A stretch of 64,000 nt of DNA, from positions 6,592,565-6,656,564 of the forward strand of contig JAKZAN010000001.1 in assembly GCA_023053545.1 (NCBI GenBank), in the 5' to 3' direction. Under the pieces are notes generated by a model that saw only the letters and a list, made by a program, of their open reading frames with translations, ran no database searches and was not told the DNA's origin. This document shows, piece by piece, positions 1 through 64,000 of the stretch. Positions within the stretch are counted from its first letter, which is position 1. Each line of letters starts with the position of its first letter. A program made the position numbers and the translations under genes. Source of the stretch: Lepidurus packardi. Taxonomy: Eukaryota > Arthropoda > Branchiopoda > Notostraca > Triopsidae.

Positions 1-1049
1 GGCAAAGAAGAAACCATAGGTGCGGATGGGGCATGCTTAGAGTCTCTTTGAGGATTGTCGGTTGTTGGTGTCATGGGTTTAACTTGTAACCGGACGGTGT
101 TTTGCTTTTTCCTGTTGAATGGGAACCCTTCTTGTGTCTGAGTCACTTTCAGATGTTTGTTTCCAAAAGGTGTTGTGGGGAGCGATCGGGCTGCTTCTCT
201 TGGCGGATACCCGGGCAACATAGTAATCCGACTGGGAATTTGAAAAAGCGCTCTATCGGGGCTTGTCCAGGGTTTTACATGCACTAGGGGGCTTAAGACG
301 TCAGCGTCTTGTATCTGCGTTACCTCGTGTACAAAGCGAGCGTGGTTACCTGCCAGTGCAGCCATCTCTTCGGACAACCTTAAATTTTCTGTCTGGTCGT
401 CCAGATGATTCCCACCAATGAATTCCTCGTCTCTGGCTGCTGGCGAGGGTGAGATTTGCCGACTTGATATAAGAGGTAGGATACTTTTTCCGTCTTGTAA
501 AACAGTGGTATTGTTTGGGTAAACTGTTTCGTGTCCCTGGAACCTCTCTTCGTCCGATTCGTCTTCGTGATCAGCTTCCCACTGAAAGCTCATGGACATT
601 GAAGAATTGCTCCGAGTTAGTGGAGACGCTGCTGCCGCTTGGTGGTGGTAATCAACAACCGTTGTATCAGGCGCTAGTGCCATCACAATGGGAGAGCCAG
701 GTCGGCTTCTTGTTGAAATTTCTGAGGCAACCTTCGTATGTAAGAATACCGGTATCAAGGCTTCTTTAACGTGGATAGGGCAATGCGTAACGTCGTGGAA
801 GCAATTGCAAGGAGGGCAACAAATTTCATTGTTGGGCTTCATATATGATGGGCTGGCTGAAATGACTCCATGCTTTCTTTTTGATAAGGCTGACTTGAGG
901 TTTCGTTGTTTCTCAGGAGAGACATAGCTATCCACGTCCGTGTCAAACTCCGCGGAGGTAACAATAATGTTAGTCCGATTTGAAGCTGATGAAGGATGCA
1001 CGCAGTTCAACTTCTGTACCGTCTTGGATTTACTGATCTTCACACCCAT
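1..1049 (-). CDS. Unidentified protein, N-terminal exon, 3' end off the window
   Basis: On the minus strand one frame is open without a stop from position 1256 down to position 1. I chose the ATG at 1047-1049 as the start because the protein then begins MGVKISKSK, which fits the N-myristoylation consensus (Gly2, Ser6), and the context has A at -3 and G at +4. This gives 349 complete codons, unfinished at the left edge. An in-frame ATG at 1212-1214 would add 55 residues. The sequence is hydrophilic and Ser/Pro-rich, with one Cys/His cluster (CCPPCNCFHDVTHC, about residues 75-88), an acidic stretch rich in Asp/Glu (about residues 150-160) and no membrane segment. It looks like a disordered, membrane-tethered adaptor, which is inference. 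I do not recognise the family. Codon content looks like a real exon, and random sequence rarely stays open this long. Confidence 0.75.
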   Translation of the reverse strand, partial: MGVKISKSKTVQKLNCVHPSSASNRTNIIVTSAEFDTDVDSYVSPEKQRNLKSALSKRKHGVISASPSYMKPNNEICCPPCNCFHDVTHCPIHVKEALIPVFLHTKVASEISTRSRPGSPIVMALAPDTTVVDYHHQAAAASPLTRSNSSMSMSFQWEADHEDESDEERFQGHETVYPNNTTVLQDGKSILPLISSRQISPSPAARDEEFIGGNHLDDQTENLRLSEEMAALAGNHARFVHEVTQIQDADVLSPLVHVKPWTSPDRALFQIPSRITMLPGYPPREAARSLPTTPFGNKHLKVTQTQEGFPFNRKKQNTVRLQVKPMTPTTDNPQRDSKHAPSAPMVSSL

Positions 1050-1714
1050 TATGAAAGTAAGTATTATCCAACTTAAATATATATCTAGTGCTTCGCAGCT
1101 CTCACCTGCCTGGCCTAGAATACTGAGAGCAATGGAAGAGTTTACCTTCGGACCCTCTTCTGACTTAGTGTTGAGATATCCCTTGCTTCGGCGTAGCTTC
1201 CTCACAATACACATCTCGCTACCTGAAAGGGGAGCCCTCGCTCTTCGTCGTCGGTCTCATTGATTAGTCGTGAGACTCAATGTCTCGTGATCAAATTATT
1301 TGGTTCTCTGTATCAGTTCAGATCCAATTCATTAAGAGGTTGTAGCTATGAACGCGCATCACAACGCATCACGGAAAATCAATTCAGCTTATTGTGACCT
1401 TCGTGTCAAAGGAAATTCCAAGTGATCCGGCAAAGAAGGGTCACCCTCGGGGAATATGCTCTAGAAAATAGCCGGCTACAAGATAACTGAAACACATCTA
1501 GAAAGCATCCTTGTATTGCTGTTAAATAACGTACACCCACAAATCAAATGAGTACCAACACCTTACAAGTGGAAGTAGTATTACATATTTTACTTGTATT
1601 ATTTCAAAAAAGACTACATATTAGCTCGGATAATATTTTTACGAATTTCCAGTATCACATGTTGGTTAAATTATCCCGCTGGAATTATCTTTACATCAAG
1701 CTTTTGACCACCGT
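1050..1714. other. 5' flank of the left-edge gene, no other gene seen
   Basis: The left-edge frame stays open up to a TGA at 1257-1259 and includes a donor-like CAG|GTGAGA on the minus strand near 1108, so part of this stretch may be 5' UTR or upstream exon. From about 1320 to 1714 the sequence is AT-rich and I see no coding signal on either strand. Confidence 0.4.
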
Positions 1715-1726
1715 ATAAAGGTTTTC

Positions 1727-2095
1727 ACCACAGTATAAAGGTTTTCACAGTGTGGTAACTGGGGGTATCTTCCAATGTAAAGGGATTAAGACGACTTTCT
1801 CGGTCTCAAGAGGATGTGGGGGTAACAAGGAACATAGGAGGGATGGATTCACAGACTTGCCCATCCTACCCCAGAAGTAGGCATTCCAAATCTACTACAA
1901 AAAGGGTTCGAAAAGAGAACAAAACATTCACAAAACGGGGATTGGTGACCTTTCTCTCTAGGGAGTTTGGGGCTGACGTACGATTCGACTAGCATTGCGC
2001 GAATTCGAAAGTTTTTCTCCCAGAAATGATTATGATGGATCTTGGTATTAAAGTCTTACGGTAATCTCTTTCACGTTCACATTGTGTGAGTCCGT
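1727..2095 (+). repeat. End module of an inverted-repeat element, isolated copy
   Basis: This stretch is the reverse complement of the 3' ends of the two elements that follow (about 2811-3172 and 4165-4510). It starts with the shared terminus reading CACAGTGTGGTAACTGG and runs through the same landmarks in order. No long frame is present. It is either a solo end or one arm of a larger palindrome with the 4165-4510 copy. Confidence 0.7.
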
Positions 2096-2244
2096 TTTTC
2101 ACGTTCACAAAGTGAGTCCGTTTTTCAGGAAACTTATCAGGAATCCTTTTGTGAGCCAGGGTTTTCACCACAGTATGTACATTAATCCAGCAGTGTAATA
2201 TAAGTGGTTTTCACACAGTGTAGAGTAGTTTTCACCACAGTATA

Positions 2245-3172
2245 GAGGTTTTCACAGTATGCTAAAAGGGCTATCTTCCAATGTTAAGGTTTTCTGACGA
2301 CCTTCTCGGTCCCCAGAGTAATTTTCAGGTAAAAGGCCAGAAAATGAAAGGGTACATTCGCAAACCTCCCAGTGCAGTTCAAAAAAGGTCACGACGGTTT
2401 ACAAAGCGCGTAATTTAAATCTATTGCTTTGAACTATGTGAGCTTAAAATAAAAGATGAATTAACTAGGTCAAAGCACAACACGTATACATATTATAGAC
2501 CTATATAGACATTATATGACACTAAATCTCGCTTTGCTAAAAACTCACTTATATTACACTTATATTACACTGCTGGATTAATGTACATTTTTGAAGGACT
2601 TAATGAAAATTGTTTACTGTACTTCGTCTTGAAAAAGACAAACTACAGATAAGAAAACGATGAAAATTTTCTTTAAAATAAATTGAAAGTGAGCTATGTG
2701 AAATTTGCAACAAACTGCACGGAAGTGCAATAACAATTGGTAGGAGTTGATGGGACGACGCTATTTATATGACATTCAAAAACACGGAAGTAGGAAGTAC
2801 TTGTATTTCTTTAGGGGTTAGCAAGCAATGTGAACTTGAAAGGGATTAGTGTAAGACTTATTACCAAAAAATAGCATAGGCATTTTTCCAAAAACACTTT
2901 CAAATGCGCGCGTTGCCGGTAGGACCCTACGTCAGCCAAAAACTCCCTAGAGTGCCCGAGAGAAAGGTCACCAGTCCCCCGTTTTGTGAATGTTTTGTTC
3001 TCTTTTCGAACCCTTTTTGTAGTAGATTTGGAATGGCTACTTCTGGAGTAGGATGGGCAAGTCTGTGAATCCATCCCTCCTATGTTCCTTGTTACCCCCC
3101 ACATCCTCTTGGGACCGCGAGATTTGTCAGAAAACCTTAACATTGGAAGGATACCCCTGTTACCATACTGTG
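2245..3172. mobile_element. Non-autonomous inverted-repeat DNA element, copy A
   Basis: The left end (from about 2249) and the right end (to about 3172) are inverted copies of roughly 70 bp: the left reads CTTCCAATGTTAAGG and the right carries its complement. The interior shares about 200 bp near 2620-2830 with copy B. It also contains one arm (2557-2587) of a perfect 31-bp inverted repeat whose other arm is 2176-2206. No transposase frame is visible, so this is probably a MITE-like element moved in trans. I could not assign a superfamily or a clean target duplication. Confidence 0.6.
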
Positions 3173-3187
3173 TAAACCTCTATACTG

Positions 3188-4510
3188 TGGTTTTCACAGT
3201 ATGGTGACTGGGGTATCTTCCATTGTAAAGGGATTAAGACGGTTCTCTCGGTCCCCAGAGTAAATTGAGGTAATAGACTAGAATATTGAAGGGTACATTC
3301 GCAAACCTCTCAATGCAGTTCAAAAAAGTCCACGACGGTTTACGAAGCGCGTAATTTAAATCTATTGCTTTATAAGATTTTACCTTAAAGGAAAGTTCAT
3401 TTACTAGATCAAAACACAAGACATATAGACATTATAGACAACTTCGCGTTACCCAAGTTGCACCACGAGGAGGCAGTCTATTTTGCAACCCATACATAGT
3501 GTTCCGTATTGCCCCGGAAGGACAGAAGACTTTTGTATGAACCTTGACCCATGACTCTGTATACGGTTAACTGACAAGACCTACACTGTGACTTCACCTT
3601 TGCATTCCTTCTTGTCATCAGTAACCATGAGACTAAGACATTAGCTGGCCTTTCGGAGAATCATCACTTCTGACGTTAGCTATACGACTGAACTTTTCGA
3701 CTATATATATCCCATGTTTAAGACAGTTTAAGAGAGTCCAAAACGAACATCAAGTCAGTCCCACAAAGAGCATCGATACATCATCTTTCCACTAAAGCCA
3801 GTTGACTTGATAGTGTCACCTTTTGCCTGAAGCTACTTGTTAAGGACATTAATTTGATCCGTAACACAGGTGTATTATAATATACAGGTTCAACCCCGTA
3901 TACTACAAAATACCTACGTATATTAATGTCTATATATGTGTTATGACTATTCATGTCTATATATGATTCGTCTTGAAAAATACAAATTACAGAGTCGTGT
4001 TAAGCAAACGGTAAAAAATCAGCTTTGACAGAAATTGCGAGTGAGCTCTGTGAAATTTGCCACAAACTCCACGGAAGCGCAATAGGAATTGCTGATGAGA
4101 CGACGCTATTTATATGAAATACAAAACGTAGCAAGTGCTTGCTTTTCTTTACGGATTAGCAACAATGTGAATGTGAAAGAGATTACCAAAGACTTTTAAT
4201 ACCAAGATCCAGCATAATCATTTCTGTGATAAAAAAATGTCAAATTTGCGCAATACTAGTCGAATCTTACGTTAGCCCCAAACTCCGTAGCGAGAAAGGT
4301 CACCGTTTTGTGAATTTTTTGTTCTCTTTTCGAACCCTTTTGTAGTAGATTTGGAAAGCCTACTTCTGGGTAGGATGGGCAAGTCTGTGATTCCATCCCT
4401 CCAATGTTCCTTGTTACCCCCACATCCTCTTGAGACCGAGAAAGTCTACTTAATCCCTTTACATTGGAAGATACCCCCATTTATCATACTGTGGAAACCT
4501 TTACACTGTG
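3188..4510. mobile_element. Non-autonomous inverted-repeat DNA element, copy B
   Basis: Same terminal inverted repeats as copy A (left from about 3191, right to about 4503) and the same flanking blocks, but with about 400 bp of extra interior sequence around 3440-3960 that copy A lacks. The two copies abut head to tail with only about 15-20 bp between them, which suggests element-into-element insertion or tandem duplication. No coding frame is recognisable. Confidence 0.6.
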
Positions 4511-4515
4511 CTTTT

Positions 4516-4934
4516 GGCGTTTATCTTGTTCTAACGAAGGGAAAAAAGAAAAAATTAACAGCTATTGCAAGTATCGAAAGTTAGGCGTGTGTGACTATAA
4601 TCAACTTTCAGTTCGTTCTTGGTCCTAAGTTTTACATTGTCCATCATCTCTGATTTTATCATAACCAGTTTCTTTCTAGCGTCACTGCGCAAGCTACTCC
4701 TGACCGCCGCAAGATGATTTTGATCTTGGCGACACAGCGGAACTCTCGGGCTGCTTGACCGTAGTGACATCACATCACTTATGGGTAGGAATCCAAACAG
4801 CGACAATGACGCAAATAATATGATTGAGTTGTTGTTAGCTGTGCATCAACAGCATATCACTAAGCATTTTCGAATAAGTTTTATTACAGTTGAAAAACAT
4901 AGAGGAAAATGGCATGATTAATTTGCAAGAAACA
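4516..4934. other. Unassigned DNA between repeat cluster and retrotransposon
   Basis: A minus-strand frame of 83 codons exists at 4555-4806 but has no recognisable domain or supporting splice context. I see nothing I can name here. Confidence 0.3.
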
Positions 4935-4939
4935 CGTAC

Positions 4940-5201
4940 TGTTGTAATTCTTAGAAAGTATGTCCTTAACAACCTTGTTTATATTACTAAGAAGACCTTG
5001 TTTGCTGTTGACCCTGTCCCCTTTGCCCTAACGTTAACCTTAGCTTCCTCATTCCCTATTACCTTGACCTTAACCTTAGCTCATTATATCCAGTGATATA
5101 AAAGGGGTTGGTGTTTTGTAAGTCGGGGGTTCGGTTTCAGTTGGAAACGTAGCGGTGACAAGTTACTGTCAATACAGTGTTAGTCATAAGAAATCCCCAC
5201 A
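4940..5201 (+). repeat. 5' LTR of the BEL/Pao element
   Basis: 262 bp, starting TGTTGTAATTCTTAG and ending in CCCCACA. It matches the 3' LTR except for a 1-bp and a 2-bp insertion and two substitutions. A TATA box (TATAAAAG, 5097-5104) should drive transcription. Confidence 0.92.
5097..5104 (+). promoter_or_regulatory. LTR TATA box
   Basis: TATAAAAG lies inside the 5' LTR; the 3' LTR carries the same octamer. It is the expected core promoter element of the retrotransposon transcript. Confidence 0.65.
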
Positions 5202-5206
5202 TTTTT

Positions 5207-5224
5207 TGGTCCTCCGGACCGGAT
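5207..5224 (+). other. Probable tRNA primer-binding site
   Basis: TGGTCCTCCGGACCGGAT starts five bases after the LTR end. BEL/Pao elements prime reverse transcription from a tRNA 3' end complementary to such a TGG-initial site. The primer tRNA was not identified. Confidence 0.45.
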
Positions 5225-5457
5225 CCTCGACCTTTTGCATCTACAATCCCAGCTTGGATCCGTTGTCAACGACCTGTTCTCGCACGGTCTACCATCCTCG
5301 ATTCGGTTCTGCACCCTACACGGTTAATTCGCTTTGCAATTTCTGCGACGATTGCGTCCCTCTCCTCCCTGTTTGGTTGCCCAAGTTAACAACTTCGATC
5401 AGCATTACCGATAAGTATCTTCCCTTTTCGTTGCAGTTTATACTCTCCACTTCCGTC

Positions 5458-7167
5458 ATGGCTGAGTCGTCGCCATCTAACCTGTCCATTTCGCTTCAAA
5501 GGGCTATTCTTTTTAGAGATAGCTTTCGCGATCAGTTAATCAGGCTTTCTTCCCAACTCAATTCTTTTGTTAATGATTGCAAGGTTGATAGCGTCACTAG
5601 CATTCTGCCCATGTTCAGTAAAACCATAACTTCCTTTGAGAAAGCCCATGCTAACGTGCTCAAAAACATGGACGATGAGACAAGTTTAGCCGATTACAAA
5701 GCTCAGTTAGATCAATTCAATAGGGACAGTATAGATTTTGGAATTTTACAACAAACAGCTAAAACCTTAATTGATTCCGTTTCTCGTTCTCCGGTGGCAA
5801 CACCAGTTAACAATCCTGCATCTATTACGCCGCCTATTAGTACTTCTACCTTCTCTAATGTCAAACTTCCTAAGCTTGAAATTCGCCCTTTCTTTGGAAA
5901 CATGTTCGATTGGCAAAGATTTTGGGATTCTTTCAAAGTCTCTATCCATGATAATTCTAGCTTGTCTAACGTTGAGAAGTTCTCGTATCTACGATCCTTT
6001 TTGAAAGGTGATGCATTTCCTATTCTGAAATCTTTGGCTCTTACGGAGCAGAATTACACGCATGCCATTGACCTTTTGAACACCCGCTATGGACGAACTG
6101 ATATCATTGCCGCACACATGAAAGGGCTGCTGAAACTTCCTTCAATTCGTGCTTTTAAAGATGTTTCAGAACTACGCAAGTTGTATGACACTTGTCAGGG
6201 CCACCTTCATTCTTTGGATGCCTTTCATGTGGCGCCTAGCCGATATAACACCTTTCTACCAACTGCTATTCTGTCTAAATTACCAGAAAGTTTAGTGTTA
6301 GAGTACAGACGAAAGAATCAGGGCCCTTTAGAATTGTCGACTCTTCTGGAGTTTTTAAAAATCGAGTTAGAATGTCAGGAAGTCCTTCATCTATGGCGTG
6401 ACAAAAAAAAGCCGGAAGAACAACGTAAACCCAACAATACCCACAAAATACCTTCGTTGAGCGCCTTATCTACAACCGACTCCCCAAGCTCTTCATCCGA
6501 GCGTAAATGTCCCTTTTGCCAGGCAACGTCTCATTCAGCAATCAATTGTTCCCTGTCCTTAGACGAAAGACGTGCGTCTTTGAAAAGGTACCATCGTTGT
6601 TTTAACTGCCTACGCAAAGGTCATATGAGCGCTAAATGCCCCATCGCTCACCATCGGTGCCACTCTTGTAAGGGGTCTCATCATACTGCTATTTGCAAAC
6701 GCCACCCAGATCCGCAAGACGAAGCCACCAGCTCAAACCCTGAGGAAGTCTCCACTCCGCAAGAAACGGCTGCACTCTCCAACGTTACCACCTCAAGCGA
6801 TATTGTTTTGCAGACCGACACTATCATTGTGCGAGGTCCATGTCGTAAGGAGAATGTTCGCTGCATATTGGATGGGGGAAGTCAGCGCACGTACATCACT
6901 GAATCGCTTTCTCATCGTCTTGGGCTTCCAGTTCTTTCTAAAGCCAAGTTCCAGCTCAACACGTTCGGCTCGCGGAAATCCTCCGAACAAACTCGTCGGC
7001 AAGTTTCGTTCCAAATGTCCGGTTTACATCCTACTCATGATTTTATAAGGCCACTGAAGTTCCATAGATCTATGCGTCCTTACCTGCCGTACCAGTTGGA
7101 AGCTGGGCTTCAGCCATACCCAAGAATTGCTTTCCTTTGGCAGACACCTTGGACTCGGCGGTTGTAA
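5458..7167 (+). pseudogene. BEL/Pao gag and protease region
   Basis: The frame is open well upstream of 5458, but the first good ATG (MAESSPSNLSISLQ) is here. The N-terminal half matches the BEL/Pao gag-like DUF1759 type, with a WQRFWDSF motif around residue 150. Three Cys/His clusters follow (CPFCQATSHSAINC, CFNCLRKGHMSAKC, CHSCKGSHHTAIC), which are nucleocapsid-type zinc knuckles. The frame then enters the retroviral-type aspartic protease (CILDGGSQRTYI). It stops at 7167, and protease-to-RT linker residues continue in another frame from about 7150 to 7245, so the polyprotein is interrupted. In an intact element gag and pol are one polyprotein; here pol is detached. Confidence 0.85.
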
Positions 7168-10100
7168 AGCCATTCGATTTACTCATTGGGGCTGATCATT
7201 ATTGGAGCATTATTACAGACCAGATTAAGAGAATCCCAACGGACCCGTAGCAGTAAGCAGTAAAATCGGTTGGTTACTACATGGTCCCGTTCCTAGCGTC
7301 CCGACGTTGAACCCTGACACTTCCTTCAGCCTGTTTGTCCACAGCGAACAAATCTACGATCAACAACTTCCTAGTTTGTGGGAACTTGAAGGTATGGGTA
7401 TCAATCCTGATGAAGCAAGTCTTACGCGAACCGACCCGTCCCACCAGATTATCCTTGAGTATTCGATGGAAGATACTCTCTAGGGTTACCGTGGAAGGAC
7501 AACCATCCTACACTACCTTCAAACCTCGAGCTAGAAAAGAAACGTCTGAACGGTACATTATCACGTCTCACTACTAACCCTGATTTGCTGTTACAGTACG
7601 ACGGTATTCTTAAGGATTATCTCAAGAAGGGGTATATTGAACCGGTTAACCCCCAGGATGATGTTCCGTCATCTCTGGTACACTATTTACCACATCATCC
7701 TGTTATACGCAAGGACAAAGTCACTACCAAAGTTCGCATAGTTTTTGATGGTTCAGCTAAGATACCGGGGCAACCCTCTCTAAACGATTGTCTGCTTCAA
7801 GGCCCCAATCTAACTCCTGAACTTCTTTATATCCTGCTTCGATTTCGTTTCGTTAAGTATCCAGTAGTTGGCGATGTCCAGGAAGCGTTTCCTCAGCTCA
7901 AAATACACCAGTTCATCGCGATGTACTCCGGTTCCTGTGGCCTGCTATACCTTCGTCCTCTAAGGAGCTTCTTCATTACCGATGGCAACGTGTTCCATTT
8001 GGATTAACGTGTAGCCATGTTCTTCTAGCCGTTACACTGCAGCATCACTTCACGCACATGGAGTCTCAGTATCCTACCACTGTCTCCTTACTTCGGATGA
8101 ACACGTTCGTTGATGACGCTTTCCTGGGAGGCGATACTGAAGAAGCAGCTCTACAAACTGCCATTGAAGCTAGGAAGATCTTTCAAGAAGTGGGTATTAA
8201 TTTGCGAAAAATTACAAGTCCTCACCCCATGATACAGAACACCCTGGCTTCCGGATCAACTGCTTCAGAACTCCCAACTGTCGTCAAGGATTTGACCCCA
8301 GCGACATCAGGAAAGGTCCTTGGTCTACACTGGAACCTCCAGAACGATGGTTTCTATTTTGAAGCTTCCTCGTTACTTGATTATCTGTCAAACTTTTGCT
8401 TGCCTTATTCTAAACGTGCTTCTTTAAAAATTGTTCTTCTTTAAAATCTCGATTGTACGACCCTCTTGGCCAGTCAGTCAGTCCTGTAGTGCTGGGTCCT
8501 GGGTCAGTCCTGTAGTGTTTCTTGCAAAATCCTTTCTTCAAAGATTATGGCTTCGAGGGCTTGCTTGGGACAGTCCGCTTCCGATAGAGCTTGGCGAGGA
8601 ACTACGTATTTGGGCGTTAGACCTTTCCAGTTTGAAGAACCATTTGATCCCTCGATTTATCCACACCTCGTCAGAAAGCGTTCAAATCCATCTCTTCAGT
8701 GATGCCAGTGAGAGAGGCTATGCTACTGTTGCGTACGTTCGTAACACCAATGCCGCGACTAGTGAAGTCCATCTCCTGACCAGCAAAACTAGAGTTTCCC
8801 CGTTGAAGCGAATTTCGATTCCTCGGTTAGAACTCCTTTGTGCATTACTGTCGGCACGCCTAAGCCAGTATCTTAGGACTTCATTACTTTCTGTTTTCGG
8901 ATCTAATGTTCAATTTACCTTTTGGACCGATTCTCAAGTCGTCTTAAATTGGATCCAGAAACCAGCTTATCAATGGAAAAATTTCATCGCTAACCGTGTT
9001 GAAGAAATTCAGACCAGCATTTCTCCTGATCAATGGCGTTTCTGTCCTGGGAAAGAAAATCCTGCAGATGTGGCGTCTCGGGGGGAGTTGGCCAGTAAAC
9101 TCATCAAGAACGATCTCTGGTGGTCTGGTCCTGAATGGTTGAAAAAATCGGAAACCTCCTGGCCTATTTCTCGTCAGATGTCTTCAGAAAATTCTGTCCG
9201 TGTTTTCTCTTAATTGAAAGCTGATTCCGTTACCATATCCATTGTTGTCCCTAATCAGGAGCATTTGATTCCCTTTAAACAGTTTAGTTCGCTTCGTGTC
9301 TTCTTCGAGTAGTCGCTTGGATTTTGAGATTTCCCTTCAATTTAAGAAATACTGGCCATGGTCGGAAAGGATTTTTAAAGGCTGAAGAAATTAAAGCGGC
9401 TGAGCTTCAATGCGTACGGTTAGTCCAGAAAGAAGCCTTTTCTAGCGAATACTTGTCTCTCAAAAGCCAAATCCCAAATTTCGAAAAATTCTGCTCTTTT
9501 ACCTTTGCGTCCAGTTTTATGCCCCAAAACCGAAGTTCTCACTGTTTCTGGTCGATTTAACGCTCGCCAATTTCGCTGATTTCAACGCCTCCCCAATAAT
9601 TCTTCCAACTAACCATTCGTTCACTAAGTTGGTAGTGCGTTACCATCATTTGAAGAATTGTCATGCAGGAGCTCGCGACAGTTTAAGCTCGATTCGGTCT
9701 CAGTATTGGATTCCGCGGGGTAAACAATTGGTAAAATCTATATTGCGTAAATGTACTGTTTACAACAGGTTCAACTCTCTTCCCTGTTCTGAGATTCAAG
9801 CTCCTTTGCTATTGACCGCATCACTCCTACGCCACCTTTTGAAACTTCTGGTATTGATTTTGCGGGTCCCATTTTTGTAAAAACCCTTTCTGGTTCTGTT
9901 AAATCTTATATCTGTCTTTTTTGCGCCTTTACTCGCGCTTTGCACCTAGAGTTGGTTCCTGATTTGAGCACCTCTTCTTTCTTGTTAGCCCTTCGTCGAT
10001 TCATTTCTAGACGTGGTTTTCCGCACACGATTTATTCGGACAACGCCTTAACATTCAAGCGCGCCAATCGAGACCTCCAGCAACTTCATCGCCAAATTGC

Positions 10101-10744
10101 TAACTCTGCTGACGCTCAGAATTTTCTTTCGAATTTTCGCATTCACTGGAAGTTCATTGCCGAACGATCCCCATGGTGGGGAGGTTTTTACGAAATAATG
10201 GTAAGAAGCGTTAAAACTGCGTTGAAGAAAATTTTAGGCAAGGCTAGCTTCACCTATGAAGAAATGGAAACCATTTTGAGTGAAATCGAAGCATCTATCA
10301 ATTCACGACCTTTGACCCATCTATACGATGACCCTGAAGACCTGGAGCCATTGACGCCAAGTCACTTTCTCATTGGAAAACGTCTTAATTGCCTGCCTCC
10401 TCTCGTACCATCGTCTAAACCTACTACGGTCTCTGCCATGGAATTATCGAAACGCATGCGTTACCGCGATCGTATGGTGGATCACTTTTGGAGCCGATGG
10501 GACTAAGGAATACTTACCGGAACTTTGGAGGTCAACGACTCGAACTTCAGCCGTAAAATCTGTGGGCATCGGAGATGTTGTCATTATTAAAGAAGATAAC
10601 GTCAAACGTCAATTATGGAAGCTTGGACGCGTTTTGGAGTTGTATCCTGGTCGAGATGGGCGGACGCGGGCTGTACAATTAAAGACTAAAAATGGAATTC
10701 TCACAAGGCCTATATCCCGTTTATATCCCCTTGAATTGCATTAG
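7150..10744 (+). pseudogene. BEL/Pao pol region, broken frames (RT, RNase H, integrase)
   Basis: Pol domains are found in order but in separate frame pieces: RT N-terminal part at 7585-8007 (VRIVFDGSAK, SLNDCLLQGPNL), RT palm at 8058-8444 with FVDD as the catalytic aspartate motif, RNase H at 8431-9213 (DASERGY, TDSQVVLNWI), integrase zinc-binding part at 9629-9880, integrase core at 9940-10506 (DNALTF, then PWWGGFYE), and a DUF5641-like tail at 10373-10744 (GDVVIIKEDN). Stops and shifts separate the pieces, so no functional polyprotein is encoded. Neighbouring host genes are intact over many exons, so the breaks are more likely real than base-calling errors. Confidence 0.85.
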
Positions 10745-10765
10745 TAGTTTTGTAAGTGTTATTAC

Positions 10766-10779
10766 AAAAGGGGGGAGGA
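10766..10779 (+). other. Polypurine tract
   Basis: An A/G-only run (AAAAGGGGGGAGGA) lies directly before the 3' LTR, where plus-strand DNA synthesis is primed in LTR retroelements. Confidence 0.75.
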
Positions 10780-11038
10780 TGTTGTAATTCTTAGAAGTAT
10801 GTCCTTAACAACCTTGTTTATATTACTAAGAAGACCTTGTTTGCTGTTGACCCTGTCCCCTTTGCCCTAACGTTAACCTTAGCTTCTTCATTCCCTATTA
10901 CCTTGACCTTAACCTTAGCTCATTATCCAGTGATATAAAAGGGGTTGGTGTTTTGTGAGTCGGGGGTTCGGTTTCAGTTGGAAACGTAGCGGTGACAAGT
11001 TACTGTCAATACAGTGTTAGTCATAAGAAATCCCCACA
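10780..11038 (+). repeat. 3' LTR of the BEL/Pao element
   Basis: 259 bp, same ends as the 5' LTR and followed directly by the second CGTAC copy of the target duplication. Confidence 0.92.
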
Positions 11039-11043
11039 CGTAC

Positions 11044-11903
11044 GTGATAAAGTAAATGGGAATTGCAGATGCAATGTGTCTTTTTATTATTGCGCGAGTA
11101 GTTTTACTGGCGTACATTGGGCAATATTAGTGCTACACTAACTGACCATAAGGGGAACGAACTTGAATGATCAGAAAGTTGAGGTAGAGCATTGACAGGT
11201 AATTATTGTAAGAGTCAACCCATAAGTAGCCTTCCACACTCTTTTTGATAGTTACACTGAAAGACGGCAATGATTACAGCCCGACAGTTCACGAACGAGA
11301 GTGATGAAATGTAGATTGCTGGCCAAATAACCAAAATGGGAAACAAATTTGACCGGATCCAAATGTTGACGTATAGATCATTGACAGGTATTTTTATAAG
11401 ACTCTACCCATAAAATAGCCTTCCAGACTCCAGTTGACAGTCAAACTGAAAGACGGTAAGGGTTACAGTCCGACACGCCATGAACGTGATGGAATGTAGA
11501 TTGCTAAACACGTTTGCTATATTTCGAAAAACAACGCATATCCATCCATAGGTAAACGACCGACAGTGCAATGCAATGTCGACGTATACCCAAGGTTTCC
11601 GTAAGTTTTATATAACGAACATCAGCATCATGGGAGAGAAACCAGTTTTAAAAAAGTGCCGTAGCTAAGAATAGCCATCGCGATAAAAAGTTGTTCGAAC
11701 GACTCGGAGGTCATGGTCCCTTTTAGGACCTTCACAAAGGAGGAAAACGAGAAAAAAAATATCGCTTTTTACTTTGACTATAAACGTCGCCGGCCAACAG
11801 GGTTCGCTGCATAAAACTATTGCTAATCCTAAGTAGAGGCATAAGTGCTAAGGAACTCATGAGTTAGTGGCTTTAAATTTTGCTGAGAAATGATTAAGCT
11901 TGA
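11044..11903. other. Unassigned DNA 3' of the retrotransposon
   Basis: Two imperfect copies of a block containing ATTGACAGGTA, GTCAAACTGAAAGACGG and ATGTAGATTGCT occur around 11190-11320 and 11380-11505, a local duplication of about 190-bp spacing. A TATATAA-like stretch near 11610 precedes an AGCATCATGGG start context but its frame closes after 12 codons. No gene is supported. Confidence 0.4.
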
Positions 11904-12730
11904 CTTGATTCAAGTGTACTAATCGCGCTAGATATTCTTGTGATTCAAAACCCCTCCGTCTCCCACGCCTGGAAGAAAGGTTTCTTGGAGCATATTCCCT
12001 TCCTAGCCCCTTCACAGGAAACAGAGAACCAATGGGCGACTGACTACGGAAAATCACAACCACTATTGCTACCGCAACTAACCTCACCTCTACCTACCAT
12101 TAAAAGTTCCACTGCTACCACTGCATTGCAAGTTGAAGCAAGGGGGACAGACTACAGTTACCTAGTTTTAGACAAGTCCGGTGACATCTTTGCTATTAAT
12201 AAAGATATTATCTTCAATGAAAGGCTGCAACAGATAGAAACAAACAATATTGTCAACAATCCCGTAAACAAGAAGGATCCTGTGGTTACTTATTACACAG
12301 AAAATGTGGCCAACGCACAATATCCCGTGGCTTATAACAACTACCCGGAACGTTACTACGTCCTTCCCACTAATGGGGCTCCTGAAGTGGTTGCTCATGG
12401 TGTCTTTTCCTATAAAGTATAATTGGGGAAGCGGGGACAGCAATTATAGTTCTAGGAATAGCAGCTTTCCACTATGAAAGCTTCAAAGTAGCATTCCAAG
12501 ACAGCCCCACAGTAGAATTTGATATGTCAATGCATGATCTCAAATTTGATCTCTTGGGCGACTGGCTCTGGAGGGTCGACTCTGTAACCGTGACCGCTTG
12601 CACTGTCACGGAATGTATCACTTTTGCCGTCCCTAACACGAGAAAACGGAGACAGCAGCTGGAAGAAAGTGGTATCCAACTCGATTTAGAATTCAAACTT
12701 GATCTACTACCCAATCAACACCTGTTCTAA
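11904..12730 (+). pseudogene. Frame-broken relative of the N-terminal module of the giant Cys-rich gene
   Basis: One frame is open from 11904 to the TAA at 12420-12422 and a second from 12416 to the TAA at 12728-12730. The second piece carries a short hydrophobic stretch (AGTAIIVLGIAAF), then VEFDMSM, then a TVT-rich segment (DSVTVTACTVTEC) and a basic TRKRR site. The downstream giant protein has the same order around residues 160-245: AGAAFLPVAALAMYF, VEFNKV, LTVTHTETAV. I infer a paralogous secreted-protein family member. The two frames overlap by only a few bases, so either one base was lost or gained near 12413-12425 or a short intron is missed. No signal-peptide exon was found, so the gene is probably degenerate or incomplete. 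Confidence 0.5.
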
Positions 12731-13385
12731 CTTCTCTGTTTAATACAATAACTGATACATAATCTTAGGTTATGTAGCTAATATGCTGATTTACCAAGAA
12801 ATAAACAATCTTTGATGAAAACTCATCACTTATTTTTGCTCGGCTAATCTAGTTGATTAACGAAGTATTACTTTATAATAACTCAATACAAAAGTAATAT
12901 TAGGATTTCATGTTTATGCTCAATTGCCTAACATTACCGGATCAGCCAACAACCCTTGCGTTGTAATAAAAAAATTTATGGTTTAAATGCATGGCAAAAG
13001 TGGACAAGTCGGACTTGTATTATGGCTATTTTAGAATGTAACAACATTCTGTGTTGTGGCACACAAAAGGACAGGTAATTAGATTCACAAACCAACGTCA
13101 CCTCCAAACAGACTTGTGCTTGACTGCCTGATTAGAACAAATCTTACTGACTGCATATTAAGCTGGTTGAGCTTTTCAGGTACTATTCTTGTAAACCTAA
13201 AAAAAGAAAAACAGCCCATGTACGCTGAATATTGGTTCTTTTTCTCTATTATTCTTTATGAGCACCTCTTACCTTTACTCATTTTCTAAAGTGAAAGGCT
13301 ACTACAGTATACTCACAGTGGCAACATAATTTCTAGAATTTGATTCTAGTGAAACTGTTACTTCCCCCCAACGAAAATTCTCTAG
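12731..13385. other. Unassigned AT-rich DNA
   Basis: No frame of note and no recognisable motif. It separates the module relative from a short candidate exon. Confidence 0.3.
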
Positions 13386-13553
13386 AAAGAAATTTCCGCC
13401 TTTCTGCAAACTCCCAAATCCCTAAGCGTTGAAGTCCAACTCCCTTCCAACTCCGTCCCTAACAGCTGCTTCCAATTCAAGCACAAGTTCAACTCACTAG
13501 AAAAAAGGCTTGCCGAAATTGATCAACTCCTAGATTTGCTAAAAAAAAATTAG
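13386..13553 (+). CDS. Possible short terminal exon, coiled-coil-like
   Basis: A 55-codon frame follows an acceptor-like TTCTCTAG and ends in TAG. The C-terminal half (LEKRLAEIDQLLDLLKKN) has heptad-like leucine spacing. It may be the last exon of the 11.9-12.7 kb gene or of an unseen one. The evidence is only frame length, a splice-like border and protein-like composition. Confidence 0.3.
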   Translation, partial: KEISAFLQTPKSLSVEVQLPSNSVPNSCFQFKHKFNSLEKRLAEIDQLLDLLKKN

Positions 13554-14917
13554 GCTTCATCCGGACTTACGTCCTGCACAAGTGCAAGTCCGCACAACCC
13601 TGACCTCCAAGGTACCCTTATTTGGTTGGTATGGTGTCGAGTCTCAATGTTAGAACTAAAATAACGAGCACGGTGCAAGCGAAAACCTTACAAGCTGAAC
13701 ACTTTGTTCAGCTGATACACGGATTAATCTTCGAAAAACTGGTTTGATGGCTGGGCGTAACATAAATTGCATTGTACTGTACGTGATACGTACAGAAATT
13801 TCCTTGAGGTGTAACTGAACATTGCAATGAACGCTTTTACGAAGAGAACAATCTCAAAACTTCTGCTGATGAAGTGATTAATATTCCTCTTTTTGGTCGG
13901 TTTCCGCTCGTCTCGTCTCCTGTAACCCATGGGCAGCCCTCCCACATCGCGCAAGAAATATAGCCTATATAGGTTTGTCGCTAAGCATATTGCATAAACT
14001 CTGGACCCATAGCTTTTTCCTGTATTATTATGTACCCAGCGTGTACCTTCTTTTCCCTTTCTCGGAATTTGCGAACTAACCTAGCAGTATGCCATCTAAT
14101 TACGCCCAACTGAGCAGGAAGTACGTACCATGTCAAATTAAATTCAAACCCGTAGGTCAGATAAGGAGTGCGCTTTTGTGCTTTCGTCCTTGTACCCTTA
14201 GATGAAAGTAGCTTGTAGGGCCAAATTCAGGTTCCTATTTTCCCCATTTTTCCGAGAATATGTTCAATATAGACAAAGTTACCTGTCGGCCTTCAACCCT
14301 TAAATCGTTTCCTGAAGGAGCTGTCATTATTTTGTAGTGTTTGTTTAACTTAATCAACGTGACAGGTAGTACTGTCGTTCCTTAGTCGGCTTACAAAAGA
14401 ATTTTTAAATACATAGATAGCATTATATGCTAGCAAAGGTAACATTACCTACGACCCTCTGCGAGCAGAGCAATACAGATGTTGGACCACCATATCGGAC
14501 GTACAACTCGAAACTCTAAGTAATATTTGTACTTGTACGCTCCCTTTGCCTATGTACTGATACAAACATATCTACATAGTAACAGGTCATACGCAATACC
14601 CAAAAAAGAAAATTTCCACACTCCCAGCTAAGCAACTATTGCATTCGAGTACCCAAGGTTACATGACATGGTGAAGGTTACGGAGCTATTTTTAAACCTG
14701 TAAAGCAAGTGCCTTGGAAGCAATCTTGCAGGCGTCGTTGGACAATCTTGCCTATACCTGCAACTGAGCAACCAGTCAGAAACCGGAACCTTTTTTTAGC
14801 ATCTTTTACTGAGAATTGCTACCCTAAGTTCAACCTACGACAAAGAGCGCAACCGAACTGGAAACCTGCTTCGGGGCTTGACGTTCGGTTAACCTTCGAG
14901 GATGTTAGTTCAGGGAC
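13554..14917. other. Upstream region of the giant Cys-rich gene
   Basis: No gene is supported on either strand. The last few hundred bases are the presumed promoter-proximal region of the gene starting at 14974. Confidence 0.4.
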
Positions 14918-14953
14918 TATAAATAGTGGCTTCTCCTGTACCCACGACCAGTG
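14918..14953 (+). promoter_or_regulatory. TATA box and initiator of the giant Cys-rich gene
   Basis: TATAAATA at 14918-14925 is followed at the canonical arthropod distance by an initiator-like CCAGTG with its A at 14950, 32 bases after the first T of the TATA box. The start codon is at 14974, so the 5' UTR would be only about 24 bases. A strong TATA promoter suggests a tissue- or stage-specific, highly expressed secretory gene, which is inference. Confidence 0.65.
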
Positions 14954-14973
14954 TTGCTGTGATTCCTAGCATC

Positions 14974-17900
14974 ATGGCTTTCAAGTTTAAAACTAGGTAT
15001 CTCCCATGGGTTCTTATCATAAGTGCCGCCGTGTGTTTCAATAGTGTACAGGGCTGGGGTATGCCTGATTTGCTTCAACCCTTTGCGACGTACGAGCCTG
15101 AACCCTCTTTCAGCTCAACGGAGGAAAGCCTAGAAAATTCGCTCTACGACGACATCCAAATAAGAGAAAGTATTTCTCTGGCGGGCAACAGTTACATTTC
15201 TATTTATTCGGCCACGCAGGAAGCTACTACAGATCAGCGTAATGCTAGGCAAGTCGAATTTGATCCTTCATTTGACGGTTACGGAGAGCCTTTCAACTCC
15301 GATGACTTTGAACATGATGACTTTGCATTAAAGCCGTTCGCCAAACCGGCAAGTTCTTTATCTGCCAAAGAAACAAATGAACCTGCTGAAGAGAAGCTAG
15401 GTTTGGAGCACGCCTTGGCAGCCATTCCAATTGGTCTTGCCCTAAAAGTAGCAGGTGCTGCTTTTCTACCCGTTGCTGCTTTGGCCATGTACTTTGGCCA
15501 CGGCTACGACTCAAAGAGTAACAACGACCTCGACCAGCACGAAGTTTTCGGGGTTGAATTCAACAAGGTGAACTTGATGGACAGATTCTTTGGGAAAGCG
15601 AAATTAACTGTAACGCATACAGAGACCGCTGTACGCGATCCCCTTCCATGGGAAATGCCTACACATCTGACCCAGATGACCGCTCACACCACCCTAACTC
15701 GCACTGAAACATCAATGAATCTTGTTACCATTCCAACCTCCTTTTTCTATACGTCGACCAAGTTGGTAGCCGATTTAACTCGACCCTGCAACGATACCCA
15801 CTGCTGCCGCTGCCACTCCCCGACCGAATGCAGTAATTGCATTAACAAGCACCTCTGCGACGACGAAAATGAACCTTGCTGCGAATGTACTAACCATGTA
15901 TGCTCCAACTGCATTGGATCAGGTCTTCCTCGTTGTTCTTGCTGTCAATGCAGTAGCCCCAAAGATTGCATGAACTGCCGAAGCAGGTATTTCTGCGATG
16001 AACATGCCGACCCTGAGCTTTGCTGTCAATGTACAGACCAGTCCTGCGAAAACTGCGAAGTAGGACCTGAAAGATACAAGCCCCGATGCAGATGTTGTGC
16101 TTGCGTTGGAACTAATTGCGCAAACTGCCGAGACAGAATCACCTGTGAGGATGAGCATCCACCCAATTGTTGCTACTGCGAAGATAACACCTGCAGTAAC
16201 TGCGGTGTCAATACACCCCACTGTCCGTGTTGCCATTGTACCGACGTAAACTGCTCCAGTTGTGAGGGCCGGAAAGTGTGTCGAAACGAAATTCCCCCTA
16301 ACTGCTGCCGTTGCCGAGATAAAGACTGCTCCAACTGCCTTACCGGCTTAAACGTCTACAAGCCTCAATGTTCTTGCTGTACCTGTACAGATGCGGCTTG
16401 CGTAAACTGCAACGGTTTGCAGGTATGCGATGACGGTCCTCAACCGGCTGAATGTCATCAATGCGAGAACGGATGCGAATGCAAAATATGCACAGATGAT
16501 AAACCCATCTGTGTATGCTGTAAATGCAACGATGCAAGCTGTAGTAACTGCAACGGTAGAACAGTTTGTATGGCAGAGGAACCCGCAACATGCTGTACCT
16601 GCAAAGATAAAGACTGCAGGAACTGCGACGCCACCACAACGAGATGCCCGTGTTGTTCATGTCAAAGCGCCTGGGATTGCACGAATTGTTATGGTAAGTG
16701 TGAAACAAATAGTTTTAATATTCTTTCCGCTTTCTCATAAAAACGCATGAAACAACTTCCGAGTTAAAAGCGGACTCCAGAAGTTTCTGAGCGTAAGCGC
16801 GTTCCTTCCTTTCCATAAATTCACTCTTGCAATGTTGAAATTACAATTCCTTATACAAACCTCTCACAAACAAATGTGATAAAGACATTGGGTTCGAACC
16901 ATTTGTCTGTATATAGTATAGTATATATTATAGTATATATGTGTTTATATATAATATAGTATAGAAATGGTTCGCTTCAATCTTCGTGAAACATCTTAAT
17001 GAGTAACAGAGTCTAACACAGCTACCATTATTTTCCGAACAGTTTTTAGGCGGTTTACGACTTAACGACGGCGATTACGAATAGTATTGTCACGTCACTA
17101 ACTAACAGCTGGTTGGATTTTGCAATGACGTGGTCTTTCACGGGGCCCTGATCTTGCTAGGAACAGGAAGATTAAGGTTGAGGTCGCTAACAGAATCTGT
17201 ATTTTCTACTGGCATACAATCCCCACCTGCTCTGTAGCTTTTTCTTTCCAGTTTCCCTGTCGCCACTCTTCTTTTCACCTTCCTTTCTATCATCCTTTTA
17301 TGACCTACCCAAACACAGACGAAATCAACGTAGTCCCCTTAGTTTCGGGGAAGTGACATTCACTAGCCCAGAAACCAATGGTACGGGGGGAACAAAAAAG
17401 GGAAACTACGCTAGGAAAACGACTAACAAAAATTGACATGACATTACTCCCGGCCCACTTTCGAACGCCCCGTTCGAATTACAACTATGGACCTGGGTCT
17501 TTTAAGGAAGTCAGTGTCAGCCGTAACTCATGCAAATGGTTATAAAAACTGAACTAAGGGCATGCAAAATAACACAAACAAGATAAAGTTGGCCGGTGTT
17601 AGTAACGGATAAAAATTATAGGACGCAACGTAGATTGTCAGAACGAACCCTGTCAACAGTGGTAGCGCCTTACAACCGGTTTTTTTAACTCAGTCTAGGC
17701 GGTTATTCATCGTTGAGGCCGTAAAATTGAGTTTTTTTTACGTAATCGGCCAGATCTCCTCAGGCCAGATTGCTAAGCTAGTGGTAATTGTTTGTCCCAG
17801 GGTTCATTTCCCGTCGACCAGTTTTCTTCAGTGGTCTTCTGTGTAGGGACGGAGTCATTGGTACTCCCAAGGGTGATACATTCCGTATCAGGGTCTACGT

Positions 17901-20900
17901 CACCTATTTCATCCGCCTTTTGGGGAATTGTCGATGACCCGTTTAAGTTATAACTTTTTTCTACGTAAGGTTTGAGACGGGAAACATGTATGATGACCGA
18001 TTGCTTTCTTTTTTTTCCCTGAACTTCGTAATCAACCGGTGATGTCTTGCGAAGTATCATGTACGGACCAAAGTAGCGGTGTAGAACCTTCTCAGAACGT
18101 CCGACTTTTCGGACAGGGGTATAAACCCAAACTAGAGACCCTTCATAAAATTATTTGTGCTCGCGAGTTTCATCGTAACGTTCCTTTTGTTTGCCTTGCA
18201 CCTTCTCCATCTTTTCCCTTGCTATCTCGAACGTCTTTCTCAGCCGGTTGGCGACCTCAGTTGCCGGGCTGGGTGGCTCAGAATCTTCTTGCAGAACATC
18301 AGGAATAGATCCCAGTGCTGCATCAATCGGGAGTTTTGGTTCTCTCCCGTACAAAAGAAAGAACGGAGAATACCCGATAGACTCCTGCCTTGAAGTATTG
18401 TAGGCGAAAGTCACGGCATCTAAACTAACGTCCCAATCCCGGTGATTACTGCTTACCTACATGGAAAGCATGTCCGAAAGTGTGTGGTTCAGCCTTTCAG
18501 TTAAGCCATTACATTGCGGGTGATACGCAGTCATCGTAGTGTGGTTAGTCTGTAAGGTCCTGAATAATTTACCCGCAAATGCTTCGTGGTTGCTAAGCCA
18601 GACCGAAACTTGGCCAAAGTCTCTCAAGCGCGGGTCTCGGATCGGCAGGACGGCAAGCGATGGCGTGAAGGAAATCATTATATTATGATCGATTCTAAAT
18701 AAACCAAAGTACCTACGGACTTGCTTGATTATTCAAATAAAAATAGTGTTGCCGTCCCTATGAGTCCAGGGATAGATTTTCGATGTGCTCATAGGCAAAG
18801 GCGCTAGCTTTTTGACCAGCTTTCCCAGAATGTTATAAGGATAGAAAAATTTTAAATTTGTCGGAAAGGGGACGAGCTTATTCCTCTAAATAACTGATAG
18901 ACAAGTTAAACCTCGGTTTGCGAGTAACTTGGTTTACGAGTGTTTCGCAACAATGTCCGAGCGATAACTTGTTATACGAGCAGTACACTCTGTATAGTAT
19001 GCTGAATACGTTGTAATACTCATATAGTGCACCATCCGAATAAGGCTGTAGCAGTGCGAGCGATGAATCTGTTTAACGACAATGTAATGTCACATTTCCG
19101 CGAAATCATCAGAAGGAGGCTAAAGCAACTGTCACTGGATAGGTTCTAAAGTCGCACAATAGTTCATAAATTCGATTACTTTATGCGAGTATTAATCATT
19201 ATTACATTGAAAATTTTAGGGTTTGGAAGGAAATATCTAAGTTTCCATTGTTCTTTATGGGAAATTCGCTTTAAGGTACAAGTGCTTTGGATTGCGCGCA
19301 CGTTTGCGGAATTAAGAATTAAAAAACGGAATTGCAATCCATTTACGTAACATGCGATTATAAGCTTTTTGTATTGTACGACGGTTACGAATAAACTTAA
19401 TTAGATCAAATCCTTCTGTAATGTTTGTAGAGTTACTGTTATTTGAGTCAATATTATTGGCAGAAATCTTAGAAGCACGTACGACTATCGGTACAATTAC
19501 GTTCGTTAATTCCTAATTTCTATAACTGCAAAATTGTCGTATGATCAATGTTACATTACTTATAAAAATACTAAAGGGCATTACTAAAACACACAGTTTT
19601 AGACAACTTCTAATTGTATAATGTGATATTGGCAACAGGCCAAAGCCTACGCCGTAAAAATAAATTTTAAAAAGTGGTATTCTATGTAAAAGTACATGGA
19701 AAGTGGTTTGCATTTAATCCCATCTTGTCCAAGTTTACAAAAAATTCTTAGTAAACGTTTTAAAGCAAAAAAGTTACAATAGACAAGCACAGAATTACAT
19801 GTAAAGTTTGTAAGATTAGAGGAGACTCGGGTCAAAGTAACATTTCGGACTTTTGTTTAGTTTTCCCTTGTAACACGAACCTAACTATCATCGGAATGTA
19901 AAACCAATAGATGCAGGCATATCTCTGGACTCCATTAAGCCACTGTATGCTGCATAAAAACGTAAAATAAGATCAAACTAGCCTTCAAACCAGGAGCTCC
20001 TCCTTTGTTACAACCGTATAAACCGTTGGGTAAAAAATAACATCATGTTTAACGTACGTTGCCCCATAAGAAACTTTGCCGATAAAATTTTTAGCCATAC
20101 ACATAACATATTGTAATGAAAATGTACAGTTACAGTCGGCACATTTACTAAAATTTGAGGACCGTTTCTATCAAGAAGTTGTGTATTATAAGAAAAAAAG
20201 AAAAAAAACAGAAATATGCAACGTTGTAAAGGGCTGGCGGTGGGTTTTCTTACGTCCGGCATTTTGAACTTCAAAACAAAAAACGTCAGGCAATGTTGCC
20301 GTTTTTCGCGATATAGATCCCATGGACGAGAAATCTCATGTTACAATCGTTTAAAAGGGTTTGTTGAGATGTCTATATTTCCTGTAAAGTCACTGTAGAG
20401 CTATGATGTCTGAACTTTAAGTATGTTATTCTGTAGCATTAGCGAGCTTAAAAAATATTTATTTTTTATAATTTTTGGTTATCTGTAGTTAACGTAAGAG
20501 CTAAAAAAGTTCCGCCCGTTTTTGTTAAGAAAGGTAGTGAAACCAGACATTATTCAATATCTCGATTAATTCTCACTCGTTTCACATGTAACTTTCTTTA
20601 ATGCTGCCTAGTGGTATGTGGCATGACCGTGATTTTCTACAGCCTCTAGAAACCGTTTGTTAAAGAGTTATGATTTTTGTTACTTTCGTGTCGCGTTCTA
20701 TTTGACCCAAGTCTCCTCTACCATTGTATTTTCATAATGAAATAGTTAGATACTTATTTTGAGCATAACTATTGAGCAGTTGAACTAGTCCTTTACATGA
20801 ACATATAACTCAGATCGTGTTCGTAGATTTTGGTAGGATTAATCTTTTACGAAGGCGTCATATCACTTTTAAGAAGTTTTCGGCAAGATTGTTATTTTCT

Positions 20901-23900
20901 GTTATGCAGCTAAATTTTCTGTTATGCAGCAATATTATGAAAACCTGCAAGACCACTGTTGATTATTCAATAATGAATACGAATGGGCGTTTCTTTCCTA
21001 GGTAAGACCATGTGCTTTGGACAAGATGCTCCCAATTGTTGCGAATGCCGTGGAAACGACTGTTCAAATTGTAAACAGGGATCAAATGTAAATAGACCTA
21101 GATGTTCCTGTTGTACGTGCGATGACACAGAATGCGACAACTGTGACGGAAGTTATATATGCGAAGATAGCAACCCACAGCCGGACAATTTCTGCCAATG
21201 CCAAGGAAGAGGATGTAGAAATTGTAAAGATGAAGACGATTTGCCACACATTCATTGCTGCTCGTGTGGAAATAGCACAAACTGTGCAGAGTGTAACGGA
21301 AAACGAATCTGCGAAGGGGAAATCACATCAAACTGTTGTAAATGTAACGACGCTGACTGCACAAATTGTAACAACAATTCTCCAGAATGTCCCTGTTGCG
21401 TATGCGAAAACTCGAGATGCAATAACTGTAAAAACAGATTCATGTGCAGCGGCGAAAATCCTCCCGGCTGTTGTCAATGCCGCGATTCAAACTGCACAAA
21501 CTGCGATGAAAGGTCAAATATAAATAAACAGGAATGCCGTTGCTGTACTTGTAACGACATTACCTGTTCTAACTGCGATGGACAACTTGTATGCCAGGAT
21601 AGCATCCCACAACCAGACAACTTCTGCCAATGTCGTGGAAACGATTGCAATAACTGCAAAGATAAGGAAGACCTGCCCCATTGCAACTGCTGTGAATGCA
21701 CAGATAGCAGTTGTTCAAACTGTAACGGAAAACTAGTTTGCGATGGAGAAAACCCTTCAAACTGCTGTAAATGTAATGATGCTGATTGCAAGAACTGTGA
21801 CGATTCCTCTCCCACATGCGCTTGCTGTGAATGCGAAGGCTTAAATTGCAATAACTGCAAAAATAAGTACGTGTGCACCGGCCAAGATCCTGCCAATTGC
21901 TGTAGGTGCCGAGGAAAGGATTGCGCAAACTGCAATGAAGGGATGAACAAGAATAAACCCAAATGCGACTGCTGTACGTGTGAAGGCACAGCTTGCAAAA
22001 ATTGCGATGGAGATCTTGTATGCCAGGATAGCATCCCACAACCAGACAACTTCTGCCAATGTCGTGGAAACGATTGCAATAACTGCAAAGATAAGGATGA
22101 CCTGCCCCATTGCAACTGCTGTGAATGCACAGATAGCAGTTGTTCAAACTGTAACGGAAAACTAGTTTGCGATGGAGAAAACCCTTCAAACTGCTGTAAA
22201 TGTAATGATGCTGATTGCAAGAACTGTGACGATTCCTCTCCCACATGCGCTTGCTGTGAATGCGAAGGCTTAAATTGCAATAACTGCAAAAATAAGTACG
22301 TGTGCACCGGCCAAGGTCCTGCCAATTGCTGTAGGTGCCGAGGAAAGGATTGCGCAAACTGCAATGAAGGGATGAACAAGAATAAACCCAAATGCGACTG
22401 CTGTACGTGTGAAGGCACAGCTTGCAAAAATTGCGATGGAGATCTTGTATGCCAGGATAGCATCCCACAACCAGACAACTTTTGCCAATGTCGTGGAAAC
22501 AATTGCAATAACTGCAAAGATAAGGATGACCTGCCCCATTGCAACTGCTGTGAATGCACAGATAGCAGTTGTTCAAACTGTAACGGAAAACTAGTTTGCG
22601 ATGGAGAAAACCCTTCAAACTGCTGTAAATGTAATGATGCTGATTGCAAGAACTGTGACGATTCCTCTCCCACATGCGCTTGCTGTGAATGCGAAGGCTT
22701 AAATTGCAATAACTGCAAAAATAAGTACGTGTGCACCGGCCAAGATCCTGCCAATTGCTGTAGGTGCCGAGGAAAGGATTGCGCAAACTGCAATGAAGGG
22801 ATGAACAAGAATAAACCCAAATGCGACTGCTGTACGTGTGAAGACACAGCTTGCAAAAATTGCGATGGAGATCTTGTATGCCAGGATAGCATCCCACAAC
22901 CAGACAACTTTTGCCAATGTCGTGGAAACAATTGCAATAACTGCAAAGATAAGGATGACCTGCCCCATTGCAACTGCTGTGAATGCACAGATAGCAGTTG
23001 TTCAAACTGTAACGGAAAACTAGTTTGCGATGGAGAAAACCCTTCAAACTGCTGTAAATGTAATGATGCTGATTGCAAGAACTGTGACGATTCCTCTCCC
23101 ACATGCGCTTGCTGTGAATGCGAAGGCTTAAATTGCAATAACTGCAAAAATAAGTACGTGTGCACCGGCCAAGATCCTGCCAATTGCTGTAGGTGCCGAG
23201 GAAAGGATTGCGCAAACTGCAATGAAGGGATGAACAAGAATAAACCCAAATGCGACTGCTGTACGTGTGAAGGCACAGCTTGCAAAAATTGCGATGGAGA
23301 TCTTGTATGCCAGGATAGCATCCCACAACCAGACAACTTTTGCCAATGTCGTGGAAACAATTGCAATAACTGCAAAGATAAGGATGACCTGCCCCATTGC
23401 AACTGCTGTGAATGCACAGATAGCAGTTGTTCAAACTGTAACGGAAAACTAGTTTGCGATGGAGAAAACCCTTCAAACTGCTGTAAATGTAATGATGCTG
23501 ATTGCAAGAACTGTGACGATTCCTCTCCCACATGCGCTTGCTGTGAATGCGAAGGCTTAAATTGCAATAACTGCAAAAATAAGTACGTGTGCACCGGCCA
23601 AGATCCTGCCAATTGCTGTAGGTGCCGAGGAAAGGATTGCGCAAACTGCAATGAAGGGATGAACAAGAATAAACCCAAATGCGACTGCTGTACGTGTGAA
23701 GGCACAGCTTGCAAAAATTGCGATGGAGATCTTGTATGCCAGGATAGCATCCCACAACCAGACAACTTCTGCCAATGTCGTGGAAACGATTGCAATAACT
23801 GCAAAGATAAGGATGACCTGCCCCATTGCAACTGCTGTGAATGCACAGATAGCAGTTGTTCAAACTGTAACGGAAAACTAGTTTGCGATGGAGAAAACCC

Positions 23901-26900
23901 TTCAAACTGCTGTAAATGTAATGATGCTGATTGCAAGAACTGTGACGATTCCTCTCCCACATGCGCTTGCTGTGAATGCGAAGGCTTAAATTGCAATAAC
24001 TGCAAAAATAAGTACGTGTGCACCGGCCAAGATCCTGCCAATTGCTGTAGGTGCCGAGGAAAGGATTGCGCAAACTGCAATGAAGGGATGAACAAGAATA
24101 AACCCAAATGCGACTGCTGTACGTGTGAAGACACAGCTTGCAAAAATTGCGATGGAGATCTTGTATGCCAGGATAGCATCCCACAACCAGACAACTTTTG
24201 CCAATGTCGTGGAAACAATTGCAATAACTGCAAAGATAAGGATGACCTGCCCCATTGCAACTGCTGTGAATGCACAGATAGCAGTTGTTCAAACTGTAAC
24301 GGAAAACTAGTTTGCGATGGAGAAAACCCTTCAAACTGCTGTAAATGTAATGATGCTGATTGCAAGAACTGTGACGATTCCTCTCCCACATGCGCTTGCT
24401 GTGAATGCGAAGGCTTAAATTGCAATAACTGCAAAAATAAGTACGTGTGCACCGGCCAAGATCCTGCCAATTGCTGTAGGTGCCGAGGAAAGGATTGCGC
24501 AAACTGCAATGAAGGGATGAACAAGAATAAACCCAAATGCGACTGCTGTACGTGTGAAGGCACAGCTTGCAAAAATTGCGATGGAGATCTTGTATGCCAG
24601 GATAGCATCCCACAACCAGACAACTTCTGCCAATGTCGTGGAAACGATTGCAATAACTGCAAAGATAAGGATGACCTGCCCCATTGCAACTGCTGTGAAT
24701 GCACAGATAGCAGTTGTTCAAACTGTAACGGAAAACTAGTTTGCGATGGAGAAAACCCTTCAAACTGCTGTAAATGTAATGATGCTGATTGCAAGAACTG
24801 TGACGATTCCTCTCCCACATGCGCTTGCTGTGAATGCGAAGGCTTAAATTGCAATAACTGCAAAAATAAGTACGTGTGCACCGGCCAAGATCCTGCCAAT
24901 TGCTGTAGGTGCCGAGGAAAGGATTGCGCAAACTGCAATGAAGGGATGAACAAGAATAAACCCAAATGCGACTGCTGTACGTGTGAAGACACAGCTTGCA
25001 AAAATTGCGATGGAGATCTTGTATGCCAGGATAGCATCCCACAACCAGACAACTTTTGCCAATGTCGTGGAAACAATTGCAATAACTGCAAAGATAAGGA
25101 TGACCTGCCCCATTGCAACTGCTGTGAATGCACAGATAGCAGTTGTTCAAACTGTAACGGAAAACTAGTTTGCGATGGAGAAAACCCTTCAAACTGCTGT
25201 AAATGTAATGATGCTGATTGCAAGAACTGTGACGATTCCTCTCCCACATGCGCTTGCTGTGAATGCGAAGGCTTAAATTGCAATAACTGCAAAAATAAGT
25301 ACGTGTGCACCGGCCAAGATCCTGCCAATTGCTGTAGGTGCCGAGGAAAGGATTGCGCAAACTGCAATGAAGGGATGAACAAGAATAAACCCAAATGCGA
25401 CTGCTGTACGTGTGAAGGCACAGCTTGCAAAAATTGCGATGGAGATCTTGTATGCCAGGATAGCATCCCACAACCAGACAACTTCTGCCAATGTCGTGGA
25501 AACGATTGCAATAACTGCAAAGATAAGGATGACCTGCCCCATTGCAACTGCTGTGAATGCACAGATAGCAGTTGTTCAAACTGTAACGGAAAACTAGTTT
25601 GCGATGGAGAAAACCCTTCAAACTGCTGTAAATGTAATGATGCTGATTGCAAGAACTGTGACGATTCCTCTCCCACATGCGCTTGCTGTGAATGCGAAGG
25701 CTTAAATTGCAATAACTGCAAAAATAAGTACGTGTGCACCGGCCAAGATCCTGCCAATTGCTGTAGGTGCCGAGGAAAGGATTGCGCAAACTGCAATGAA
25801 GGGATGAACAAGAATAAACCCAAATGCGACTGCTGTACGTGTGAAGACACAGCTTGCAAAAATTGCGATGGAGATCTTGTATGCCAGGATAGCATCCCAC
25901 AACCAGACAACTTTTGCCAATGTCGTGGAAACAATTGCAATAACTGCAAAGATAAGGATGACCTGCCCCATTGCAACTGCTGTGAATGCACAGATAGCAG
26001 TTGTTCAAACTGTAACGGAAAACTAGTTTGCGATGGAGAAAACCCTTCAAACTGCTGTAAATGTAATGATGCTGATTGCAAGAACTGTGACGATTCCTCT
26101 CCCACATGCGCTTGCTGTGAATGCGAAGGCTTAAATTGCAATAACTGCAAAAATAAGTACGTGTGCACCGGCCAAGATCCTGCCAATTGCTGTAGGTGCC
26201 GAGGAAAGGATTGCGCAAACTGCAATGAAGGGATGAACAAGAATAAACCCAAATGCGACTGCTGTACGTGTGAAGGCACAGCTTGCAAAAATTGCGATGG
26301 AGATCTTGTATGCCAGGATAGCATCCCACAACCAGACAACTTCTGCCAATGTCGTGGAAACGATTGCAATAACTGCAAAGATAAGGATGACCTGCCCCAT
26401 TGCAACTGCTGTGAATGCACAGATAGCAGTTGTTCAAACTGTAACGGAAAACTAGTTTGCGATGGAGAAAACCCTTCAAACTGCTGTAAATGTAATGATG
26501 CTGATTGCAAGAACTGTGACGATTCCTCTCCCACATGCGCTTGCTGTGAATGCGAAGGCTTAAATTGCAATAACTGCAAAAATAAGTACGTGTGCACCGG
26601 CCAAGATCCTGCCAATTGCTGTAGGTGCCGAGGAAAGGATTGCGCAAACTGCAATGAAGGGATGAACAAGAATAAACCCAAATGCGACTGCTGTACGTGT
26701 GAAGACACAGCTTGCAAAAATTGCGATGGAGATCTTGTATGCCAGGATAGCATCCCACAACCAGACAACTTTTGCCAATGTCGTGGAAACAATTGCAATA
26801 ACTGCAAAGATAAGGATGACCTGCCCCATTGCAACTGCTGTGAATGCACAGATAGCAGTTGTTCAAACTGTAACGGAAAACTAGTTTGCGATGGAGAAAA

Positions 26901-28416
26901 CCCTTCAAACTGCTGTAAATGTAATGATGCTGATTGCAAGAACTGTGACGATTCCTCTCCCACATGCGCTTGCTGTGAATGCGAAGGCTTAAATTGCAAT
27001 AACTGCAAAAATAAGTACGTGTGCACCGGCCAAGATCCTGCCAATTGCTGTAGGTGCCGAGGAAAGGATTGCGCAAACTGCAATGAAGGGATGAACAAGA
27101 ATAAACCCAAATGCGACTGCTGTACGTGTGAAGGCACAGCTTGCAAAAATTGCGATGGAGATCTTGTATGCCAGGATAGCATCCCACAACCAGACAACTT
27201 CTGCCAATGTCGTGGAAACGATTGCAATAACTGCAAAGATAAGGATGACCTGCCCCATTGCAACTGCTGTGAATGCACAGATAGCAGTTGTTCAAACTGT
27301 AACGGAAAACTAGTTTGCGATGGAGAAAACCCTTCAAACTGCTGTAAATGTAATGATGCTGATTGCAAGAACTGTGACGATTCCTCTCCCACATGCGCTT
27401 GCTGTGAATGCGAAGGCTTAAATTGCAATAACTGCAAAAATAAGTACGTGTGCACCGGCCAAGATCCTGCCAATTGCTGTAGGTGCCGAGGAAAGGATTG
27501 CGCGAACTGCAATGAAGGGATGAACAAGAATAAACCCAAATGCGACTGCTGTACGTGTGAAGACGCAGCCTGCAAAAACTGCATGGGAGAAGTTATATGC
27601 GAAGATAGCGGTAGTCAACCACCGGATTCTTGTTGTACGTGCCAAGGGAATAACAACTGCAAGAATTGCGATGATGTGTATGACGAACCGCTCTGCCCTT
27701 GTTGCGTTTGCGAAAATAAACAGTGTGCTAACTGCAAAGATAAGACCCTTTGCGTCGGACAAGAGTCTTTTGATGCCTGTGACTGTGAAGACGAAGCTTG
27801 TGGAAATTGCCCATCAACTGATGCTCGTCGTCCTTGCTGCCGCTGTGCAACTAGCACTAATTGCAATAATTGTAAAAACAAAAATCTTTGCGAGGGAGAG
27901 ACCAAGTCTGCTTGCTGCTTATGCGAAAACGACGCCTGCAAAAATTGCGACATTACCTCCCAAAAGAGCAAGCCACGCTGCAAGTGTTGTAAGTGTACGT
28001 CTTCAACTGATTGCAATAACTGTAACAACAAGAACCTTTGCGAAGGAGAAATTACCGATTGTTGTAAGTGTAGCGATCGGCAATGTAGCAATTGCAAGAC
28101 TGGCGTTTTTGCGGGTATGAAGCGATGTCGTTGCTGTGAATGTGAGGCCAACGGAAAATGTACTAACTGCGCTAATAAAGTGTTATGTGACGAAGACGTC
28201 AACACGGAGTCAAATTCCTGCTGCAAATGTAAGACAGTGGATTGTTCGGATTGCACCGATAACACTCAAACACAGTGCCCATGCTGCGAATGCGACGATA
28301 GTTCCAACTGCAATAACTGTAAGAACAGCCAAAAATCACAATGTAGTGGACCAGTGGCATTTTTCAAATCTTCTGTCTCCAATGTCACTATCGTTCCAAT
28401 TTTGGCCAAAAACTAA
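14974..28416 (+). CDS. Giant secreted cysteine-module repeat protein, two exons
   Basis: Exons 14974-16693 and 21002-28416 join in phase 1 at consensus sites (G|GTAAGTG and CCTAG|GT) and restore the module motif across the junction (CTNCYGKTMC), giving about 3044 residues. The start was chosen for its ATCATGG context and the signal peptide that follows (hydrophobic core WVLIISAAVCF, residues 12-22). Residues 28-268 lack the Cys pattern and hold a hydrophobic stretch around 144-176 and Thr-rich TVT motifs. From about residue 270 to the end the protein alternates two cysteine modules: A, CxCCxCx4CxNCx5C (one extra residue in some copies), and B, CCxCx4CxNC. About 57 A-B pairs occur, 42 of them inside the near-perfect array. 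Cysteine is about a quarter of the repeat region. An extracellular, disulfide-linked or metal-binding matrix material (secretion, glue, egg or cuticle coat) is my inference. I know no named homologue. Confidence 0.85.
17773..18680 (-). mobile_element. Decayed Ty3/gypsy integrase fragment
   Basis: On the minus strand three frame pieces read, in order, the integrase end segment (TAYHPQCNGLTERLNHTL, from 18678 down), the post-core region (GYSPFFLLYGREPKLP, 18414-18151) and a C-terminal chromo-like or linker segment (IIHVSRLKPYVE, 18060-17773). These are typical of Ty3/gypsy pol 3' ends. Frames are interrupted, and no LTR or upstream pol was seen, so this is a remnant. Confidence 0.75.
18905..19320. 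mobile_element. Degenerate mariner/Tigger-like MITE
   Basis: The left part (ACCTCGGTTTGCGAGTAACT, then TTGGTTTACGAGTG) and the right part (GGGAAATTCGCTTTAAGGTA, then GTGCTTTGGATTGCG) resemble the ends of short pogo/Tigger-type elements scattered through many animal genomes, from memory of that family. No transposase is present and the borders are approximate. Confidence 0.4.
21589..27594 (+). repeat. 429-bp tandem repeat array, 14 coding units
   Basis: Fourteen units of 429 bp (143 codons) lie head to tail in frame within exon 2, with very few differences between units. Each unit is three A-B cysteine module pairs and has 35 cysteines, not 36, because one B module reads NFCQC where the others read NCCxC. 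Units differ chiefly at two sites: AACGATTGC versus AACAATTGC, and GAAGGCACA versus GAAGACACA. Flanking modules on both sides have the same layout but are well diverged, so amplification is recent and confined to the centre. Confidence 0.95.
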
Positions 28417-30500
28417 ATCGTGTTGATCGTTGTCGTGTCTTGTTGTCATTTACTAATTGTAACCATCCGCAAGAAAAATGTTTATTATAATAAGCATACA
28501 TCTGTTAATTGTCGTCTAATCCAAACAGTAAAACAAACGAAGCTTGGCCAATACAACTTTTAGTTAATTAACGGAAATTTCGAATGAGTCGAAGCACCGA
28601 AACAGGACACCGTGGTTTGGGTATCGAAAATTGGCAACCTCGATAAATACTTTTTGTAATAAGAAGTAATAATTCTTTCCGGGGGGCTAAAAAACTTCTT
28701 ATCAATGGGATTAGAAGAGCTTCGGCACATTGAGTTTTATAATCCGAATTTATTATGTTAACTATATGTATATATACATATACGTATATGTATATTTATG
28801 TAAAAGTTTTCCGCCAATTTAGGCGGGTCACTGTTTAAAAAAAAAAAACATTTTTGTTAAATGCAATTATTTTAGCCTTTCATTCTGTAGCAATCATAAC
28901 AATACCCAATCTATTGACATTGTCTACAGATTAACTTAAATACCAATATTTTGTGTTGGTAACAGAAAGTTCAGAATTCGAATCATCGCGAAAGAATACG
29001 AAAGCGATGCTCAATGAGTGATGCAATATTCAAACCAAAACTGTGCACATTATATCGCGCATATTAAAGTAAGTTGTAAACGTAATTGTCTTACAAGAAG
29101 GAACTTTCTACACGATATATAAACATACACACACAAAGGCTTTATACGTGACTATCGAGGTGTAATTAGACACCAACCTACAACTGGTGACCACCATATA
29201 AACGGCGTCACGCCAGCCCTATCAGACCTGCTCTCATTAATTGACGCAACTAGCGTACATGTTCCATTAGATCTGTCTTTCTTATGATAAGCACGTATAA
29301 TGACTTATAAAAGCAAGGCATACCTTTCCAAGACCTGACGTATGTTACACTTGGACGCATAACGAAAAGATTGAATTTTGAACTCGAACGTCAAAGGAAG
29401 CCATGCAAAATCGGTGCGACAAGCAGTCACTTGATCTGACACGATAATAGAGACAACAAAGCGGAAGAAATTTCAGACCAGATGCTGGACTTCTCCGACC
29501 CCTAACCCTAATATATTCGTTGTGAAGTAGTAGATCTTTAAAATATTTTTGTTTTATTTCGAAATGAATTACTTTCCTTAAATATTCCTAAATATTACAC
29601 TATACGAAATTTGAAGCCCAGACTAACTAAAAGCGAAGGGCGTACAATTCGTGTTATCATATACTTTCTATCTCAAAAGATTTTTTCTTCCACATGAGAC
29701 AAGAATACATAACGGAACGATAGCTTTGCATCTGGGATTTTGAAGGGTTCTTGTATATTTCGCTCCGCAGGAGCAGCTCATCCTAGATCTTCTGGGTGAG
29801 AGATCATGGATTTTTTCCTCTGAAACAACCAACAAATCAAACGATTCAGTCTTCGTCTGCTGCTTTAAGAAGATCTGCTAGCAAGCACGAGGAAACATCG
29901 GAAACATTGCCAGCGCAACCATCCCTCCATGTCGGAAAAAGCAACCACCCTTTCAATGCGACTTCCTTTCGCACGCGTCTGCGGCATCCCTAGCGTCCCG
30001 TTGCTTCCTCTCCCCCACCTCCTCAAGAAAGTCTCCAGCAACTTTAAAGCCAAATATAAACCTTTTTCCCACCCCCCACCCCTCTTGTACCACCACCGTG
30101 CAAGGGAAACCACATGTGTATGTATGTGTGTGTGCTTCCAATTTTGCCCCTTCTGTGCGTATGGTAGTGGTACTGTACGGTAGTGTGCAGCTTCTGAACC
30201 CTTAAGGGGCTGAAAGACATCATGGCATAAGCCACGCACTTCCCCTTATTCCTAACCCCGCTTTTAAAATTAGTAAATGGTCGACGTTTGCCACCACCAG
30301 CAACGGCTTCAAGACGGTTCAGTCCTCAGCAAGTCGACGTCGGCGACGCACGAGTCCAAAGAGCAACATTTGTGACTCGCCAACTAGTCTCAATGGTTTG
30401 ACCAACCTCAGTCCCCCTCTCTTTCGCAACTTCGTGTTCTAAGTGTAACTATTTCAAAGTATTCCGCGTTCCGCTTTAAAGGAAGGAGCCTTAAGGAAAA
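28417..30500. other. Intergenic region between the Cys-rich gene and Scratch
   Basis: It includes the 3' UTR of the upstream gene (no canonical AATAAA close to the stop, only AATAAG-like at about 28488), a TA-rich palindromic stretch near 28765-28800, and the 5' flank of Scratch. Minus-strand frames near 29865-30239 lack domain support. Confidence 0.4.
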
Positions 30501-32693
30501 ATGCCGAAATCCTTCTTATTTACCCACCGAAGATACGATCCTGATAATGTCACAGGTAAAGTTCTCTATTGCATTATGTAATTTGCGCGTTTCGGGATGG
30601 TTTGACTCATCGGATCGAAGAAAAGGGTCACATTTCTACAGTGACATCGTGGTGGTGATAACTCGGTGATTCAGGCCTGTGGGCAATTGCCAGCACGAGC
30701 CAGCAGTCACTTCTCCCAACTTAAAAGATTGCGTTAAGCTCTGTTTTAGTAGAGTAAACGTGAGTCAGATGGCTTAAAATACACCCGCACACCCTTTCCA
30801 GCACGCGTTCCACTGTCTCCGCATAGCCAGACAGCTCGCTCTCATTAATTCAAACATAATCAATGCTTTACTTAAAGATATTCTAACATCCATTTTCCAT
30901 CACGAAAATTCTATTTGCATCCTTTTATTTTAAAAAATAAAAAGAAGAACTAAAGCATTTCCTAAGATTGGTTTTGCAGAATTAAAATTCTAGATATAAA
31001 CGGTGAATCGGAGGCGTCGCGGGAGATTTTTAGATTAGGTTGAAGGCCCCCCTAGCAGACTAAAACTTGTCTAAGGTTTCAGCATGGCAACGATTCATAA
31101 CGTTTACTAAAAAACTTAGCTACTCTCCAAAACCACCTGTCTATTTTTTTCATGATCGTGTGCCAGCGTTCCGCAGGTGGCTTTTTTGGCACACACGAAA
31201 AAAGGTCAATTTAACCGAAAGACCAGCAGCCAAAATAAGCTAAGTTTAGCTCATTCCCGATGGCGCGGGGGGCCCCACCCGAAGAGTATTCCAAACAAGA
31301 GAAATCTCTCCCAATATCTACCCCTGATGTTCTGTGTGGGAGGCATTCATCTCTGGCCTATGCTATTGCACTCTCTGATAACGTTTCTTTTCAAAACTCT
31401 GCAGAGCCGACGTCAGGGAGTCTGCAAGTCCCAAGCGAAGCTTTTTTGTACGAACTCAACTTAACAGACAAGCTAAGACGGACGCCTCCCAAGAAACGAG
31501 CAAAGACATTAGCATTGAATCAAATGCTGCTCCAACAGTCGCCGGTATTGGCTTCGTCCGTGCCAAACCACTCGCCAGAACGTCCAACTATGACAGCCAT
31601 GCGTCATGTAATTAGTAATGCCATCGCAGCTCCGAGATCCTCGCCAGTAGTGCAAGACGAACTTTTTAATCTGAGGCAACTCGCGGACATCAGCTTGGCA
31701 GCGGCCGCGGCTTTCGTGCCAGGATCGACGGGAGTCGGAGTACGTCGAAGTTTGATGGAGTCATTTCACGAAAGACCGGATTCATTCGGCCATCTGGATG
31801 TTCCCTTAAACCTCAGCACGCACGATGCGATAGAAACCACGTCCATGCTAACTCCTTCGCCTTCTGCATCACCGTCCCCTACCCATTCACCGGCGTGCTC
31901 ACCTTCACCCAGGACCCGCTCCAACAATAACACCAGCCCCAGAAAACAAACCTATGAGAGCATTACGTCGTCTGACGAAAATTCCAGTGAAGTGCCCTGC
32001 AATCTGTCTATAAAGTCTACAAGCAGCAGCAGGGGCAGTAGTAGCATCAAAGTGGAACCCAATCACATCTGCCCAGACTGCAACAAAAGCTACAGCACTT
32101 CGTCCAACTTGGCCCGCCATCGTCAAATCCACCGCTCCCCCGCGGATCAAAAGGTAATTGACGACTATTTCCTTTGAATCTGATGTGCTCTTGTCACATT
32201 GGAAGCTAGTTTTGTTTATCTAAACAAAATGTCTTGGTAGGCAAGAAGATGTCCTCATTGCGACAAGGTTTACGTGTCCGTTCCAGCTTTTTCCATGCAT
32301 GTACGTACTCATAGCCAAGGCTGTAAATGTCCGTTCTGTGGCAAAGGCTTTTCCAGACCTTGGCTCTTGCAAGGTCACATTCGTACCCACACAGGTATGT
32401 CACAGTGGTACAGTACACAGTGTTGATGGTTACACCAGATTTGAAGACTTTAGACAATTTTTGTTACCATTTTTACAGGTGAAAAACCTTTTCGCTGTCA
32501 CGTTTGCGACAAGGCTTTTGCAGACAAGTCCAACTTGCGAGCTCACCTGCAAACGCATTCCAATGCCAAGCCGTTTACCTGTCAACGTTGTGGCAAAGCG
32601 TTTGCTCTCAAATCCTACTTGTACAAGCACGAGGAGTCATCTTGCATGCGCCTGGCTCGTGCTCAAAACAGCGAAGCCACTGACGCTGAATAG
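30501..32693 (+). CDS. scrt: Scratch-family zinc-finger transcription repressor
   Basis: Four exons: 30501-30555, 31240-32153, 32241-32394 and 32479-32693, giving 445 residues. Exon 1 encodes a SNAG-type repression motif ([13 protein letters not shown]), which recruits corepressors in the Snail/Scratch superfamily. PLNLS (about residue 207) and PCNLS (about 271) resemble CtBP-binding motifs, and PPKKRAK (about 100) looks like a nuclear signal. Five C2H2-type fingers fill the C-terminus from about residue 295: [68 protein letters not shown] and [17 protein letters not shown]. The second and fifth finger signatures separate Scratch from Snail. The family binds E-box-like sites and promotes neuronal fate. 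The exon 2 acceptor (AAATAAG) has a weak pyrimidine tract and is the least certain border. Confidence 0.92.
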
Positions 32694-33632
32694 CGCCAAT
32701 CGAATGAAAGAATAAGCCATGTGTGTCAAAAGCAAAATACCCTTTGTATTCTTCTTTGTTTTTTGTATTGTTCGATTAGAGCAATCTCGTTTACCGAATG
32801 GAGCGAGGTTCACAGCCAAAGATGAGTTATCTTAGTCATGTGTGCTGAAATGTTGTTGCCATATACACGACACTTCATTAGCCTATAGCCCTTTCCCCTT
32901 GTACTGGTATTCCCTTGGCCCCCCAAATTCCTCATTGGACTGATGTGTGCAGTGCATTTTCAAGCTAGGTATTTTCACACTTTTCACATGTAAAAATGTT
33001 TCAACTTCACATCGGAACCGAAAACTCCCTTTCGACGTCGCCCATGCAGCTATTTTAGCCACCAAAGATGAGTACAAGCTTGTTGTAGGCACTATAGGTA
33101 CTTTGAGTTAGGGACCATGCAGCCTTCTATAGGAAACAAAAATCCCAGGCTAAGAAAGTTTAGTTTAGCTGTTATATCTTCCTGTTATGCAGAAATATTG
33201 CTTCCAATTTAGGCATCATTCCCCTCCTCAACAATGTTGTCTCAGTGTGAAACTGACAGTACTTATTCATTACTGACAGTGGTAGCTGAACCAAGGTGCT
33301 CCAGTTTAAATGTTTTAGCGCGACGCAAATTATGTCTGCTAACTAGTTGTCTGTGCCTTAACCAGCCCTTTCTGTGCCAACATGTATACGTCGACAATCA
33401 TGTCCAGGAATCACGTGCCTTTTTTATTCTTGGATTGAGAAAGTCCCTTACATGGTAGCTCTTACTTTTTGGCATAAAAACACAACTCTTTGTTACTTTT
33501 ACATTGGGATTGTCTAGTGTGCTATGTATTATCGTAGTTGCATGCTTGTTTTTGTACCATACTTTTTTAGACTAGAGAAGTCAGATTGGACTACTGCTAT
33601 TTATACTGCCAAAGAACTTTTGTAAAATTTGG

Positions 33633-33638
33633 AATAAA
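33633..33638 (+). terminator. Polyadenylation signal of Scratch
   Basis: AATAAA about 940 bases after the Scratch stop, followed by a T-rich downstream stretch. The intervening sequence has no other gene and fits a long 3' UTR. Confidence 0.6.
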
Positions 33639-33659
33639 ATACAACATTTTAGGAAACAA

Positions 33660-36324
33660 CATTTGTCTTTTTCTTGGAGGTCGAATGACTAAAGGATGTT
33701 GTGTGTAGGACATTCCCGTCATTGTCTTAATGAAACCCCAGGATAGCAGGGCCAGAGCAGATGCCACCGGATGTTGTGCATTCTTGACTCAGCTATGTAA
33801 TGGTGACTGGTGACCCCTGCAGCATTGCTGCAGCCTGCTGGCTGTTGCTTCATGACGATCCCCTTCTTAGTTTTCAGACTAAAAATCCCAAGTCGCGGAG
33901 CCACGCAAGAGCAACGGGTTACGGAACAGTAACGCAGGAGGAAATATCTTCGAAGGAACCTAAATTTAGCCAGTCTCCCTCCAACTGAGACTTTCAAGTA
34001 AAAGTATTATGTATAGGCCCCTTACAGTAATGCGCATCTGTGTGTCCCTAAGTTGGGAGATACGCGTGTGGGGGTAATTTGTGCATGTCGATGGCACACG
34101 CCACGAATTTCCTCCTCTCTGTTCGCGTTTTCTCAAGGCAAGAAACTACTCAAATATGGTGTGGGAGGGACCGAGAGGGGGAAAATCACACCAGCTAAGA
34201 TCTAGACCAGCAACTGGGCCCAAGCCACTAGGCTTGGACCGTTTACCGTGTGGGCAAGGTTAACTGTCAACATGTATATCCCTGCCTGTTTTCTCAAATC
34301 ATATTAAATTGGGCAACAGTACGAAATGACGGGGTTCGAGAGAGGATTATGAAATTGTTATATGAAGAGCAGGTGATCAACGTTTGGCCATGTCTCAACG
34401 TGTTGCTTGCTTGTCTGGGTGAACTCCTTTGGGTATAAAGGCTCACATGGGATCCATTTTCGTCAGGTTCCGGTCTGACTCTTGCAACTGTGCAGAACTG
34501 GCTTGGGGGAGGACACGAGATCACAGTCTGCAAGATTCACGTCTCACGGTGGTAAGCAAGAGGAGAGAGAGGAAAACAGCTTCCTTCCGTTATCTCGACT
34601 TCCGTTCAAAGATTTCATCCCACTTGGAGGGTTATTCCTCCAGTTAATCCCCACCTCGCGAGGAAACTCACAACGCATAGCTAAGAAACCGCTAAATTAT
34701 TGCACATGTGGTTCTCTGCCATCATCGCCTCAGTGTGTTCCTTCATAGCAGCACGCTCTGCAACAGCAGGCAAAAACAGCCACGCAGCTGTTGCTTAGAC
34801 CACATTGCACTATTCACTAATGACTGACACGCGACTGAAAACTCGACACCCCTTATCTCCAGTTCGAACATGGTAAATTAGATCGGCGAACATAAACTCT
34901 GCGGCTGCTAAAACTGACTTAATAATGTCATTCATCTAAAAAAAAAGTTGCCATTCTAGCTCTCCCGATTGGAGAAAGACACTAAAGAGTATTTGCGTCT
35001 TGGTTATTTGAGTAGAAGACCTGTCAAATTTAAAAATAAAATTAAACCTTAATTAGTTTTCGTTTACTGATAACAATAAGCTTATATTTCCTAAACAGAC
35101 TGAGCTTTTGTTGGGTGTTCATTCTAGTCATTAAAAGTTGGCCGTAGTGTTGGACTCCAGCAAACGCGCGGACTCCAGATAAGACTTTCCCCAGGTTATA
35201 TCCTGTTTTCAACTCATCATTCATCACAATTTCCTTATATAGAAAAGTTTCCGTTCTTGGAAGTCATCGGGATTGACTAAGTAGGTAAAAATATAGTATA
35301 GATTTACTTTTGAATACTAGCTATATCATACGAAGGTCAGTTTAAAATCTGTTACGGAAGTGGGTGACAGTGCAAAAGAATTTTTTTTTTAAGAAAATTA
35401 AGAAAGCCCACGAATGGGTGTGAGAAGCCTTGTGGGTACAATATTTTGAAGAATTAATATCTAACCAAAGTTTACCTCCTGTACCTATTTTTTAACTATC
35501 CTACCCAAGTTTGCCTATTGTTTCTCATTAGTCTGACCGTTTCTAATTTACATACGTTACCTATTTTTCGTAACTTTATCCATATATATCGACTTTCTTT
35601 AATTACTTTTAATTTAATCGGATGCTTTAATCGGATACTTTTAATATAATTCGATCTGAGATATAATATTTAAGCCAACTGTTTGTTTAAGCACGCCACG
35701 TGACAAGTGCCGGCGCTGTCATAAGCTCACGGAAGATGAGCATATAAGCACGCATGCACGAACAGTTTTTGTAAAGTAAGTTTAAAACTCGGAGAATATG
35801 CAGGCAAGACTGAACTACGGACCAATTTCATGTATATATAATGCCCATGAATATGCTAAATTTACTTTTGGGAGAAAACCATTTAGGTCCCTTCCGGGAT
35901 CTAGGATAGACCCAAGTCAATTCCTTGAAATTGTTGTTTAGCAGGACAGGATCGTATGGGATATACTAACTTTCTTTAAGTGATTAGGGTAATTACTGAT
36001 TACTAAGCAATGTTTTGAATATTTTTCTTTTGTGTTTTATGAGTACTTGTAACCATTAATGGCATTTTAGTATAGTTTTACTATTTTTCTTGCATTGCGC
36101 TTATCTCACTCCTGCATCCATTTGCAATTAAGTGAGAAATATTGACGAAAAATATTGAAAAATAAAATCATGGAGTTTCTTTGCATCAAATACAGTTCAT
36201 AATTATATCAATGAAAGCCGGTACTGAAATTTTCCCGCCAATGCAATCAGCCAATATCAAAAGAGCGACGTCCCCAACCGTCAGGGCCCTGTTATAAATC
36301 ACGATATATAACAACGTTGTCGAT
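33660..36324. other. Intergenic region between Scratch and SIRT2
   Basis: I see only short, unsupported frames on both strands and AT-rich sequence toward the SIRT2 end, including a CACGTG E-box near 35697. No RNA gene fold or transposon hallmark was recognised. Confidence 0.35.
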
Positions 36325-37989
36325 ATGTTCCGCTGGTTGACGATAATTAAGCATTTCATAACAAGAAATAATCTGGTTAAGGTTTATAAAACTGTGGAAT
36401 CTCCTGCACCAAGATCTACAATAATCCCTGCTCAAATGTCCAAAGGTAAGAAGCGTTTTGTGTGTCATTCGCGACAAGGCTTTTGATATTGTTGTATGTT
36501 TTCTTACTCCAGATGCCTCTCAAGTGGATCTTGAAAGTAAAGGCAGCGAAAATAAGCAACAGGATGGGTTAAACAGCTTAAAAGAGTCCCCCAAATCATG
36601 TAGAGCTGACGCTCCTGAAGTAGACATCCTACAACGGTATTTTGCGCAAAAGCTGGGCATTTCGGATGAAAACGACAAGTCTGGGATGTCAAACAAAAAG
36701 GTTTATTGAAAGTCTAAATCTACCATTGAGTCCTGATTCTTTATTAAACATTTTTGTCCTTTCAAGGTTTATCAAGTCCTGGACGATGTTTCTGTGGATG
36801 GAATTGTATCTTATATCAAGCAGAGCAAGTGCAAGAACGTTATAACAATGGCTGGAGCTGGAATATCCACATGTAAATTGTTTAATTGAACCTACAAAAA
36901 CTATAAAACTAACGATTCTAACTTATCGTTCTCTTTTTAGCAGCAGGGATTCCCGATTTTAGGACCCCTGGCCATGGCTTATATGATAATTTGGAAAACT
37001 ATAATCTCCCCTATCCCCAAGCTGTTTTCGAAATTGACTTTTTTCGCAAAAACCCTGAGCCGTTTTTTACATTGGCTAAAGATCTGTACCCTGGAGCCTA
37101 CGAGCCCACATTATCCCACCATTTTATCAAGTTACTCTGCGACAAGGGGCTTCTCTTGCGGCATTACACACAAGTGAGTCCACAAAGTCAGTTGACTTAG
37201 TCCCGTAAATATCCTTTTTGCTTTCTACAGAATATCGATATGTTAGAGCGAAAGGCTGGAGTGCCGCCAGAAAAGATTGTAGAAGCCCACGGCACATTTC
37301 ACACGTCCCATTGCCTCAACAAGAACTGTAATGCCGAGTACGACTTGGAATGGATGAAAGGTACATTGAAAAAGTTCGGTTATAAAAAGAGAGACAAAAT
37401 TGTATGAAAAATCTTTCAATTTTTAGAGCATATATTTAGCGACAAAACGCCATACTGTACACGTTGCAAAACAGTGGTAAAACCCGATATTATTTTTTTT
37501 GGCGAAGAGTTGCCATCTCGGTTTTCCCGGTTGATGCATGAGGATTTTCCTAAATGCGATTTGCTCATTATTTTGGGCACTTCATTAGTCGTCCAACCTT
37601 TCGCCTCCCTCGTTGACCGGTAATTTACTAGTATAACTAGTAAATACGCTTTTTACTAAAAAAATACTCTATTTCAGGGTACCCAATTCCTGCCCTCGGC
37701 TGCTTATTAACCGAGAAAAAGCTGGCAGCATTGATCCTTTGACGCTAGTTTTGGGTTTAACCTGTGGACTTGACTTTGATTCATCGGATAATTACAGAGA
37801 CGTAGCCTTACTCGGCCATTGTGATGAAGGGTGTGTCCAGATGATAACCAAACTGGGTTGGAAGGTAATTGAGCAACGATTTTGAAACCGAAGCTTTTTG
37901 CAATTATTTTGTAGGACGAGTTGGACAAGCGCATGAAAGAACAAGGATCCTCTCACAACACGGCCAATCATTCAACAAAAGAGCAGTAA
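36325..37989 (+). CDS. SIRT2: Sirtuin 2 (NAD-dependent deacylase)
   Basis: Eight exons: 36325-36445, 36513-36700, 36767-36872, 36941-37173, 37231-37360, 37427-37619, 37678-37864 and 37915-37989, all joining in frame to 410 residues. The enzyme removes acyl groups from lysines using NAD. Visible motifs are the NAD site GAGISTSAGIPDFR (133-146), TQNID, the catalytic His in EAHGTFH (His236), zinc ligands Cys244/249 (CLNKNC) and Cys270/273 (CTRC), and GTSLVVQPF. The core ([20 protein letters not shown] zinc loop) is closer to SIRT2 than SIRT3. The first 37 residues are basic and hydrophobic with one acidic residue, unlike usual SIRT2; a second ATG (36436) would start MSKDASQ. It converges on UBASH3 with 440 bp between stops. 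Confidence 0.95.
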
Positions 37990-38041
37990 AAGTGTCACGC
38001 GTATGATCACCCAGTACCTGCATTTTTGATGGTGCTTTCGC

Positions 38042-38047
38042 TTTATT
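38042..38047 (-). terminator. Candidate polyadenylation signal of UBASH3
   Basis: AATAAA on the minus strand, about 385 bases after the UBASH3 stop and only about 50 bases from the SIRT2 stop. The 3' ends of these convergent genes therefore nearly touch. Confidence 0.45.
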
Positions 38048-38429
38048 TTTTTTTTGCAATCTCATGGTTTAAATTCGTTATCGATACTCAGTTATCTTTG
38101 TTTTCAACAAGAAGAAAGAAACGAAAGAAAAGATGCTAAACACGGTTTTTTAGACAGAACAGAGCAGCCAGCGTTAAATCATACGGTTGTATTGGTATAC
38201 CTAACTCGTATAGAGGTTATTGGTTAGCAACGGGAATCCCACAGTACAGTGGCTAATTGTTAAAAGGAAAATATACAATTGCACTTTTAAACTACACTTT
38301 GGGGCCAAAATAGTTCTCGGAAAACCCTGTCGATACGGTATCACCGTCTTTCACAACAGAAAAAGTGATTGACTGGTCCTCGTCTGGAATGTTTCCGAAG
38401 TTTTGCATACAAAAAACGAAAGAGGATAT

Positions 38430-41277
38430 TCAAGTTAAAAGCGTCTGCCATTCAAATCGCGCGTTGGCAGTGTGAGTGAGCGGCGCAAAGGGAGGTTCTA
38501 TCAACTTCCATTGAGTCCACGGGTCTTTTTTCATTTCCTCCCCGTTGCTTTCATGGCATTCCTCGACGCTCTGGCACTGCTGAACCATGGCCATGCTGCA
38601 GTAAGGAACTTTATGAACAATTCTGGACAAATCGTGGGCTGAGCGAGGTCCTCCACCCACTAGCTGCCTGCTGCAAGCATCCACCGTCGAAGCATGTCCC
38701 ACCAAAAGCACATTTCCTCCTTAAAAAAAACCCTATCCATTAGCATTGGCCTTTTTCTCACAAAAACGACAAACGAAGCATACCTAAACTGGCTGTACTT
38801 TTCAATACCGATTGGGATATGTAAAAGGACCGCATGTAATACTGTTCGCTACTTTCCCGGGAATTGTCCAGTTCAGTGACGGCTATGAAAGGCTTGTAAC
38901 CAAAACAAATATTGAACCCTGCTTGGTGTAATTCCTCCAAACTCATCCATTGTGGCATCACATCCTGGTACCAGGCCAGCCATTCAAATAACCCTGGCTC
39001 AATGCATATGGATACTTGCTTCTCCAACCCGAGACCTAAGATTAAGGGCACCCGTATTAAACACAAAAAAGTGGAAAGAATGCCCTAAAGAACTTTACCT
39101 AGAAGAATGTTATGGCAAGTTTGAACACAACGCAAAGCCGGTGAACAGTAGACGTGGTGAAGGGTTAAATTGGCACGCTTCATCCCCTCGCCTGTCAATC
39201 TCGCCTGCAACTCTCCCATACATGTTAAAGGGCAGTCTTTAAAGAAGGAATCTGGCGAATTGATCCGTTGAGGCACTTGCAATGGCATATTCAAATCCTT
39301 CCGAAGATACTTCCCTATGCAAATAAATAAATAAACCTTAAAAAAAGAAAAAGATTTTCAGTCAAAATCCTACCGGTTTCGTCAAAGCAGTAAGGGATCC
39401 AAGAACCAAACGTAAAATCTACTCGTTCTCCGTGACGTACAATAAACAGCTGCCTTGGCCCAGGTAAAGTCACATCTGGAAAGAAAGCTGGTTGGGCAGA
39501 AAACATCTAAAGACAAAAATCAATTAAACCGAAATTCAGAAAACGTAACGTATTCTATTTAAATAGTCCCGATTCTGTATGCACAAGGACCAGAATATGT
39601 ACCTTGGGTGTTACGGGTTTGACTAAATTCGATCGTCGTACTGGTGGGGGCAATTCGCTGCACTCTTTTGGGTTTTCTAAATGAGCTGCATCTGACATAT
39701 CCAAATTCGCTCCCGTTTTACTATCAATGTAATCAGGGGTTAGGTGTTGAGGTCTAGACAAGACGATTCCCCTAAGAAGTTGATACGGAAAAGGGTCTTA
39801 TCGCTCTTTGGTGCGTGGGCTGGCTTACTTGTGCAGCGTCCAAGCATCTGACTCAGCCGTTCGCTCCACGTAATTACAAGGAATATATCCGGTGCAGCCA
39901 GTAAGCCATGACGTGGCCTGTACCCAGCCGTCAACTGAACTCTTTATGGACTCAGGAGCAATATAGACATAATCCCCCATGAGTAATTCAAGTTCATCCT
40001 GTTCTCGTGAAACATGGGGGAAAAGCACTTTAAACACCTAGAAAAGACATCTTATCATGGGAACTAAGGTAGATAAATTTAAGGGCAAATTTACATCGTG
40101 ACCTCCAATGCGAGCGTCTCGAGAATATAAGCGGACTTCCCATTGAGCAGTCGCGTCGACGTCAATCTGCTTGACTAGAGATTCCAATGGACCAAATTGA
40201 CTCGTCGGGAATTGGTAGGCTAGCGTCAAGTGTAATTCTTGATTATGAGCTTCAGGGATAATGGCTGGGAGAGACAAAATGAACGGTAAACAAAGGTCAA
40301 TCGTAAGTGCTTCAATAAATGCATGGAGCCAATCCGTTTCGCCAAGCACGCATGATACTAAAGGCAAAATCTTACACCGTTTCCGCGGCAGAGACAATTT
40401 GGCGTTTACATAAGAACACCATGGAAAACAGGCAGCCAGAGCTCCTTCATAATATTCTTGGCCATCAGACACGACTGAAGCCCAAAGTGAAGCAATGAAA
40501 ATGGAAAACATAACATGACAAGAAAGGAGAAATTACCCGTATTGAATTTTTGAAATTCAAAGTCGGAATGAGAACGAGAAGAAATAAGATATAGCAAACG
40601 TATCTTACTTGCATCGGAGACTTCCTTGACGAATTGGAAAGCAATTTTTTTGAAAAAGTCGGCATGGTCGCCAGCTAGAAAGAAACCCATAAAATTCTGT
40701 GATATGTAGGGCTCCAATCCGATACGATCAGGACAATGAGCCAAATTTCGATCCACTACTTGCTGCAAACAAGTTGACAAGCTGGTTACTGATTCATCAG
40801 GTGCCTATTAAAAAGAAAAGAGAATAAAAATCATGTTTCCCCCCTGCCGAAATGATTTATATACTTTAAAGAAAGACACTAGCGTAACATGTGGCATATA
40901 AGTATGAGCTCCATTGTAAGCACAATCTTGTTTTGACTTGGACCAAAACTGCTCTAAATGCTCCAAAAGCGGACCCGTGGGACAAGCATAGAGAATATAC
41001 TCTCGAGGCTGATGATCATCTAAAGTTGGATCATTGACATGGGCTAATAACCAATCGGAACCTAGCTGAACTCCCCGATGCCCAGTTGCCGCCAATGCTT
41101 TTTCCCTGTAATTTCAAACATAACAAATAACGAAAACTATATATGATATGCTATAGCAGGATTTTACGCTCGATGTTTAGGAAATCCCATCTGCAGTAAA
41201 ACCTGCAGAGGGGTGAGGCTTTGTCGAGCTAATTTAGTAGGAGTCGAGTTTTTACGAGGCGGCAGGGCAGCCATCAT
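38430..41277 (-). CDS. UBASH3: UBASH3/TULA-STS family protein (UBA, 2H phosphoesterase, SH3, histidine phosphatase)
   Basis: Ten exons on the minus strand: 41277-41168, 41105-40865, 40804-40609, 40264-40095, 40037-39829, 39771-39603, 39506-39374, 39314-39099, 39035-38784 and 38719-38430. They join in frame to 661 residues, close to the family's usual 620-660. Order: N-terminal UBA-type segment ([12 protein letters not shown]), a 2H phosphodiesterase-like domain with its two HxT motifs (HVTL at 109, HLTL at 194), SH3 (about 243-300, [12 protein letters not shown]) and a C-terminal histidine phosphatase with RHGE (His390) and GHAST (His574). In vertebrates these proteins bind ubiquitin and dampen tyrosine-kinase signalling. 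A 99-bp cassette exon (40474-40376) may be inserted between exons 3 and 4. The stop is followed by an in-frame open extension. Confidence 0.94.
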
Positions 41278-50632
<9,355 letters not shown>

Positions 50633-50662
50633 TTATACACTTTGACAAAATACGCTGAAACG

Positions 50663-50668
50663 TTTATT
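50663..50668 (-). terminator. Polyadenylation signal of ETFB
   Basis: AATAAA on the minus strand, about 150 bases after the ETFB stop, and inside the 3' UTR of the convergent POLR2H gene. Confidence 0.6.
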
Positions 50669-50708
50669 CGGCCCCTCTTATTCCGAGGCAAATACAATTC
50701 TTGGATAA

Positions 50709-50714
50709 AATAAA
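50709..50714 (+). terminator. Polyadenylation signal of POLR2H
   Basis: AATAAA about 77 bases after the POLR2H stop. It lies downstream of the opposing ETFB signal, so the two mature 3' UTRs overlap by some tens of bases. Confidence 0.65.
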
Positions 50715-50816
50715 TCGGCTTTTCCCTTGATAGTGTATTCTCTGTATTAATCGAAAGTCCACCTTTGGATTGTTTCTGCTTACTAAACTTCGTTCAACCC
50801 AGTTACTCGTGCAGGT

Positions 50817-51969
50817 TCAAACGCGACCAGCCTCCTTCAGTTTCTGAATGAGCGTATCTACGTCCTCAACTTTAGCTCCAGGTTGGCGAACAGGAGGGTC
50901 TTCAACGCGAACAATCTGGATTCTTGGAGCGACCTCGACGCCCAAATCCTTCAGTGATAATTTCTGGAGTGGTTTTTTCTTGGCTTTCTAGAAATGAAAG
51001 TGCTTTATTTGCGCCTCCCGTTAACTAGCGTTCCAGTACCATGATATTGGGCAACGTAGCATAGCGCGGCTCATTCAATCGCAAGTCGGCGCTAAGGACA
51101 GCAGGCAATTTGACTTTAATCGTTTCTAAACCACCGTCAACTTCCCGGATCACTGTTAGCTCGCCATTGGTCTTGTCAATCTGGGTCAATTCATATTAAT
51201 TAGTTGACAAGCGGTGCAAAAGTACATAAGCACATGCTGTGTTACTTTCGAAGCGAACACTGCTTGGGGCCAATCCAGGAACGCAGCCGTCATCTGAGCC
51301 GTTTGATTAGCATCGTCATCGATAGCCTTGTGTAATAAAAAAGAGTGAAAAATAAAGGACATTTTTGAACCCATTAGCTAGGTGGTATTGTTGAAAAAGG
51401 CCGCACAATACTTGCTTTCCGACGAGAACAACGTCCACTTTTTCTGTTTGAGCAAGCTTGGCCAGAATTTTGGAAACGTGAATAGGTTGGAGAGTCTCGT
51501 AATCAGCACCACTAACTTCGACGTGAATTGCTCTATCAGCGCCCATAGCCAGTGCTGTTCTCAGGGTTTCCTGCATGAAATTTGATTACAGCTCCTGAAA
51601 AAATTTACTAATAAGCTAATCAAACTTGGCAAGAAGCAGGTCCGCAAGAAACAGCGATGATTTCGCCAGCCATTTTTTTTTCCTTCATCCGGACCGCTTC
51701 TTCTACAGCAATTTCATCAAACGGATTCATAGAGTGTTTCACCCCTTCCGTAACCACTCCGGATTTGTCTGGTTTGACGCGAATCTACAAAAACAAGGAT
51801 TATTTATAGTGTTTTTTAACTCACATTTTGGATCATGGATACCAAGGATTGCAGTCTAGTGGGACTTGATCTTTACAGTAAGGTAAAATACCTAATAGTT
51901 TCTAACAAAACTTACTTTGACGGCATAATCAATTACTCTTTTGCAGCCAACCAAAACTCGAAGAGCCAT
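50817..51969 (-). CDS. ETFB: Electron transfer flavoprotein subunit beta
   Basis: Six exons on the minus strand: 51969-51916, 51784-51626, 51570-51412, 51326-51246, 51180-51040 and 50987-50817, all joining in phase 0 to 254 residues (human is 255). ETF-beta pairs with ETF-alpha in the mitochondrial matrix, holds AMP, and passes electrons from acyl-CoA and other dehydrogenases to ETF:ubiquinone oxidoreductase. Family signatures are [10 protein letters not shown]-like [35 protein letters not shown]-type [40 protein letters not shown] and AKKKPLQ, in order. The donor after exon 2 (CAA|GTTTG) is weak but the family alignment fixes it. Confidence 0.96.
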
Positions 51970-52182
51970 TTTTAATTTTAGACAATTTCCGCTTAACTTT
52001 GCTATTTACACAGCAACTGCCCCTGAAGTATTAATTGAATCTCATTTTGACTCATAGATGGCCTTAGAAGGCGAAAACGGAAACGGAGACGGCTAATTAA
52101 TTTTTAAAAAACAGGGTATTTTCAAATATTGTTGGGGTAAAAATTACGGACAAAAACACTAATATGAAATAATTCCAAAGAC

Positions 52183-52188
52183 TTTATT
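52183..52188 (-). terminator. Polyadenylation signal of ETHE1
   Basis: AATAAA on the minus strand about 150 bases after the ETHE1 stop and about 215 bases before the ETFB start codon. Confidence 0.6.
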
Positions 52189-52338
52189 TTAAGAAGGCTT
52201 ATATTAAACAACTTTGAAAGAGATAACATATGGAAGATAACACAAAATAGCAGTCAGCACTATAGATTAGCATTATAGGGAAATCGCTTAATGTAGGTTC
52301 CAGGACTACAATAAACATCAGCACAGAAAATGGTTTTC

Positions 52339-53571
52339 TTAGTCCATTGTAACTGAAAGCTTTGATCTGATGTCATCAGGAATATTATATAAGCCACAAA
52401 CTTTGTTAGCCGGCAGGGCACGATCTATAAAAGATTTTTTTAAATTTATTATGTAATATCAAGTATTCATATAGACTTACCAATTTGTTTCGGATAAGGC
52501 AAGTTAAGGTTTTGCATAATTTTAATAAATTCTTCCTTGGTTTTCGTCAAGCGTGGGTTGTATTTTTTCTCTTCCCAAACCGTAGTCACGGTCAAACCTA
52601 AAAAAGAAAATGCTAGGTTAAAGTTTATTTGAACTGTTAATGCGAACAAACCTTTATAATCATGAGCCGGATAAAGTCGCGTACTTTCCGGCAAAGAAAA
52701 TACATGTGTATGTACTGAATCATAGAGCACCTCTGGATTGCCCTCTTGAAAATCAGTTCGGCCGCAACCACGGATAAGCAGGGCATCCCCTGTAAAGGCA
52801 ATTTCTTGTTCCAAACTCACATAAATGATGCAGCCTGCAAATAATGCAATATAGTTATTAGTTTGGGCGTTCTTTAAATGTAGCAGCTTATTGCTTTAAA
52901 AAAGTAATACCATTCGTGTGGCCTGGAGTCGATCTGACTTCCAAAACTTGTCTACCAAATTGCACATAATCTCCATGGGATACATAGACATCAGCCTGTG
53001 CTCCACTTGCCTTGGAAATGAGGCTTTGACAACCCGGCAGGAGTTTTTTGAGTGCACCTGTTCCTGTAATGTGGTCTGCGTGCATGTGTGTGTTCACTGT
53101 ATAAGAACAGAAAAATTAAGTACCAAATTTTCCACCTTCGCCTACATTACTGGCATATTTCAAGTTCAGGTCCAGTTCTTTTATAAGCCCAGCATCTCTC
53201 TCAGCCAAATCTATGACGGGGTCTATCAGTACTGCATCTCGTGTGGTGACGTCAGCCAGCAAGTAGGAATACGTACAACTTTCGCGGTCGAAAAGCTAAG
53301 AAAGAAACTGAATTTAATTCCTTAGGAGAAATACAAATATAGTCAATCAAAATGTATAGCTATAATATACCTGCCGAAATAACAAGTCAGATGAAAAGGG
53401 CTTGGACGCCAAGGTCGACATGGCTAATCGTGCAAATATCACGTGTTTACTAGACGAATGGTTGATAGTTTTACCAGTCGGTCCGGCTAAAAACGTAACA
53501 CTATATTTTCTAGTTAATTCTAGAGGCTTTCTGACAAAACATGTAGCCTGACAAGCCCAGCGGCGAAACAT
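52339..53571 (-). CDS. ETHE1: Mitochondrial persulfide dioxygenase
   Basis: Six exons on the minus strand: 53571-53371, 53295-53151, 53096-52911, 52834-52652, 52597-52481 and 52424-52339, in frame to 305 residues. ETHE1 oxidises glutathione persulfide to sulfite in sulfide detoxification, using one iron in a metallo-beta-lactamase fold. Visible ligands are [10 protein letters not shown] (HxHxDH), the His of PGHTNG, the Asp of [16 protein letters not shown] and the His of YPAHDYKG. The start is the first ATG in exon 1. The first ~50 residues ([15 protein letters not shown], rich in Arg, no early acids) look like a mitochondrial presequence, and an internal [17 protein letters not shown] resembles the usual mature start. 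It shares its strand with ETFB, 370 bases away. Confidence 0.95.
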
Positions 53572-54129
53572 GTCGAGACACCGACGATCAGCTGACAAAA
53601 AAAGAAAAGGTTGCGGTTACTGTTCCATTATATTACATGTGAAGAGAAACTTCCGTTACTTGTATGGATAAATCAGTCAAAGAAAATTAATGTAACGTTC
53701 GGTTCACTGTTTTGATGAACTCAAAAAAAATATAAATATGGTATTCGACTGCAGGCGAAGATATTCTATACAACAGTGCATCTAGACTTTCCTTTGTTAC
53801 GTGCGTGATAATGTTCACGTAGTCTTTCGCTTGTGGCAATATGCTTCTTGTTTCTAAAAATACAATATGAGCATATCACAATGATAAGGACTTTCTTTCA
53901 GTTTTATTGCTGTTGTTTTTTTCTTTGTAAAGAAAAGAAGATTCCGTTTTGAATACGTTGCAACTTTGCTACAGCCGATGACGTTTTATGCAAGCTTTTG
54001 TAAATGTGTCTTTATTAATGTACTAAACAAAAGAAAGCAAATGATTTCCAAAGTTGCCGCTATTTTTCGTTTCGAAAAGTGGAATTGGGGGCGCTGATCC
54101 TGGGCTGTGTTGTGCATGCTGGTGGGAAA
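53572..54129. other. Divergent intergenic region of ETHE1 and the right-edge gene
   Basis: AT-rich, without a supported frame. It must hold the promoters of ETHE1 (-) and of the gene starting at 54130 (+). Confidence 0.4.
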
Positions 54130-57100
54130 ATGGCCTCCAAGGGCAGAATGGAAGACGTAAGTCTACTATATTTATTTCTTTGATTGCTTCACTTTTGCCT
54201 TAAATTGTGTTAGACTGTATTGCGTAAGTTAGCTGCACGTTTAACCGTACTCAGGATTTCTTATCTTATCAGATAAGCTTTGTTTTTAGCCGCTAAGTTG
54301 TGAAAGTGTGTGCGGCTTGCCCACGCCCATGCGAGGATGTTGTATGGCCGAAGGGCTGGACATAATGGATATATGGCTCGAGAAAATCGGGGTTTACACT
54401 TTTTTCCCCTTCTTGATTATTGTAGTTGTCACTCTCGACTCTGACAACATGGGTTGCATACAAAGGTATTTACGTGTTCTGTGTTTAACCAAATTAATAT
54501 ACCGGCTTTGATGTCTTTCCAAGTTTCTGGTAGTTAGGATCCCAGATAAAAACGTAGCGCTATTGGTATCTGGAAATGGAACCTCAGCTAGAGCTGAAGA
54601 AACCAAGTCTTTGCCCCCCAGTTCTTGCAAAAAGAAATGGTTAGGTATAGACAAGTTACTAAGACGAGTCGCAAAGAATTCCTTAATAGCAGGGATGTTA
54701 TCAAGCCCGACTTTCTCGAGACCGAGACAAGACCGAGACCAGAAAAAAGTTCCCGAGACCGAGACAATACCAAGACCGCAAGTTTCGAGACCAAGACCAA
54801 GACAATACCGATCAAAAACCGTCGAGACCAAAGACCGGTCTCGAGACCAAGACCGGTCTCGAAATTCTAATCTGTCTTGCACTTGTTTCGGACAAGAAAA
54901 AACAACAGATTTTTAGCCGTAAAGTTATTATATTAGTAATTATTAAAACATTATCAACATTTCGTGTCGTCCACGATAACTACTTTCACTTTGAGTTTTA
55001 CCTAACTAACTACTACGAGTTTTATTAGCACAAATATTACTATTTTACTTATTTACCGATGCAATCATTAACATTGATAAAGTTTCGTCAGACATTTGAG
55101 CTCTGTTTGGTCTCATCAATAATCCGCTTCGTGCCAGAAGTATCTCGAAAATCTTTCTGAGTTGCACAAAACTTGCACGTCGCCACCCACTTTTGCCGTG
55201 AAGTGCCACAATAGTGCAAGTCTTTAAAACCGAACTCAACGACAGCGGGAACTTTTGCTGGAACAATCTTACACTCCATTTCCGATTGGCATTGAATTCA
55301 AACTAAACTTTCTCAACGCGTTGAATGATTTGTTTATAGTAGTGAAAGTTCACCGTGGCCTTAAGTCAGTTCCACAGAATTCCGCGAAAATAGCTTTCAC
55401 GGCATAGCTCTAAATCCGTTCAAAATGAACACCCCGTTTTAAGTCGTAGGATTTGAAGGGTAGAAAGGGCCAATTTGGCCTTGCAAAACAGAACTAAATT
55501 ATTTTGAAATTACAGTGAGTTCCGCTTACATAAAAATTTCACTCATCGTTTAAAATCGAGACCAAGACATCGACACCAAGACCAAGACCGGGTAATTTTT
55601 TTAAGACCAAGACCGACACCAAGATCAGAAGAAAAAATCGAGACAAGACCGAGACCGAGACCTACCTGGCCTCGAGACCGGTCTTAAGACCAAGACCAGG
55701 TCTCGAGAACACAACCCTGCTTAATAGTCTTTTTAGTATCTCTTTTAATATTCTTACAATGTAGAGAAAGTAAATTGCTTATCGCAATCTGGAGTATGTC
55801 ATGGAACACCAGAAGTGAAGTTTGGGAGACGGTCTCTATGGCCATAATTAATCTTTTCCAGCGCGCCATTTAAGTAAAAGATCATTTGACAGACTGCAGC
55901 AACTTTAGTACTGTTTATTATTTAAAGCCATCGGCTGTCCTGGGTCTGGTAATAAAAGTTGACGTCAGCGAAAACCTCTTTTGTTAGGCAACGGCTTGTA
56001 AAGTTTGCTTATTTTAGAAGTGTGCTCAAGTTAGGATCAAGTTTAATTTCAGCCGCACATTTACGGTTTTCTGGACTGTGGGCAGTAGACTGCCTTCGCG
56101 TCTTCGTACACACAGCAGAAACCCCAAAGAGTTGCACCTCTTCATCCCAGTCGACAGTAGCACTTTTCACATTGGCATAGTCAGCAGGATTAAAACAGAC
56201 CAATCAATACGTCCTGTTTCCTATAATTTTGGCGACAAATTTCGTTAACCCTTTCTCGAAACTTTTTGTTTCCTTCGTGATTACTAGGAGACTGAACAGT
56301 ACTTTAAGTTTCAACAAGGATTTTTTTGTCTTGTCCCATTAAGGAAGTTGGCTTGTGGTCTAAATGCGGGTTATTCTTTCCTTGCATCTTAAAGGGTAAG
56401 TTTTTGCTCTCGTTGCGTCTCAAGAGCTTGTCTCGTCAGTATTGGTTGGAAAGCTTAAAGGAAATAGGATATCTTTTCTAGCCTTTTTTCCGTAGTTTGT
56501 GTGTTTCGTTCTTCGTGCTGTAATAGGTCTAAAGCAAAAGCTGCAAAGCTTGAGATTTTGTTGGTGAAACAGCTCAGAAGCCCTAACAAAACCCCTTGCG
56601 CTTTATTGATTAGGTCGGTCGCCTGAACCGCGGCAGCTAGGCGCCCCAATTCCGATTTCTGTTGGAGAGGTCGAAAGGGGGCGCGGCCTTGGAGCCGATC
56701 CGCTATTGCCAGTAACGATACTCCTTTCTTCCCTTTTTATTTGTTTCTCTGTTAATGGGAGTCTTTGTTTGCCTTTCATTATTTACCTCTAAGCTCGGCC
56801 ATAGAAAACTATAACAGAAAAGAGAAAATAGTCTAGGAAGGTAACCACGGTAGAAATAGCGTTGTATTCTTCACGTAACTAGGTTCCGTGTTATGTCTTT
56901 CTTGCATGATTGGGACCAAAAGCGGAAGGGTCAAATCCACCCCCGTCTGGGGAATTAATCTCGTGCTCTCTAGCTTTTACGCGGGTTTACTCAGATTGTG
57001 AGCTGATTACCTCAAAGTGTAGGAAAAACAACGATTTAGAATTAGCGAGGTTAATGGAAGGCAAACCCTTGGTGCCAGGAATAGATGACCTTACGTAACA

Positions 57101-60100
57101 GCATACGGAGAAGCGTCATGGAACTGCACCCTTTTGGAATTAGTAAAAAAAAAGGCGGATTTAGCTTGAGTTGGGGCGTTTATTTTTAAACTCACTTCAC
57201 TAGTCACAATACGAAGAACTAACGGGCGCTAAAACCTGAACTGACGTTCAAGGTAGTCAAGTTAGGGACCTAAGGCAGTTTTTAAGAAGTGTCCTATTTT
57301 TGCCATTCTACTTGTTTCAATTTTTTCAAATTTCTTTGCGGTTGTTTTCTTAGCTGAGCTGGTTCATTTTATACGAAAAAAGGCGTATCGTGTTGCTGGT
57401 CAAGGATGGTACGCTTCGATTTATTTCCAGAGTAGGTTAATCGTCTTTTGAAAGATTATTTTTCCTTTCTCGTCCTGGGTTCTGTGATCTCGCATCGTTA
57501 AGCAAGGCTAGTTTGTCAGATTGTCATCTGCATTTATGCGATTCATCGTTTGGGCCCTTTTTTATTGGTCTTAAGGTGGGGATATGGAGAGAAACCAACT
57601 TGTCTAGGTTAGCCTGTTTTTTTTTTTTTTTTGGGGGGGGGGGGACCGAAAAGTTTTCCTTTTACAGTTTTCTTTTTTTCTATGCGTTTTCTTTCCATGG
57701 TAGTGAAAGTAGGCGCTGGTCCAGACAGTTTTAGCTGCTATCGATTAAGTTTCGCCTTGCATAGTCTATTCTGCGCTGCTGCTGCTTTTCCGATGTGTCT
57801 TTTTTAGGGATTTGTGCTTGAGAAGCTCAAAGTCTATGGCGAAAAGGTTTCTATACTGCTTATTCATGCCTTGTCTCGCAGCTGTACTGTTCTGCCTTTC
57901 TACCACGTTTCCAAAAAACGCTTTAATTGCTGCCGGAAGACATCTCATTAGAAGTGATTATCTCCATCCGCTTGAAAGGGAGACTGCTTCAACACTTCAT
58001 TTCCTTACTTGCAGCGTAGGTCACGCATGTAATCTTTAATGTGGCAGCTAAGAACACGATACGTGATTATCAAGGAACATTATAAAGACGCCAAGCGTCA
58101 CACGACTTAAGAATCAGTGCGTAAGCTGGAAACGCACTAGTCTGGCTTCTCAAAGGTATTTACGCATTAGTCACGGCCCTTAAACTCTTCATAGGACTCT
58201 GAAGGTCTTAAAAACACGGACCAAACCAAAAAAAAATTCGGTCCTAGGGAAAAAGATACATTAAATAAATAAGGAACCCCAGTCAATAAGTAAGACTTCC
58301 ATTGATGCCATTCGTAAGATCGTAAAGTAAATGTTTATGCCAGAGAGTCATGCAGATAAGTTGCCAGTTGTTATGTGGTGTACGCTTGTCACATTTCCAA
58401 AAAAAATTCCGTTCCAACTTGCCAAATAGCTCTATTTTCCGTAATTGGTATAATTTTGAATTTTATAAACTAAAAAACAAAAACAGAAGAGCGAATATAG
58501 GAATTTTGTCATACATTCTTTATATTAAAGCTCTTCGTAGAATCTCGTCCGCCATAAAGTCGGAAATTTCAATGGCTCTTTTGCATGTTGTACTGGACGA
58601 AAACTGGATTGTTTGGGACCTCTCGAACTTTCGCAACAACTGAGTTTGGCCGATGCTTTATAACGTGCTTTTTCAAGTGCGAACATGGTTTTCCCCTACA
58701 TACCATTGTCAAAGACCACTGCCGAAACTTCTGCGTGACTCGATATCTGCATTCCGTTTCGAGTACACTTTGCGTTTTTTAAGTTTTAGCGGAGAAAAGT
58801 CACGAAGTATTGCAGATTCTAAGCATGGAATGTCAATTTGAGTCCATTAACTTTTTATTGGTTACGTCATGAAAGCTGTTTTATTGATGAACCGGAATAA
58901 TTGATACAAAAAGACAAAATTAGACGTTTAGGACAATATCAAATATAGGGCATGGCTGTCATTTTTGATTGGAAGGTGTCAAGAAGGAAAGGCAGCTTTG
59001 GAGGACGTCCCCGCAAGTAAGGCGAACTACGCAAGACGGTTTTATTGATCGACTACGGCCTCTAGCCTCCGTCTCTTGTAAAAGGTTCTCCCGATTCGGG
59101 CGAAAAACCCCCCTGAAATGCTTTTGTCAAGACAACGTGTTTATATTATTTTTTATTTCGCTCTGTCTGTGTGTCCACTAGGAAGCAAGCTACGAAATTG
59201 TGCGGGTCTCCTTGGAGTAACTGGGATACTTGTTATGAGCTTTGCCGTTCTGTTTCGAGAATCTGGTAACGAATGTCAATGTGTAAAAGGGATTGTTGTG
59301 CTGTGTAGCATGCCAAACTAGCAAGTAACTTGCTTTTCTGGTGTGCCATGGCCCGATGGTATTGATTAAGGGCGAGGCTTTGAAAAGCAGAGCGCATTTC
59401 TACAAGGCTTCTATTATGTTATGTCAGAGCCATGACTGCTCTATGTTAAATTGTCTTAACTTGATCATAGTATGCACTGGTCTGTTTTCCGATGCATAAT
59501 TTAACGGTTAACGACAAATTAGCTGTGTCTCCATTGCGGCAGGGGTACGTTTAACAGAAGCTTGCCTGATTCCGTTCCCTGTGAACTAGGTTAACTGTGT
59601 TGAGCGTTTCCATGGATTGGCAGTTGTTCCGGAGGTTATTTATGGTAAATTCCTATTTTCGAAACCTAGCAACCAACGCCACGGTACCTCCCACTTTTTG
59701 GCTTTCGCATGAATGGCCTCGTGGCTTGTATTTGGCTTATCTATCACGCCATCGTCAAAGTTAAGGTCCCAGTAGTGTTTTAGGTCATGAAAAGGGTGTC
59801 TGATTACATACTCTCAGTGTGACAGATTAGATTTGGAAAGACCAATGCAAAGAGCAAAAAAAAGCGAGGCCGAGCAAGCACTTGCTTGGGGATCTGCTTT
59901 TGACGTCAGAGGATCACAAAAACCAAATAAATCAAACAAAAACTCGAGCACCCGCAAGGTTGTAAATCTTCATACCCACGTTGTTTCTGCAGGCAGGGTT
60001 TTGAAGTTTTTGTTCTGGTCGATTGTTTATGACATGGGATCTTGAGGGGGTTGATAGTACGATTCGATGAAATCCGCTAGGTCCAAATTAATGGCAAAGG

Positions 60101-63100
60101 CTTCTCTAGTGCAAATTTCCAGGTTTCCGTGGTAATTTCCTCCCGTGAGATAATGGATTTGGGATGCTAAATCGGGGTTGATCTAGTCTAGTGCGAGTTT
60201 TTACGGGATTTCGGAGGCTAAAGTATGGTTTTTTTCATCAATAGCTGCAAGAGGCTGTTTTCGATGCCAAGTTGGGGCTCTATGTGAATAAGCAGGCATC
60301 AGAGTAACGCCGACCATCCAGCCCACGCACTCCCGTACAATACAAGTTGGCTCATCTCCATAAGGGGTACCTTGCCGTTCAGATCCCAAGTTATTTTTGC
60401 AGAGGGACCTTTTCTTGTTCTAAACTGGCAACGCCAAAGAGAGAGGCAGCCAAGTGTGCTCTATGAAAGTATGGCACTCGGCGTTGGCGTGGCAAACAGT
60501 CACTTTTGTAAATACATTCTTGTGGTTTTGCGTTCCCAAGAAAAATTGTTCACGTCTTTTTTGGTGAACTCCGGTTTTTTAGTAATTTTTCGTAACCACA
60601 ATGGTCTTTAGAAAACAAGAGTTATGTTGAGGCTGATTATTCCTGAAGCTGATATCATTTTCTGTGAATTTGCGGAATGCGTCAGAGGAATGCTGAGGAA
60701 ATGGGTCCTGCTTTTTATTGATTGAGCTGGTATACATTGGGATCCTGCTCTCGTTGTCGCCAAGGGTGGAGATATGCTAACGCTAAAACGATTTTTTTTA
60801 TTTATTTTTTTCTAGTTAGTTGAGTTTGGTCCAAACTTGCAGACTTGTTCTGCAGTTATAGAACTGGTTAGGGGAGATAGTGTAAATTTAAAAGCGTGGT
60901 TGACAACACCGATTATAGAACTTTCCTTCGGTCTCGAGTTTATGAGAAGTAGAAAAGCCAAAAGAGGCAGAAAAAGATCAAAAGTGGGACGTCGACGACG
61001 TCACTGCCTGTCACTCCGCGTCATGGAATCAGGTGGCATGCGTTTATTGCCGAACGTCCTTGTCTGCGCGCTGTGCGACAGACAGTCTCATATGGACTTC
61101 GAAATGTCATCTGTAGCATCCCATTACATTCTGTATACAATTGGTTTAAGAACATAAGCCTTAAAAATATTCATACATATAATAAATTTCATAAAAATAA
61201 AACAAAATTTGTATTGCTTTTTCAACCCAGTTCAAAACTGTACAGTCATTTGTAAAACAGAACATGGAAAGAAGCTATTAGTTTACAGCAATTCAGTCTA
61301 CTTGTCGTCTGGCGCCAGGATTTTTTATTATAATTCTAATCCACGTTTGTTGATGGGTGGTTTTATTTTAAGTCCTGATAGCCAGCGGCATTAACCCTAA
61401 AAGAAAATCCAGGAGATTTAAAGATTGATGTGTAGCTCTAAAGCTGGAGTGTGCAGCAGTAACGACAAAAGAAGTAGAAAAGGATATAGAACTTGAAATG
61501 GCCCCGAAACAAAAAAGAAGCATAGGAAGGAGCTACGATGCTCGAGATGACATTTGCGCAAGTGTCGTCCAAATGTAGATTCTTGCTGGGGATGGTCCTC
61601 AAGCCTTTAACCTGCCGCAATTTTTTTTAATGGACAAAAAAGAGGAAGCAGCAATACAGGAGCTCTCCTTTCCTCGTTACGCTATTCTGTCATGGTCGAA
61701 AAGCCTTGAGCCTTTGCCTTGCATTTTATGTGTTGTATGAGAAGCCTGTGTTCCCAAGCCCAAACGAGAGCAGATGAGGAACGGAAGAACGAAAGATAAA
61801 AGGGAATTTAGGTTTGACCTTTAGCTTCAACTTGGCGTTTGACGTCGGTTTCTCGGTAGGGGGAGGGGGGGGGGGGGGGGGCTAGGAGAACGTCGGTAGC
61901 GTCTGCGCTTCTCAAAACTTATTGAGCGCCTCAGTATTTACAGAACTCATCCTCCACGTCTGCGCCCCGAGCTGTGCCATCTCGGGCCGGGTCCTGATTG
62001 TCATTTGTGCCTGGGATCTGGACTCGTTCAGAGATAGTTTCTTTCGTTCTTGCCGGTCACTAAAATTACTTCAAACTTGGCTTGATTTAGCATACATTTT
62101 GTTCATTGACAGTCCAGGTCCAAGTCCAGAGTTTCCCACGCGGGAAAAAGAATCCAATTTTGTCCCCGTTTAGCGAAACTAGCGAGACTAAATGGGGGTC
62201 ACTTAAAAAAGAAAGAGTCCGAAAGTCCTGTGTCGTTATTTTCGGTGAAAAAGAGCGATTCGATAAGACTCAAAATAAAAACATAAAACCCAAACCCGTC
62301 CAACGTAATAGAATGTGCTAGCCAAGTGTTGAGTCAACCTTTTACAACCATTTCGCAGACTCGGCAAGCCACGCCCTAAGTTTCGCCGAACCCAACGGGA
62401 TACATATTGACGAGCTTGTCGCACTTCTCTGCTCCCACCTCCCCCCACACATCTTAAAGAATTTTCGTCTGTGGTCTTGTGCTGGGCGCAACTGTCTCTC
62501 TAGCGGTTTATTCTCGTCACACTTTTTCCTCTTTTTTTTTATCTCAAAAAGCTGTTCGTTACTTATTGATTCGGTAGCGATTTTAAGCCGGAACGTTGCC
62601 GTGGCCACGCCCCCCCCCCCCCCCCCCCCCCCCGTAGCTACTGGTATCGAACTTACAGGTCGTTGAGCGAATCGTGGAGTTCTGCTTGTGTGCCTCATTG
62701 TTGCAGTCGAGGATCGTTGGGTCTTTCAAGTGCTTATTCAAGTTTGGAATTTTTTTAAAAAAAAGAACACTGAAACTGGTTGTGGGAAGAGTTGGGATTT
62801 AAATCGAACTAGAAAAAACGGCACACACCATGCCTGAGGTTGGTAACTATTACCATTGTATACTACTATTGTATAGCTTTCTGATCAAGTTTTTGTTAAT
62901 GCTACAGCGAAGTCATGCTGTCGCTTCTGTTCAGAAACGGGACAATCTTCTTTTTTTCATGTTTCTTGCGGATAAACCGAAGCTGCATGCGCGAAGTATT
63001 GATCGCCGTATCTGCCTCCTAGGTTTTCCTATGATTGAGCGTCCTAGCAAGTCCTAGTAGAAACGTTTTGCTCTGTTATCGTTGTCTTGTTAGTTTGGGG

Positions 63101-63978
63101 ATAATTACTTTTTCGAAGCTTTTTTGGGAAAATATGAAGAAAAATAAGAACGACCTAATTTGGTACCAAACCTGTTAGGCTTGTATGAAGTCTTATAGTA
63201 CTTAGTAAGTCTAGTCAAGCTTGAAGCGGCGGTTTGGCAACACCCCAGCTAAGGATATTGCCATATAACGGGTTTTCTTGTTCCTTTTAGTTTTTCATTT
63301 TCCCATTTTTTTGTCTTGCCTTTTTGTGTGGCACTGCCAATTAACTGGAATCGAGCTGACTGCTTTACAAGAGGAAGCGTAAACAACTTTCGGGAATCGT
63401 GAAAAAGGTGCATTTGCGTCTTTCAGTGAGGCAAACGAATATAATAGCTATCACATTTTGCGCCTTGCCAGGAAACTGTATGATAACATCAGTTTTTAGC
63501 TGGAATGTAGTCGTTGGCTTCCGTTGAGGCATTCCTTTCGAAGTCGGGCTTCATGTAGCAGCTTTGGTTTTCAAAGATGGAAATAGACTTGGGTTTTTCT
63601 ATGCAAGCTTAATTGGAGAGTTGAGATGGATTTGAATGTGTAGCTGATTACATGTAAAATATAAGCCAGCTTAAGGGATATTCGTTATAAAAGCTAATTT
63701 TTGTAGTTGTGATAACAAAGAATTAAGTTGTAGCTTTAGAGCTAAACCCCAGTAGAAATAGAGTCAGTAAATTAGATTAAAGGACTCTTGTTGTAATCCT
63801 AGTCTAAATTTGGTTACGTTTGGGGCATGTTTTTGCGCAGCAAATAGTGCTGACGTTTGAAAAGTGTGCTTAGACTTTGCATGTTGATGTCTTGTAGTAT
63901 GGACGGGCAGATTCTTACCGAGTTGCTACCACGCCTTCAATACTTGATGATAACAGGCGAGCCGATGGCAAAGCCAAG
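54130..63978 (+). CDS. Unidentified protein, first two exons, 3' end off the window
   Basis: Exon 54130-54156 encodes MASKGRMED and ends at a consensus donor (GAC|GTAAGTC). Exon 63898-63978 follows a CTTGTAG acceptor, encodes YGRADSYRVATTPSILDD and NRRADGKAK, and ends at AAG|GTACG. Both junctions are phase 0, so the product begins MASKGRMEDYGRADSYRV. The intron between is 9.7 kb and contains a hAT transposon. The second exon was chosen over other frames because only that frame is open across it and gives hydrophilic, phosphosite-like sequence. I do not recognise the family. More exons must lie beyond 64000. The joining of these two exons is inference from splice signals and phase. Confidence 0.55.
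54690..55719 (-). mobile_element. hAT-family DNA transposon, truncated, with 8-bp target duplication
   Basis: The element begins CAGGGATG and ends, on the other strand, CAGGGTTG, as hAT termini do. It is flanked by a perfect 8-bp duplication CTTAATAG at 54682-54689 and 55720-55727, the hAT target-site length. Both subterminal zones (54712-54862 and 55553-55708) are dense in degenerate GAGACCAAGACC repeats, the kind of site a transposase binds. On the minus strand a 73-codon frame (55266-55045) carries FEILLARSGLLMRPNRAQMS, the C-terminal dimerisation motif of hAT transposases. At 1030 bp it cannot encode a full transposase, so it is an internally deleted, non-autonomous copy. Confidence 0.9.
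55960..55967. promoter_or_regulatory. CRE/ATF-type octamer
   Basis: TGACGTCA in the long first intron of the right-edge gene, 240 bases after the hAT element. Confidence 0.4.
59901..59908. promoter_or_regulatory. CRE/ATF-type octamer
   Basis: TGACGTCA in the long first intron of the right-edge gene. Confidence 0.4.
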
Positions 63979-64000
63979 GTACGTTTTTAAGTGAAATATT

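What the first reader, a model, noticed from the sequence alone, without database searches (positions are those of the whole stretch)
14974..28416. Giant secreted protein built almost entirely from alternating cysteine modules
Two exons splice in frame to about 3044 residues: a signal peptide, a ~240-residue non-Cys module, then ~57 A-B cysteine module pairs (CxCCxCx4CxNCx5C and CCxCx4CxNC). I know no named family with this layout. A TATA/initiator promoter, secretion signal and extreme Cys content point to a bulk extracellular material, either disulfide-crosslinked or metal-binding. Balbiani-ring secretory proteins of midges are a loose analogy (large, Cys-bearing repeats), not a claimed homologue.
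Basis: partly seen in the sequence, partly recalled or inferred. Interest (0 to 1): 0.88.

Follow-up and report, generated by a model that had tools for sequence, protein, structure and literature searches.

The report
Giant cysteine-module protein of tadpole shrimp
A tadpole-shrimp gene encodes a huge, apparently secreted protein made of 115 small six-cysteine modules, probably a disulfide-hardened outer material, and it seems to have grown from a family of short secreted proteins that carry a single such module.

Summary
Two exons (14974-16693, 21002-28416) splice in frame to 3044 residues: a signal-peptide-like start, 244 residues without Cys, then 115 six-Cys modules (58 A, 57 B; 672 Cys). 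It is under coding selection. The core is 14 copies of a 429-bp, six-module unit, 13 of them 99.1-100% alike, with an 858-bp higher-order period. A mitochondrial-like copy in the same assembly is 98% identical to Lepidurus COX1, so the host is a tadpole shrimp, probably Lepidurus.
The array has no second copy detected in the genome. Pfam, NCBIfam, PDB sequences, Foldseek and two searches of 5.8 billion proteins gave nothing significant. New here: the N-terminal half is distantly related to short genes of the same genome (11 loci, 9 seen whole and intact) that have a Thr-rich stretch and one C-terminal six-Cys module. The giant is best read as a derived relative in which that module was amplified. 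Best mechanism (inferred): a secreted, disulfide-bonded structural protein with one odd Cys per unit left for cross-linking; the drought-resistant egg shell is the likeliest site, but unproven.

The parts
14918..14925 (+). TATA-box-like element (TATAAATA), 56 bases before the ATG
   Evidence: sequence; background 5.8% per 80-base slot
14974..16693 (+). exon 1, coding (residues 1-573 and the first base of codon 574)
14974..15054 (+). signal-peptide-like segment (residues 1-27), presumed mature start WGMP
   Evidence: hydropathy; same place as an aromatic-x-[M/V/I]-P start in 7 of the 8 short relatives; no signal-peptide program available
15055..15786 (+). non-Cys N-terminal region (residues 28-271), distantly related to the short family
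   Evidence: HMM of 8 short members: 25.9 bits, 0 of 1000 shuffles and 0 of 1000 block shuffles reach it
15412..15498 (+). hydrophobic segment (about residues 147-175)
   Evidence: mean hydropathy up to 1.82; helix 153-175 in a low-confidence model
15598..15777 (+). Thr-rich stretch (about residues 209-268), short counterpart of the long Thr-rich region of the relatives
   Evidence: sequence, alignment
15802..16693 (+). first Cys modules, diverged (residues 277-573); module 560-585 is completed by exon 2
16694..21001 (+). intron, 4308 bases, GT-AG, holding a decayed LTR-retrotransposon integrase piece on the - strand
21002..28416 (+). exon 2, coding, stop codon at 28414-28416
21190..21621 (+). 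diverged six-module unit (residues 637-780); its F-module lacks both Cys 1 and Cys 6
21574..27609 (+). near-identical tandem array, 429-base period, 14.1 copies, 858-base higher-order period
27547..28413 (+). diverged C-terminal modules and tail (residues 2756-3044)

Best explanation
A tadpole-shrimp gene for a ~326-kDa secreted structural protein. Shown by sequence: gene model, module array, coding selection, recent array growth, distant kinship with short one-module proteins of the same genome. Inferred: the chain is exported through the ER; each six-Cys module folds into a small disulfide-bonded unit (Cys 1 probably pairs with Cys 6), giving a long hydrophilic string; every 143-residue unit of the core has 35 Cys, so at least one per unit is left over and can join chains; the chains harden after secretion. 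The likeliest place is the desiccation-resistant egg (cyst) shell or egg glue (about 0.3); cuticle, other glue or gut lining are the alternatives. Evolution: the single C-terminal module of a short relative was duplicated, first to a six-module unit, later to tandem copies of it. The confidence given is for the secreted disulfide structural role, whatever the site.
For: Signal-peptide-like start, with a presumed mature-start motif shared by 7 of 8 short relatives. Cys codons: silent changes near saturation (pS 0.945), replacements few (pN 0.185). Cys per module is 6 in 99, 5 in 14 and 4 in 2 of 115 modules; both 4-Cys modules (637, 2832) lack Cys 1 and Cys 6 together, and the atypical module at 493 has a changed pattern but still six Cys, as expected if Cys are used in pairs. 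35 Cys in each of 14 units, 34 in the diverged unit before them. AlphaFold2 on four modules with 21 rows from this gene: mean pLDDT 84.7, pTM 0.62, so a compact repeated fold is plausible. Family kinship. Artemia cyst shell needs lineage-specific shell-gland peptides reported as without homologues (SGEG1/2; PMC3108945, abstract, one results section and discussion read): analogy only.
Against: No transcript, tissue or protein data. The 14 F-modules of the core keep Cys 6 although Cys 1 is lost, which fits Cys 1-Cys 6 pairing poorly unless the free Cys is used elsewhere. The paired losses are only two events. pTM 0.62 is moderate, the alignment is made of repeats of the same gene, and coordinates could not be inspected for Cys-Cys distances. 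Low aromatics and 24% Cys would also suit metal binding. Nothing in the sequence itself points to eggs. The kinship with the short family rests on a distant match found from a weak lead.
Confidence: 0.5

Rival explanations
1. Giant extracellular metal binder: Cys clusters hold metal ions (metallothionein-like) for storage, detoxification or metal-hardening.
For: 24.3% Cys in the array, few aromatics (F, Y and H each under 1%, W 0.0% after rounding), pI 4.61. The discussion of PMC3108945 cites a finding that iron fell in Artemia cysts after SGEG1 knock-down.
Against: Signal-peptide-like start implies an oxidising route; both 4-Cys modules lost Cys 1 and Cys 6 together; no Pfam or NCBIfam metallothionein match.
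Confidence: 0.15
2. Same secreted disulfide mechanism, but a material of cuticle, adhesive, mouthparts or gut lining, not of eggs (overlaps with the best explanation in mechanism, differs in site).
For: Nothing in the sequence points to eggs; short relatives have long Thr-rich stretches such as mucin-like secretions have (the likeness to mucins is recalled).
Against: No evidence specific to these tissues either.
Confidence: 0.3
3. Membrane protein: the second hydrophobic segment (about 147-175) is a transmembrane helix and the Cys array faces the cytosol or is tethered at the surface.
For: Hydropathy up to 1.82 and a predicted helix 153-175; a hydrophobic segment lies at the same place in the short relatives.
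Against: With a cleaved signal peptide the array would lie in the reducing cytosol, at odds with paired Cys losses; the segment holds Pro and Gly; the model there is of low confidence (mean 44).
Confidence: 0.08
4. Artefact: collapsed or expanded assembly, or a pseudogene with repeats that happen to stay open.
For: 6 of 8 compared pairs of 858-base stretches one period apart are identical, so the array length may be wrong; antisense frames are also open there.
Against: The frame is open also in the diverged modules on both sides, with strong constraint on Cys codons.
Confidence: 0.04

Closest known systems
Short one-module secreted proteins of the same genome (11 loci on C1, C2, C3, C6; unnamed family found here)
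   Same: Signal-peptide-like start; aromatic-x-[M/V/I]-P (7 of 8 aligned), LL..EPSW-like motif (6 of 8), hydrophobic segment, Thr-rich stretch, six-Cys module CCxC..C(x)xCx5C (8 of 8; a ninth)
   Different: One module against 115; long Thr-rich region against a short one; basic cluster and [L/I/F][P/S]IxPT tail (8 of 8) absent in the giant; one open frame against two exons
Balbiani ring secretory proteins of Chironomus (recalled) / Pfam CXCXC PF03128
   Same: Giant secreted Cys-bearing tandem repeats (recalled)
   Different: PF03128 gives 9 matches in the genome, none in this gene; no Balbiani ring sequence was at hand to compare
SGEG1 and SGEG2, Artemia cyst-shell peptides (PMC3108945)
   Same: Branchiopod, secreted, reported as without homologues; SGEG2 has a presumed basic cleavage site, and the short relatives here have basic clusters
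   Different: SGEG2 is a 255-residue pre-peptide after its signal; the word cysteine does not occur in the main text; sequences not available here, so not compared
Secreted cysteine-rich repeat proteins, SCREPs (PMC6262176)
   Same: A class named for secretion, Cys richness and repeats
   Different: A class, not a homology family; abstract, outline and one passage seen

Membership tests
Short one-module family of this genome | Related N-terminal half (signal, x-P motif, hydrophobic segment) | tested here: met
   HMM of 8 short members: 25.9 bits, best of 2000 shuffles 10.7; no other of 778 window peptides above 3.4 bits. Single-sequence match weak, E 0.94 and 0.11
Short one-module family of this genome | Six-Cys module CCxC..C(x)xCx5C | tested here: met
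   alignment; the same Cys order arises in at most 0.13% of 20000 shuffles of each of the 8 short members' segments. By similarity search the giant's modules do not find the short ones, so this rests on Cys pattern
Short one-module family of this genome | Basic cluster and conserved C-terminal tail | tested here: not met
   giant ends SGPVAFFKSSVSNVTIVPILAKN (compare): so a derived relative, not filed as a regular member
Balbiani ring / CXCXC (PF03128) | Match to the CXCXC profile | tested here: not met
   9 matches in genome, 0 in this gene; no Pfam match up to E 10
Metallothionein | Match to a metallothionein profile | tested here: not met
   Pfam; NCBIfam
Metallothionein | Metal-thiolate clusters | not testable with these tools
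   needs native protein
Artemia SGEG cyst-shell peptides | Shell-gland expression and sequence kinship | not tested
   no sequence or expression data at hand
SCREP class | Secreted, Cys-rich, tandem-repeated | tested here: inconclusive
   repeats and Cys content shown; secretion inferred only; the paper's exact criteria were not read

The most novel reading that the evidence does not exclude
A new biomaterial principle: a single-module secreted protein was turned, within tadpole shrimps, into a 326-kDa string of a new six-Cys fold in which one deliberately unpaired cysteine every 143 residues sets regularly spaced cross-links between chains, making the wall that lets eggs survive drought; array length would tune cross-link number.
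Probability: 0.2. Interest if true: 0.78.

Novelty: new variant of a known kind. Interest (0 to 1): 0.55.

Why it matters
Giant Cys-rich secretions are known from several lineages (recalled), but their origin is rarely visible. Here the probable starting material (short proteins with one module) and the outcome (115 modules) sit in one genome, with a six-module unit and its recent copying readable in the repeats. If the product is the egg shell, it would give a molecular handle on how tadpole-shrimp eggs survive drying, and a sequence-defined disulfide material.

Tried and rejected
Known-family readings: Pfam on both exons and on cut modules up to E 10, NCBIfam, PDB by sequence (one hit each at E 0.5 and 1.6, taken as chance), Foldseek against PDB and viral models, VIA-align (no chain to align): nothing. 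Pfam on the family was run on the shortened proteins only (none of 9). Protein searches of 5.8 billion sequences with the exon 1 frame (4373 candidates, none at E 0.01) and with the family alignment (the 8000 candidates sharing most words were scored, none); both are limited to proteins of 0.55-1.75 times the query's length with shared 5-letter words. The collection holds branchiopod proteins, but I did not establish that it holds a predicted proteome of any tadpole shrimp, and the full 3044-residue chain was not searched as one query. Viral contigs: no pattern match; prokaryote genomes: 29 pattern matches, none confirmed.

Other Cys arrays in the genome: the 32 matches listed at E up to 10 all lie in this gene, as do 17 of 18; this search does not see the single modules of the short relatives, so scattered single modules could be missed. 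Weak further matches not counted as family members: C6 10045663 and C6 8247954, C5 8829377. Coding on the other strand: rejected. A shared TATA promoter: TATAWA within 160 bases before the ATG in 2 of 10 genes looked at, the giant and one short member. Structure of the N-terminal 308 residues: mean pLDDT 44, unusable. The upstream remnant 11904-12730 as a family member: the family HMM does not list it.

No claim is made that the gene is absent from print beyond the listings.
Full report
WHAT IS THERE. Exon 1 (14974-16693) and exon 2 (21002-28416) join in frame to a 3044-residue protein; the intron has GTAAGT and TTTCCTAG borders and is 4308 bases long. The junction lies within a module and restores its normal spacing (CCxC x5 CxxC x5 C x7, residues 560-585), which is good indirect evidence for it. 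Residues 1-27 look like a signal peptide (hydropathy; no dedicated program was at hand). Residues 28-271 have no Cys. From residue 277 on there are 115 modules: 114 found by the pattern CxCx3-5CxxC, and one atypical module at residue 493 added by hand; 58 are A and 57 are B, alternating. A and B are one six-Cys module: A has 5 residues between Cys 5 and 6 (7 in the last) and a long linker to the next module; B has 6-10 where both Cys are present and, in 55 of 57, ends in C-x directly before the next CC. Calculated mature mass is about 326 kDa, pI 4.61.

IT IS A CODING GENE. The sense frame runs open through the near-identical core and the diverged flanks; antisense frames are open (one frame without a stop, one with one stop) in the core and have 3-11 stops each in the three diverged pieces. 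Across 110 pairs of distinct same-kind, same-length modules, silent sites at Cys codons are nearly saturated (pS 0.945) while replacements are few (pN 0.185); at other codons pN/pS is 0.668. These are simple proportions without multiple-hit correction, and the pairs are not independent. Both Cys codons are used (442 TGC, 231 TGT).

REPEAT HISTORY. The core 21574-27609 is 14.1 copies of 429 bases, that is 143 residues or six modules. Cut at the F-module, 13 copies are 99.1-100% alike and the fourteenth, which runs into the diverged end, is 93.9-94.6%. From the fifth copy on, two unit types alternate, so the recent growth went by 858-base pairs of units; 6 of 8 compared pairs of 858-base stretches one period apart are identical. 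The six-module order is older than this growth: modules before the core still match those one unit further on (e.g. residues 610/754, 637/781, 685/828). Copy number in the assembly should be treated with caution.

HOST. A mitochondrial-like COX1 copy on C6 is 98% identical to Lepidurus apus apus and L. couesii, 97% to two further Lepidurus entries, 96-97% to Triops and 93% to clam shrimps (the best 120 of 7999 were listed); the window also holds miR-277 and miR-317. The assembly (108.56 Mb, 344 contigs) is therefore a tadpole shrimp, probably Lepidurus; the species is not settled, and this copy is a nuclear-contig copy with a stop, not the mitochondrial gene itself.

RELATIVES. Elsewhere in the genome the array has no match: the 32 matches listed at E up to 10 are all in this gene. 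A weak match of the N-terminal region (E 0.94, 0.11) led to a family of 11 loci: C1 5706098, 5715936, 5720039, 5727664, 5731566; C2 1178176; C3 1368212, 1373846, 1379280; C6 9983655, 9991877. Nine were seen whole and intact; 5720039 has a premature stop and 1373846 was seen in part. They are single open frames of roughly 310-620 residues, stop to stop. Eight are aligned: aromatic-x-[M/V/I]-P at the presumed mature start in 7 of 8, an EPSW-like motif in 6 of 8, a hydrophobic segment, a Thr-rich region (left out of that alignment), six Cys in the order CCxC..C(x)xCx5C in 8 of 8, a basic cluster and a conserved tail in 8 of 8; the ninth, has the same six Cys. An HMM of the N-terminal parts of the eight scores the giant at 25.9 bits, against at most 10.7 in 2000 shuffles, half of them keeping local composition; of 778 six-frame peptides of the window none but exon 1 rises above 3.4 bits. 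This is distant kinship, supported but not overwhelming, and the lead came from following a weak match. The link between the modules themselves rests on the Cys pattern, since a search with the giant's modules did not bring up the short genes. The giant lacks the basic cluster and the tail, so I call it a derived relative in which the module was multiplied and the Thr-rich part shrank.

HOW IT PROBABLY WORKS. Modules have 6 Cys in 99 cases, 5 in 14 and 4 in 2. The two 4-Cys modules (residues 637 and 2832) lack Cys 1 and Cys 6 together; the atypical module at 493 has a shifted pattern but still six Cys. This pairwise behaviour favours disulfides, with Cys 1-Cys 6 as a likely pair; it rests on two or three events. 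Against it, the 14 five-Cys modules of the core lack Cys 1 but keep Cys 6. They give each core unit 35 Cys (the diverged unit before them has 34), so at least one thiol per unit has no partner within its unit. I propose it joins chains. AlphaFold2 on four modules, with 20 further rows from the same gene, gave mean pLDDT 84.7 and pTM 0.62; Foldseek found nothing in PDB or viral models up to E 10, though such searches are weak on small Cys-rich folds (recalled) and the model's coordinates could not be inspected. The N-terminal part gave no usable model.

WHERE IT ACTS is a guess. Tadpole shrimps lay drought-resistant eggs (recalled); in Artemia, shell-gland peptides reported as without homologues are needed for the cyst shell and protect the embryo (PMC3108945; abstract, one results section, discussion and passages read). 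I give the egg shell or egg glue about 0.3 and other extracellular sites together about the same.

AGAINST KNOWN KINDS. Pfam, NCBIfam and PDB sequence searches gave no family; the CXCXC profile has 9 matches in the genome, none in this gene. Two searches of 5.8 billion proteins found nothing, within their length and word limits. The paper searches that were answered did not list a paper on this protein by title or abstract; the literature on Balbiani rings could not be searched.

VERDICT. A real and unusual gene, in a tadpole shrimp, with a visible probable origin: a new family and a new variant of secreted Cys-repeat proteins rather than a new kind of system.

Noticed in passing
window 5122-10506 (+): BEL/Pao-like retrotransposon upstream of the gene (DUF1759, Peptidase_A17, integrase core below its cut-off).
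   Followed up: no
window 17776-18150 (-): Decayed LTR-retrotransposon piece inside the intron (Integrase p58 C-terminal and Tf2-1 SH3 domains; two neighbouring frames up to 18732 gave no Pfam match).
   Followed up: partly
window 11904-12730 (+): Two overlapping frames just upstream that end in a Thr/Cys stretch followed by RKRR, resembling the tail of the short family; possibly a broken or spliced gene. The family HMM does not list it.
   Followed up: partly
window 47356-47439 and 49095-49182 (+): miR-317 and miR-277 precursors close together.
   Followed up: no
window 36922-37620 (+): Two frames of a Sir2-family gene.
   Followed up: no
window 21474-27614 (-): Antisense ORFs of over 2000 codons that seem to exist only because the repeat lacks stops on that strand.
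   Followed up: yes
genome C1 5.70-5.73 Mb, C3 1.37-1.38 Mb, C6 9.98-9.99 Mb: Clusters of short Thr-rich secreted-looking genes, with 83-85% identical pairs between clusters on different contigs.
   Followed up: partly
genome C1, C2, C4, C5, C6, C21, C38: Many COX1-like pieces with TGA codons, probably nuclear copies of mitochondrial DNA; three COX1-family frames without stops on C52, C214 and C43 suggest bacterial contigs in the assembly.
   Followed up: partly
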